DNA from: a virus
Length of the DNA stretch: 33,613 bases
Direction: 5' to 3' (one strand)
IMG/VR virus record: IMGVR_UViG_3300036790_000082
Span: 1 to 33,613 of that record
How positions within the stretch are numbered: the first letter of the stretch is position 1; each line of letters begins with the position of its first letter. The notes below the pieces were generated by a model, which saw only the letters and a program-made list of their open reading frames with translations, was not told the origin of the DNA and did not search any database. Shown piece after piece: positions 1 through 33,613 of the stretch. Both the position numbers and the translations under genes were made by a program.

Positions 1-3000
1 CTGATCCTTGCCCAGGACGTAGGACATGAACGAGGAGCAGTCCCAGCCGTTGGTCGGGTTAGCAGGTCCGCCCCAGACGTACTGGTGGCCCTTCCACTTG
101 GTAGCGTCGTTTACGACCTGACCGCCGGTAGCGTATCGCTCAGTGTTAGCACTGCGTCCCGAGTTGCCATTCAGGTTGTCCAGGGTGCGCTTGCCGACCT
201 TGCGGACGGCGGCGGCCTTGAGAACGTACTCACCGTTCGATGCCATGATCGGGATCTGGTCGGATAGCCCGGTACCCGCACCGCTGATCGCACCGCCACC
301 GGCCTTCTTCTGGGCCATTAGGTGAGCAGGTAGCTTAGCGGATACGCCGAAGATACCTAGTCCGGCATTAACAATATGGGCGAACGGAGCATAGACGTTG
401 TTGTCCATGACCTGTAGGGGCTTCTGAACTGCTGCGGAAACTCCGCCCCATGCGCTCTTGATCCCCCCGACTACGTCAGTGAAGCCCTGCTTGAGCCTCT
501 TCCAGAATCCTACGAAGAAGCCTTCGACAGCGCCGAACACAGACTTCGTTGTACCGAAGACAGCGTTCCATGCGGTCGACACAGCACCGTGGATGGCGTT
601 AACGGAAGACGAGAAGCGAGACCTGATGGCGTTCCACACGGAGGTGAAGTAGCCCTTGATGGCTTCCCATACCGTACTAGTTATGCCCCTGCACCAGTTC
701 CAGGCTGCTGAAAGAGCTGCCTTCAGGCCGCTGAGGTCGGTCTTCATGCCTCCGACAAGCGCGCGCCACACGCCGACGAAGTAGCTCCTGACAGCCCCCC
801 ATGCAGCTACGGTGACGTTCTTGCACCAGTTCCAGGCCGCCGACAGGCCGCCCTTCAGTACGCTCAGGTCAGTCTTGAGTCCGCCGACAAGAGCATGCCA
901 CACACCATCTAGGTAGCCCTTGATACCGTTCCAGGCACCTACGGTCAGGCTGCTGACTTCCCTCCATAGGGTCTTGAAGACGTTGGCGATCTGAGTGTGG
1001 TACTTGATGATCAGGCCGACGATCTCAGCTACAGGTCCGCCGATGATTCCGATCAGGAGCGGCCAGTTGCTCTTAACCCACTTAAGGGTAACGTCGAAAG
1101 CGTGAGGAACCGTGTTAGTGAAGAACGCTACCATAGGCTTTATGAACCCAGAGTAGACGTTGTTCCAGATCATCTCGAAGAAGTGGGAGATCGGAGTCCA
1201 GTAACGGACGATCAGGGCAGCGCCGATAACAATACCCGTGATGATAAGACCCCACGGAGTGGACTCAAACGCAGCCTTGGAGATCTCAATAGCTACAGTA
1301 AGAACCTTCCAGGCAACAGCGATACCCACGATAGCCTGTACGATAGCCGGGTGCTGAGCGATGAACCTGGCAGTTGCCGCGATCATGGTAGACAGACCCT
1401 GGATTACAGGCTTCAGGGCTATAAGGAATGTGCCTGTGAACTCTGCCGACACAGTAAGCAGCGATGCCGCTAGCTTAACCAGCGGAGGACCCATCTTCTG
1501 GATAGCAGGGACTAGGATGCCCACCAGAGTGCTGCCGGTCTTACCGAAGTTACCGACCAGCTGGGCGATGATCGGCTCTAGCAGCTTGATAACCGGTACC
1601 AGGATCTGGCTGACGATTCCGCCGAGCTTGATAAGGCCGGTGCCGAGTCCGATAGCTCCCTTAAGGAGCATCAGGAAGTAGCTGGACGACGACTTCATGT
1701 AGGGAGCAGCCGCCTCGAACCACTGGCCCAGCCCGGTTCCTACTAGCTTGCCGATGCTTACTACCAGGCCGCCGATCGTGCCGCCCGTCCTGCCTAGCAT
1801 GTCGTTAAGCCCGGGAAGTGCGCCCTTTACCAGTCCTGTTATAGCCGAGACGAACGGCTGGATAAGTCCGCCGGAATTCTTGAACAGCTTCTGGAACAGC
1901 GGCTCCAGGCCCTTGACCTCGGACCCTAGCTTCTTGACCGCAACGTCGGCATCCTTAAGGAAGCCCGAGTTCGCCACTGAGGCGAACATGGACTTCTGGA
2001 TGCTCTGCCACTGGTCCTTCAGGTCGTTGTAGACGGTCTGGAACTTGGCAAGTTCTGCCTGCTGCTGCTGGAGAGACTTGATGGTCTCCTGGTCGCTCTT
2101 TAGCTTGGTCTTGGCGGCAGCTACCTGGGCGGAGTTCGTCTTACCGGTTGCAGCACCCTGTGACTGGATAGAGGTTAGCTGCTTCTGGCCATACGATAGG
2201 CGGATCTTATCGTTAGACAGCGTAGTCTTCTGCGCAGCCGTAAGCTTCTTGGTCGCCTCAAGCTGGGCGATGCTGTTCTTGAGTACAGCGTTAGAAGATT
2301 CCTTCGACAGAACGCTAGACGGAGAAGCGCCGGTAGCCTTGCCCTGTGCAGTAGTCAGGGCCTTCTGGTCTGTGGTCTGCTGCTTGATAGCAGTCTGGAG
2401 CGCCTTGCCGTTCTTCGTGATCTGCGAGATAGCCAGCGCGATGATGCCCGCGCCCAGGGCTACACCGGCCGTAGCCCCGAGTACTCCGATAGCGGCAGGC
2501 AGCGCGCCTAGGCCGACGACTACAGCTCCTGCGATCCAGTACCCCTGGTTTCCCAGGTGAGATACGAAGCTCTTTACGAAGGAAGCGGCCGACGAGTTTC
2601 CGGAGTCCTCGCCTTCCTTGTCTCCTCCGCTGAACAGCTTTGAAAGAGCGTGGCTGATTCCGCCGCCGTTACCGTTCCCGCCTAGGGCTTCTTCCAGCCT
2701 CTTGCTAAAGCCCCTGCCGCTCTTGTCTCCGGAGTCCTCAGCGTCCTTCTCGACACCGCTCCAAAGCTTGCTCCACATAGACTGATCGGTCTTAACGGTT
2801 ACGGTTACCGTAGGGTGCTTCCTGGCGAGAGCGTCAAGCTCAGCTGAGATGCCGGACAGCTTGGCCTGAGCCTTGGCTACATCGACATCGGTCTTGCCCT
2901 CAACGCTGGTCTTGGAGAACTCAAGAAGCTTGGCCTTCAGGCCATCTAGCTTAGCTACAGCCTTGGTGTCGTTCGCGTCAACGTTGAACTTCAGGCCGTC

Positions 3001-3228
3001 AGCCAGGATCCCCTTGGCCTGCTCGCGCAGCTTTACCAGGTCTGTGTTGACTTCCTTGGTCGCCTTCTTAACCGAATCGGTTAGAGGCTTCGTGTCCGCA
3101 TCGATCTTGACATCAGCACCCGTACCCGCGACAGCCTTCTTCAGACCGGCCTGTAGCTGGCTCTTGAACTTGTCAAGGTTGGGCACGATGGATACATACG
3201 CCATGCCTAGATCACGACGTGAGGCCAT
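1..3228 (-). CDS. Tape measure protein with C-terminal NlpC/P60-like domain (3' end outside window)
   Basis: The tape measure protein sets tail length and is ejected with the DNA. 1,076 codons are visible and the frame is still open at the window edge. The start ATG follows a GGAGG box by 6 nt. The N-terminal 200 residues are charged and helical. A hydrophobic stretch lies near residues 226-265 and more hydrophobic segments near 630-740, as expected for a protein that crosses the host membrane. Four 44-residue Trp-rich repeats occupy about 761-936. The last visible part reads KWKGHQYVWGG then NGWDCSSFMSYV, the catalytic-Cys motif of NlpC/P60 peptidoglycan hydrolases (Cys about 1064); the His part would lie beyond the window. 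It sits directly after the tail chaperones and a gp10-like gene, the canonical place. Length, position and domain make the call secure; cell-wall hydrolysis during DNA entry is inferred. Confidence 0.95.
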   Translation of the reverse strand, partial: MASRRDLGMAYVSIVPNLDKFKSQLQAGLKKAVAGTGADVKIDADTKPLTDSVKKATKEVNTDLVKLREQAKGILADGLKFNVDANDTKAVAKLDGLKAKLLEFSKTSVEGKTDVDVAKAQAKLSGISAELDALARKHPTVTVTVKTDQSMWSKLWSGVEKDAEDSGDKSGRGFSKRLEEALGGNGNGGGISHALSKLFSGGDKEGEDSGNSSAASFVKSFVSHLGNQGYWIAGAVVVGLGALPAAIGVLGATAGVALGAGIIALAISQITKNGKALQTAIKQQTTDQKALTTAQGKATGASPSSVLSKESSNAVLKNSIAQLEATKKLTAAQKTTLSNDKIRLSYGQKQLTSIQSQGAATGKTNSAQVAAAKTKLKSDQETIKSLQQQQAELAKFQTVYNDLKDQWQSIQKSMFASVANSGFLKDADVAVKKLGSEVKGLEPLFQKLFKNSGGLIQPFVSAITGLVKGALPGLNDMLGRTGGTIGGLVVSIGKLVGTGLGQWFEAAAPYMKSSSSYFLMLLKGAIGLGTGLIKLGGIVSQILVPVIKLLEPIIAQLVGNFGKTGSTLVGILVPAIQKMGPPLVKLAASLLTVSAEFTGTFLIALKPVIQGLSTMIAATARFIAQHPAIVQAIVGIAVAWKVLTVAIEISKAAFESTPWGLIITGIVIGAALIVRYWTPISHFFEMIWNNVYSGFIKPMVAFFTNTVPHAFDVTLKWVKSNWPLLIGIIGGPVAEIVGLIIKYHTQIANVFKTLWREVSSLTVGAWNGIKGYLDGVWHALVGGLKTDLSVLKGGLSAAWNWCKNVTVAAWGAVRSYFVGVWRALVGGMKTDLSGLKAALSAAWNWCRGITSTVWEAIKGYFTSVWNAIRSRFSSSVNAIHGAVSTAWNAVFGTTKSVFGAVEGFFVGFWKRLKQGFTDVVGGIKSAWGGVSAAVQKPLQVMDNNVYAPFAHIVNAGLGIFGVSAKLPAHLMAQKKAGGGAISGAGTGLSDQIPIMASNGEYVLKAAAVRKVGKRTLDNLNGNSGRSANTERYATGGQVVNDATKWKGHQYVWGGPANPTNGWDCSSFMSYVLGKDQ
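421..948 (-). repeat. Four tandem 132-bp (44-aa) repeats inside the tape measure gene
   Basis: Units at 817-948, 685-816, 553-684 and 421-552 each encode 44 residues with Trp or Phe at fixed places, such as GVW, SAAWNWC and VWEAIKGYF. Units 1 and 2 are nearly identical in protein (ALVGG-KTDLS-LK--LSAAWNWC) and clearly related in DNA. Units 3 and 4 have diverged. Such repeats are a known feature of tape measure proteins. Confidence 0.8.
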
Positions 3229-3241
3229 GTATCCTCCTGCG

Positions 3242-3286
3242 GGTTGATGTCATTGCAAGTCTAATCTAAAATACCTCGAAGCTCCA
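3242..3286 (-). promoter_or_regulatory. Copy 1 of a duplicated 45-bp promoter-like element, before the tape measure gene
   Basis: 43 of 45 bases match the element at 9364-9408, including an exact 31-base core at 3256-3286. On the minus strand it holds TGGAGC (3281-3286), a 17-nt spacer and TAGACT (3258-3263), a plausible weak -35 and a good actinobacterial -10. The element overlaps the last codons and TAG stop of the upstream gp10-like gene and lies about 30 bp before the tape measure start. The promoter role is inferred from the conserved placement. Confidence 0.55.
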
Positions 3287-3622
3287 TAGCGCGGTAGTAA
3301 GAAACGGCTGCTTGACGCGGTCCACTCGCGGGTACTCCAGAAAAATCGCCGGATGCCCGGGGGCGTTAATAGAACCGTACAGCTCGCCGTTCTTGTACCG
3401 CGCTACCCGCCTGCCGATGTGAGACTTGGTCCAGCCGATAGGGGCGGCTGTAGTTGTAGCCTCATTCCACACGCTGCCCGGTCGGCGGACAGGGGCAATA
3501 GCAGCAGCTACAGCCTCCATCCGCTTCGTCATCTGGTCCAGCCACTCACCTACAGGACCGTCCGTGGCGGTAAGGGTTTCATCGATCTTGGCATCATCGA
3601 GCTGTACTTCGTCGTCTGCCAT
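3266..3622 (-). CDS. HK97 gp10-like tail-completion/neck family protein
   Basis: This 118-residue protein starts at an ATG overlapping the TAA stop of the frameshifted chaperone ORF (TAATG), with GGAG/AAGGA sequence just upstream. A longer in-frame start at 3646 is less likely. The C-terminal half has the pattern of HK97 gp10-like proteins: a Gly/Ser segment, then AIFLEYPR and the ending QPFLTTAL, comparable to the family's YA-x-fvEfG and PFL-x-pAL. The N-terminal 40 residues are acidic. Members usually act at the head-tail joint, but this one sits between the chaperones and the tape measure, so a tail role is possible. The family assignment rests on pattern only. Confidence 0.5.
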   Translation of the reverse strand: MADDEVQLDDAKIDETLTATDGPVGEWLDQMTKRMEAVAAAIAPVRRPGSVWNEATTTAAPIGWTKSHIGRRVARYKNGELYGSINAPGHPAIFLEYPRVDRVKQPFLTTALWSFEVF

Positions 3623-4026
3623 TACATCTCCGTATCCTTCTCCCACCAGGGAGTCATTGCATCTAGATCGGCCTTCTTCTTGTCAGGATCGATGCCCTGA
3701 GAAATCTGGAAGGCACGCAGAGCTGCAAGAGCGTCATCGTCCGGATTATGCCGGAGCCCGATTTGCTCCTCGAACCTGCGCACCTGATCCTCAGCCGTGT
3801 CCCCGCCTTCTTCTCCGGAGCCCTCCATCGTGTCAGTAATGAGGGTATAGCAGATGTTCAGGAACTGCCTGAGGGTGAAATTCTCTACTCCGTTACCGTG
3901 AGCCAGGAGAAGCTTGCCGTCAATTCTGCCTAGCTGGGACTGCCCCCACTTCAGGAGCCAGAGGGCTCCCCGGTAGGGCGTCCACCGAAGGACTCCAGAG
4001 CGGCGGCGATAACACCCATGACTTCG
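3622..4026 (-). CDS. Tail assembly chaperone, downstream ORF made by -1 frameshift (gpT-like part)
   Basis: This frame is open from 4026 (a TGA lies just upstream at 4027-4029) to TAA at 3622. It is -1 relative to the preceding chaperone ORF, whose own stop is at 3951-3953, giving an overlap of about 75 nt. No ribosome site precedes a good start, so the product is most likely a gpG-gpGT fusion as in lambda and most siphophages. The extension reads LKWGQSQLGRIDGKLLL and later FTLRQFLNICYTLI, ending in an acidic and charged tail with PWWEKDTEM. The slip site is not obvious: candidates in the overlap are CGCCCTACC (about 3973-3981) and GGGGAGCCC (about 3963-3971); neither is a textbook heptamer. 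Confidence 0.75.
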   Translation of the reverse strand, partial: RSHGCYRRRSGVLRWTPYRGALWLLKWGQSQLGRIDGKLLLAHGNGVENFTLRQFLNICYTLITDTMEGSGEEGGDTAEDQVRRFEEQIGLRHNPDDDALAALRAFQISQGIDPDKKKADLDAMTPWWEKDTEM

Positions 4027-4361
4027 TCAGAGCTGGCGCGCTTGGTAAGAGCGGTACGCTCGAAGGCTCCCCACGAATCCTCGTGAAGCAGGCTCTGAAC
4101 CAGCAGGTACAGAGTGCCCAGGTCCAGGTCTTCGTCGTCGTCGGCCATCGAGGAGAACTTCATGGCTACCATCAGGCCCAGCTCGTCGGCTAGCTTGAAG
4201 TCCTTGCCCTTCAGCTCAACGAAGTACTCGTCACCCTTCTGGGTGACCTTGGCCTTGTCAAAGTCTTCGTTCTTCGGCGGGTCCGTGACAGTGCTGGCCT
4301 GGACTACAGCCAGTTCCTTGTCGGCCTTAACCGGTGTCTTAGATGTGCGTGCAGTGGTCAT
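3951..4361 (-). CDS. Tail assembly chaperone (gpG-like)
   Basis: This 136-residue acidic protein lies two genes before the tape measure gene, the fixed site of the lambda gpG family. The first 30 residues are low-complexity. The core runs from about residue 35 (KVTQKGDEYFVELKGKDF) through helical segments LGTLYLLVQSLLHEDSW and DEVMGVIAAALESF. It binds the tape measure protein during tail assembly in this family. No Shine-Dalgarno is visible: the ATG is preceded by TAAGAT plus 6 nt, suggesting a leaderless mRNA from its own promoter, even though endonuclease VII-like and major tail genes lie upstream. A -1 frameshift near its end would give the longer product. Confidence 0.85.
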   Translation of the reverse strand: MTTARTSKTPVKADKELAVVQASTVTDPPKNEDFDKAKVTQKGDEYFVELKGKDFKLADELGLMVAMKFSSMADDDEDLDLGTLYLLVQSLLHEDSWGAFERTALTKRASSDEVMGVIAAALESFGGRPTGEPSGS

Positions 4362-4367
4362 GACTAC

Positions 4368-4373
4368 ATCTTA
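4368..4373 (-). promoter_or_regulatory. -10 box TAAGAT, 6 nt before the chaperone ATG
   Basis: The hexamer TAAGAT lies exactly 6 nt upstream of the start at 4361, so transcription would begin at or next to the A of ATG. No ribosome binding site is present. It belongs to the recurring set described in the findings. Confidence 0.5.
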
Positions 4374-4375
4374 TG

Positions 4376-4816
4376 CTACCGACGAAGGTAGTCAATCGCC
4401 CTCTGAAGAATTTCAGGGTCATCGTTGAACTTGCCTAGGGCTGTGTTGCAGTAGAAACAGAGAACTCCACGGATTTTTCCCGTAGTGTGGCAGTGGTCAA
4501 CAGCCTTACGGTAATCAGAACCACAGATTTCACACGGGGTAGCCTCACGCATAGCCCTTGCGGCCCCTGCTGTTAGCCCATGGTGGGGCTGACCCCTACC
4601 AAAACTCTGCACTATCTTGTCATTGTAGCCTCGAACTTTCTCCTTACCCTCCGGGGTACTGCGCCACTGCTTTTGGTAGTTACTAATTTGGACACGGCAC
4701 AGGGGGCGCTGAGGAGGCTTGCGAACGTAGATTCCTACGTCTCCGCACACCGAACAGGTAGCCGTCTTAGCGTCCCGATCTATGTTCGACAATGAGTGTC
4801 GAGGCTTTGAAGTCAT
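4376..4816 (-). CDS. Recombination endonuclease VII-like (HNH-type) nuclease
   Basis: This 146-residue protein has a C-terminal endonuclease VII fold signature: Cys95-x2-Cys98, then Asp107-His108-x-His110, then Cys120-x2-Cys123 followed by Asn124 (CEICG, VDHCH, GVLCFYCN). The four cysteines should bind zinc and the DHxH/N residues form the active site. A second Cys pair (CSVC, residues 21-24) is near the N-terminus. T4 gp49 relatives resolve branched DNA, but small phage copies scattered among structural genes often behave as free-standing homing enzymes. Its position between the major tail and chaperone genes, slightly AT-richer DNA and an apparent private promoter favour a mobile passenger, which is an inference. 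Confidence 0.85.
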   Translation of the reverse strand: MTSKPRHSLSNIDRDAKTATCSVCGDVGIYVRKPPQRPLCRVQISNYQKQWRSTPEGKEKVRGYNDKIVQSFGRGQPHHGLTAGAARAMREATPCEICGSDYRKAVDHCHTTGKIRGVLCFYCNTALGKFNDDPEILQRAIDYLRR

Positions 4817-4822
4817 GCTGTG

Positions 4823-4828
4823 AGTCTA
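4823..4828 (-). promoter_or_regulatory. -10 box TAGACT, 6 nt before the endonuclease VII-like ATG
   Basis: TAGACT sits 6 nt before the ATG at 4816, with no Shine-Dalgarno between them. The same TAGACT-n6-ATG layout occurs at 14756 and 24763. A leaderless transcript is inferred. Confidence 0.5.
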
Positions 4829-4868
4829 TCATAGGTCTAGCATGCCCGAGATCGCGCACATGACAAGA

Positions 4869-4902
4869 CCCCCGAGCAGCTTTTATTTCAGCGTCTCAGG
4901 GG
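4869..4902 (-). terminator. Hairpin terminator after the major tail protein gene
   Basis: On the minus strand CCCCTGAG (4902-4895) pairs with CTCGGGGG (4876-4869) as 8 bp with one G-U, around an 18-nt loop. It lies 26 bp past the major tail protein stop. The following TCTTGTC is only moderately T-rich. Attenuation after an abundant tail tube protein is common in phages. Confidence 0.55.
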
Positions 4903-4927
4903 CCTTGGTGCTAGGGGACTAGCTGGA

Positions 4928-5359
4928 TCAGATGTAGGAGATGCCAGCGGAGTAGCGAGTTACCTTGCTTGCGGCGTTCCAGCTGGACTTCAGGGTAACG
5001 GCCGATGTTACGGATCCGGTTACGGAGAAGTCGGGGAGGATTGTTCCGTAGAAGTACTCGTTCGGCTCTAGCGTGTTGGCGTAGAGGTAGAAGTTACGCG
5101 GCAGGCCATCCGTCGCTGCGACGTAGGTCTGTGCAGAAGCATCGTCCATGAAGCCGGAGAAGTCACCGGAAGCGTCCGGAAGACCAGCTACGTAAACGAG
5201 GTTGGTGTCACCCATGCAGGTAACGTCGACCTTGTCGGTGGAGAAGCTGACGCTCCAGTCCGACAGGAAGGCCATCTTACCGGCTACGCCGTTTGTGGGG
5301 TCAGTCGAAGCACCAACACCCATGTAGACGACGCCGTTGCGACCGTGGAAACGACCCAT
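4928..5359 (-). CDS. Major tail (tube) protein
   Basis: This 143-residue beta-rich protein has the small size of siphophage tail tube subunits. Recognisable segments are VVYMGVGAST at the N-terminus, MAFLSDWSVSFSTDKVDVTC, then DASGDFSGFMDD and a C-terminal SVTSAVTLKSSWNAAS stretch, matching the tube protein pattern of lambda gpV/TP901-type proteins. It follows the tail terminator gene with one glycosyltransferase gene between, and precedes the chaperones and tape measure gene. The start has GGGAG 8 nt upstream. Its own promoter (5416-5444) and terminator suit a highly expressed structural protein. The assignment rests on context and composition rather than on a diagnostic motif. Confidence 0.85.
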   Translation of the reverse strand: MGRFHGRNGVVYMGVGASTDPTNGVAGKMAFLSDWSVSFSTDKVDVTCMGDTNLVYVAGLPDASGDFSGFMDDASAQTYVAATDGLPRNFYLYANTLEPNEYFYGTILPDFSVTGSVTSAVTLKSSWNAASKVTRYSAGISYI

Positions 5360-5415
5360 AGTGATAACTCCCTAGCAGGTAAGTCGTATGCGCACCGCTT
5401 GGTACGCTCACTATC

Positions 5416-5444
5416 AGGGTAGAGCGTTTACCTGTCTTGTTCAA
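5416..5444 (-). promoter_or_regulatory. Promoter for the major tail protein gene
   Basis: TTGAAC (5444-5439), a 17-nt spacer and TACCCT (5421-5416) lie about 57 bp before the gene. The downstream bases read TACCCTGATAGTGA, shared with the promoter at 18708-18736. The box overlaps the end of the upstream glycosyltransferase gene. Confidence 0.5.
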
Positions 5445-6480
5445 GTAGGGTCATCAGGCGCTTCGCGTTGTTCTCGAACGTCCTGTCAGCGACTACATTC
5501 CGGGCCAGTTCCCCTAGCGACTGCATGCGCTTCTCATCCTCGTGGTACCACTTCAGGATATCGGCGGCGTCTTCAGGTCCGGAGAACGCCGGAAGGAACG
5601 GGAACAGCTCATCGGACTCGGGACGGGAGTCGCGCAGGAACGGCAGACCGCAGGCGGCCAGCTCTACTTCACGAGGTCCCATCGACCAGCCCTTACCGGC
5701 CTGCGTGATCTCGCCCTCTGTCCGGTACACGTTGATACCTAGCTTGGACTCCCGGTAGACATCCGCCACATCGGTATTATCCATAGCGTGGTGACGCTCG
5801 TGCCCCAGATAGTCCAGCAGGAATGAGTTATCCAGCCTCTTGTTAGACCACGCTTGTCCGCCCAGGGCTATGCTGTGAGAGTTCAGCCAGTTGGTTCCTA
5901 CGTACGAGAACATGCGCTCGAAGAACTCAACCCGGGACGGGAACATGCTTCCTACGAAGGTGAAGTCAATGTCCCGGGGTCCCGAACCGGGATGGTGAAC
6001 GTCCGGGTCGTAGGCGTGAGGAATGTACTCAGCCGGGCCGAACATCCTGTACTCGTCAAGGTTCGTAGGGTCGTTCAGGATATTGATGTCCGCATGCTGT
6101 GCCCGGAGAAGCTGCTCATCGTCCTGGTACGGAGATTCCGTATGAAGGATGACAACCTTATGGCCGTGAGCGCGGATAACCTCAAGCATCTCCGGTCGTA
6201 CGTAGAAGGCAGACACGAACACTACCGCGTCGGGCCAGAAGGTATACAGGTGGTGGCCCAGGCCCTCGTATGCTGCCATGACAGCCTGACCGTCGCCCAT
6301 GGCTGCCTCGTATGCCTCAGTCTGGCGGTTGTACATCTTGGCGTCAGCGAAGAACAGCAGTCGCTCATTGGTGGCATACACCATCACCTGGTGGCCCTGA
6401 TCTTCCAGGGCCTTCTTCCATGCGTTGAACACATCCGATACCGAGAAGTCCGGTCCTGGATGAACCAGGAGAATCTTCAT
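5428..6480 (-). CDS. Glycosyltransferase, GT-B fold, CgeB-like
   Basis: This 350-residue protein starts MKILLVHPG and has two Rossmann-like halves. The C-terminal half contains IDFTFVGSMFPSR, YRESKLGINVYR and PREVELAACGLPFL, the sugar-nucleotide-binding region seen in CgeB-type and group 1 glycosyltransferases; the last 60 residues hold the typical cap with ERTFENNAKRL-like helices. It should move a sugar from a nucleotide donor to a protein or glycan. The ATG overlaps the TGA of the tail terminator gene (TGATG), so translation is coupled. It lies apart from the main sugar cassette, between two tail genes, which hints that a tail protein could be the acceptor. Donor and acceptor cannot be read from the sequence. 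Confidence 0.8.
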   Translation of the reverse strand: MKILLVHPGPDFSVSDVFNAWKKALEDQGHQVMVYATNERLLFFADAKMYNRQTEAYEAAMGDGQAVMAAYEGLGHHLYTFWPDAVVFVSAFYVRPEMLEVIRAHGHKVVILHTESPYQDDEQLLRAQHADINILNDPTNLDEYRMFGPAEYIPHAYDPDVHHPGSGPRDIDFTFVGSMFPSRVEFFERMFSYVGTNWLNSHSIALGGQAWSNKRLDNSFLLDYLGHERHHAMDNTDVADVYRESKLGINVYRTEGEITQAGKGWSMGPREVELAACGLPFLRDSRPESDELFPFLPAFSGPEDAADILKWYHEDEKRMQSLGELARNVVADRTFENNAKRLMTLLEQDR

Positions 6481-6914
6481 CAGAAGGAACTCGTGCTCAG
6501 GCTCAGGTTGACTCGCGCGGAGAAATAGGACTGGCCGGAGATCTCCACTAGCCCTACCTTGCTCACGCTGTTAACTACGATCCAGTCAACCGTGCCGCCG
6601 AGCGTGGGGTCTGCCTTTACGGCGTCCAGGATGCTCATACCGCCGGTTATCTGAGTTCCGCCGTCTACAAGATCATCCATCGCAGCCTGAGCCGCTTCAG
6701 CACTGGGAGTGTAGGACAGGAGAACCAGGAGGTCCAGGACGTATTCCTCAACGCCGTCGGTAGTTATCCCGTAGTCTACGTAGTTTGTGTCGCCCGACTT
6801 CAGGGCAAGCATAGGGGTAGTGATCGAGTCCGGAAGATACGCCCGGGAGTCAACTCCGGTGTTAGACTCTAGCTGAGCTGCCAGCGCCGTCCTGATGTTG
6901 TTCAGCTTACCCAT
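6480..6914 (-). CDS. Probable tail terminator protein
   Basis: This 144-residue protein begins GKLNNIRTALAAQLES, a helix typical of lambda gpU/HK97-type tail terminators, followed by alternating beta strands (EEYVLDLLVLLSY, GTVDWIVVNSV) and a helix rich in Ala (AEAAQAAMDDL). It lies between the neck genes and the major tail protein gene, the normal position for the protein that caps the finished tail tube. GGAGG is 4-5 nt before the ATG. The gene overlaps the upstream histone-like gene by 8 bases and the downstream glycosyltransferase by one base. The fold call comes from size, order and secondary-structure pattern; no catalytic residues are expected. Confidence 0.65.
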   Translation of the reverse strand: MGKLNNIRTALAAQLESNTGVDSRAYLPDSITTPMLALKSGDTNYVDYGITTDGVEEYVLDLLVLLSYTPSAEAAQAAMDDLVDGGTQITGGMSILDAVKADPTLGGTVDWIVVNSVSKVGLVEISGQSYFSARVNLSLSTSSF

Positions 6915-8106
6915 GAACCCTCCAGCGGATGTACCAGGCTTCGGTTACAGTCTCCGGAATCGGAGATACTTCGCCCCAGCTTATCATGCCACTGCCCAGC
7001 AGAAGACCAGCGTGCTCTATGTGCTTCGGAGTGTAGAAGCAGATCAGGGACCCGGGTATGTCGTGGTGCGTGTCAGTAAGCTCAGCGAACATCTCAACGT
7101 GAACGTTATCGAACGGATCGCTTTCCTGTAGGTAGCGCAGAGCGTCGTAGACCGTCTCCCCCGGAATCGAGTTGACCTGGTCATCATCCAGGCGGTAGTC
7201 AGTCCAGGCCAGCAGGTGGTTTGCGATGGCTACCGACAGGCAGTTGTCGACGCCCTTGTCATTACCGGCGGTCACCCACCTGGGATTAACCGCCGGGGTT
7301 ATAACGGACGCCTTCGGCTTGGCGGCTGCCTTGACCGGCTTCTTCTTAGACTGCGCAGCAGCCTTAAGAGCTGCCTTTGTAGGAGGTGTCCTTGCTGCCT
7401 TGAGACCTGCCCGGATAGCTGCCGGGCTGTTGCCTGTGCTGCCCTTCTTTTTCTTGACGGCTACCTTCTTGGGACGCTTCTTAGTCTTGACGAGCTGGCC
7501 CTTGACGTTGATCGAGTAGCCCTTAGGGATCGTCTTCGCGTTCTTGCCGATCTTGCCGATCTTCTTCAGGTGCTTGAACGCCTTGGCCTTCCGGGCCGCG
7601 TTGGTCTTGGCTGTCTGGGTAGCCTTCGCGATCAGCTTCTTCTCGATGGCGTTAGCTTGAGCCGACGTGACGGTCTGCATGCGGGAAGTGTGAGCGTGGG
7701 TGCCTTCACCCAGGGCAACGAACTTACGGGACGACGCAATGCTCTGAGCCTTGAAGACCCGGGCGGCTGCCGACTTGCGCAGGTACGCTGCCTGATGACC
7801 GGAGACGGTCTGCTGATAGGTCTTCTGCACGGCTAGGGAAACTGCCCGGGAGGCGGCTGCCGTCTTGTAGGCGGACCTCTGCTTAGCCGTAACCCGCTTT
7901 GCCGTAGCCAGGCGTCGCTGACGGTAACTTGCTGCCTTAGTCCTCAGGTTCTGTGACGCCGTGACCTTCTTGGCGGCAGCGTTGTACTTCTTCACCTGGG
8001 CAGCGTTCAGGCCCGCCGTAGGAGACTTGACCTTCTTGACCTTGGTCTTTACCGCTGCCTTCGGCTTCTTGACAGCCTTGGCGGGGGCCTTACTCTTCGC
8101 TGCCAC
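6907..8106 (-). CDS. Histone H1-like Lys/Ala-rich tail fused to a cysteine-peptidase-like domain
   Basis: This 399-residue protein has two parts. Residues 1-270 are strongly basic and rich in Ala, Lys, Arg, Thr and Pro, with runs like KAVKKPKAAVK, KKVKSPTAG and VAVKKKK that resemble histone H1 tails; such segments bind DNA or RNA. Residues 275-399 form a compact acidic domain with VDNCLSVAIANHLL (Cys289), DDDQVNSIPGETVYDALRYL and HIEHAGLLLGSGMISWG (His365), the Cys...HAG order of papain-like and NlpC/P60-like folds. The start is GTG with no clear ribosome site and it overlaps the preceding gene by 17 nt. It occupies a neck/head-completion position. It may be a virion protein that packs with DNA and cleaves or binds a partner; this is inference, and the domain could be inactive. 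Confidence 0.6.
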   Translation of the reverse strand: MAAKSKAPAKAVKKPKAAVKTKVKKVKSPTAGLNAAQVKKYNAAAKKVTASQNLRTKAASYRQRRLATAKRVTAKQRSAYKTAAASRAVSLAVQKTYQQTVSGHQAAYLRKSAAARVFKAQSIASSRKFVALGEGTHAHTSRMQTVTSAQANAIEKKLIAKATQTAKTNAARKAKAFKHLKKIGKIGKNAKTIPKGYSINVKGQLVKTKKRPKKVAVKKKKGSTGNSPAAIRAGLKAARTPPTKAALKAAAQSKKKPVKAAAKPKASVITPAVNPRWVTAGNDKGVDNCLSVAIANHLLAWTDYRLDDDQVNSIPGETVYDALRYLQESDPFDNVHVEMFAELTDTHHDIPGSLICFYTPKHIEHAGLLLGSGMISWGEVSPIPETVTEAWYIRWRVHG

Positions 8107-8347
8107 GGCAAGTCACGGGCGCGCTGAACCCGAACCTCCAGCCGTTCAGGTCAATGCCCGAGCCGGAGATCTCCGTATGAGCTGACAGGGTGCCGTGCGG
8201 GTCCATGCCGACAGACGTCTCTACATCCTCAGCACCTACCGCAGGCTCATCCTCGGACTTACCGGAGTCCTGAAGATCGACCCTGACTACCTTGCTCGTG
8301 GACTCGTACATCCAGAAGCGCTTCCCGAAACCAAAAATCAGTCGCAT
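8090..8347 (-). CDS. Small neck-region protein, unknown
   Basis: This 85-residue protein begins MRLIFGFGKRFWMYES; an in-frame ATG further upstream (8383) would overlap the connector gene and is rejected. The middle is acidic (SGKSEDEPAVGAEDVE) and the end is beta-like (GIDLNGWRFGFSAPV). It lies between the connector gene and the histone-like gene, where a head-tail stopper or other head-completion protein is expected. I do not recognise the family. The upstream base order gives only a weak purine-rich ribosome site, so coupling to the connector gene, 7 bp upstream, is likely. Confidence 0.6.
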   Translation of the reverse strand: MRLIFGFGKRFWMYESTSKVVRVDLQDSGKSEDEPAVGAEDVETSVGMDPHGTLSAHTEISGSGIDLNGWRFGFSAPVTCRGSEE

Positions 8348-8354
8348 CTCTAGA

Positions 8355-9338
8355 TCATACCCCCACAAGGTTCCTGGGCTCACGGTACTTAGCCAGAAGC
8401 TCCATTACCTCGGGGTTCGCCTGGGTCTTGACCATGCCTAGCTCTCCCATACCGGCGATGCCCCAGGGCGCGTCCTTCATCTTGAAGAGGTCGACCGCCA
8501 GGAGAAGAGCAGCGTGGGTAACGTTCTGGGGGATCTCCGCCCAGCCCCAGGTTCCCGTGATCTTCACGCGGTTGTTGGGAGTGTAAGCCCAGACGAACGG
8601 AAGCATCTCTCCGCCGGGAGTAACTCCGGCGTCCACGCCGTTCAGCAGCACTCGCACGAAGTCGTGGGGACGGGCCTCTCCGAGGTTGCGCGGGTTGTAC
8701 TGCTCGCTGTAGCGGAGTGTCTGGAAGTCCTGGCCCTCTGTCCAGATCGTGTTGTAGTCGCCGTTGCCCTCGTAGTCCAGCGCGAATTCCGTGATGCTGC
8801 CGGGAACGATCGGGTCGATGAACAGCTCGTAGATGCTGTCGTAGCTGTAAGTACGAGGCTCTATGACCTGCATGAAGTGCTGCCCGCACAGGTCGTGGAT
8901 CAGGGTTGTCGAGGTGATGCAGGCCCGCTGGTACTCGTAATCATCCTTGGACTGCCCGGAGACGTCGTTCAGGGAGGACTTCAGTTCTTCCATGGAGATG
9001 TACGTGCGGTTACGACCGGCCGCGCTGTTCATGTCAGTCAGGCGGAAGGCCCCTGCGGTTACCTGAGCACCGTTGACTACGCCTGTTCCTACTCCTACCC
9101 AGGTGTAGTTCCACAGCCCGTAGATGCCGTCGTCGGGAACCTGGTAGCTGTACAGGTAGTTGCCCGTGGTGACCCTGATTACATCTCCCGGGTCTACGGT
9201 GATCGAAGTTCCGGTCGGGTCCGTCAGTACCAGGGTGATGGTTGTCGGGTCAACGGCAACGCCGTTAGCGTTCAGGAACACGACCTTTACGGGCACCTGA
9301 GCGTTCGGAGTGTTGTAGTAGATGGGAAGGTTCGCCAT
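8355..9338 (-). CDS. Head-to-tail connector/adaptor with N-terminal Ig-like domain
   Basis: This 327-residue protein has two parts. Residues 1-105 look like an Ig-like or BppU-N-type beta domain (PVKVVFLNANG, TITLVLTDPTG, GNYLYSYQVPDDGIYG). Residues 110-327 match the HK97 gp6-like connector pattern: TYISMEELKSSLNDVS at the start, an all-helical core with YQRACITSTTLIHDLCG, a beta arm (YDSIYELFIDPIVPG), and the closing VKITGTWGWAEIPQNVTHAALLLAV, which is characteristic of this family. It joins the portal ring to the neck. An added Ig-like module exposed at the neck could bind host surface sugars. AAGGAG lies 8 nt before the ATG; the duplicated promoter element lies further upstream. Confidence 0.8.
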   Translation of the reverse strand: MANLPIYYNTPNAQVPVKVVFLNANGVAVDPTTITLVLTDPTGTSITVDPGDVIRVTTGNYLYSYQVPDDGIYGLWNYTWVGVGTGVVNGAQVTAGAFRLTDMNSAAGRNRTYISMEELKSSLNDVSGQSKDDYEYQRACITSTTLIHDLCGQHFMQVIEPRTYSYDSIYELFIDPIVPGSITEFALDYEGNGDYNTIWTEGQDFQTLRYSEQYNPRNLGEARPHDFVRVLLNGVDAGVTPGGEMLPFVWAYTPNNRVKITGTWGWAEIPQNVTHAALLLAVDLFKMKDAPWGIAGMGELGMVKTQANPEVMELLAKYREPRNLVGV

Positions 9339-9363
9339 CAGGGCAGCTCCTTGGCGAGGCGTA

Positions 9364-9408
9364 GGTTGGTGTCATTACAAGTCTAATCTAAAATACCTCG
9401 AAGCTCCA
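9364..9408 (-). promoter_or_regulatory. Copy 2 of the duplicated 45-bp promoter-like element, before the connector gene
   Basis: 43 of 45 bases match 3242-3286. On the minus strand it reads TGGAGC-N17-TAGACT and lies 26-70 bp before the connector start, at the point where transcription of the tail-side genes must restart after the plus-strand insertion. Even the codons for WSFEVF and the TAG stop of the gene overlapped by copy 1 are preserved here, although no gene ends here. Confidence 0.55.
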
Positions 9409-9496
9409 CGGCACCTGACCTGGGGAATCATGTGGGGACAACGTATGTTCTGGTATCGTGTGTATGAGAAACCCACGAAGATTACGGAGATCCTGG

Positions 9497-10861
9497 ATGT
9501 CTGATTCGCTCATGGCTGTCGCAAGGCAGCCGAAGGTGCACGCGGTAATCGAGGATGAGTCGAAGTCGGACCTTCAGGTTGCGCAGTACATCAACTCCCA
9601 TCTGGACGTTGAGGTTTCCGAGCAGGAAGTCCGGACTTACCGGAAGCTTCTCAAGCCCGACTTCCTCCGCTCCAGCCCCTACGCTGAGGGCACCCGCCCG
9701 CTTCCTACAGCGCCCGCAGTACGCAAGAACAACGACATCCCGAGCTGGGCAGACGCCCCGGGCTACTCGGTTGAAGGCGATGAGGGCACCATCATCACCG
9801 CTCCGCGCCTGGTCACGTCGACTGATGAGGGCGAGCGGGATGACGCCGCTGAGCTTCGCGAGTTCGGGTTCGACCCGGAGATCTGGGAAGTGGCGTGGGC
9901 CAAGCGCTCGAACTGGCAGGCAGCCAACGGAGACTGGCTGGAGTCCAGGAAGCTCACGGTCAAGAAGCGCGACGCGCACCGGCTGACCCTGGAGAACGTC
10001 AACGAGGTCTTTGCGGCCTATGCCGTTCCGAACAGTAACGCTCCGCACACGAAGAACCGTACGGTCATGCTCGCCCTGGGAGACACTCAGGCGGGAAAAG
10101 TGGATGGCGGCGGATCGGAATCTCTAGTCGCCCGCTTCGCTAGGATCATCAACGACGTCGCCACCTGGCTCCGGTCCACAGGCGGCTGTGAGCGCCTCGT
10201 TCTCGTATGGGCAGGAGACTGCATCGAGGGCGTCGTATCCCAGAACGGCAAGCTGGTGTCCAGGCTCGATCTCTCCGTCACGGAGCAGGTCCGCCTAGTC
10301 AGCCGCATGATCATGCACGAGGTCGGAGTTCTGGCCCCGCTGTGCGACAAGATGCTGATCCTCAGCGTTCCGGGCAACCACGACGAGTCCCACCGGGTAG
10401 CGGCCACCAAGCCGTCTGACTCCTGGGCCATTCAGGCAGCCAGCAGCGTCGCGGACGCCCTGGACCTCATGGGCGGATACGAGCACGTTGAGTGGCTCTT
10501 CCCGCTGGACCAGACAAACCACCTCGCGGTGAGCGTCGGCACAGACGAGCACCCCTTCGTAATCGGAGTCACCCACGGGCACACCTGCCGGAACGTGAAC
10601 AACGTCGTGAAGTGGTGGGAGCAGCAGTCCCTCGGGCGCAGCCCGGTCGGGGAAGCCGATCTCCTGGTCACCGGTCACTGGCACCACCTCCGTACCCAGT
10701 TCGCAGGCGGAGGCCGCACCTGGGTTCAGCTCCCCTCGATGGACGGCGGCTCGTCCTGGTTCACTGAGAAGACGGGAACAGACTCCCCCGCTGGCGCTGT
10801 TACCATGATCATCGATCCGTCCAAGGCTCCGGGCTGGAGCGACCTGAAGGTGTGGTCATAG
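9497..10861 (+). CDS. Metallophosphoesterase (calcineurin-like phosphatase/nuclease)
   Basis: This 454-residue protein has the five metal-binding motifs in order: LGDTQ (Asp196), WAGDCIEG (Asp241), VPGNHDE (293-297), VTHGHT and TGHWHH. These hold two metal ions for phosphoester hydrolysis, as in SbcD/Mre11 nucleases and phosphatases. Residues 20-55 look like a small helix-turn-helix (LQVAQYINSHLDVEVSEQEVRTYRKLL), so a DNA substrate is plausible. The ATG at 9497 has GGAG 7 nt upstream; an earlier in-frame ATG at 9458 lacks one. It opens a four-gene plus-strand cassette that splits the minus-strand head and neck genes. The substrate is unknown. Confidence 0.85.
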   Translation: MSDSLMAVARQPKVHAVIEDESKSDLQVAQYINSHLDVEVSEQEVRTYRKLLKPDFLRSSPYAEGTRPLPTAPAVRKNNDIPSWADAPGYSVEGDEGTIITAPRLVTSTDEGERDDAAELREFGFDPEIWEVAWAKRSNWQAANGDWLESRKLTVKKRDAHRLTLENVNEVFAAYAVPNSNAPHTKNRTVMLALGDTQAGKVDGGGSESLVARFARIINDVATWLRSTGGCERLVLVWAGDCIEGVVSQNGKLVSRLDLSVTEQVRLVSRMIMHEVGVLAPLCDKMLILSVPGNHDESHRVAATKPSDSWAIQAASSVADALDLMGGYEHVEWLFPLDQTNHLAVSVGTDEHPFVIGVTHGHTCRNVNNVVKWWEQQSLGRSPVGEADLLVTGHWHHLRTQFAGGGRTWVQLPSMDGGSSWFTEKTGTDSPAGAVTMIIDPSKAPGWSDLKVWS

Positions 10862-11193
10862 TGGGTAAGAAGTACACAGGCGGTTTCGACGCAGCGGCTG
10901 ACACCCTGAAGTCTACGGTTGTCGGTGCCCTGCGAGAGCTGTCGAATGAGTGGCAGGAGACTCCTCTCGAAGCGGCTGAGCACCTACAGGCAATCATCAT
11001 CGGGGCTGTCACCAAGAGGGCTGAGTATGCTTCCCTGTACGATGAGGCCCTGGTAACTCCCAGGCTGTACGAAGCGCTGAAGTCTGACGCGGGCCACGAA
11101 GAGCTAGCCCGGCGCTGGGGAACTACGGAGCAGGCCGTCCGCAGGACCCGCAAGAAGTTCCAGGCTAACGGAATACCTCCGGTAAGCTCGTAG
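10861..11193 (+). CDS. Small helix-turn-helix-like protein
   Basis: This 110-residue protein probably starts at the GTG that overlaps the TAG stop of the metallophosphoesterase gene (TAGTG); an in-frame GTG 9 nt earlier is also possible. The body is helical, and the C-terminus reads GHEELARRWGTTEQAVRRTRKKFQ, a likely DNA-binding helix-turn-helix with a basic recognition helix. Coupled translation suggests it works with the phosphoesterase, perhaps as a DNA-targeting partner. No family was recognised, and the function is inferred only from the HTH-like pattern. Confidence 0.65.
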   Translation: MGKKYTGGFDAAADTLKSTVVGALRELSNEWQETPLEAAEHLQAIIIGAVTKRAEYASLYDEALVTPRLYEALKSDAGHEELARRWGTTEQAVRRTRKKFQANGIPPVSS

Positions 11194-11196
11194 TTC

Positions 11197-11202
11197 TATA
11201 CT
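11197..11202 (+). promoter_or_regulatory. -10-like TATACT before the HNH endonuclease gene
   Basis: TATACT lies 16 nt before the ATG at 11219 and is followed by GGGAGG. No clear -35 is visible. A private promoter would suit a mobile HNH gene. Confidence 0.3.
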
Positions 11203-11218
11203 ACGGGAGGCAGAGCTG

Positions 11219-11764
11219 ATGCCTAGGAATCCTAGTAACCCTAGGAAGCGTATAGAAGTAGGAGACCGCAAGGGTAAGCTAACTGCTATAGGCTTGCCAT
11301 ATAGCCGGGGATCTTATCGTTACGTTTCTGTCGTCTGTGACTGCGGAACAGAGCTGGAAGTACCAACGCACGGGTTTCATAACGTTAAGGGCCGGGAGTC
11401 GTGCGGCTGTACTCCTAGGGGACGAAAAGTAAAGACGAGCCATCCCCTAGGAAAGTTCTCAACTATAACCCGGTGTGTTAACCGGGGCGGCTACGTAGTG
11501 TGGTCGATGTACAACTCTTATGGGAAAAAGGTCCAGGTGACTGAGCATAAGATTGTCATGGAACGAGAGCTGGGTAGGCAGCTCCTTTCTGGCGAGAACG
11601 TGCATCACAAGAACGGCGATAGAGCAGATAACCGCCCTGAGAACCTAGAGCTGTGGAGCACGAGCCAGCCTCCCGGGCAGCGGATACCAGACAAAGTAGC
11701 CTGGGCAGTGGAGCTGTTGAAGCTGTACGCTCCTGATAAGCTCAGCATCCGGGGAACAAACTGA
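11219..11764 (+). CDS. HNH homing-type endonuclease
   Basis: This 181-residue protein has an HNH core near residues 108-146: EHKIVMERELGR, then GENVHHKNGDRADNRPENLE, with His110, His129, His130, Asn132, Asn138 and Asn142. This is the layout of HNH_3-type nucleases found in phage introns and as free-standing genes. N-terminal cysteines (VCDCG near 40-42 and SCGC near 62-65) could form a zinc site. GGGAGG lies 8 nt before the ATG. The DNA is richer in CTAG, ATA and CTA than its neighbours (for example CCTAGGAATCCTAG at the start), which points to transfer. It ends immediately before a strongly structured leader. Confidence 0.85.
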   Translation: MPRNPSNPRKRIEVGDRKGKLTAIGLPYSRGSYRYVSVVCDCGTELEVPTHGFHNVKGRESCGCTPRGRKVKTSHPLGKFSTITRCVNRGGYVVWSMYNSYGKKVQVTEHKIVMERELGRQLLSGENVHHKNGDRADNRPENLELWSTSQPPGQRIPDKVAWAVELLKLYAPDKLSIRGTN

Positions 11765-11797
11765 AGCCCTGAGGTGTTGAAAGAAAACAACTTCATC

Positions 11798-11884
11798 CCG
11801 CCCGGAGGACACGGTTCCGTGACACACCCTCCGAGGCGGATTCACACCGTTCAAGGTGACCGGTGTAAGTAGCCTAGGAGGCTA
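11798..11884 (+). promoter_or_regulatory. Structured 5' leader with three hairpins; sequestered Shine-Dalgarno
   Basis: Hairpin 1 spans 11798-11839: 5 bp (CCGCC/GGCGG), 6 bp (CGGAGG/CCTCCG), an internal loop, then CACG/CGTG. Hairpin 2 pairs ACACCG (11844-11849) with CGGTGT (11861-11866). Hairpin 3 pairs TAGCCT (11870-11875) with AGGCTA (11879-11884) and buries half of the AGGAGG ribosome site at 11876-11881. CCTCC at 11828-11832 could pair either with GGAGG at 11804-11808 in hairpin 1 or with the GGAGG of the ribosome site, so a switch is possible. No known riboswitch class was recognised. Confidence 0.55.
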
Positions 11885-11886
11885 GC

Positions 11887-12147
11887 ATGATTCGCGCACT
11901 CAAGAGCACTGCGTTCAAGACGGTCAAAACCACCTGGACCCGGCGCGGCATCGGAGACGGCGTTATCGATTCGTCCGAGGAGAGCACCACCCAGGTTGAC
12001 GAGATCCAGGTGTACATGGATCTTAATTCGGCGGCCAAGATTTCCGAGGCCCTTCAGGCAGCTTTCGGTGGCGAGAGCGCGCTTAGAGATCTTTATCCGG
12101 ACATAGATTATTTCCGGGGAGCCATCCGGCAGGCTATAGCTAAGTAG
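11887..12147 (+). CDS. Small protein behind the structured leader, unknown
   Basis: This 86-residue protein starts MIRALKSTAFKTVKTTWTRRG, a basic N-terminus, followed by an acidic middle (DSSEESTTQVDEIQVYMD) and a helical C-terminus (AKISEALQAAFGG, YFRGAIRQAIAK). AGGAGG lies 5 nt before the ATG, but is half enclosed in a hairpin. I do not recognise the family. It is the last gene of the plus-strand cassette and converges on the minus-strand gene at 12226-12492; only a weak GGGTTC/GAACCC inverted repeat (12175-12221) lies between them. Confidence 0.65.
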   Translation: MIRALKSTAFKTVKTTWTRRGIGDGVIDSSEESTTQVDEIQVYMDLNSAAKISEALQAAFGGESALRDLYPDIDYFRGAIRQAIAK

Positions 12148-12225
12148 CAGCTTGAGGCCAACGCTCAGGTAAGAGGGTTCATCACTCCGTTTTCCAGCAG
12201 ACAGAGCGTGGACGGGAACCCCGCC

Positions 12226-12492
12226 TCATCCTAGCCTGACATTAGCAGACACTAATATCGACCGGTTATTAGCAAAGACTAATAACGCGCCTACAGCGGT
12301 ACGCCAGAGCTGCCGGACACGCCGCTGGAATCCGTCGATAGCATGCACCGACAGGTGAAATTGAACGTGCTTGATAGCGTAGCTAAGCTCACGCGACGAT
12401 TCGGAGTAGCAGTTGGACACCACGATCTTGTCAAAGGCTGCCTGCTCCGCGTCAGAGAGCTGAGCCTTCTCTCGATCTGGAAAGTCCTTCAT
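12226..12492 (-). CDS. Hypothetical small helical protein
   Basis: This 88-residue protein begins MKDFPDREKAQLSDAEQAAFDK and continues with helical segments rich in charged and His residues (ELSYAIKHVQFHLSVHAIDGFQRRVRQLW). The last 20 residues are hydrophobic and are encoded by unusually AT-rich DNA holding two operator-like repeats. No Shine-Dalgarno is present; TACCAT lies 6 nt before the ATG, as in other predicted leaderless genes here. It closes the deaminase end of the sugar cassette. Family not recognised. Confidence 0.55.
   Translation of the reverse strand: MKDFPDREKAQLSDAEQAAFDKIVVSNCYSESSRELSYAIKHVQFHLSVHAIDGFQRRVRQLWRTAVGALLVFANNRSILVSANVRLG
12241..12285. repeat. Two operator-like AT-rich repeats, ATTAGCA-x2-x-ACTAAT type
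   Basis: ATTAGCAGACACTAAT (12241-12256) and ATTAGCAAAGACTAAT (12268-12283) are 16-bp direct repeats with two differences, 27 bp apart. Each is also an inverted repeat (ATTAG...CTAAT), the second extended to TTATTAG...CTAATAA. They lie inside the 3' end of the 12226-12492 gene and near its convergence with the plus-strand cassette. They resemble a protein-binding site pair. Confidence 0.5.
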
Positions 12493-12498
12493 AGCTCA

Positions 12499-12504
12499 AT
12501 GGTA
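12499..12504 (-). promoter_or_regulatory. -10-like TACCAT, 6 nt before ATG 12492
   Basis: TACCAT ends 6 nt before the start codon of the 88-residue gene, and no ribosome site is visible. It is the weakest match in the leaderless set. Confidence 0.35.
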
Positions 12505-12975
12505 CTAGAGGTGCCGCTTACTCAGCCACTCGCGCCACAGTGAGACCTTCGGCTTTCCCTTCGGATACCAGTCTCCTGTGTACCAGATCACATGAAGAAT
12601 TCCTGCGCCCTCGATGATCTTCCGGCATCCGCCACATGGTTCGTCGGTCAGGTACATGTGAGATCCCACTGCCCGGGTACCGGCACGGATGACCGCGTTC
12701 TGTTCCGCGTGGAGCGCGATGCAAGCTCCGGGTCCTGTGTCGTAGGAGCTTCCCGGGGCTACTTCCTGAGTCGTCAGCCGTCCGCGAGGGCACGCGCCAG
12801 CGGTAAGGCATCCTGGACGGCCCGCAGGGGCACCGTTGTAGCCCGTAGAGATGATCTGACGGTCAGGCCCCACGATCACGGCTCCGACCTGCCTGCGGGT
12901 GCAGTCCGCGCGTTTGGCGACAGCATCGCTGATCTGAAGGAAATACTGGTCCCAGCCGGGCCTAACAGCAGCCAC
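12505..12975 (-). CDS. dCMP deaminase
   Basis: The protein converts dCMP to dUMP, feeding dTMP synthesis. It has 156 residues with the zinc motifs of the family: His89-Ala-Glu91 (HAEQNAV) and Cys114-x2-Cys117 (DEPCGGC). Residues 24-50 (ADCTRRQVGAVIVGP, STGYNGAP) match the substrate region of dCMP deaminases, and the inserted Gly/Cys-rich loop (AGRPGCLTAGACPRG) is typical of phage and bacterial forms with a second zinc site. The start appears to be GTG, overlapping the preceding gene by 14 nt. It is placed at the end of the sugar/methyltransferase operon rather than with the other nucleotide genes at 29-31 kb. Confidence 0.92.
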   Translation of the reverse strand: MAAVRPGWDQYFLQISDAVAKRADCTRRQVGAVIVGPDRQIISTGYNGAPAGRPGCLTAGACPRGRLTTQEVAPGSSYDTGPGACIALHAEQNAVIRAGTRAVGSHMYLTDEPCGGCRKIIEGAGILHVIWYTGDWYPKGKPKVSLWREWLSKRHL

Positions 12976-13150
12976 AGCTCTGCATCCCCTGGTAGTCCAT
13001 GCCTGCCTCGAAGACAGCCCGGAGAACGTCCAGGGTGTCTGCCGGAAGGATGACTGAGTTCTTGGCCAGGTATCCCAGAGCCTCTTCCGGCGTCATGGGG
13101 TCGCGGAAGCTGGCAACGGGGCGGTCGTTGTAGTTCACGGTCGCTTCCAC
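12962..13150 (-). CDS. Hypothetical small protein
   Basis: This 62-residue protein has the segment DPMTPEEALGYLAKNSVILPADTLDVLRAVFEAGMDYQG, helical in pattern, and ends in CGCC. The start is uncertain: a GTG at 13150 sits too close to GAGGAG, and a second GTG five codons in is better spaced. It overlaps both neighbours (methyltransferase upstream by 16 nt, deaminase downstream by 14 nt), so coupled translation is likely. Family not recognised. Confidence 0.55.
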   Translation of the reverse strand: MEATVNYNDRPVASFRDPMTPEEALGYLAKNSVILPADTLDVLRAVFEAGMDYQGMQSCGCC

Positions 13151-13695
13151 GCTCCTCGGTGCGCTGTGTCCCAGTCGTCTAGTACGGTGCTGAACCCGGC
13201 AGGCTGGCGCTCAAGGGCTCCGCCGAAGATGATTGCCCCGGACTTCATCTCTGAGTAGATACGCTGCTCTAGCTGGTCCTGTAGAACCGGGTCACGGAAC
13301 GGGCGGTACATCCAGATGATGTCAGCCCGGCTGTAGCTGCTTCCGTCATACGCGAGGGCATCTCCTACCCACACCGGCCCGCGACCGCGCTGCTCTGCGA
13401 CTGTAGCCATGGTCTCGTCGTACTCGATGCCGGAGGTGGCCAGGCCGAACAGCTCTCGGGCGACCAGGGACTTGGTGCCGACACCAGAGCCTACTTCCAG
13501 GAAGTCCGAGCCTTCTGCCTCAGCCACGCACTCGAACAGCATCGCGGTGAACTCGGCTAGCTGGAATGGCATCCAGGACGTGCGGATCTTGTCGCCGCCT
13601 TGCAGCATGTAGGCACGGTCGTCCTCGTAGGCTGCGCGAATTAGAGACTGGACCTGAACGGCACGGCTGTACTTAAGAAGCGGATGAGTAATCAT
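13135..13695 (-). CDS. Class I SAM-dependent methyltransferase-like protein
   Basis: This 186-residue protein has motif I FLEVGSGVGTKS (residues 65-76) with the Glu/Gly pattern of the SAM-binding loop, a motif II-like GIEYDE acidic end of strand 2, and WVGDALAYDG at the motif III position. It lacks a DPPY or NPPY DNA-methylase motif (WMYRPFRDP is in that place), so it more likely methylates a small molecule, sugar or protein. It lies next to a 4,6-dehydratase and glycosyltransferases, where O-methylation of a sugar is a reasonable role. The ATG has TAGGTT 6 nt upstream and only a weak GGGG ribosome site. Confidence 0.7.
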   Translation of the reverse strand: MITHPLLKYSRAVQVQSLIRAAYEDDRAYMLQGGDKIRTSWMPFQLAEFTAMLFECVAEAEGSDFLEVGSGVGTKSLVARELFGLATSGIEYDETMATVAEQRGRGPVWVGDALAYDGSSYSRADIIWMYRPFRDPVLQDQLEQRIYSEMKSGAIIFGGALERQPAGFSTVLDDWDTAHRGAWKRP

Positions 13696-13701
13696 GGCCC
13701 C

Positions 13702-13707
13702 AACCTA
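13702..13707 (-). promoter_or_regulatory. -10 box TAGGTT, 6 nt before the methyltransferase ATG
   Basis: TAGGTT lies exactly 6 nt before the start at 13695, in the short gap after the dehydratase gene. It belongs to the leaderless set. Confidence 0.4.
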
Positions 13708-13712
13708 TCACA

Positions 13713-14756
13713 CTACAGAAGCCACTCGGGATGATCCAGAGACCACTTAACCAGGCGGTGGAGAGAGTCCTCGAAAGGAACGGGCATTTCCCAGCCGAGA
13801 GCATTCAGCTTGGATCCGTCCAGTGCGTAGTGGGGATCGTGCCCCGGCCGCGTCTTGTGGAAGTCAACAAGCTCGTACTTCAGCGGCTTGCCCACGTGGT
13901 CAGCGATCATGTGAGCCATGGTCAGGTTGTCGATCCGGTCAGGGGCAACCACGTTGTACCGGTCGGCTCGCAGGATCTGTCCGTTGTAGCTGTTCTCTCC
14001 GAAGATCACGGGCTTCTTGTTCCGAAGCAGGAACAGGACACCGTCAGCCAGGTTCCTGGCGTGGATGTAAACCCTGGTGCCGATGTTCCCGGGAGTGCCG
14101 TGGATGGACACTAGGCCGCCGGAGGCTACCTTAGCGATAGTAGACGGGACGAACTTCTCCGGATCCTGGCGCTCACCGATCATGTTCATGCAGTTGATGA
14201 TCTGGAGAGGAACTCCGTAGGTGCGCCAGTAGGAGAGCGCGATGGCTTCCTGTGCGGCCTTGGAACCGGCATACGGGTTGCTAGGCAGGATCGGAGACCA
14301 CTCTGCATGACCGGAGGTGTCGTCGGATGTTACAGGCCCGTAGACCTCATCGGTTGAGATCCACACGAAGTTCTTCGGCTTGACGATGCGGGCCAGCTCC
14401 AGCATGTTCAGGGCGATGTCCACGTTGTTGCGCGTGAAGGTAACCGGATCCGTGATCGAGCGGTCTACGTGGCTCTCAGACGCGAACGACACGATGTAGT
14501 CGATGTCGCCCATGCGCTGGATAGTCTGATCGCTGAACGGAGCCGCCAGATCGTGGGTGATTACTGACAGGCGCTTGCGGTAAGAAGGCTTAGCCGCCAT
14601 GACTTCGTTGATCCGGTCGGTCTTGCCCTTGTGCCTGAAGGAGTCTGTTACGATGACGTGCCAGTCGGTTTCCGCGAAGATGTGCTCCAGGAAGTGGTGG
14701 CCTACGAAGCCACCGGCTCCGGTGATCAGAATTGAGGGCTTGCGTGTTCGTGCCAT
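13713..14756 (-). CDS. NDP-sugar 4,6-dehydratase (RmlB-like, extended SDR family)
   Basis: This 347-residue protein has the NAD-binding motif TGAGGFVG (12-19), SESHVDRSI near 93-101, the dehydratase triad region STDEVYG (Asp136, Glu137) and Tyr162-x3-Lys166 (YAGSK). The TDE triplet and YxxxK point to a dTDP-glucose 4,6-dehydratase-like enzyme giving a 4-keto-6-deoxy sugar. The C-terminal half carries the usual substrate region (RVYIHARNLADGV, NGQILRADRYNV, KTRPGHDPHYALDGSKL), which strongly recalls RmlB. In this cassette it would make an activated deoxysugar for the neighbouring glycosyltransferases. TAGACT lies 6 nt before the ATG. Confidence 0.9.
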   Translation of the reverse strand: MARTRKPSILITGAGGFVGHHFLEHIFAETDWHVIVTDSFRHKGKTDRINEVMAAKPSYRKRLSVITHDLAAPFSDQTIQRMGDIDYIVSFASESHVDRSITDPVTFTRNNVDIALNMLELARIVKPKNFVWISTDEVYGPVTSDDTSGHAEWSPILPSNPYAGSKAAQEAIALSYWRTYGVPLQIINCMNMIGERQDPEKFVPSTIAKVASGGLVSIHGTPGNIGTRVYIHARNLADGVLFLLRNKKPVIFGENSYNGQILRADRYNVVAPDRIDNLTMAHMIADHVGKPLKYELVDFHKTRPGHDPHYALDGSKLNALGWEMPVPFEDSLHRLVKWSLDHPEWLL

Positions 14757-14762
14757 GGGTGA

Positions 14763-14768
14763 AGTCTA
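14763..14768 (-). promoter_or_regulatory. -10 box TAGACT, 6 nt before the 4,6-dehydratase ATG
   Basis: TAGACT sits 6 nt before the ATG at 14756. Its TAG is also the stop codon of the upstream glycosyltransferase. A GAGGAG lies 12 nt before the ATG, too far for an ideal ribosome site. Confidence 0.45.
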
Positions 14769-15407
14769 CTCCTCATCTAGCAGTACGTTGAGCCACGGGT
14801 ACTCGGGAAGCGGCGGGATGATGTCAGTAGGCAGAGGCCCGCGTCCTCGAAGCGTGTGCCAGTGATCACCGGAGTTGAACGTGTAGTGGAAGATCTGCTC
14901 GTCAATGAAGACTTCCGTCTTTACCCTCCCGGCTGCCCGCTGGTCTTCCGTCCACTCGTCGTCGCAGGTGTAGCCACGGAACTTTACCGCCTGAAACAGG
15001 TCCCGGCGCATCGGGTTGAAGTACTGATGATCGCGGTAGTGGATGTTACCGGTGAAGTTCACGCCCGGCCAGTGCTGCAAGGAGTGGTAAACGTCAGTCG
15101 CTGTGGGCTGCCCGTTCGTTGTGTGAAGTACCCGGAACCCGATCTGGTCAGGATTGCTTTCCAGGGCGCTCAGTACGCGCTCCAGGTAGTCCGGAGATAT
15201 GGAGTCATCGTCCTGGATGACGGAAACGTAGTCTCCTGTAGCAGCATCAGACAGGGCCTGAAGCTTCTCCCTGTATGAAATCCGAAGATTGTCCCGGTAC
15301 AGGAGAACTCCCACTTCAGGAACTAGCTGCTCGTCTAGAACCTTCAGCAGTCTGCACAGCTTCTCGTGACGATGAGGAACTGTCGGTATAAGGAACTGGT
15401 ACCTCAT
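14766..15407 (-). CDS. Glycosyltransferase, GT-A fold, family 2-like
   Basis: This 213-residue protein starts MRYQFLIPTVPHRHEKL; its ATG overlaps the previous TGA (ATGA). It contains GDYVSVIQDDDSISPDYLERVL, where DDD is the metal- and nucleotide-sugar-binding motif of GT-A enzymes, and a later region with DDEWTEDQR as a possible catalytic base segment. The protein is short for GT2 enzymes and probably consists of the catalytic domain only, with no membrane segment, so it should act in the cytoplasm. It is the last of four coupled glycosyltransferase-like genes. Donor and acceptor are not known. Confidence 0.8.
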   Translation of the reverse strand: MRYQFLIPTVPHRHEKLCRLLKVLDEQLVPEVGVLLYRDNLRISYREKLQALSDAATGDYVSVIQDDDSISPDYLERVLSALESNPDQIGFRVLHTTNGQPTATDVYHSLQHWPGVNFTGNIHYRDHQYFNPMRRDLFQAVKFRGYTCDDEWTEDQRAAGRVKTEVFIDEQIFHYTFNSGDHWHTLRGRGPLPTDIIPPLPEYPWLNVLLDEE

Positions 15408-16066
15408 TTGTGCTTCCACCAACATCCTGGAGTGCGTGCATCAGCACGAAATACGGTATGAACAGGGTGACCGGTTACTATGCGGTCGGGGTATTCGTTG
15501 TACAGCAAGTACTGGAAAGCAGGCATGTCGTTGTCTGCGCCCAGGTCTTCGAATAGCAGCCATTCACGTACGAACTTCTGGAAGGTAAGAACGTCGGCGC
15601 TGAGCATACCGGCGTTTAGCACGATCTTGTCAGCGTTCCTGGAGTACCAGTTGTTGAACATAGGCCCCTTCTGGTTAAGCCACGGCTCTTGGCCGATCAC
15701 CCGGGTCTCGCTGCCAACGTACAAGTACCCCTGCTCCATGTCTGGAGCAGGGTCGCTGAGCATTTCTGTGTCAGTTCCGTCGATGCCCATAACATACTGG
15801 ATATCCGACCTGGTATCCAGGTACTTGGACATCTCCCTCCAGCGCCTCCAGTACGGGTTAGCTCCCGGCTGACGGTCTACGTGCACGAACTGGGGTCCGT
15901 CGATGTCAAGATCAGTGAAGACCACGTACTCCCACCCGAAGGAGTCCGCCCCGGCCTTCAGGGTCGCAAGGCTGTTCCTTACAGTGTCGTGATCTCCGTC
16001 CCAGGTTATTCCCCTAGTGGGGTCTGGAGTTGAGGTCAGGTAGGCAGTCATGACTATATTGCTCAT
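15404..16066 (-). CDS. Glycosyltransferase-like protein (GT-A type)
   Basis: This 220-residue protein begins MSNIVMTAYLTSTPDP. It has EYVVFTDLDID and later QYVMGIDGTDTEML, a D-x-D-type pattern as in GT-A transferases that act on cell-surface sugars, and KIVLNAGMLSADVLTFQKFVREWLLFE, a segment resembling the NAG motif region of GT8-like enzymes. GGGGAGG lies 8 nt before the ATG. Both ends overlap neighbouring genes by four bases (ATGA), so the four genes form one translation unit. The fold call is from motif pattern and is less certain than for its neighbours. Confidence 0.65.
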   Translation of the reverse strand: MSNIVMTAYLTSTPDPTRGITWDGDHDTVRNSLATLKAGADSFGWEYVVFTDLDIDGPQFVHVDRQPGANPYWRRWREMSKYLDTRSDIQYVMGIDGTDTEMLSDPAPDMEQGYLYVGSETRVIGQEPWLNQKGPMFNNWYSRNADKIVLNAGMLSADVLTFQKFVREWLLFEDLGADNDMPAFQYLLYNEYPDRIVTGHPVHTVFRADARTPGCWWKHK

Positions 16067-16683
16067 GCCATGGGCCTCCCCTGGTTAGGGCCGTTGTAGG
16101 CTACTGTAGGCAGCGGGTTGATCCCGACATGAAGTCCGGCCTGAGCCCAGCGCTCCGCTAGCCTTCCATCTTCGCAGTTACCTTCGCCCATGGTCCAGTT
16201 TGCCTTTACCAGGGCGTGTGGTTTGTGTGCTAGTCCGGAAGTGTCTACCTGACCGATAACGGGAGCCGGGAACCCGGGACCTCCCCTGCACATGCCAGTG
16301 AGCACAACATCGTAGGAGGGGTCTGACCGGAAGACGTCCACGACGTTCTGCACGTGATCCGGCTCCCAGTCGTTGTCGTCGTCCAGGTAGGAGATGATGT
16401 CACCCTCAGCCAGGTATGCCCCTACAACGCGCGGAGCGACGCCTGTGCCGCCGTCTCCGGCTACGCTCGTCCAGTTCCGTCCCAGAGACACAACGCGACG
16501 CATTCCGGTAGTCCCGTAGCCTGCATCCCAGAGCGACTTCAGAGTCTCGGAGTGGTAGCCGTCGATGACTACGATGTGCTCCAGGGTGCTGTAACCCTGG
16601 CGGTTAACCGAAGTAACAGCATGCTCGACAACGGTCTTCGGACGCGACCACGTAGCCGTTACAACGGTGACCAGCTCGTCCAT
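16063..16683 (-). CDS. Glycosyltransferase, GT2 family
   Basis: This 206-residue protein starts at the ATG one base after the TGA of the preceding gene; a longer in-frame upstream extension is Arg-rich and overlaps that gene out of frame, so it is rejected. It reads LVTVVTATWSRPKTVVEHAVTSVNRQ and HIVVIDGYHSE, a typical GT2 N-terminus, and GDIISYLDDDNDWEPDHV with the DDD metal motif. The end contains GEGNCEDGRLAERWAQAG, likely the acceptor and catalytic base region. It should transfer a sugar from an NDP-sugar in the cytoplasm. Confidence 0.85.
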   Translation of the reverse strand: MDELVTVVTATWSRPKTVVEHAVTSVNRQGYSTLEHIVVIDGYHSETLKSLWDAGYGTTGMRRVVSLGRNWTSVAGDGGTGVAPRVVGAYLAEGDIISYLDDDNDWEPDHVQNVVDVFRSDPSYDVVLTGMCRGGPGFPAPVIGQVDTSGLAHKPHALVKANWTMGEGNCEDGRLAERWAQAGLHVGINPLPTVAYNGPNQGRPMA

Positions 16684-16684
16684 G

Positions 16685-17689
16685 TCAGCTCCACATCCCC
16701 TCGTACGCGTCGGCCCACAGCTTCCAGTTCTTCTCGATCGTGTACTGAGCCGCGACCTCCTTGCCCTGCTTGCCCATGTTCTCGCGAAGATCATCGTCAG
16801 TCGCCAGCATGTTCAGGTAGCTGCCCCACTCGTGCGGCTTCTTGACCAGGAAGCCGTTGACGCCGTGCTGAATGAATTCGCGGTACGGACGAACGTCAGA
16901 AGCGATGACCGGGATGCCGCGAGCGTTGTACTCCAGCGCCTTGATGTAGGACTTGGACCGGTTGAACCCGGTGTCCAGCAGCGGAGCTATAGCTACGTCG
17001 AAGTCGATAGCCCTGTAGAACTTCTCGTCGTCATCCAGGATGTGCGTCCACGTTACGAGATTCATGCGGTCACGCGGAACCCTGAACGACGCCCGGTAGT
17101 CCGACCCTAGGAGGTTAAGCTCCCAGTTCGGGTTCTGGCGCATGAAGCGGCGCACCGGTTCGGTGGCTAGCTCTACATCACGCCCGTGGGAAGAAGCCCC
17201 CATGTAGCCCAGCCTCATACGGCGATGATCCTCGCGCGGCAGGTCCAGGACGAAGTTGCGGATGAAGTTGGGAAGGACCACCGGACGCCCGGCTGAGTAC
17301 TCCCCGAACACGTCCGCCAGGTGCTCTGTAGTCACGGTTACGAGGTCCGAGTACGTCATGTAAGCCTGGAGAGCAGCCCTTACATCGAGGCGCGCGAAGT
17401 CTGCGTATGCGGGGTTTTCCAGGGAAAGGTCGAAAACGTCGTCGTCGTTCTCATATACAAGGCGGTTATGGCCCGCGCGCAGTTTGCGCCAGTAGCCGAG
17501 ACCCTCGTAGTTACCTGCCCGCTGGCCTACAAAGGCGTCGAACTCCTCAGGCTCAGCGTAGCCGTCGTTGCTTTCGCCCTGCACTGCGAACGTAACTTCA
17601 TAGCCGTCGTGCCTGCCTACCTCAGACAGGGGCATCTTCATCCGGTAGTAACCGCAACCGGAGACATCGTGTACCGCGAAGATCCTCAT
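16685..17689 (-). CDS. Glycosyltransferase, GT-B fold, group 1/GT4-like
   Basis: This 334-residue protein starts at MRIFAVHDVSGCGYYR; the longer frame upstream crosses a terminator hairpin and is rejected. The C-terminal half has MRLGYMGASSHGRD, NLLGSDYRAS, and DTGFNRSKSYIKALEYNARGIPVIASD, with the E-x7-E-like donor-binding segment of GT4 enzymes, followed by HGVNGFLV. The final helix (MGKQGKEVAAQYTIEKNWKLWADAY) is the usual C-terminal return helix. It opens the sugar operon immediately after a hairpin terminator. There is no strong ribosome site; TAAGCT lies 7 nt before the ATG. Confidence 0.85.
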   Translation of the reverse strand: MRIFAVHDVSGCGYYRMKMPLSEVGRHDGYEVTFAVQGESNDGYAEPEEFDAFVGQRAGNYEGLGYWRKLRAGHNRLVYENDDDVFDLSLENPAYADFARLDVRAALQAYMTYSDLVTVTTEHLADVFGEYSAGRPVVLPNFIRNFVLDLPREDHRRMRLGYMGASSHGRDVELATEPVRRFMRQNPNWELNLLGSDYRASFRVPRDRMNLVTWTHILDDDEKFYRAIDFDVAIAPLLDTGFNRSKSYIKALEYNARGIPVIASDVRPYREFIQHGVNGFLVKKPHEWGSYLNMLATDDDLRENMGKQGKEVAAQYTIEKNWKLWADAYEGMWS

Positions 17690-17708
17690 GAGGTACAGCT
17701 TACACGAC

Positions 17709-17740
17709 AAAACCCTGTGCTCTTTCGGGCACAGGGTTTT
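17709..17740. terminator. Hairpin terminator before the sugar operon
   Basis: AAAACCCTGTGC (17709-17720) and GCACAGGGTTTT (17729-17740) form a 12-bp stem with an 8-nt loop. T-runs flank the stem on both strands. It closes the small-gene cluster at 17.8-18.7 kb and separates it from the glycosyltransferase genes. Confidence 0.8.
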
Positions 17741-17754
17741 GATTAAAGAGAAGC

Positions 17755-17919
17755 TCAGGTCTGCTTCCAGCCGCCGTCGCTGTTGGACTGACCCATTGCC
17801 TGCTGGGAGTCTACGTCGTCTGCCGGGTGCAGCTTGACCCACCCTGCTACAGGAGCGTCCGAAGCCGCGTCGTAGTTCTCGCCTAGGTTGTGCTCGTGGT
17901 CGTGACCGATGTTAGCCAT
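17755..17919 (-). CDS. Small acidic protein, unknown
   Basis: This is a 54-residue protein beginning MANIGHDHEHNLGENYD and ending SNSDGGWKQT. A strong GGGGAGG box lies 4-5 nt before the ATG, which supports expression. Its IGHDH stretch is also found near the end of the preceding protein (TIGHDHYKKA), and the DNA there shares GTGGTCGTG-n-CCGAT, so the two genes may be related by local duplication. It ends just before a strong terminator. Likely a small head-associated protein by position; function unknown. Confidence 0.65.
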   Translation of the reverse strand: MANIGHDHEHNLGENYDAASDAPVAGWVKLHPADDVDSQQAMGQSNSDGGWKQT

Positions 17920-17930
17920 GTTGCCTCCCC

Positions 17931-18131
17931 TCAAGCCTTCTTGTAGTGGTCGTGCCCGATAGTGCTCGGGGCAGTGTCGTAGGGGTAGGGCGCGTCGCCG
18001 TCCATGGACTCGAACGAGCTTCCGCCATCTGGGTCAACGTCCTCGAAGCCCCAGTTGCCTTCCTGGTTGCCGAACTGACCGTCTGCCATGGAGTCGCTGA
18101 CTCCCTTAGCTAGATGACTCAGATCCTTCAT
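17931..18131 (-). CDS. Small acidic protein starting MKDLS, unknown
   Basis: This is a 66-residue acidic, Gly/Asp-rich protein (NWGFEDVDPDGGSSFESMDGD). GGAGG lies 7 nt before the ATG. It shares the first five residues and much of the start-region DNA with the upstream 53-residue gene, which overlaps it by 26 nt. Position after the capsid gene suggests a minor head protein or decoration-related peptide, but no family was recognised. Confidence 0.6.
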   Translation of the reverse strand: MKDLSHLAKGVSDSMADGQFGNQEGNWGFEDVDPDGGSSFESMDGDAPYPYDTAPSTIGHDHYKKA

Positions 18132-18267
18132 CGCTCGCCTCCTCTACAGGCTCGTTACCGCTGTCAGCAAGTGCTTGCCACACTGAACTGTGAGTACCCC
18201 GTCCGGCACCTGCTGCTCCCGTGGTTGGCAGAGGCCAGTTCACCGAAGAGCTAGACAGATCCTTCAT
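18106..18267 (-). CDS. Small Ser/Gly-rich protein starting MKDLS, unknown
   Basis: This is a 53-residue frame starting MKDLSSSSVNWPLP and ending in an acidic, Ser-rich tail, with TAA at 18106-18108. GGAG lies 5 nt before the ATG. Its 3' end overlaps the next gene's start by 26 nt. The shared MKDLS start with that gene, encoded by ATGAAGGATCTG in both, suggests that one 5' end is a copy of the other. Function unknown. Confidence 0.55.
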   Translation of the reverse strand: MKDLSSSSVNWPLPTTGAAGAGRGTHSSVWQALADSGNEPVEEASDEGSESSS

Positions 18268-18278
18268 GAGTGCTCCGT

Positions 18279-18671
18279 TCAGGATGCGTGGGGGTGACGG
18301 CCGCCGATAAGCAGGTGACCTTCGCCAGCTCCGGTGTCAGTCGGGTAGGTTCCCACGATCGGGTCGTACGTCGGGGTGACGCCGCCTTCGGTGGTGACCG
18401 TGTTGTAGGACACTGCGTCAGCGGAGTCCTGCGTGTGGCTTACGGACTGAGAGTCAACCTTGTGCTGACCGCCGGAGGTTCCCGGAGCGCCGGTCTTCTC
18501 AGTAACAGTCGTGCCGAACACGTTGGAGGAAGCGGGGACTTCTCCCGGGGTAACACCGTGCTCGCCGGGGGTACCGGCTGCACCAGTGCTCAGCGAGGTA
18601 GAGAGCCCGGTTAGCTGCGGCGCGTGTGTTGCCTTCTCGCCAGGGTCCTGGCGGTTTTCGTCATTTGCCAT
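18279..18671 (-). CDS. Low-complexity Gly/Thr/Ser-rich protein, unknown
   Basis: This 130-residue protein begins MANDENRQDPGEKATHAPQ and is rich in Gly, Thr, Ser and Pro, with few hydrophobic residues, so it is probably disordered or extended. AGGAG lies 8 nt before the ATG and a promoter (18708-18736) lies about 40 bp upstream. It heads the cluster of small proteins after the capsid genes, the usual site of decoration or fibre-like head proteins. No family recognised. Confidence 0.65.
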   Translation of the reverse strand: MANDENRQDPGEKATHAPQLTGLSTSLSTGAAGTPGEHGVTPGEVPASSNVFGTTVTEKTGAPGTSGGQHKVDSQSVSHTQDSADAVSYNTVTTEGGVTPTYDPIVGTYPTDTGAGEGHLLIGGRHPHAS

Positions 18672-18707
18672 TAGTAGCTCCTAGCAGAGGTTGGCATCAT
18701 CACTATC

Positions 18708-18736
18708 AGGGTACGCCTAGTCGCCGTATTCAGCAA
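18708..18736 (-). promoter_or_regulatory. Promoter for the small head-protein cluster
   Basis: TTGCTG (18736-18731), 17 nt, TACCCT (18713-18708). The sequence TACCCTGATAGTGA matches that of the major tail protein promoter exactly over 14 bases. It overlaps the end of the 18717-19127 gene. Confidence 0.5.
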
Positions 18737-19127
18737 CCAGGCGATTCTTGGTAATCGTGTCGTCTCCTGTGTAACCCTTCGACCGGGCATAGGTAAGCCA
18801 CTTGGACTTGGAGTCCACGGTGCGGGGCTTCTTAACGATCTCGGAGCGAGGAGGGCGTGGAGCTTCATAGACTTCAGAATCGAAGTCATCGGACTCGAAG
18901 TCGTTATCGAAGTCATCTCCGGACTCTTCCGGCACGAACTCGTAGCTTTCCGCCGGAACACCAGAAGACTCCCCTAGCTCGTCAGAGAAGTCATCTGTCA
19001 GGTATTCTGCGTACCCCCTGCCTACCAGGTATTCAGCGTCTTCATCTGTTGTTACGTGGATCTCTCCGGGAAGGGGCCAGTTGAACACGGTGCGGGGCAT
19101 GTCCCAGATCATTTTAACTTCAGCCAT
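18717..19127 (-). CDS. Acidic head-region protein, unknown
   Basis: This 136-residue protein starts MAEVKMIWDMPRTVFNWPLPGE; the ATG follows the previous TGA by two bases. A short N-terminal beta domain with DEDAEYLVGRGYAEYL is followed by a very acidic linker (DDFDNDFESDDFDSE) and a basic C-terminal segment, SKWLTYARSKGYTGDDTITKNRLVAEYG, that resembles a SAP/Lsr2-like nucleic-acid-binding helix pair. Position right after the capsid genes suggests a head-completion or capsid-associated role. The domain resemblance is weak. Confidence 0.65.
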   Translation of the reverse strand: MAEVKMIWDMPRTVFNWPLPGEIHVTTDEDAEYLVGRGYAEYLTDDFSDELGESSGVPAESYEFVPEESGDDFDNDFESDDFDSEVYEAPRPPRSEIVKKPRTVDSKSKWLTYARSKGYTGDDTITKNRLVAEYGD

Positions 19128-19129
19128 GA

Positions 19130-19519
19130 TCAGTCCCGGGAAGCTACGTACATAGATACCTGAAACTTAGCCTGTCCCGGAGTGGTGTTTGTGACGACGA
19201 AGGCGCTTGCCCGTACGTACCGGGCGGGTGAGTCAGTCACATAGGTGAAGTCCGGAACAGCAGGAATAGTAGTTGATGCTCCGAGACTATACCAGTTGAC
19301 TCCGTCTAGAGACCCCTGGAAATACCTAGTTCCGCTAGCTCCCGCTGTACTGTCGGCAGTCGGAGCGTAATAACTGGAAACTACATGCTCGGACTTAACG
19401 CTCCCTAGGTCTATAGCATCACCGAAGATATCGTCCCCGATATGCGTACCACTATCAGTTGACACAGGTCCGGCAACCACTGCATCGTACAGAGCCTGTG
19501 GCGCGTTCCACGTAGACAT
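19130..19519 (-). CDS. Beta-sandwich head-region protein, possible decoration protein
   Basis: This 129-residue protein starts MSTWNAPQALYDAVV with GGAGG 4 nt upstream; an earlier in-frame ATG is rejected because the good ribosome site is internal to that longer frame. The body is beta-rich, with SEHVVSSYYAP, GTRYFQGSLDGVNWYSLG and ARYVRASAFVV, the W-x-x-LG and ARYVR pattern of discoidin-like/F5-F8 type C carbohydrate-binding sandwiches. Its location directly after the capsid gene fits a capsid decoration protein that binds surface glycans. This is inference. Confidence 0.55.
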   Translation of the reverse strand: MSTWNAPQALYDAVVAGPVSTDSGTHIGDDIFGDAIDLGSVKSEHVVSSYYAPTADSTAGASGTRYFQGSLDGVNWYSLGASTTIPAVPDFTYVTDSPARYVRASAFVVTNTTPGQAKFQVSMYVASRD

Positions 19520-19540
19520 AAAGCCTCCATAAACTAAGAC

Positions 19541-19569
19541 GGACCCCAACCCTTGTGGGGCTGAGGTCC
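19541..19569 (-). terminator. Hairpin after the capsid gene
   Basis: CCCCA (19544-19548) and TGGGG (19556-19560) pair across a 7-nt loop, with GGA/TCC outside after a bulge. It lies about 35 bp beyond the capsid stop. On the minus strand it is followed by GTCTT, a short T-rich stretch only. Probably an attenuator. Confidence 0.45.
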
Positions 19570-19602
19570 ATCATACCATGCTGTCTCCCTGAGGAGGTCA
19601 GA

Positions 19603-20865
19603 TCACGCAGGGCCTACCAGCGCGTTAAGCGCGTGGGTGTCAACTAGATTACCGTCGCCACGGAGAACCGCGCGGAAGGTAACGACGTCGGTACCGAACT
19701 GGAAGTCGTCGGAACGCTCGAAGCGCAGGCCGCCCAGAAGGCGAACGAAGTACTGCGAGAAGTCACCGAAGACGACCGGAGCGTGGGCACCAGCAGAAGC
19801 AACGGCTGGCATGAAGGGGTCTGCCACGATCGGCTTGCCCAGAAGCATGTCCGGAGCGCCAACCTGGGGAGAGGGCTCCCAGATCGGGCGACCGTTGTTG
19901 TCGGTCAGCATGCGAAGTGCTGCCACGGTCTGGTCCTTGGCTAGCCAGTACGCGTTACGCGACTGACGGTAGGGAGCGATGATGGAGTACTCAAGCGCTA
20001 CCAGGTTGCCGTAGGAGGGTCCACCGGCTACTACGCCGTTTGCAGTCACTGCGGAAGCAGCAGCAGCAACGCGGTTGGCAGTCGGGATGCTGTTTAGCAG
20101 TCCGCCGGAGATTCCGGAGCCGCCGTTTACCAGCGCGGAGCCGAAGGTGTTGCCGATTGCGCGGCCTGCGGTCATCGCCAGGTAGCCCAGAAGGTCAACT
20201 GCGGTGTCATCGATCAGCTCGCGAGCTACGTTGACCAGGACGCCGAACTTGGAAGCACCAAGCGAGACGGTGGAGAATACCGGGTCAGCGGAGGGGATTG
20301 CGCCGGTCTGAAGGATGGGGCCACCAGCAGTAACGTGGCTAGTAGCCACGGGGATGTTGATGGTCTCTCCGCCAGCGGTGCGGATGACTGTCGGGCCGGT
20401 CTGAAGGATACCGGAGACCTCAACCAGGTAGCTGATCAGCTGGTCGTAGAAGTCGGTCGGTACGGTGTTAGAACCGGAGGTCTGAGCGGCGGAAGCCGAG
20501 CCCAGGGTACGCAGGTTCAGGTTGCCGGGGGTCTGACGAGCGATCTCGATGGCGCGGGGTGCACCGCGCTCGCCCTGCGCCCATGCACGGATCTCTGCTG
20601 TGCGAGCGTCCTCTACGCCACTGTTCTGGACCTGACGGCCAGCAATGTCGTTGTAAGCCTGGTCGGCCTCACGGGAACGGGTCTCGGAGTCGAGAACGGT
20701 CTTCAGGCGGGCGTCAAGAGTGTCGACCTCTGCCATCGCGTTGTCGTACTTCTGGGTCTCTTCCGCAGACATGCTGCGGTTCTCCGCGCTCTCCAGCACT
20801 TCCTTAGCCTGGTTCCAGGCGTTAAGGCGGCGGTCGCGGAGGCTCTTAGCTACATCACTAGCCAT
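19603..20865 (-). CDS. Major capsid protein, HK97 fold
   Basis: This 420-residue protein starts MASDVAKSLRDRRLNAWNQ with GGAG 9-10 nt upstream. A frame open upstream to 20982 lacks a ribosome site and runs over the leader, so it is rejected. Residues 1-75 are a charged coiled coil (the delta or scaffold domain). After a linker the HK97 fold begins: TVPTDFYDQLISYL, INIPVATSHVTAGG, KFGVLVNVARELIDDTAVDLLGYLAM, YWLAKDQTVAALRMLTDNNGRPIW, and a final QFGTDVVTFRAVLRGDGNLV strand. The N-terminal arm is presumably cut by the adjacent protease. It has its own promoter and terminators on both sides, in keeping with high expression. Confidence 0.95.
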   Translation of the reverse strand: MASDVAKSLRDRRLNAWNQAKEVLESAENRSMSAEETQKYDNAMAEVDTLDARLKTVLDSETRSREADQAYNDIAGRQVQNSGVEDARTAEIRAWAQGERGAPRAIEIARQTPGNLNLRTLGSASAAQTSGSNTVPTDFYDQLISYLVEVSGILQTGPTVIRTAGGETINIPVATSHVTAGGPILQTGAIPSADPVFSTVSLGASKFGVLVNVARELIDDTAVDLLGYLAMTAGRAIGNTFGSALVNGGSGISGGLLNSIPTANRVAAAASAVTANGVVAGGPSYGNLVALEYSIIAPYRQSRNAYWLAKDQTVAALRMLTDNNGRPIWEPSPQVGAPDMLLGKPIVADPFMPAVASAGAHAPVVFGDFSQYFVRLLGGLRFERSDDFQFGTDVVTFRAVLRGDGNLVDTHALNALVGPA

Positions 20866-20966
20866 GATTTGCACTCCTTGTGCGTTGATGAAACTGGTTG
20901 GATTGACTCCACAACCGGCTCCGTCGTCCATGCACAAGGCAGCTACGTCGGCCACAGCGGGCTTCA

Positions 20967-20995
20967 CTTCTAAATATAGCATGATAACTTCACAA
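20967..20995 (-). promoter_or_regulatory. Promoter for the major capsid gene
   Basis: TTGTGA (20995-20990), 17 nt, TAGAAG (20972-20967); TATATT inside the spacer is an alternative -10. It lies about 105 bp before the capsid start, in the gap after the protease terminator. Apart from this, nothing else was seen in the 200-bp gap. Confidence 0.5.
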
Positions 20996-21011
20996 AGGTA
21001 AAACCGTTAAA

Positions 21012-21048
21012 CGAGAAAACCCCCGGAATTTCTTCCGAGGGCTTCTCG
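21012..21048 (-). terminator. Strong terminator after the prohead protease gene
   Basis: On the minus strand CGAGAA-g-CCCTCGGAA, a GAAA tetraloop, then TTCCGGGGG-t-TTTCTCG form a long hairpin (9 bp inner stem with one T-G pair), followed by a T-rich tail (TTTTCTCGTTT). It starts about 20 bp after the protease stop. Confidence 0.8.
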
Positions 21049-21067
21049 CGCGGGGCTACCAGTTACT

Positions 21068-22636
21068 TCACTCGCTGTCTTCGCCGTCGAAGAACCACGG
21101 ATCGTAACGCTTCTCCTGAAGTGCGAGCAGACGGCGCTTGTTCTCAGCTAGTGCCTGCTTCTCCTTCAGTTCCTTCTCGGCTTCTGCCTTCTCCTTGGCG
21201 TCAGCGTCTTCGTCGTCCTTGGACTCAGGCTGTCCCGGTGCGGCGCGGCCTTCTAGGTCGTCCTCTTCGTTGTCGCCGTCCTCATCCTGCTCGACATCGT
21301 CTTCAGCGGCACGCTGTGCATTCGATGCCTTCGCGGTCTTGGCTGCAAGAGTGTCAGTTCCGGAGGTGGTTCCGGGAGCCGAGTCAGTGTCTGCGGGAGC
21401 GGCAGCCTTCGGCTGGGATGCGCCTACATCGTCTTCGTCATCGTTCTCGGACTTGTCCTGGTCCTCGTTCGTGGAGCTGTCACGCTTGGACTCGTCGTCG
21501 GAGTCGTCCTTGTCCGAGTCAGCCTTCTTGTCGTTCTCGTCCTGTAGCCACGGCGGGAGCTGCTTCTTGGCACGCTCTTCGTCGTCTGCGTCGAACTCTA
21601 CGCCGAGGTCACGCTGCTGGCTGGAAATCGCCCAGACGAGCAGTTCCCCGTCCGACATGCGCTTGCTGTCATCGGAGTCGGAGCTGATCCCGAACTTCTT
21701 GGCTGCTGCCTTGACCTTCGGAAGAGCCTGCTGGCCGAACTGAGCGCCCTGACCGATGCGGGAAAGCGCGTTGCGGACGTGTGCAGCGTCGTGGATCGGG
21801 AAGTGGCGCTTGGAACGGGGAGTGGTCTTGCCGCTCTCGTCCTTGGTGCCGCCGTCCTCGATGTAGGCGAAATCGGAGTCGGGAAGGTCGTTCTTCGAGG
21901 CCGTGCTGATCTTCGCACGACCCTCTTCGGGGTTAGCCATTTCTGCGTCCTCCTTGGGGGCCGTGTTTTCTGTCGGTCGATCTGACCGCTTGAACAGCTT
22001 GGGTAGCTGGCGATTTTCCAGCAGGGAGCGGATTTCTGCCGGGTCAGCGTCGAACTGACGAGCCAGGGAGTCAATCGCGCCCAGGTAGTTGCGAACGGAA
22101 GCCGTGGCGTCCGGGTACGCGGGAGTGTTTACGGGAGCTACATCAACCAGCTCCAGGTCCATCAGCGTGCGAAGGGGCAGTCCGCCGACAGAGCTGGAAC
22201 GCTCCCAGAAGTCGCCGCCTTCGGGTACACGGAAAGCGAACGAGGAACTGGAGACATCTCCGCGCTTGGTAAGAACGGCTACGTCATTGCCTGCACGGGT
22301 GTCCGGGATCTCCGTGTCGTAGTGCAGGCCGGTCGCGTCAACGCTCAGTACGCAGGTTCCGGCCTTCGTGGTGCCGAGAAGCCAGTCGTCGTCGTGGTTG
22401 TAACGGCACACGACGTCAGGGAATCCCTGAGCCATAGAATTGCGGAATGCCTGTCCGTGGACCTGCTCGACAAAGCCCCCGAGGTTGCGGGAAAGCTTGC
22501 CGAACACTGATCCGTAGCCCTGGATGTGGGGGCGGTTCGACCCGGCTACATTTCGCAGCTCCGGGCGGAACTCAGCAGAGGCAGGGTTAAACCGACGTTC
22601 TACCGCCAGCCCGCCTTCACTCCTGACCTCAGTCAC
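21068..22636 (-). CDS. Prohead protease (HK97 gp4-like) with long acidic C-terminal region
   Basis: This 522-residue protein starts at GTG with GGAGG 6 nt upstream. Residues 20-190 are the serine protease: IQGYGSVFGKLS, VVCRYNHDDDWLLG (catalytic His81), RGDVSSSSFAFRV (Ser132, the S before FAF) and LELVDVAPVNTPAYPDA, standard for HK97-type enzymes. Residues 240-320 hold a separate module (NDLPDSDFAYIEDGG, KRHFPIHDAAHVRNALSRI, KVKAAAKKFGI) that recurs in actinophage proteins (possibly DUF6582). Residues 335-475 are extremely acidic and low-complexity, and the end is a coiled coil (EKELKEKQALAENKRRLLALQEKR). The tail is far longer than a simple protease; a scaffold-like or capsid-interior role is likely. 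Confidence 0.9.
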   Translation of the reverse strand: MTEVRSEGGLAVERRFNPASAEFRPELRNVAGSNRPHIQGYGSVFGKLSRNLGGFVEQVHGQAFRNSMAQGFPDVVCRYNHDDDWLLGTTKAGTCVLSVDATGLHYDTEIPDTRAGNDVAVLTKRGDVSSSSFAFRVPEGGDFWERSSSVGGLPLRTLMDLELVDVAPVNTPAYPDATASVRNYLGAIDSLARQFDADPAEIRSLLENRQLPKLFKRSDRPTENTAPKEDAEMANPEEGRAKISTASKNDLPDSDFAYIEDGGTKDESGKTTPRSKRHFPIHDAAHVRNALSRIGQGAQFGQQALPKVKAAAKKFGISSDSDDSKRMSDGELLVWAISSQQRDLGVEFDADDEERAKKQLPPWLQDENDKKADSDKDDSDDESKRDSSTNEDQDKSENDDEDDVGASQPKAAAPADTDSAPGTTSGTDTLAAKTAKASNAQRAAEDDVEQDEDGDNEEDDLEGRAAPGQPESKDDEDADAKEKAEAEKELKEKQALAENKRRLLALQEKRYDPWFFDGEDSE

Positions 22637-22672
22637 TGATTTCCTCCGTAAAGATACGTAGTACCGCTCTCC

Positions 22673-22701
22673 AGGGTAGAGGACGGTTCGGGGTTATACA
22701 A
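22673..22701 (-). promoter_or_regulatory. Promoter for the protease gene
   Basis: TTGTAT (22701-22696), 17 nt, TACCCT (22678-22673), in the short gap between portal and protease genes. It has the same TACCCT hexamer and spacing as the promoters at 5416-5444 and 18708-18736. Confidence 0.5.
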
Positions 22702-22709
22702 CCTGGCCA

Positions 22710-24320
22710 TTACCTGGTCACGTCCCATTCGCCGCCGCCATCCTCGTGCTTGCGGGATTCCCTGATAGTTTCATCAAGGAAACCTTCCACGATGCCGTTA
22801 GGAGCTGTCCCGTTTGCCAGGCGCTCAGCACGGTTGGCGTCGTTGAGAGCAGCCTCGATAAAGCGGCACTCTACTGCCTGGGAGTGATCGCCCTTTTCAT
22901 CTAGCTGGCGGGATGCGGCGGCGAGAGCACCGGCATAGCCGGTAGCCGGGTCGGGAGCGGGTCCCTGAGCGGGAGCACCCGTCTGAGGGTTAGCCGGGAC
23001 GATCGGGCTCGGCATAGTCAGGCCCTGCTTCTTGAGCTGCTGGAGCTTCTTGGCTGCCAGGTCCATCAGGAGAGTCGTCTGGGGCAGCAGGGACGACGGG
23101 ATAGCCCCGGCGCGCTGTGCCATAGAGGTCATGAGTACTAGCGGCAGAGCCTCGTTGCCCACGTCTCCGGGCATCGGGTCCAGGTCTTCCAGCTCGCGGA
23201 TCTCGTCAATCGTCCGCATGCCGATGTTTCGCTGGATCTGGTAGATGGCCATGCGGGTTTCCAGGCTGGTGCGCAGAAGCGCGTCCGTGTTGAACCTGGT
23301 AACCCTGTTCCTGGGCAGGCAGTCGTCCGAGAACGCCTGCTCAAGCCTGGTGAACCACGGAGTGATGGCCTCGATGATCTGGAGAGTTGCCTGCTCCTGG
23401 TTCGAGTAGGTGTAGCTGCCCTTCTCGCCGCCCAGGCGCTCCGGGGGAAGAGACAGGATCGCGGCGATCTGGGTTGCGTTGAGCTGCATCGTCTCAAGGA
23501 ACTGAGACTCTGCCGGGGGAACTGTAACCGGGGTGTAGTCCCAGTCACGGCCGAATACCAGAGGAGTGTGCTCTCGCAGGGACTTCATGAGCATCGCACG
23601 GATCTTGGCCGCCCCTTCAGGGTCGACTTCCATCTCAGAGTTCTGGAATGTGCCGGTCGGGAAGCCTCCGGCGTCGAACCAGGTGCGACCGAACTCAGCG
23701 GCGCTCATTCCCGAGGAGATTACGTCAGCGAAGGCACGGAGAGGAGATACTCCCTCAACGCGGCCCGGGAGAGCGAAGCCCTTGACGTGGAACAGCTCCT
23801 TGTCAGGACCGCGCCACTGCATCTCGCGCCCCATGGCATAGACCTTGGTCTGTAGGGGGTTGAACGGCTGGTCCTGGTCTTCTGCTACGTCTACATACTG
23901 CGGGGGCAGCCACTCGATGCCGGTGGGAAGGCCGTAGCCGTCTCGTCCGGTGATCAGGCCCCATGCGTTGCCCTGGAGGACCATGGAAGATACAGCCGCG
24001 AACAGCCAATCGAAACGGGTGCCGATGACGGAGGGCTTGTCGAAGACGGAAGGGCCGTTGTAGCGCAGGAGGCGTCCGCTGCGGTTACGCTGGTACACGT
24101 TCATCGGCAGTACGGCCGTGTTGTCAGCCAGGATCTTAGCACCCGCGTACAGTGCCGGAAGTCCGAGCGCGGTGTCTACGCCGTAGATGGTGTTTCGGGA
24201 AGGATGAGTAGGCCCTCCGACGTCGAACCGCATTCGCGGATCCGTCCAGGGCATCCACGGCACTCCGCCGATTGTGCGCTGCTCGGTACGCGAGGCACCG
24301 ACATTCTCGATTAGTCCCAT
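22710..24320 (-). CDS. Portal protein, HK97/SPP1-type
   Basis: This 536-residue protein starts MGLIENVGASRTEQRTIGG; the frame extends 38 codons upstream but GGGAG precedes the inner ATG by 12 nt and the extension runs over the promoter. Clear portal segments include TALGLPALYAGAKILADNTAVLPMNVY, FDWLFAAVSSMVLQGNAWGLI, GVSPLRAFADVISSG, ILSLPPERLGGEKGSYTYSNQEQATL and DECLPRNR-like DDCLPRNRVTRFN, ending in a Pro/Ala-rich tail. It forms the 12-subunit DNA channel at the capsid vertex and docks the terminase. The order portal, protease, capsid is the HK97 arrangement. Confidence 0.95.
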   Translation of the reverse strand: MGLIENVGASRTEQRTIGGVPWMPWTDPRMRFDVGGPTHPSRNTIYGVDTALGLPALYAGAKILADNTAVLPMNVYQRNRSGRLLRYNGPSVFDKPSVIGTRFDWLFAAVSSMVLQGNAWGLITGRDGYGLPTGIEWLPPQYVDVAEDQDQPFNPLQTKVYAMGREMQWRGPDKELFHVKGFALPGRVEGVSPLRAFADVISSGMSAAEFGRTWFDAGGFPTGTFQNSEMEVDPEGAAKIRAMLMKSLREHTPLVFGRDWDYTPVTVPPAESQFLETMQLNATQIAAILSLPPERLGGEKGSYTYSNQEQATLQIIEAITPWFTRLEQAFSDDCLPRNRVTRFNTDALLRTSLETRMAIYQIQRNIGMRTIDEIRELEDLDPMPGDVGNEALPLVLMTSMAQRAGAIPSSLLPQTTLLMDLAAKKLQQLKKQGLTMPSPIVPANPQTGAPAQGPAPDPATGYAGALAAASRQLDEKGDHSQAVECRFIEAALNDANRAERLANGTAPNGIVEGFLDETIRESRKHEDGGGEWDVTR

Positions 24321-24461
24321 AGTTAAGCTGTAACTCCCTAAATGGCCAAAGCACAGCAGGGTACTGCGCTTGCTCCGTAGGACATAAGGCCATTCACCGG
24401 GTGCCCAGCTACCGGCAAAGCTCCTGTCAGCCAAGCCGTTAGGCTGCTCCGACTACTAACT

Positions 24462-24491
24462 ATCGTACCGTAAGTACCTTGAAGCACTCAA
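24462..24491 (-). promoter_or_regulatory. Promoter before the portal gene
   Basis: TTGAGT (24491-24486), 18 nt, TACGAT (24467-24462), about 140 bp before the portal start. The following bases TACGATAGTTAG resemble the TACCCTGATAGTGA of other promoters here. The -35 overlaps the stop of the small membrane protein gene. Confidence 0.4.
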
Positions 24492-24763
24492 ACGGGCATG
24501 CTCGGCTTGCGCTTCGGCTCTGTCTTGATGTGAGCGCCCTGACGGAATCCGTAGTTAGCCGCGTGGAATGACCAGCCCAGGACGAATCCCACGGACCATA
24601 CCGCCAGGTGAACAACGAAAACCACGGAGCCCAGGGTATAGCCGACTGCCGTCCACAGGGATAGCCATGAGGTGGCAATGGAACGGGCCAGGAGCTTACC
24701 GGGCTGAATGCCCCGGATCTTTGCAACGGTTGCCGATAGATCAGGCTTCTCGATAGCTGTCAT
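24488..24763 (-). CDS. Small membrane protein
   Basis: This 91-residue protein has one or two hydrophobic segments between about residues 30 and 65 (SLWTAVGYTLGSVVFVVHLAVWSVGFVLGW) and a basic end (KTEPKRKPSMPV). The size and topology would suit a holin-like or other membrane protein, and a LysM/transglycosylase gene lies nearby on the other strand; but holin function is a guess. No ribosome site is seen; TAGACT lies 6 nt before the ATG. Family not recognised. Confidence 0.65.
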   Translation of the reverse strand: MTAIEKPDLSATVAKIRGIQPGKLLARSIATSWLSLWTAVGYTLGSVVFVVHLAVWSVGFVLGWSFHAANYGFRQGAHIKTEPKRKPSMPV

Positions 24764-24769
24764 GCTGTA

Positions 24770-24775
24770 AGTCTA
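24770..24775 (-). promoter_or_regulatory. -10 box TAGACT, 6 nt before the membrane protein ATG
   Basis: TAGACT-n6-ATG, the same layout as at 4816 and 14756; no Shine-Dalgarno. It lies just past the stop codon of the upstream gene. Confidence 0.5.
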
Positions 24776-24777
24776 GC

Positions 24778-24981
24778 CTACGGCAGCGTCTGGGAGAGCC
24801 AGTGATAGGTTTCGCTGATTTCTTCTAGCATTGCCCGGTATTCAGCGTGAGACTCATCGAACCCCATGGCAAGCTCGCTAGCTGCGATGTGCGCGCAGCG
24901 GCTGGCAGCAGACGCCATCCTGGTCTGGTACTCCTCCAGCTCGCGCCAGCGCCCGTCACTGAACTTCTTAAGTATGTCCAT
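24778..24981 (-). CDS. Small helical protein, unknown
   Basis: This 67-residue helical protein (DGRWRELEEYQTRMASAASRCAHIAASELAMGFDESHAEYRAMLEEI) starts MDILKKFSD. TACCCT lies 6 nt before the ATG, with no ribosome site. It lies next to the divergent LysM gene and 14 bp before the membrane protein gene. Family not recognised. Confidence 0.6.
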   Translation of the reverse strand: MDILKKFSDGRWRELEEYQTRMASAASRCAHIAASELAMGFDESHAEYRAMLEEISETYHWLSQTLP

Positions 24982-24987
24982 GTGACC

Positions 24988-24993
24988 AGGGTA
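24988..24993 (-). promoter_or_regulatory. -10-like TACCCT, 6 nt before ATG 24981
   Basis: TACCCT ends 6 nt before the ATG and is part of AGGGTTACCCT, an 11-base palindrome-like sequence. It lies in the divergent gap with the LysM gene. The gap (24982-25137) also contains GGGTTAC at about 25061, which may matter for control of the divergent pair. Confidence 0.4.
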
Positions 24994-25137
24994 ACCCTAT
25001 TCCGAACCAGAGAGTTAAGTTTTTCACACCAGGGCACGGAACATCCCAGGACTGAGCAGGGTTACAACCTCTCGTACACACCGGAAGCCAAGGCGTTGAG
25101 TCATCAGGACGCGCCGTAACCTACAGGAGTACACGTT

Positions 25138-25611
25138 ATGCTAGCAGCGCTCGCGCTCGCCTCAGTCCTCGTTCACAACGGAGACACCCTTTCGGGCATC
25201 GCCCAGGAGCACGGCCTGTCAGTCGCCGCCGTCGAAGCGGCTAACCCGCAGATCAGCAACCCGAACGTCATCAGCGTCGGGGAGTCGGTCAGCCTGAACG
25301 GCTCGGGAAGCTACTCTCCGAGCCCGTCGCACGTCGCATCTTCATCTGCCCCCGCTACGTCCGTCTCCGTCGGCCACACGTCCGGCAGCGGCTACGAGGG
25401 CTGTGTCATCAGTCACGAGTCCGGCGGCAACTCTCATGCTGTCAACCCATCGTCCGGAGCCGGTGGCCTCTACCAGTTCCTCCCCAGCACGTGGGCGAGT
25501 CTCGGTTACAGCGGCTCCCCGCAGGACGCTCCCGTGTCCGAGCAGAACGCGGCATTCCAGAAGCTGCACTCGGAGATGGGCTCCAGCCCGTGGGAAACTG
25601 ACGGCTGCTGA
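25138..25611 (+). CDS. LysM domain plus Rpf/transglycosylase-like cell-wall protein
   Basis: This 157-residue protein starts with a short hydrophobic stretch (MLAALALASVL) that may act as a signal or be part of the fold. Residues 12-54 are a LysM domain (VHNGDTLSGIAQEHGLSVAAVEAANPQ), which binds peptidoglycan. A Ser/Pro linker follows, then residues 86-157 form a transglycosylase domain of the resuscitation-promoting-factor type: CVISHESGGNSHAVN with catalytic Glu94 and GAGGLYQFLPSTWASLG. Cys89 and the terminal Cys157 could form the disulfide known in Rpf domains. AGGAG lies 8 nt before the ATG. It lies on the opposite strand between the small portal-side genes and terminase, convergent with terminase. 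Host exit or virion-associated wall degradation is inferred. Confidence 0.85.
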   Translation: MLAALALASVLVHNGDTLSGIAQEHGLSVAAVEAANPQISNPNVISVGESVSLNGSGSYSPSPSHVASSSAPATSVSVGHTSGSGYEGCVISHESGGNSHAVNPSSGAGGLYQFLPSTWASLGYSGSPQDAPVSEQNAAFQKLHSEMGSSPWETDGC

Positions 25612-25624
25612 GTTAACAGAGCAG

Positions 25625-25662
25625 GGAAAGAGCCAGGAAGTCCGGACTTCCTGGCTCTTTCC
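25625..25662. terminator. Perfect 38-bp palindrome between convergent LysM and terminase genes
   Basis: The arms GGAAAGAGCCAGGAAGTCC and its exact complement meet with no unpaired spacer at the centre (25643/25644), giving a 17-18 bp stem in RNA with a small loop. The LysM gene ends 13 bp before it and the terminase stop codon overlaps its far edge. T-runs of three flank it on each side. A two-way terminator is the simplest reading. Confidence 0.8.
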
Positions 25663-27377
25663 TATGCCAGCGAACTCGTCAGATCATACGAGCGCCTTTT
25701 TTTGTTAAGGCCCCAGGCTGCCAGGGTGGCGCTTGTGATGGGCGAGATGTCAGAGTCAGAGTCCTTGCGGCTCCAGGTCTTCCCGCCGTCGCCTACAGTC
25801 CGGGTGTCAGCCGACCCTATAGCCGCGTACATGCGCGGGGCGGTCTCCACATGAGGGTGGACGATCGGCTGGGTCTTGTTCTTGCACTGCTGGGTGAACC
25901 ACGCGAACGCGGTGGTCTCGTCGGTTACAGTGGCCCTGACGACCTTCGTTCCCCACTTGGGGTTGTCTGGCCAGCTCTTCTCGATGTCGTCTCCCAGACC
26001 GGCCGCCGCACCGGCACGGGGCACGATGATGGCCACAGGCTTGTACTTCCTGTCCCATTCCTTGAGAGCGCCGACAACCCAGTGAGTCCCGGACCCCTTC
26101 GGCTTCATGTTCTCGATGACGATCTTGTCGCCCTTGATCCACGCACACGACACCGTAGCCTGACGGCCTTCTGAATCCACGTCCACGGCGAACGCGAACG
26201 GCCCTGTTCGCTCGTTCTTTCCGATGTTGATGGTCAGGGTCTCCCACAGGTCCTCAGCGACTACCGACCACGTAGCTTCCTTCTGGGGCCACTGGCCGAT
26301 TCCCAGGCGCTCGCGGTCGAACTCAACCGGCTCCATGGTGTCCAGTTCCATCTTCTGGATATAGGACGGGCGGATCATGTGGCCCAGCGTCGGGTTGGCT
26401 ACAGCCCAGGTTTCAGGCAGGTCGCGGTCCAGGTGGTTCGGGTCAGCGCAGCCATGAACGTAGTCGTTGCTCTCACGGCCCTTATCCTCATCGCGCGGGC
26501 AGGTCGCCTTGTGGGGAACCACAGACCACTCAGCGCCGAAGATCGACTTCGACTGGGCCTTGATCTGGTCATGCAGGCGGGCTAGCTGGAAAGAGTCCTC
26601 CATACCGGCAGACCCGGTGAACCACACCTGGGGGTTAGGCAGCGTGGACAGGGTAGGCAGGGACGCGCCGACAGATTCCGTGGAGAGGATCATGGCTTCG
26701 TCGTACACGATCAGGTCAGCGGTGAATCCACGGGCAGAGCCACGGCTCCGGGCTACGAAGAGCAGGCGGGGCGCGTTGCGGACGCGCTTCCGGGTTCCGT
26801 TAGGCCCGATTACGAGTACAGGCTCCTTCTTAAGCTCGATCTGCTCCTGACCGTTGGTCTTTCGCGGATCTCCCTTAAGCTTCGACTTCAGGCTGGGTGT
26901 GTCCTCGATCTTGTTGCAGATCCGGACGAAGTGCTCCTTGGAGGTCTTCAGCTCGTGAGCGGTGTGAATAATCAGGTTCTCGCGCATCACGAACAGGCCG
27001 TACAGCTCGCGAACCTCCAGCACAGTGCCCTTGCCGTTCTGGCGGGATATGATCAGGGCGATCTGCATCGCGGAGAACAGTCCGTCGGGAGCCGTGCCGA
27101 ACGAGTTGAGAAGTACCCACTTCTGCCAGTCGAACAGGTCGTATCCGACGCCCTTTGCCCAGCGGAGGCAGTCCATGCCCAGGAACTGGCCGCAACCGGC
27201 CGGAGTACCGGGCGCGAACTCTTCGGTAAACTCAGTTCCCCACTTGAGATCGAGATCCCGGCAGACTGAGCATTCCGGCTCGAATTCGGCATGACGGTCA
27301 GGAACAGTCCATAGCCGAGGGCGCTGCTCACCCTTTAGATCAGGTGCCAGCCCTCGTGCACGGATAATGTCGACCAT
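25662..27377 (-). CDS. Terminase large subunit
   Basis: This 571-residue protein is the ATP-driven DNA packaging motor. It has a Walker A variant SRQNGKGT (111-118), Walker B LIVYDEA with Asp226-Glu227, and the nuclease domain with FAVDVDSEGRQ (Asp399, Asp401) and RKDSDSDISPITSATLAAW near the end, typical of the siphophage family that cuts at cos or pac sites. Residues 30-75 contain Cys36, Cys39, Cys62 and Cys70, a possible zinc site not present in all terminases. The ATG has no ribosome site; TAGAAT, the ideal actinobacterial -10, lies 6 nt upstream, so it may be read from a leaderless mRNA. HNH and small accessory genes lie just upstream. Confidence 0.95.
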   Translation of the reverse strand: MVDIIRARGLAPDLKGEQRPRLWTVPDRHAEFEPECSVCRDLDLKWGTEFTEEFAPGTPAGCGQFLGMDCLRWAKGVGYDLFDWQKWVLLNSFGTAPDGLFSAMQIALIISRQNGKGTVLEVRELYGLFVMRENLIIHTAHELKTSKEHFVRICNKIEDTPSLKSKLKGDPRKTNGQEQIELKKEPVLVIGPNGTRKRVRNAPRLLFVARSRGSARGFTADLIVYDEAMILSTESVGASLPTLSTLPNPQVWFTGSAGMEDSFQLARLHDQIKAQSKSIFGAEWSVVPHKATCPRDEDKGRESNDYVHGCADPNHLDRDLPETWAVANPTLGHMIRPSYIQKMELDTMEPVEFDRERLGIGQWPQKEATWSVVAEDLWETLTINIGKNERTGPFAFAVDVDSEGRQATVSCAWIKGDKIVIENMKPKGSGTHWVVGALKEWDRKYKPVAIIVPRAGAAAGLGDDIEKSWPDNPKWGTKVVRATVTDETTAFAWFTQQCKNKTQPIVHPHVETAPRMYAAIGSADTRTVGDGGKTWSRKDSDSDISPITSATLAAWGLNKKRRSYDLTSSLA

Positions 27378-27383
27378 GCATAC

Positions 27384-27389
27384 ATTCTA
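27384..27389 (-). promoter_or_regulatory. -10 box TAGAAT, 6 nt before the terminase ATG
   Basis: TAGAAT matches the Streptomyces vegetative -10 consensus exactly and lies 6 nt before ATG 27377. Its TAG is also the stop codon of the upstream 85-residue gene. Confidence 0.55.
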
Positions 27390-27644
27390 CGCTATTTCGG
27401 AAGGAGCCTTCTTCACGAAAAGCCACAACTGGCTAAGAGGGTCGTACTTAACCGGGATAAAGCCGAACAAGTGTGCCGTCAGGTAGGCCCAGCCGGGTAG
27501 GAGAACGTACTTGCCCGTGGGGCTTCTCGACCAGTCGCGGAACACTTCGCTCATGGTCCTCTGGTCAAGAAGTTCAGCGGCGAGAATAACCGCTCCGGTT
27601 ATAGCCCAGCCGGTGACTCCCGGCTTCATCCTCTTAGCCCGCAT
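27387..27644 (-). CDS. Small membrane-associated protein, unknown
   Basis: This 85-residue protein has a hydrophobic segment at about residues 12-26 (GWAITGAVILAAELL) and another near 47-60 (VLLPGWAYLTAHLFGF). Basic residues (MRAKRMK) precede the first. GAGGAAG lies 10 nt before the ATG. It overlaps the HNH gene by 11 nt and its TAG stop doubles as the terminase -10 box. Such small membrane proteins are often found beside actinophage terminases; no function is known. Confidence 0.65.
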   Translation of the reverse strand: MRAKRMKPGVTGWAITGAVILAAELLDQRTMSEVFRDWSRSPTGKYVLLPGWAYLTAHLFGFIPVKYDPLSQLWLFVKKAPSEIA

Positions 27645-27978
27645 AATGGTTGGACTTCCTCGTGTTGCAGGTATGACACAGGAGCTGGAGGTTGGAGAGA
27701 GTAGTCTGACCGCCCCAGGACCAGGGCACGATGTGGTCTACCTCTCCGCGATTCGATACGACATCATACGACCGTATGCACTTCTGACCGCAGTGAGCGC
27801 ACCGTCCCCCAGACTTGCTCCAGACGATCGTCCTCTGATCCCTGGTAGCTCGCCGGGGACCTCTGTTAGGTAGCTGCCGCTTCCTCAGTCCAGGTCCGAG
27901 TGACAGCCTTCGGCTCGCCCGGAGGGCCATGAAGAACACGACGATGATAACGATCACGACGGAGCCGAAGACTGCCAT
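27634..27978 (-). CDS. HNH endonuclease with N-terminal membrane segment, beside terminase
   Basis: This 114-residue protein starts MAVFGSVVIVIIVVFF, a strongly hydrophobic 16-residue stretch. GAGGAAG lies 7 nt before the ATG; the in-frame extension upstream overlaps a separate small gene and is rejected. The HNH core is GGRCAHCGQKC (Cys pair), EVDHIVPWSWGG (catalytic His), NLQLLCHTCNTRKSNH (second Cys pair and Asn/His). HNH proteins encoded next to terminase are known to be required for DNA maturation in several siphophages. A predicted transmembrane anchor on such an enzyme is unusual. It might place cleavage at the membrane, or be a restriction-like weapon; this is inference. Confidence 0.8.
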   Translation of the reverse strand: MAVFGSVVIVIIVVFFMALRASRRLSLGPGLRKRQLPNRGPRRATRDQRTIVWSKSGGRCAHCGQKCIRSYDVVSNRGEVDHIVPWSWGGQTTLSNLQLLCHTCNTRKSNHYAG

Positions 27979-27979
27979 G

Positions 27980-28126
27980 TCAGGCTTCCTCTTCCCTAGA
28001 CCTGAAGAGCTTAAAGCCGTAGTCTTGCAGCCACTCAGAGAACGCGAGCGCCCCTTCGTCGTCGGTGAACTCCACCAGGACCTGGTAGGCCGCAACCTCG
28101 TGCTGGATGAAACGCTCTAGTTCCAT
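27980..28126 (-). CDS. Small acidic protein upstream of the HNH gene
   Basis: This 48-residue protein runs from ATG 28126 to TGA at 27980-27982, one base before the HNH ATG. It reads MELERFIQHEVAAYQVLVEF, then TDDEGALAFSEWLQDYGF, ending FRSREEEA. It has a possible alpha-beta ferredoxin-like pattern. GCAGG lies before the ATG at an acceptable distance. The tight junction with both neighbours supports it as a real gene. Function unknown. Confidence 0.6.
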   Translation of the reverse strand: MELERFIQHEVAAYQVLVEFTDDEGALAFSEWLQDYGFKLFRSREEEA

Positions 28127-28128
28127 GG

Positions 28129-28392
28129 TTACCTGCCAGCGGAAGCGAAGAGCAGCGCCGCGAGCGGAAGCAGCTTGAGACGACCGTTAGCCGCCAGGAG
28201 GAACACCGAGTTGGCTGCCTTCTGCGGGTTGGGAGAAGTCCGGGCCAGCTCCAGCGCGATGTCCTCTGTGACGCTCACGTTGTCCGTGTCCAGACGCTCC
28301 GGCCGATGGTCGCCCGCCTTGACGCTGAGCTGGTGCTTAGTGAAGTCCTCAGGAGGGTTGAACGGGTACTGCCAGAGACCTAGAGTAGTCAT
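28129..28392 (-). CDS. Hypothetical protein
   Basis: This 87-residue protein begins MTTLGLWQYPFNPPEDFTKHQL and ends with a hydrophobic region (LKLLPLAALLFASAGR) that may be a membrane segment or an amphipathic helix. AGGAG lies 4-5 nt before the ATG. It is packed between the zinc-ribbon gene (7 bp upstream) and the 48-residue gene (2 bp downstream), so it belongs to the pre-terminase operon. Family not recognised. Confidence 0.6.
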   Translation of the reverse strand: MTTLGLWQYPFNPPEDFTKHQLSVKAGDHRPERLDTDNVSVTEDIALELARTSPNPQKAANSVFLLAANGRLKLLPLAALLFASAGR

Positions 28393-28399
28393 GACGCTC

Positions 28400-28825
28400 C
28401 TATTTGTTATCTTCGAAGGTAGATTCGAGGAACTTGTCCCTGGCGCTGCGGGAGACGTTGGTGATGTCTTCCTCGCCCGTTTCAGGGAACCTTGCCCTCA
28501 GTGCGTCGAGATTCTGCCTCATCTGGAGATTCAGCGGGGCAATGTCCCTTGGAGCTACCTCAGAACGGTCAATCGACCGCGCCATGTACAACGTCATCTG
28601 GGCCTCAGTTGATTCCGCAGCTTCATCAGGCATCATCGCGAGGTCGTTCAGGACACCCTGCTCGTTGCGGCCGACTTCCGGCTCCTCGTGCTCAGCCAGG
28701 GATCCGCACAGCTCGCAGAGGTAGACTCCCTTGCGCTTCCAGTAGAACCGCGTGCCCCGGGCGATCTCAGTGTGGCACTGCACACAGGAAGCCTTGTAGT
28801 CGGACTCCTCGATCCATTTGCCCAT
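28400..28825 (-). CDS. Zinc-ribbon protein, possible small terminase-type or accessory factor
   Basis: This 141-residue protein starts at the ATG overlapping the upstream TGA, with GGAG 6 nt before it. N-terminal residues 12-42 have a zinc-ribbon pattern (ASCVQCHTEI and YLCELCG). The rest is helical and charged, with ALRARFPETGEEDITNVSRSARDKFLE near the end. It lies four genes upstream of the terminase large subunit, where the small subunit is often found, and its helical second half with a DNA-binding ribbon could serve that role. No clear family match is visible; the terminase idea is a guess. Confidence 0.6.
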   Translation of the reverse strand: MGKWIEESDYKASCVQCHTEIARGTRFYWKRKGVYLCELCGSLAEHEEPEVGRNEQGVLNDLAMMPDEAAESTEAQMTLYMARSIDRSEVAPRDIAPLNLQMRQNLDALRARFPETGEEDITNVSRSARDKFLESTFEDNK

Positions 28826-29136
28826 CACACGCTCCTGTAGGACTTGCCAATTCGAATCTGGTACAGCGTACCACGGGCTATGCCGGTCATCTTGCTGATC
28901 TTGCAGTCGGTGTAGCCCTGCTTCATGAAGGTCTTCACGTTCCGGACGACTGTTTCATCCAGCCTGCGGTCGCTCCTGGGCCTGCTGTAGCCCTTGTGAG
29001 TCACGCCGTTCAGGATCAGGTTGATGTTGTCAGGCGTGCACCCGTACTCAGCAGCCAGGTCAGCCGCCGTCACACCCGAGTCGGCAAACATCCTGATCAT
29101 GTCCGCGTCCTTCGGCTGAATCTTCGTCCTTGGCAT
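28825..29136 (-). CDS. Helix-turn-helix DNA-binding protein
   Basis: This 103-residue protein starts MPRTKIQPKDADMIRMF with GGAGG 5-6 nt upstream; an earlier in-frame ATG at 29187 has no such site. It has two helix-turn-helix-like segments: VTAADLAAEYGCTPDNINLIL (about residues 22-42) and YTDCKISKMTGIARGTLYQIRIGKSYRSV (about 75-103). It could be a regulator or the DNA-recognition subunit of the terminase. It overlaps the upstream small gene by 77 nt and the next by one base (TGATG). Confidence 0.75.
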   Translation of the reverse strand: MPRTKIQPKDADMIRMFADSGVTAADLAAEYGCTPDNINLILNGVTHKGYSRPRSDRRLDETVVRNVKTFMKQGYTDCKISKMTGIARGTLYQIRIGKSYRSV

Positions 29137-29302
29137 CCGTGCCTCCAAAGTGCTTGTCCAGGAGCAGGTACAGCTCCCAGGCGTCATCCTCGGTGATGAT
29201 AAGTCCCGGGTGCCCGTCAGTATTCCTGATCATGAGCTTTGCGGGCTCGGGCGCGGGCGGAGGCTTGATGTCTACCGAAGCGTAACGGGAGTAGTCGGTC
29301 AT
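29060..29302 (-). CDS. Small protein with IITE-x-DA motif, unknown
   Basis: This 80-residue protein starts MTDYSRYASVDIKPPPAPEP. Its centre, DGHPGLIITEDDAWELYLLLDKHFGG, resembles the C-terminus of the 31340-31708 protein (SSFIITEKDAHEI). The last 25 residues overlap the start of the HTH gene in another frame and look unconstrained, so the gene may have gained a tail by losing its stop. TAGTAT lies 6 nt before the ATG with no ribosome site. Confidence 0.6.
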   Translation of the reverse strand: MTDYSRYASVDIKPPPAPEPAKLMIRNTDGHPGLIITEDDAWELYLLLDKHFGGTDAKDEDSAEGRGHDQDVCRLGCDGG

Positions 29303-29308
29303 ACCTAT

Positions 29309-29314
29309 ATACTA
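29309..29314 (-). promoter_or_regulatory. -10 box TAGTAT, 6 nt before ATG 29302; possible divergent TATACT
   Basis: TAGTAT-n6-ATG on the minus strand begins the pre-terminase operon. The same AT-rich patch reads TATATACT on the plus strand and could also be a -10 for the divergent DUF3310 operon, whose ATG lies 42 bp away with its own GGAG site. Confidence 0.5.
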
Positions 29315-29355
29315 CCTCGTGGAACATAAACAGCCCCTCCGATGTTGGAGCAGAC

Positions 29356-29574
29356 ATGACCGAATCCGTGAACCACCCGAGCCACTATGGCGGAGCAGAG
29401 AACCCTTACGAGGTCATCAAAGTAGCCCGCGCCTGGGGCTTCACCAAGGATGCCTTCCTGTTCAACGTCCTGAAGTACATCGGCCGACCGGGCAAGGGCA
29501 ACTACCTCGAAGACCTGAAGAAGGCACGATTCTACCTCGATGAGAAGATTTCGGACATGGAGGACGGCAAGTGA
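29356..29574 (+). CDS. DUF3310-family small protein
   Basis: This 72-residue protein has the family pattern throughout: VNHPSHYGG, PYEVIKVARAWGF, FLFNVLKYIGRPGKGN, YLEDLKKARFYLDEKI. Members are widespread in phages and often annotated as nucleotide kinase-like, though the activity is not proven. GGAG lies 5 nt before the ATG. It heads an operon whose genes overlap by a few bases (GTGA with the next), together with nucleotide-metabolism-type genes, so a role in nucleotide pools fits. Confidence 0.88.
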   Translation: MTESVNHPSHYGGAENPYEVIKVARAWGFTKDAFLFNVLKYIGRPGKGNYLEDLKKARFYLDEKISDMEDGK

Positions 29575-30425
29575 CTAGTTTCCATGATGGAGACGGCCTG
29601 CCGATCGAGACTGAGCCTGTCTTCGGGCTGAGTACCACTACCGGGGGACAAGGCACGAGCGGCAGGGTAGAGTGGACCGGCGACAAGACGTATGAGATCC
29701 ACGACTCGGGCTCGAAATCTCAGTATGACGACGGCATGCAGCGAGACAACACCGCTGGCAAGCCCCGGTTCGACCTCATCTTCCCGCGCGACATTCCGTA
29801 CGAGGATCAGCTTCTCACGCGCGTAGCCATGCAGTACGCGGTAGGCGGGGATAAGTACGGTGACCGGAACTGGGAGAAGTCGTCCAGCGAAAAGAGCCTT
29901 GCCCACCACGAAGCTGCTCTCATGCGCCATGTCGTGAAGTTCCTGACCGGCACTGAGGACGGCGAAGACCACGCGGCAGCTATCGTGTGGAACACCAACG
30001 CTGTCGACCTGACGCGTCGGAACATCAAGAAGAACACGACACCGGAAGCCGGAGGAGCAGGCGGCGGGGATACTGTGGACAAGAGTATAGAGTTCCGCCC
30101 CTATAACCCCTCGACCGGTAAGTACGAAGCGAGTGACCCGCCCGGCTACTGGCAGGACCGCTTCAAGGTGGAGAACGGCGCGGCTAAGCTAGACCCTCTG
30201 GTGATGGACGACCTTGTCTTCGAGGACGGGGATACCCTCACCGACTCTTTGAACGACACCTGGCGCTACCACGCTAGTAACGACGCCTGGACATGCGCGG
30301 ACGATGATCTGGACGACGCCAGCAGCCTCCAGGACATACTGCAGTGCTGGCCACCGCTCACTCTCATTTCCGGGCCACGACCCGGCTGTAAGATCAACAA
30401 GGACGGAAAGGTGACCGGGGCATGA
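29571..30425 (+). CDS. dATP/dGTP diphosphohydrolase-like protein (DUF5664-type)
   Basis: This 284-residue protein starts at GTG overlapping the previous TGA. Residues 60-150 match the family: GKPRFDLIFPR, LLTRVAMQYAVGGDKYGDRNWEK, HHEAALMRHVVKFLTG and EDGEDHAAAIVWNTNAVDL; the conserved Glu, His and Asp residues suggest a metal-dependent all-alpha NTP pyrophosphohydrolase fold. Such enzymes remove dATP or dGTP and sometimes support phages with modified bases. N-terminal 55 residues are low-complexity. Residues 165-284 form an added domain with DDLVFEDGDTLTDSL, TWRYHASNDAWTC and a terminal Pro/Gly motif, of unknown role. Confidence 0.8.
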   Translation: MTSFHDGDGLPIETEPVFGLSTTTGGQGTSGRVEWTGDKTYEIHDSGSKSQYDDGMQRDNTAGKPRFDLIFPRDIPYEDQLLTRVAMQYAVGGDKYGDRNWEKSSSEKSLAHHEAALMRHVVKFLTGTEDGEDHAAAIVWNTNAVDLTRRNIKKNTTPEAGGAGGGDTVDKSIEFRPYNPSTGKYEASDPPGYWQDRFKVENGAAKLDPLVMDDLVFEDGDTLTDSLNDTWRYHASNDAWTCADDDLDDASSLQDILQCWPPLTLISGPRPGCKINKDGKVTGA

Positions 30426-30643
30426 GCCTGTACGACGATAGGATCGACACAGCCCGGGAGTTCCTGCTCAAGTACCCCGCTGACAGCCAGGAGTTCGAGG
30501 CAGCAGCGGAGCACCTGAAGTGGGTGGACATCCACGGGGACGACATCGACCGCGCCAGGGTTATATCGGCTCTGAGGGAAGTACACGACAGCCGGGGAAA
30601 TGAGCAGCGAGCGCTGCAACAGCTAGTGAGGTTCTTCACGTGA
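30422..30643 (+). CDS. Small helical protein, unknown
   Basis: This 73-residue protein (MSLYDDRIDTAREFLLKYP and EFEAAAEHLKWVDIHGDD) is helical and acidic. Its ATG overlaps the previous stop by four bases (ATGA) and its stop overlaps the next GTG start, so it is translated as part of the operon. Family not recognised. Confidence 0.6.
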   Translation: MSLYDDRIDTAREFLLKYPADSQEFEAAAEHLKWVDIHGDDIDRARVISALREVHDSRGNEQRALQQLVRFFT

Positions 30644-31113
30644 AGCTATACCTAGGCAACAAGATGAGCGGCGTTCCGTATTTCAACGCGCCGTGGTTCG
30701 ACAAGGTGTCCTCCGCTGCTCGTATCTTCGAGGGCGTCACTGAGGTGTTCAACCCAGCCGAGCAGGACCGCAAGCGTGGTTTCGACCCCATGCTGTGCCC
30801 CAACGGCAGCGCTGAGGAGGCAGAAAAGGCAGGATTCGTTCTCCGAGACGCACTCGGAGACGACTATGCCTGGATCACCAAGAACAGCGACGGCCTGGTC
30901 ATCGGCCCGCAGTGGCGCGACTCCCCAGGGACTATCTCTGAGATCGCCGTGCACCAGGCTCTGAAACTGCCGGTCTGGGAGTGGAGCACCCTCCAGTACT
31001 TCGGATCACGGCTGCTGACGATGGCCCCGGCGCGGTCGCTGACCGTGACGCTGCCGCCCGTCCTGGACTTGCACTCTAAGGGCTACCTGTACCCGGAACT
31101 GGAGATGTGGTAA
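30640..31113 (+). CDS. DUF4406-like protein (nucleoside 2-deoxyribosyltransferase-like fold)
   Basis: This 157-residue protein starts at GTG overlapping the previous TGA. It has MKLYLGNKMSGVPYFNAPWFDKV and VTEVFNPAEQDRKRG, the opening of DUF4406 proteins, and later GLVIGPQWRDSPGTISEIAVHQALKLPVWEW, where SPGT-x-E is the substrate-like motif of this Rossmann-like fold. The C-terminal 35 residues are extra. Related enzymes act on nucleosides or nucleotides, consistent with the operon, but the activity is unproven. Confidence 0.8.
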   Translation: MKLYLGNKMSGVPYFNAPWFDKVSSAARIFEGVTEVFNPAEQDRKRGFDPMLCPNGSAEEAEKAGFVLRDALGDDYAWITKNSDGLVIGPQWRDSPGTISEIAVHQALKLPVWEWSTLQYFGSRLLTMAPARSLTVTLPPVLDLHSKGYLYPELEMW

Positions 31114-31295
31114 TGGAAAAGACCCTTCTAGACTGCCTGATAGAGTCCATGGGCGTCATGATCCCGCTGATCACGGCTGATCCTCGCATGCGCCTTACCG
31201 ATGTCGAGACCTTCGAGAACAGCACCCGGTGGACGATCTCTCTGGACGGCGAAGACGAGCAGATGTTCATGGAGATCGGCGTGAAGAAGCCGTAA
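31113..31295 (+). CDS. Small acidic protein, unknown
   Basis: This is a 60-residue protein, MEKTLLDCLIESMGVMIPL, with an acidic body and the end EQMFMEIGVKKP. The ATG overlaps the previous TAA (TAATG); a GTG two codons earlier is an alternative. It is the last gene of the operon, 12 bp before a strong terminator. Family not recognised. Confidence 0.6.
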   Translation: MEKTLLDCLIESMGVMIPLITADPRMRLTDVETFENSTRWTISLDGEDEQMFMEIGVKKP

Positions 31296-31306
31296 TCAGG
31301 ACACAG

Positions 31307-31339
31307 AAAAGCCCGGAAGTTTTAGCTTCCGGGCTTTTT
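31307..31339. terminator. Strong two-way terminator between convergent genes
   Basis: AAAAGCCCGGAAG (31307-31319) pairs with CTTCCGGGCTTTT (31326-31338): a 13-bp stem with loop TTTTAG. T5 follows on the plus strand, and the A-run gives T4 on the minus strand. It ends the nucleotide operon and the 31340-31708 gene. Confidence 0.9.
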
Positions 31340-31708
31340 CTACTTCGCGACGCAGGTGAGCGTGCAGATCTCGTGAGCGTCCTTCTCAGTAATGATGAAC
31401 GACGAGTAGCCGTTCCACCTCATCCAGATCTCAGACAGCTCGAAGTCCTCGGCAACCCAGGAGTGCAGGTACTCAACGTGGAGACCGGGCACCTGGACGG
31501 CGTAGTCCTCATGGGGGACTTCGTCTCGCAGCTTCTTCCTAAGGCCGTAGACGGACGCTCTGGGGCGTCCCAGCAGCCTGCCGATCTCCGTAGGACCCAT
31601 ATCCGGGTTATCCCGGACGAACTGGATCTCCTCAGCCGACCAGCAGGTGCCGTGACCCCAGCGCTTGCCGGAGGCGCGGTCTTCTGCGGACGGGGAGTTG
31701 TAGCTCAT
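31340..31708 (-). CDS. Myb/GcrA-like helix-turn-helix protein
   Basis: This 122-residue protein has CWSAEEIQFVRDNPDMGPTEIGRLLGRPRASVYGLRKKL at about residues 22-60, the W-[ST]-x-EE start and L-G-R-S/A-x-x-S/A-V recognition helix of GcrA/SANT-like DNA-binding modules. The C-terminal half contains EIWMRWNGYSSFIITEKDAHEI, similar to the 29060-29302 protein. AGGGA lies close before the ATG. It likely binds DNA as a regulator; the target is unknown. Confidence 0.75.
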   Translation of the reverse strand: MSYNSPSAEDRASGKRWGHGTCWSAEEIQFVRDNPDMGPTEIGRLLGRPRASVYGLRKKLRDEVPHEDYAVQVPGLHVEYLHSWVAEDFELSEIWMRWNGYSSFIITEKDAHEICTLTCVAK

Positions 31709-31741
31709 GTCCCTGTAACGCCCGGCAGGGTGCTCGTATTC

Positions 31742-33613
31742 CTACAGCTTGATCCAGCTAACGCTTCCGTACACGTAGGTTGTCTTCAGGGAACTGGCGT
31801 CGATTACCACGATCTTGTAGAACCCGTAGCTGCCGGTCTGAAGGTCAGCGTTCGGGATGGCTACGGCACACTGGCCAGCCGCTGCGTTGGTGACCGTGAT
31901 AGCCGGGGAGTCTCCTCCGGATGACAGGATCAGGCTGGAGGGATCGGTGTCAGAAACACCGGCCGCCGTCTTGAAGACCATGTTGACGGTGCAGTCGGTA
32001 AGGTCTTCCGCGCTGCCGTTCAGTGTCAGGGTGGCGTTGAACGTCTGGTCGTCAAACTCGTTGAGGGTGATAGCTGTCTGCTGCATTACCGGTCCAATCA
32101 TTGCTGCGCCTGAGTCTGGGCTAGAGGTAGACCCTCCTGTGTCGAGAGACTGCACTGTTCCCCCGGACACATACGCGACGGGAGTGATGTCTCCGCCTCC
32201 CAGTATAGATGAAATCGAGCCTTCTGCCGGAGCCGGGCCTGTCACAGTGCCGCTGGACCCTTCATCAAGCGACTGGAGAGACCCGCCTGACACAGCGGAA
32301 TCCGGGGCGATGTCTCCGCTTTCGGTACTCTCGCGGCTAACCGCTCCGCCTGTATCAGGGCTGGACACAGTTCCTCCCGTGTCAGGGGCCGTGACAGAAC
32401 CGCCGGAGACCGTGGAGCCGGGTGTGATGCTACCCGTGGCTGTATCTGCCGGGCTGACGACTGCACCTGTGTCCTGAATCGTGACCGTACCGCCCGATAC
32501 CGTGCTGGAAGGCTCGATGCTGCCCGAATTAACCTGCGGGGTTAGAGAAACCGTCGTACTAGCCGCCACATGCCAGCTACGGCTTGCTATAGCTACCGAA
32601 ATAGCAGGGAGAACGAGATCGAAAGTGCCCGAAATGCTCGACGGGCCGCCCGAAATTCCTCCGATGGACGTTGACGCTAGCGAGACTACCGGCAGAGGCA
32701 GCTCGATGCTCAGACTTCCTGAAATCAGCTTGCGAGAGGCAATGTCGACCGATGGCGCGGGCAGAACAGGAGCGAAACCGCCGGAAATCAGCTTGCGCGA
32801 GGCAATATCCAGTGCAGGAGCAGGCAGAACCAGCCCGAAACTGCCGGAAACTAGCTTCCTGGAGGCAATATCCAGGGCAGGGACAGGAAGTCCGAGGTTG
32901 AGGTCTCCGGAAATGACCTTTCGCGACGATATGGCTACAGAAGGTGCCGGAAGCGCGATACTGAAGTCACCGGAAATCACCTTGGCCGATGTCGAGGCAA
33001 TAGCCACCGACGGAGCCGGAAGCACGAGGCTCAGACTTCCGGATACCAGCCTGCGAGAAGCGATAGACGTCGTAGGCGCGGGGAGCGTCAGACTGAAACT
33101 TCCGGAAATCAGCTTTCGCGAGGAGATCGCTACAGCAGGCTTCGGCAGCGCCGGGGTGAAACTTCCTGAGATCAGCTTGCGAGAGGCAATCGAGATGACA
33201 GGCTTCGGGAGAGTCAGGGTCAGCGGGCCGCTCTCAGTGTTAACCGTGGAACCGGGCTTTACTTCGACCGCTATCGCACCGTAGATGTCACTGGACTCTG
33301 TCCACCCGACAGTCATCGAGGAGCCTGTAGACGGCACTGTGGCCCCGCCTGTACACCCGGCTCCCGTGCTAGTGTCGTGGTTCTCCTTCCACCTCTGGGT
33401 TATGCCGGTAGGCCCGGAGAACGATGTAAACGACGACCCTGTGCAGACGCCAGCAGCCACCATTCCGCCGCTGGTTGTAGAGGACAGTACGGCGGTTCCG
33501 CTGGTCTTAGACGCTCCGTTGGCTATACCGGCCAGTACAGGCGTGCCGAGGGATGCTCCTCCCGTGAAGCTGAGAGAAACGCCCAGGAGCGCCTTCGACG
33601 GAGTACGGGAGTA
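31742..33613 (-). CDS. Repeat-rich surface or tail adhesin-like protein (5' end outside window)
   Basis: The frame remains open to the right edge, so at least 623 residues are present and the N-terminus is missing. The first visible part is a beta-rich Ser/Thr/Gly domain (about 120 residues). Then come about ten 21-residue repeats of the type SGSFSLVLPAPSVAIASRKLI (residues about 78-297 counted from an internal Met), a second Gly/Ser/Asp repeat block, and a C-terminal Ig-like or BppU-N-like domain (NATLTLNGSAEDLTDCTVNMVF, SYGFYKIVVIDASS). It resembles phage minor tail or receptor-binding proteins and is the first gene past the nucleotide operon. It may begin a second structural operon. Function inferred. 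Confidence 0.7.
   Translation of the reverse strand, partial: YSRTPSKALLGVSLSFTGGASLGTPVLAGIANGASKTSGTAVLSSTTSGGMVAAGVCTGSSFTSFSGPTGITQRWKENHDTSTGAGCTGGATVPSTGSSMTVGWTESSDIYGAIAVEVKPGSTVNTESGPLTLTLPKPVISIASRKLISGSFTPALPKPAVAISSRKLISGSFSLTLPAPTTSIASRRLVSGSLSLVLPAPSVAIASTSAKVISGDFSIALPAPSVAISSRKVISGDLNLGLPVPALDIASRKLVSGSFGLVLPAPALDIASRKLISGGFAPVLPAPSVDIASRKLISGSLSIELPLPVVSLASTSIGGISGGPSSISGTFDLVLPAISVAIASRSWHVAASTTVSLTPQVNSGSIEPSSTVSGGTVTIQDTGAVVSPADTATGSITPGSTVSGGSVTAPDTGGTVSSPDTGGAVSRESTESGDIAPDSAVSGGSLQSLDEGSSGTVTGPAPAEGSISSILGGGDITPVAYVSGGTVQSLDTGGSTSSPDSGAAMIGPVMQQTAITLNEFDDQTFNATLTLNGSAEDLTDCTVNMVFKTAAGVSDTDPSSLILSSGGDSPAITVTNAAAGQCAVAIPNADLQTGSYGFYKIVVIDASSLKTTYVYGSVSWIKL
32099..32530 (-). 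repeat. Gly/Ser/Asp-rich repeat block in the adhesin-like gene
   Basis: Imperfect repeats of the type GSITPGSTVSGGSVTAPDTG with runs such as VSSPDTGG and VQSLDTGG encode about 144 residues. They look like an elastic linker between the beta repeats and the C-terminal domain. Units are irregular in length. Confidence 0.65.
32573..33232 (-). repeat. About ten tandem 63-bp repeats (21-aa units) in the adhesin-like gene
   Basis: Units read SG-(S/D/G)-F/L-x-L-x-LPAP-x-V-x-IASRKLI; starts are near residues 78, 99, 120, 141, 164, 185, 206, 227, 248. Two units carry a 2-residue insertion (IASTSAKVI and LASTSIGGI). DNA copies share GAAATCAGCTTGCGNGAGGCAAT. The pattern suggests a beta-helix or beta-solenoid shaft. 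Confidence 0.85.

Follow-up and report, generated by a model that had tools for sequence, protein, structure and literature searches.

Uncultured phages encode a previously unrecorded family of proteins in which a strongly basic arm is joined to a domain predicted to adopt the C39-type papain fold, a pairing that was not found in the databases searched. The member analyzed here is encoded in a 33,613-nt (33.6-kb) IMG/VR virus record (IMGVR_UViG_3300036790_000082, positions 1–33,613; hereafter, the window). The best explanation for this protein, to which we assign a probability of roughly 40%, is that it is a Cys/His hydrolase, probably with peptidase activity, which is tethered to nucleic acid and retained throughout a single clade of tailed phages.

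The bipartite gene occupies positions 6907–8106 of the window on the minus strand and consists of a 399-aa open reading frame (ORF) with a GTG start, whose product opens with MAAK, as do those of relatives. Its neighbors, all on the same strand, are a head-tail adaptor (8355–9338; phrog_442, E = 4e-15), a small 97-aa ORF immediately upstream (8090–8383), a tail terminator (6480–6914; phrog_17840, E = 3e-15) and a glycosyltransferase (5428–6480) located between the tail terminator and the major tail protein. The ORF overlaps the start of the tail terminator by 8 nt and the 97-aa ORF by 17 nt, and thus the arrangement is operon-like; where the gene lies in this late operon, it is probably expressed late. 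The 97-aa ORF, which sits between the adaptor and the bipartite gene and goes unmentioned in the preliminary description of this DNA, adjoins the gene in the sub-clade of the window, is kept beside it in contigs L002, L080, L081, L083 and L085, and has no family match. Almost all relatives long enough to cover this region retain the glycosyltransferase, at 42–55% identity; such a fixed guest is unusual in a tail operon. Elsewhere in the window, positions 31742–33463 (minus strand) encode a 573-aa protein with many near-identical repeats (SRKLISGSF..ALPAP).

The two parts of the protein differ sharply in composition. Residues 1–276 contain 26% Lys/Arg, 22% Ala and only 0.7% Asp/Glu (net charge +69, pI 12), whereas residues 277–399 are acidic (net charge −13, pI 4.6). 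Charge, conservation and structure prediction delimit the arm as residues 1–275 (7282–8106, minus strand), and AlphaFold2 (AF2), Foldseek and the alignment delimit the domain as residues 273–399 (6910–7290, minus strand). The ORF, its composition and the codon positions bear out the initial report of a Lys/Ala-rich stretch followed by a domain with Cys289 and His365. The charge of the arm does not reflect the composition of the genome as a whole, given that the peak net charge per 100 aa is +33 in the bipartite protein vs +13 in the next of the 24 other window genes tested. A full-length AF2 model, built from six sequences, placed low-confidence long helices at residues 35–140 and 148–184 (7555–8004), with residues 185–275 (7282–7554) mostly disordered. 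All measured arms are basic, with net charges of +8 to +69 over lengths of 65–288 residues. For the six members found last, the values (+37 to +61) assume translation from the first start codon in each open frame, although the true start may be farther downstream. Several arm types, differing in length and sequence, can be distinguished: a long type with the conserved segments GHQ..A..R and RMQT.T..QA, a short type in which a KAQ..A....AAAGR.AQA-like unit occurs once or twice, and a Thr/Lys-rich type in L024/L044. NUMOD-like DNA-binding repeats were suspected by eye in the short arms and dropped when Pfam yielded no match. The charge makes nucleic acid the most likely ligand of the arm.

The neighborhood of the gene gave access to its relatives: a scan for the adaptor gene led to L002 and L006, which carry relatives at the same place, and searches with alignments then recovered more. 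Because several contigs are near-copies of one phage (L020–L023; L015/L016/L018; L025–L027; L010–L014), we count about 20 distinct relatives, each of which comes from an uncultured phage, bears a basic arm and shares 22–44% domain identity with the window protein; the alignment used below has 22 rows, two of which (L010 and L013) are nearly identical. The number of relatives at this level of divergence identifies the bipartite ORF as a real coding gene.

Database searches placed none of these proteins in a named family. The window protein had no match in Pfam, PHROGs or cultured phages, and among the PDB sequences only a weak NlpC/P60 stretch (2hbw, E = 0.84) was recovered; the relatives had no match in NCBIfam, PADLOC, cultured phages or plasmids. 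Neither PF03412 nor PF13529 gave a sequence-family match, and the PF13529 model matches no member. The claim that no standard neck protein is built this way thus held across Pfam, PHROGs, NCBIfam, PADLOC and 50,697 phage records. In tblastn searches of cultured phages, for which the queries were the full window protein, the domain by itself and three of the relatives, and of plasmids, for which one relative served as query, only a 38% stretch in a Synechococcus phage tape measure protein (E = 0.3) was recovered, and it was set aside. The window domain alone found no relatives in the viral scan, and a search of genome contigs with a six-row alignment gave no match. The same search with the L024/L044 type found one contig, binned in an Actinomycetota metagenome-assembled genome (MAG), and this bin alone has a relative among the at most 10 candidates scored per genome at first look in 396 Actinomycetota genomes. 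An apparent match in L050 was discarded, no such protein being present there, and PDB profile matches to designed toroids, RCC1 or ribosomal L18e were dismissed as products of chance or composition. Literature searches found no paper on the present protein family.

Structure prediction was more informative on the C-terminal domain. AF2 modeled residues 273–399 from a 12-sequence alignment with a pLDDT of 91.4 and a pTM of 0.88, as a helix that begins exactly at Cys289, two further helices and then strands, with His365 near the start of a strand at 364–369. The predicted fold thus has the papain-like (clan CA) layout, in which Cys opens the first helix and His lies near a strand start. In a Foldseek search against the PDB, PCAT1, the N-terminal domain of which is a C39 peptidase, occupied ranks 1–4 (probability 0.90–0.99, TM 0.49–0.57), LahT ranks 7, 8 and 11 (probability 0.72–0.82), and the C39-like domain of HlyB (3zua) rank 31 (TM 0.45). 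The Foldseek E-values are modest, at 0.02 or worse, but the agreement of several independent C39 entries gives this reading weight. Nothing fell below E = 1e-3 in a structure search of BFVD, where the best match was at 1.4e-3. A profile-profile comparison with ten actinobacterial Peptidase_C39_2 (PF13529) domains was weak (probability 5%), although the unguided alignment put Cys on Cys and His on His with a score of 21.4 vs at most 17.2 in 60 of 60 column-shuffled controls. The models therefore support a C39-type papain fold for residues 273–399. The structure prediction and Foldseek search proposed in the preliminary description returned a fold related to cysteine peptidases and not an unrelated one; of its guess of a papain or NlpC/P60 fold, the cysteine-peptidase part stood, but the predicted fold is C39-like rather than NlpC/P60.

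Across the 22-row alignment, Cys289 (7240–7242, minus strand), the candidate nucleophile, and His365 (7012–7014, minus strand), the candidate catalytic base, are both invariant down to 22% identity, so that the conservation expected of homologues was indeed found; Ala293, Trp377, Gly378, Trp391 and Trp395 are likewise invariant. In LahT, the active site consists of Gln21, Cys27, His101 and Asp117, and the C39 Gln stands 6 residues before Cys (PMC6363468). An Asn or Gln is present 6–7 residues before Cys in all phage rows except the L051/L052/L078 clade, and in the window this candidate oxyanion residue is Asn282 (7261–7263, minus strand). No Asp, Asn or Glu is conserved after His in the 22 aligned rows; therefore, the C39 triad is incomplete and we do not file the protein as a C39 member. 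Near the expected place of the Asp-Pro of C39_2 lies the segment Ser376-Trp377-Gly378 (6973–6981, minus strand), in which Trp and Gly are invariant, and on our reading of the alignment, Trp may stand in place of the C39 Asp. Compared with the C39 domains (PF03412) of PCAT1 and LahT, the phage domain thus shares the predicted fold, a first helix starting at Cys, a strand that carries His and, in most members, the Asn or Gln before Cys, but it is fused to a basic arm instead of a transporter and lacks both the conserved triad Asp and a sequence-level match. Peptidase_C39_2 is alike in the coincidence of Cys and His above the shuffled controls and differs in its invariant Asp-Pro, which was not found in the phage members.

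These residues allow two readings of the domain, as an enzyme with a Cys/His dyad or as a module that binds its partner. The second alternative, which we consider somewhat unlikely but the strongest of the rivals, is a non-catalytic C39-like module that would serve as a peptide-binding adaptor, as in HlyB, with the arm anchoring the bound partner to DNA. It agrees with the triad acid not being conserved and with the invariant Trp-Gly nearby, and also with the presence among the structural matches of the dead C39-like domain of HlyB, which is of the same fold class, likewise has an incomplete active site, and tethers its substrate without cutting (PMC6363468). However, dead C39-like domains are defined by the loss of Cys (PMC6363468), whereas in the phage proteins Cys and His are invariant in all 22 rows, and catalysis is favored over binding because here the Cys never varies.

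The genomic position of the gene bears on the remaining alternatives. The usual order in the window and most relatives is adaptor, the small ORF where present, bipartite gene, tail terminator, glycosyltransferase and tail tube; in L024/L044, the gene comes after a terminator-like gene and before a tube-like gene (neighbors named by eye). The gene is present in 13 of the 14 related contigs, the exception being a 9.4-kb fragment; as possession of the gene was the reason for retrieving 10 of these 14, the informative contigs are the five retrieved by the adaptor alone, four of which have it. The gene tree broadly follows the adaptor tree (11 phages, Mantel p = 0.0014). Its presence in nearly all related contigs and the agreement of the trees indicate that the gene is kept rather than passing cargo, and this pattern is consistent with prolonged co-inheritance in the clade, accompanied by local moves.

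Such moves are apparent in G002, G004, G005 and L078, where the gene and terL, which encodes the large terminase subunit, are on opposite strands about 2 kb apart; in G002 and G004, the tail terminator comes about 200 nt after the adaptor, with no bipartite gene between them (G005 was considered together with G004, the two copies of the bipartite gene being identical). Because of this relocation beside terL in four contigs, the gene is not fixed in the structural module, as a virion or neck protein would be expected to be. Furthermore, the adaptor-glycosyltransferase interval is a cargo zone in the relatives, where genes for K+ channels, small membrane proteins and a ribonucleotide reductase with an intein occur alongside HNH genes, so that the neck position alone does not make the protein a part of the virion.

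The cargo itself includes several genes of note. K+ channel genes lie near the tail terminator and beside the C39-like gene in L025 (8213–8554, plus strand), L054 (3821–4162, minus strand) and L082 (5500–5817, plus strand), and encode proteins of about 113 aa with the pore signature TVGYGD; those of L025 and L054 match PF07885 (E = 8e-14 and 6e-12, respectively), that of L082 is a homologue, and that of L025 also matches phrog_14690. Five phages carry, adjacent to the C39-like gene or not far from it, a member of a family of small membrane proteins with the conserved Cys/His cluster NCHxxxCWRxGRxxxxxGxxxxC and no confident family match (L006, 2824–3141; L017, 6378–6797; L025, 7833–8216; L054, 4104–4583; L082, about 5121–5384). 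In L002, a ribonucleotide reductase in which Pfam identifies the LAGLIDADG and splicing domains of an intein is located between the tail terminator and the glycosyltransferase (12888–15968, plus strand).

The preliminary description had taken the location of the gene in the neck cluster as a sign that the protein may be in the virion and proposed that it is packaged with DNA through its basic arm and acts on a host protein at injection. Its placement between the adaptor and the tail terminator was verified, but the virion inference is weakened by the cargo zone and the terL-side copies. The proposal as a whole is, in our estimate, improbable, a little more so than a binding module: in the window and most relatives, the gene belongs to the late structural operon and overlaps the tail terminator, the arm is strongly basic, and injected internal proteins are known in phage T4 (PMC12373910), but in four contigs the gene sits beside terL on the opposite strand, and the interval carries plainly non-structural cargo in relatives. 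A more specific version, in which a protease anchored on DNA by its histone-like arm would be delivered with the genome and, through cleavage at the incoming DNA, would disarm a host nucleoid or defense protein, is less probable still. A structural or assembly role in the neck, as a connector, stopper or tail assembly protease, is quite improbable: the position between adaptor and tail terminator and the co-inheritance with the adaptor would suit it, but the neck closes up without the gene in G002 and G004, where the gene lies near terL instead, and the arm varies more than fourfold in length among relatives (65 to 288 residues); moreover, the window encodes its own head maturation protease (21068–22636), which makes a capsid protease role unlikely. 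Least probable is that the protein hydrolyzes the cell wall during lysis or entry, in the manner of NlpC/P60 enzymes or amidases, a role that could be read into the weak NlpC/P60 matches (2hbw with phmmer at E = 0.84; Cg1735 and Spr with Foldseek at probabilities of 0.54 and 0.18), but C39 domains score far higher in Foldseek, the gene lies away from the tail tip, a LysM/transglycosylase-like protein is encoded separately in the window (25138–25611), and no secretion signal was seen when the protein was inspected by eye.

LysM/transglycosylase-like proteins of this kind are common in Actinomycetota. Together with the relative on a contig binned in an Actinomycetota MAG, the one in the window provides a lead, not a demonstration, that the hosts of these phages are probably Actinomycetota. 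The basic tails of the actinobacterial HU protein (HupB) are also Lys/Ala-rich; the likeness to the phage arm is one of composition only, and the phage protein has no HU domain.

The architecture of the sequence, its conservation and its places in the genomes were observed and the fold was computed; for the tethered hydrolase, we infer nucleic-acid binding, catalysis by a dyad in place of the triad, proteolysis in preference to other Cys/His chemistry, and the target. The basic arm, part helical and part disordered, would bind nucleic acid by charge and thereby enrich the protein at the host nucleoid or on phage DNA that has been packaged, and the C39-type domain, with its Cys289/His365 dyad and an oxyanion-type Asn, would cut a protein held near the DNA. 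Candidate targets are a host nucleoid protein, a host defense protein or a phage assembly protein. This reading draws on the confident AF2 model and C39 matches, the invariant Cys and His, the basic arm in every relative measured and the retention of the gene; against it stand the incomplete triad, the absence of Asn282 from L051/L052/L078, Foldseek E-values of at least 0.02, the C39_2 probability of 5% and the varied arms. The internal proteins Ip1–3 of T4-like phages are delivered with DNA and act on host defense (PMC12373910); the parallel with the proteins described here is one of idea only, as the two groups are not known to be related and homology is not expected.

These findings add a conserved, unnamed phage protein family, in which a C39-type fold occurs outside exporters and is accompanied by a basic arm. 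Should proteolysis by the domain take place with the arm bound to DNA, the family would represent a local proteolysis device of phages, an idea that, thanks to the conservation of Cys and His, is directly testable by point mutation.
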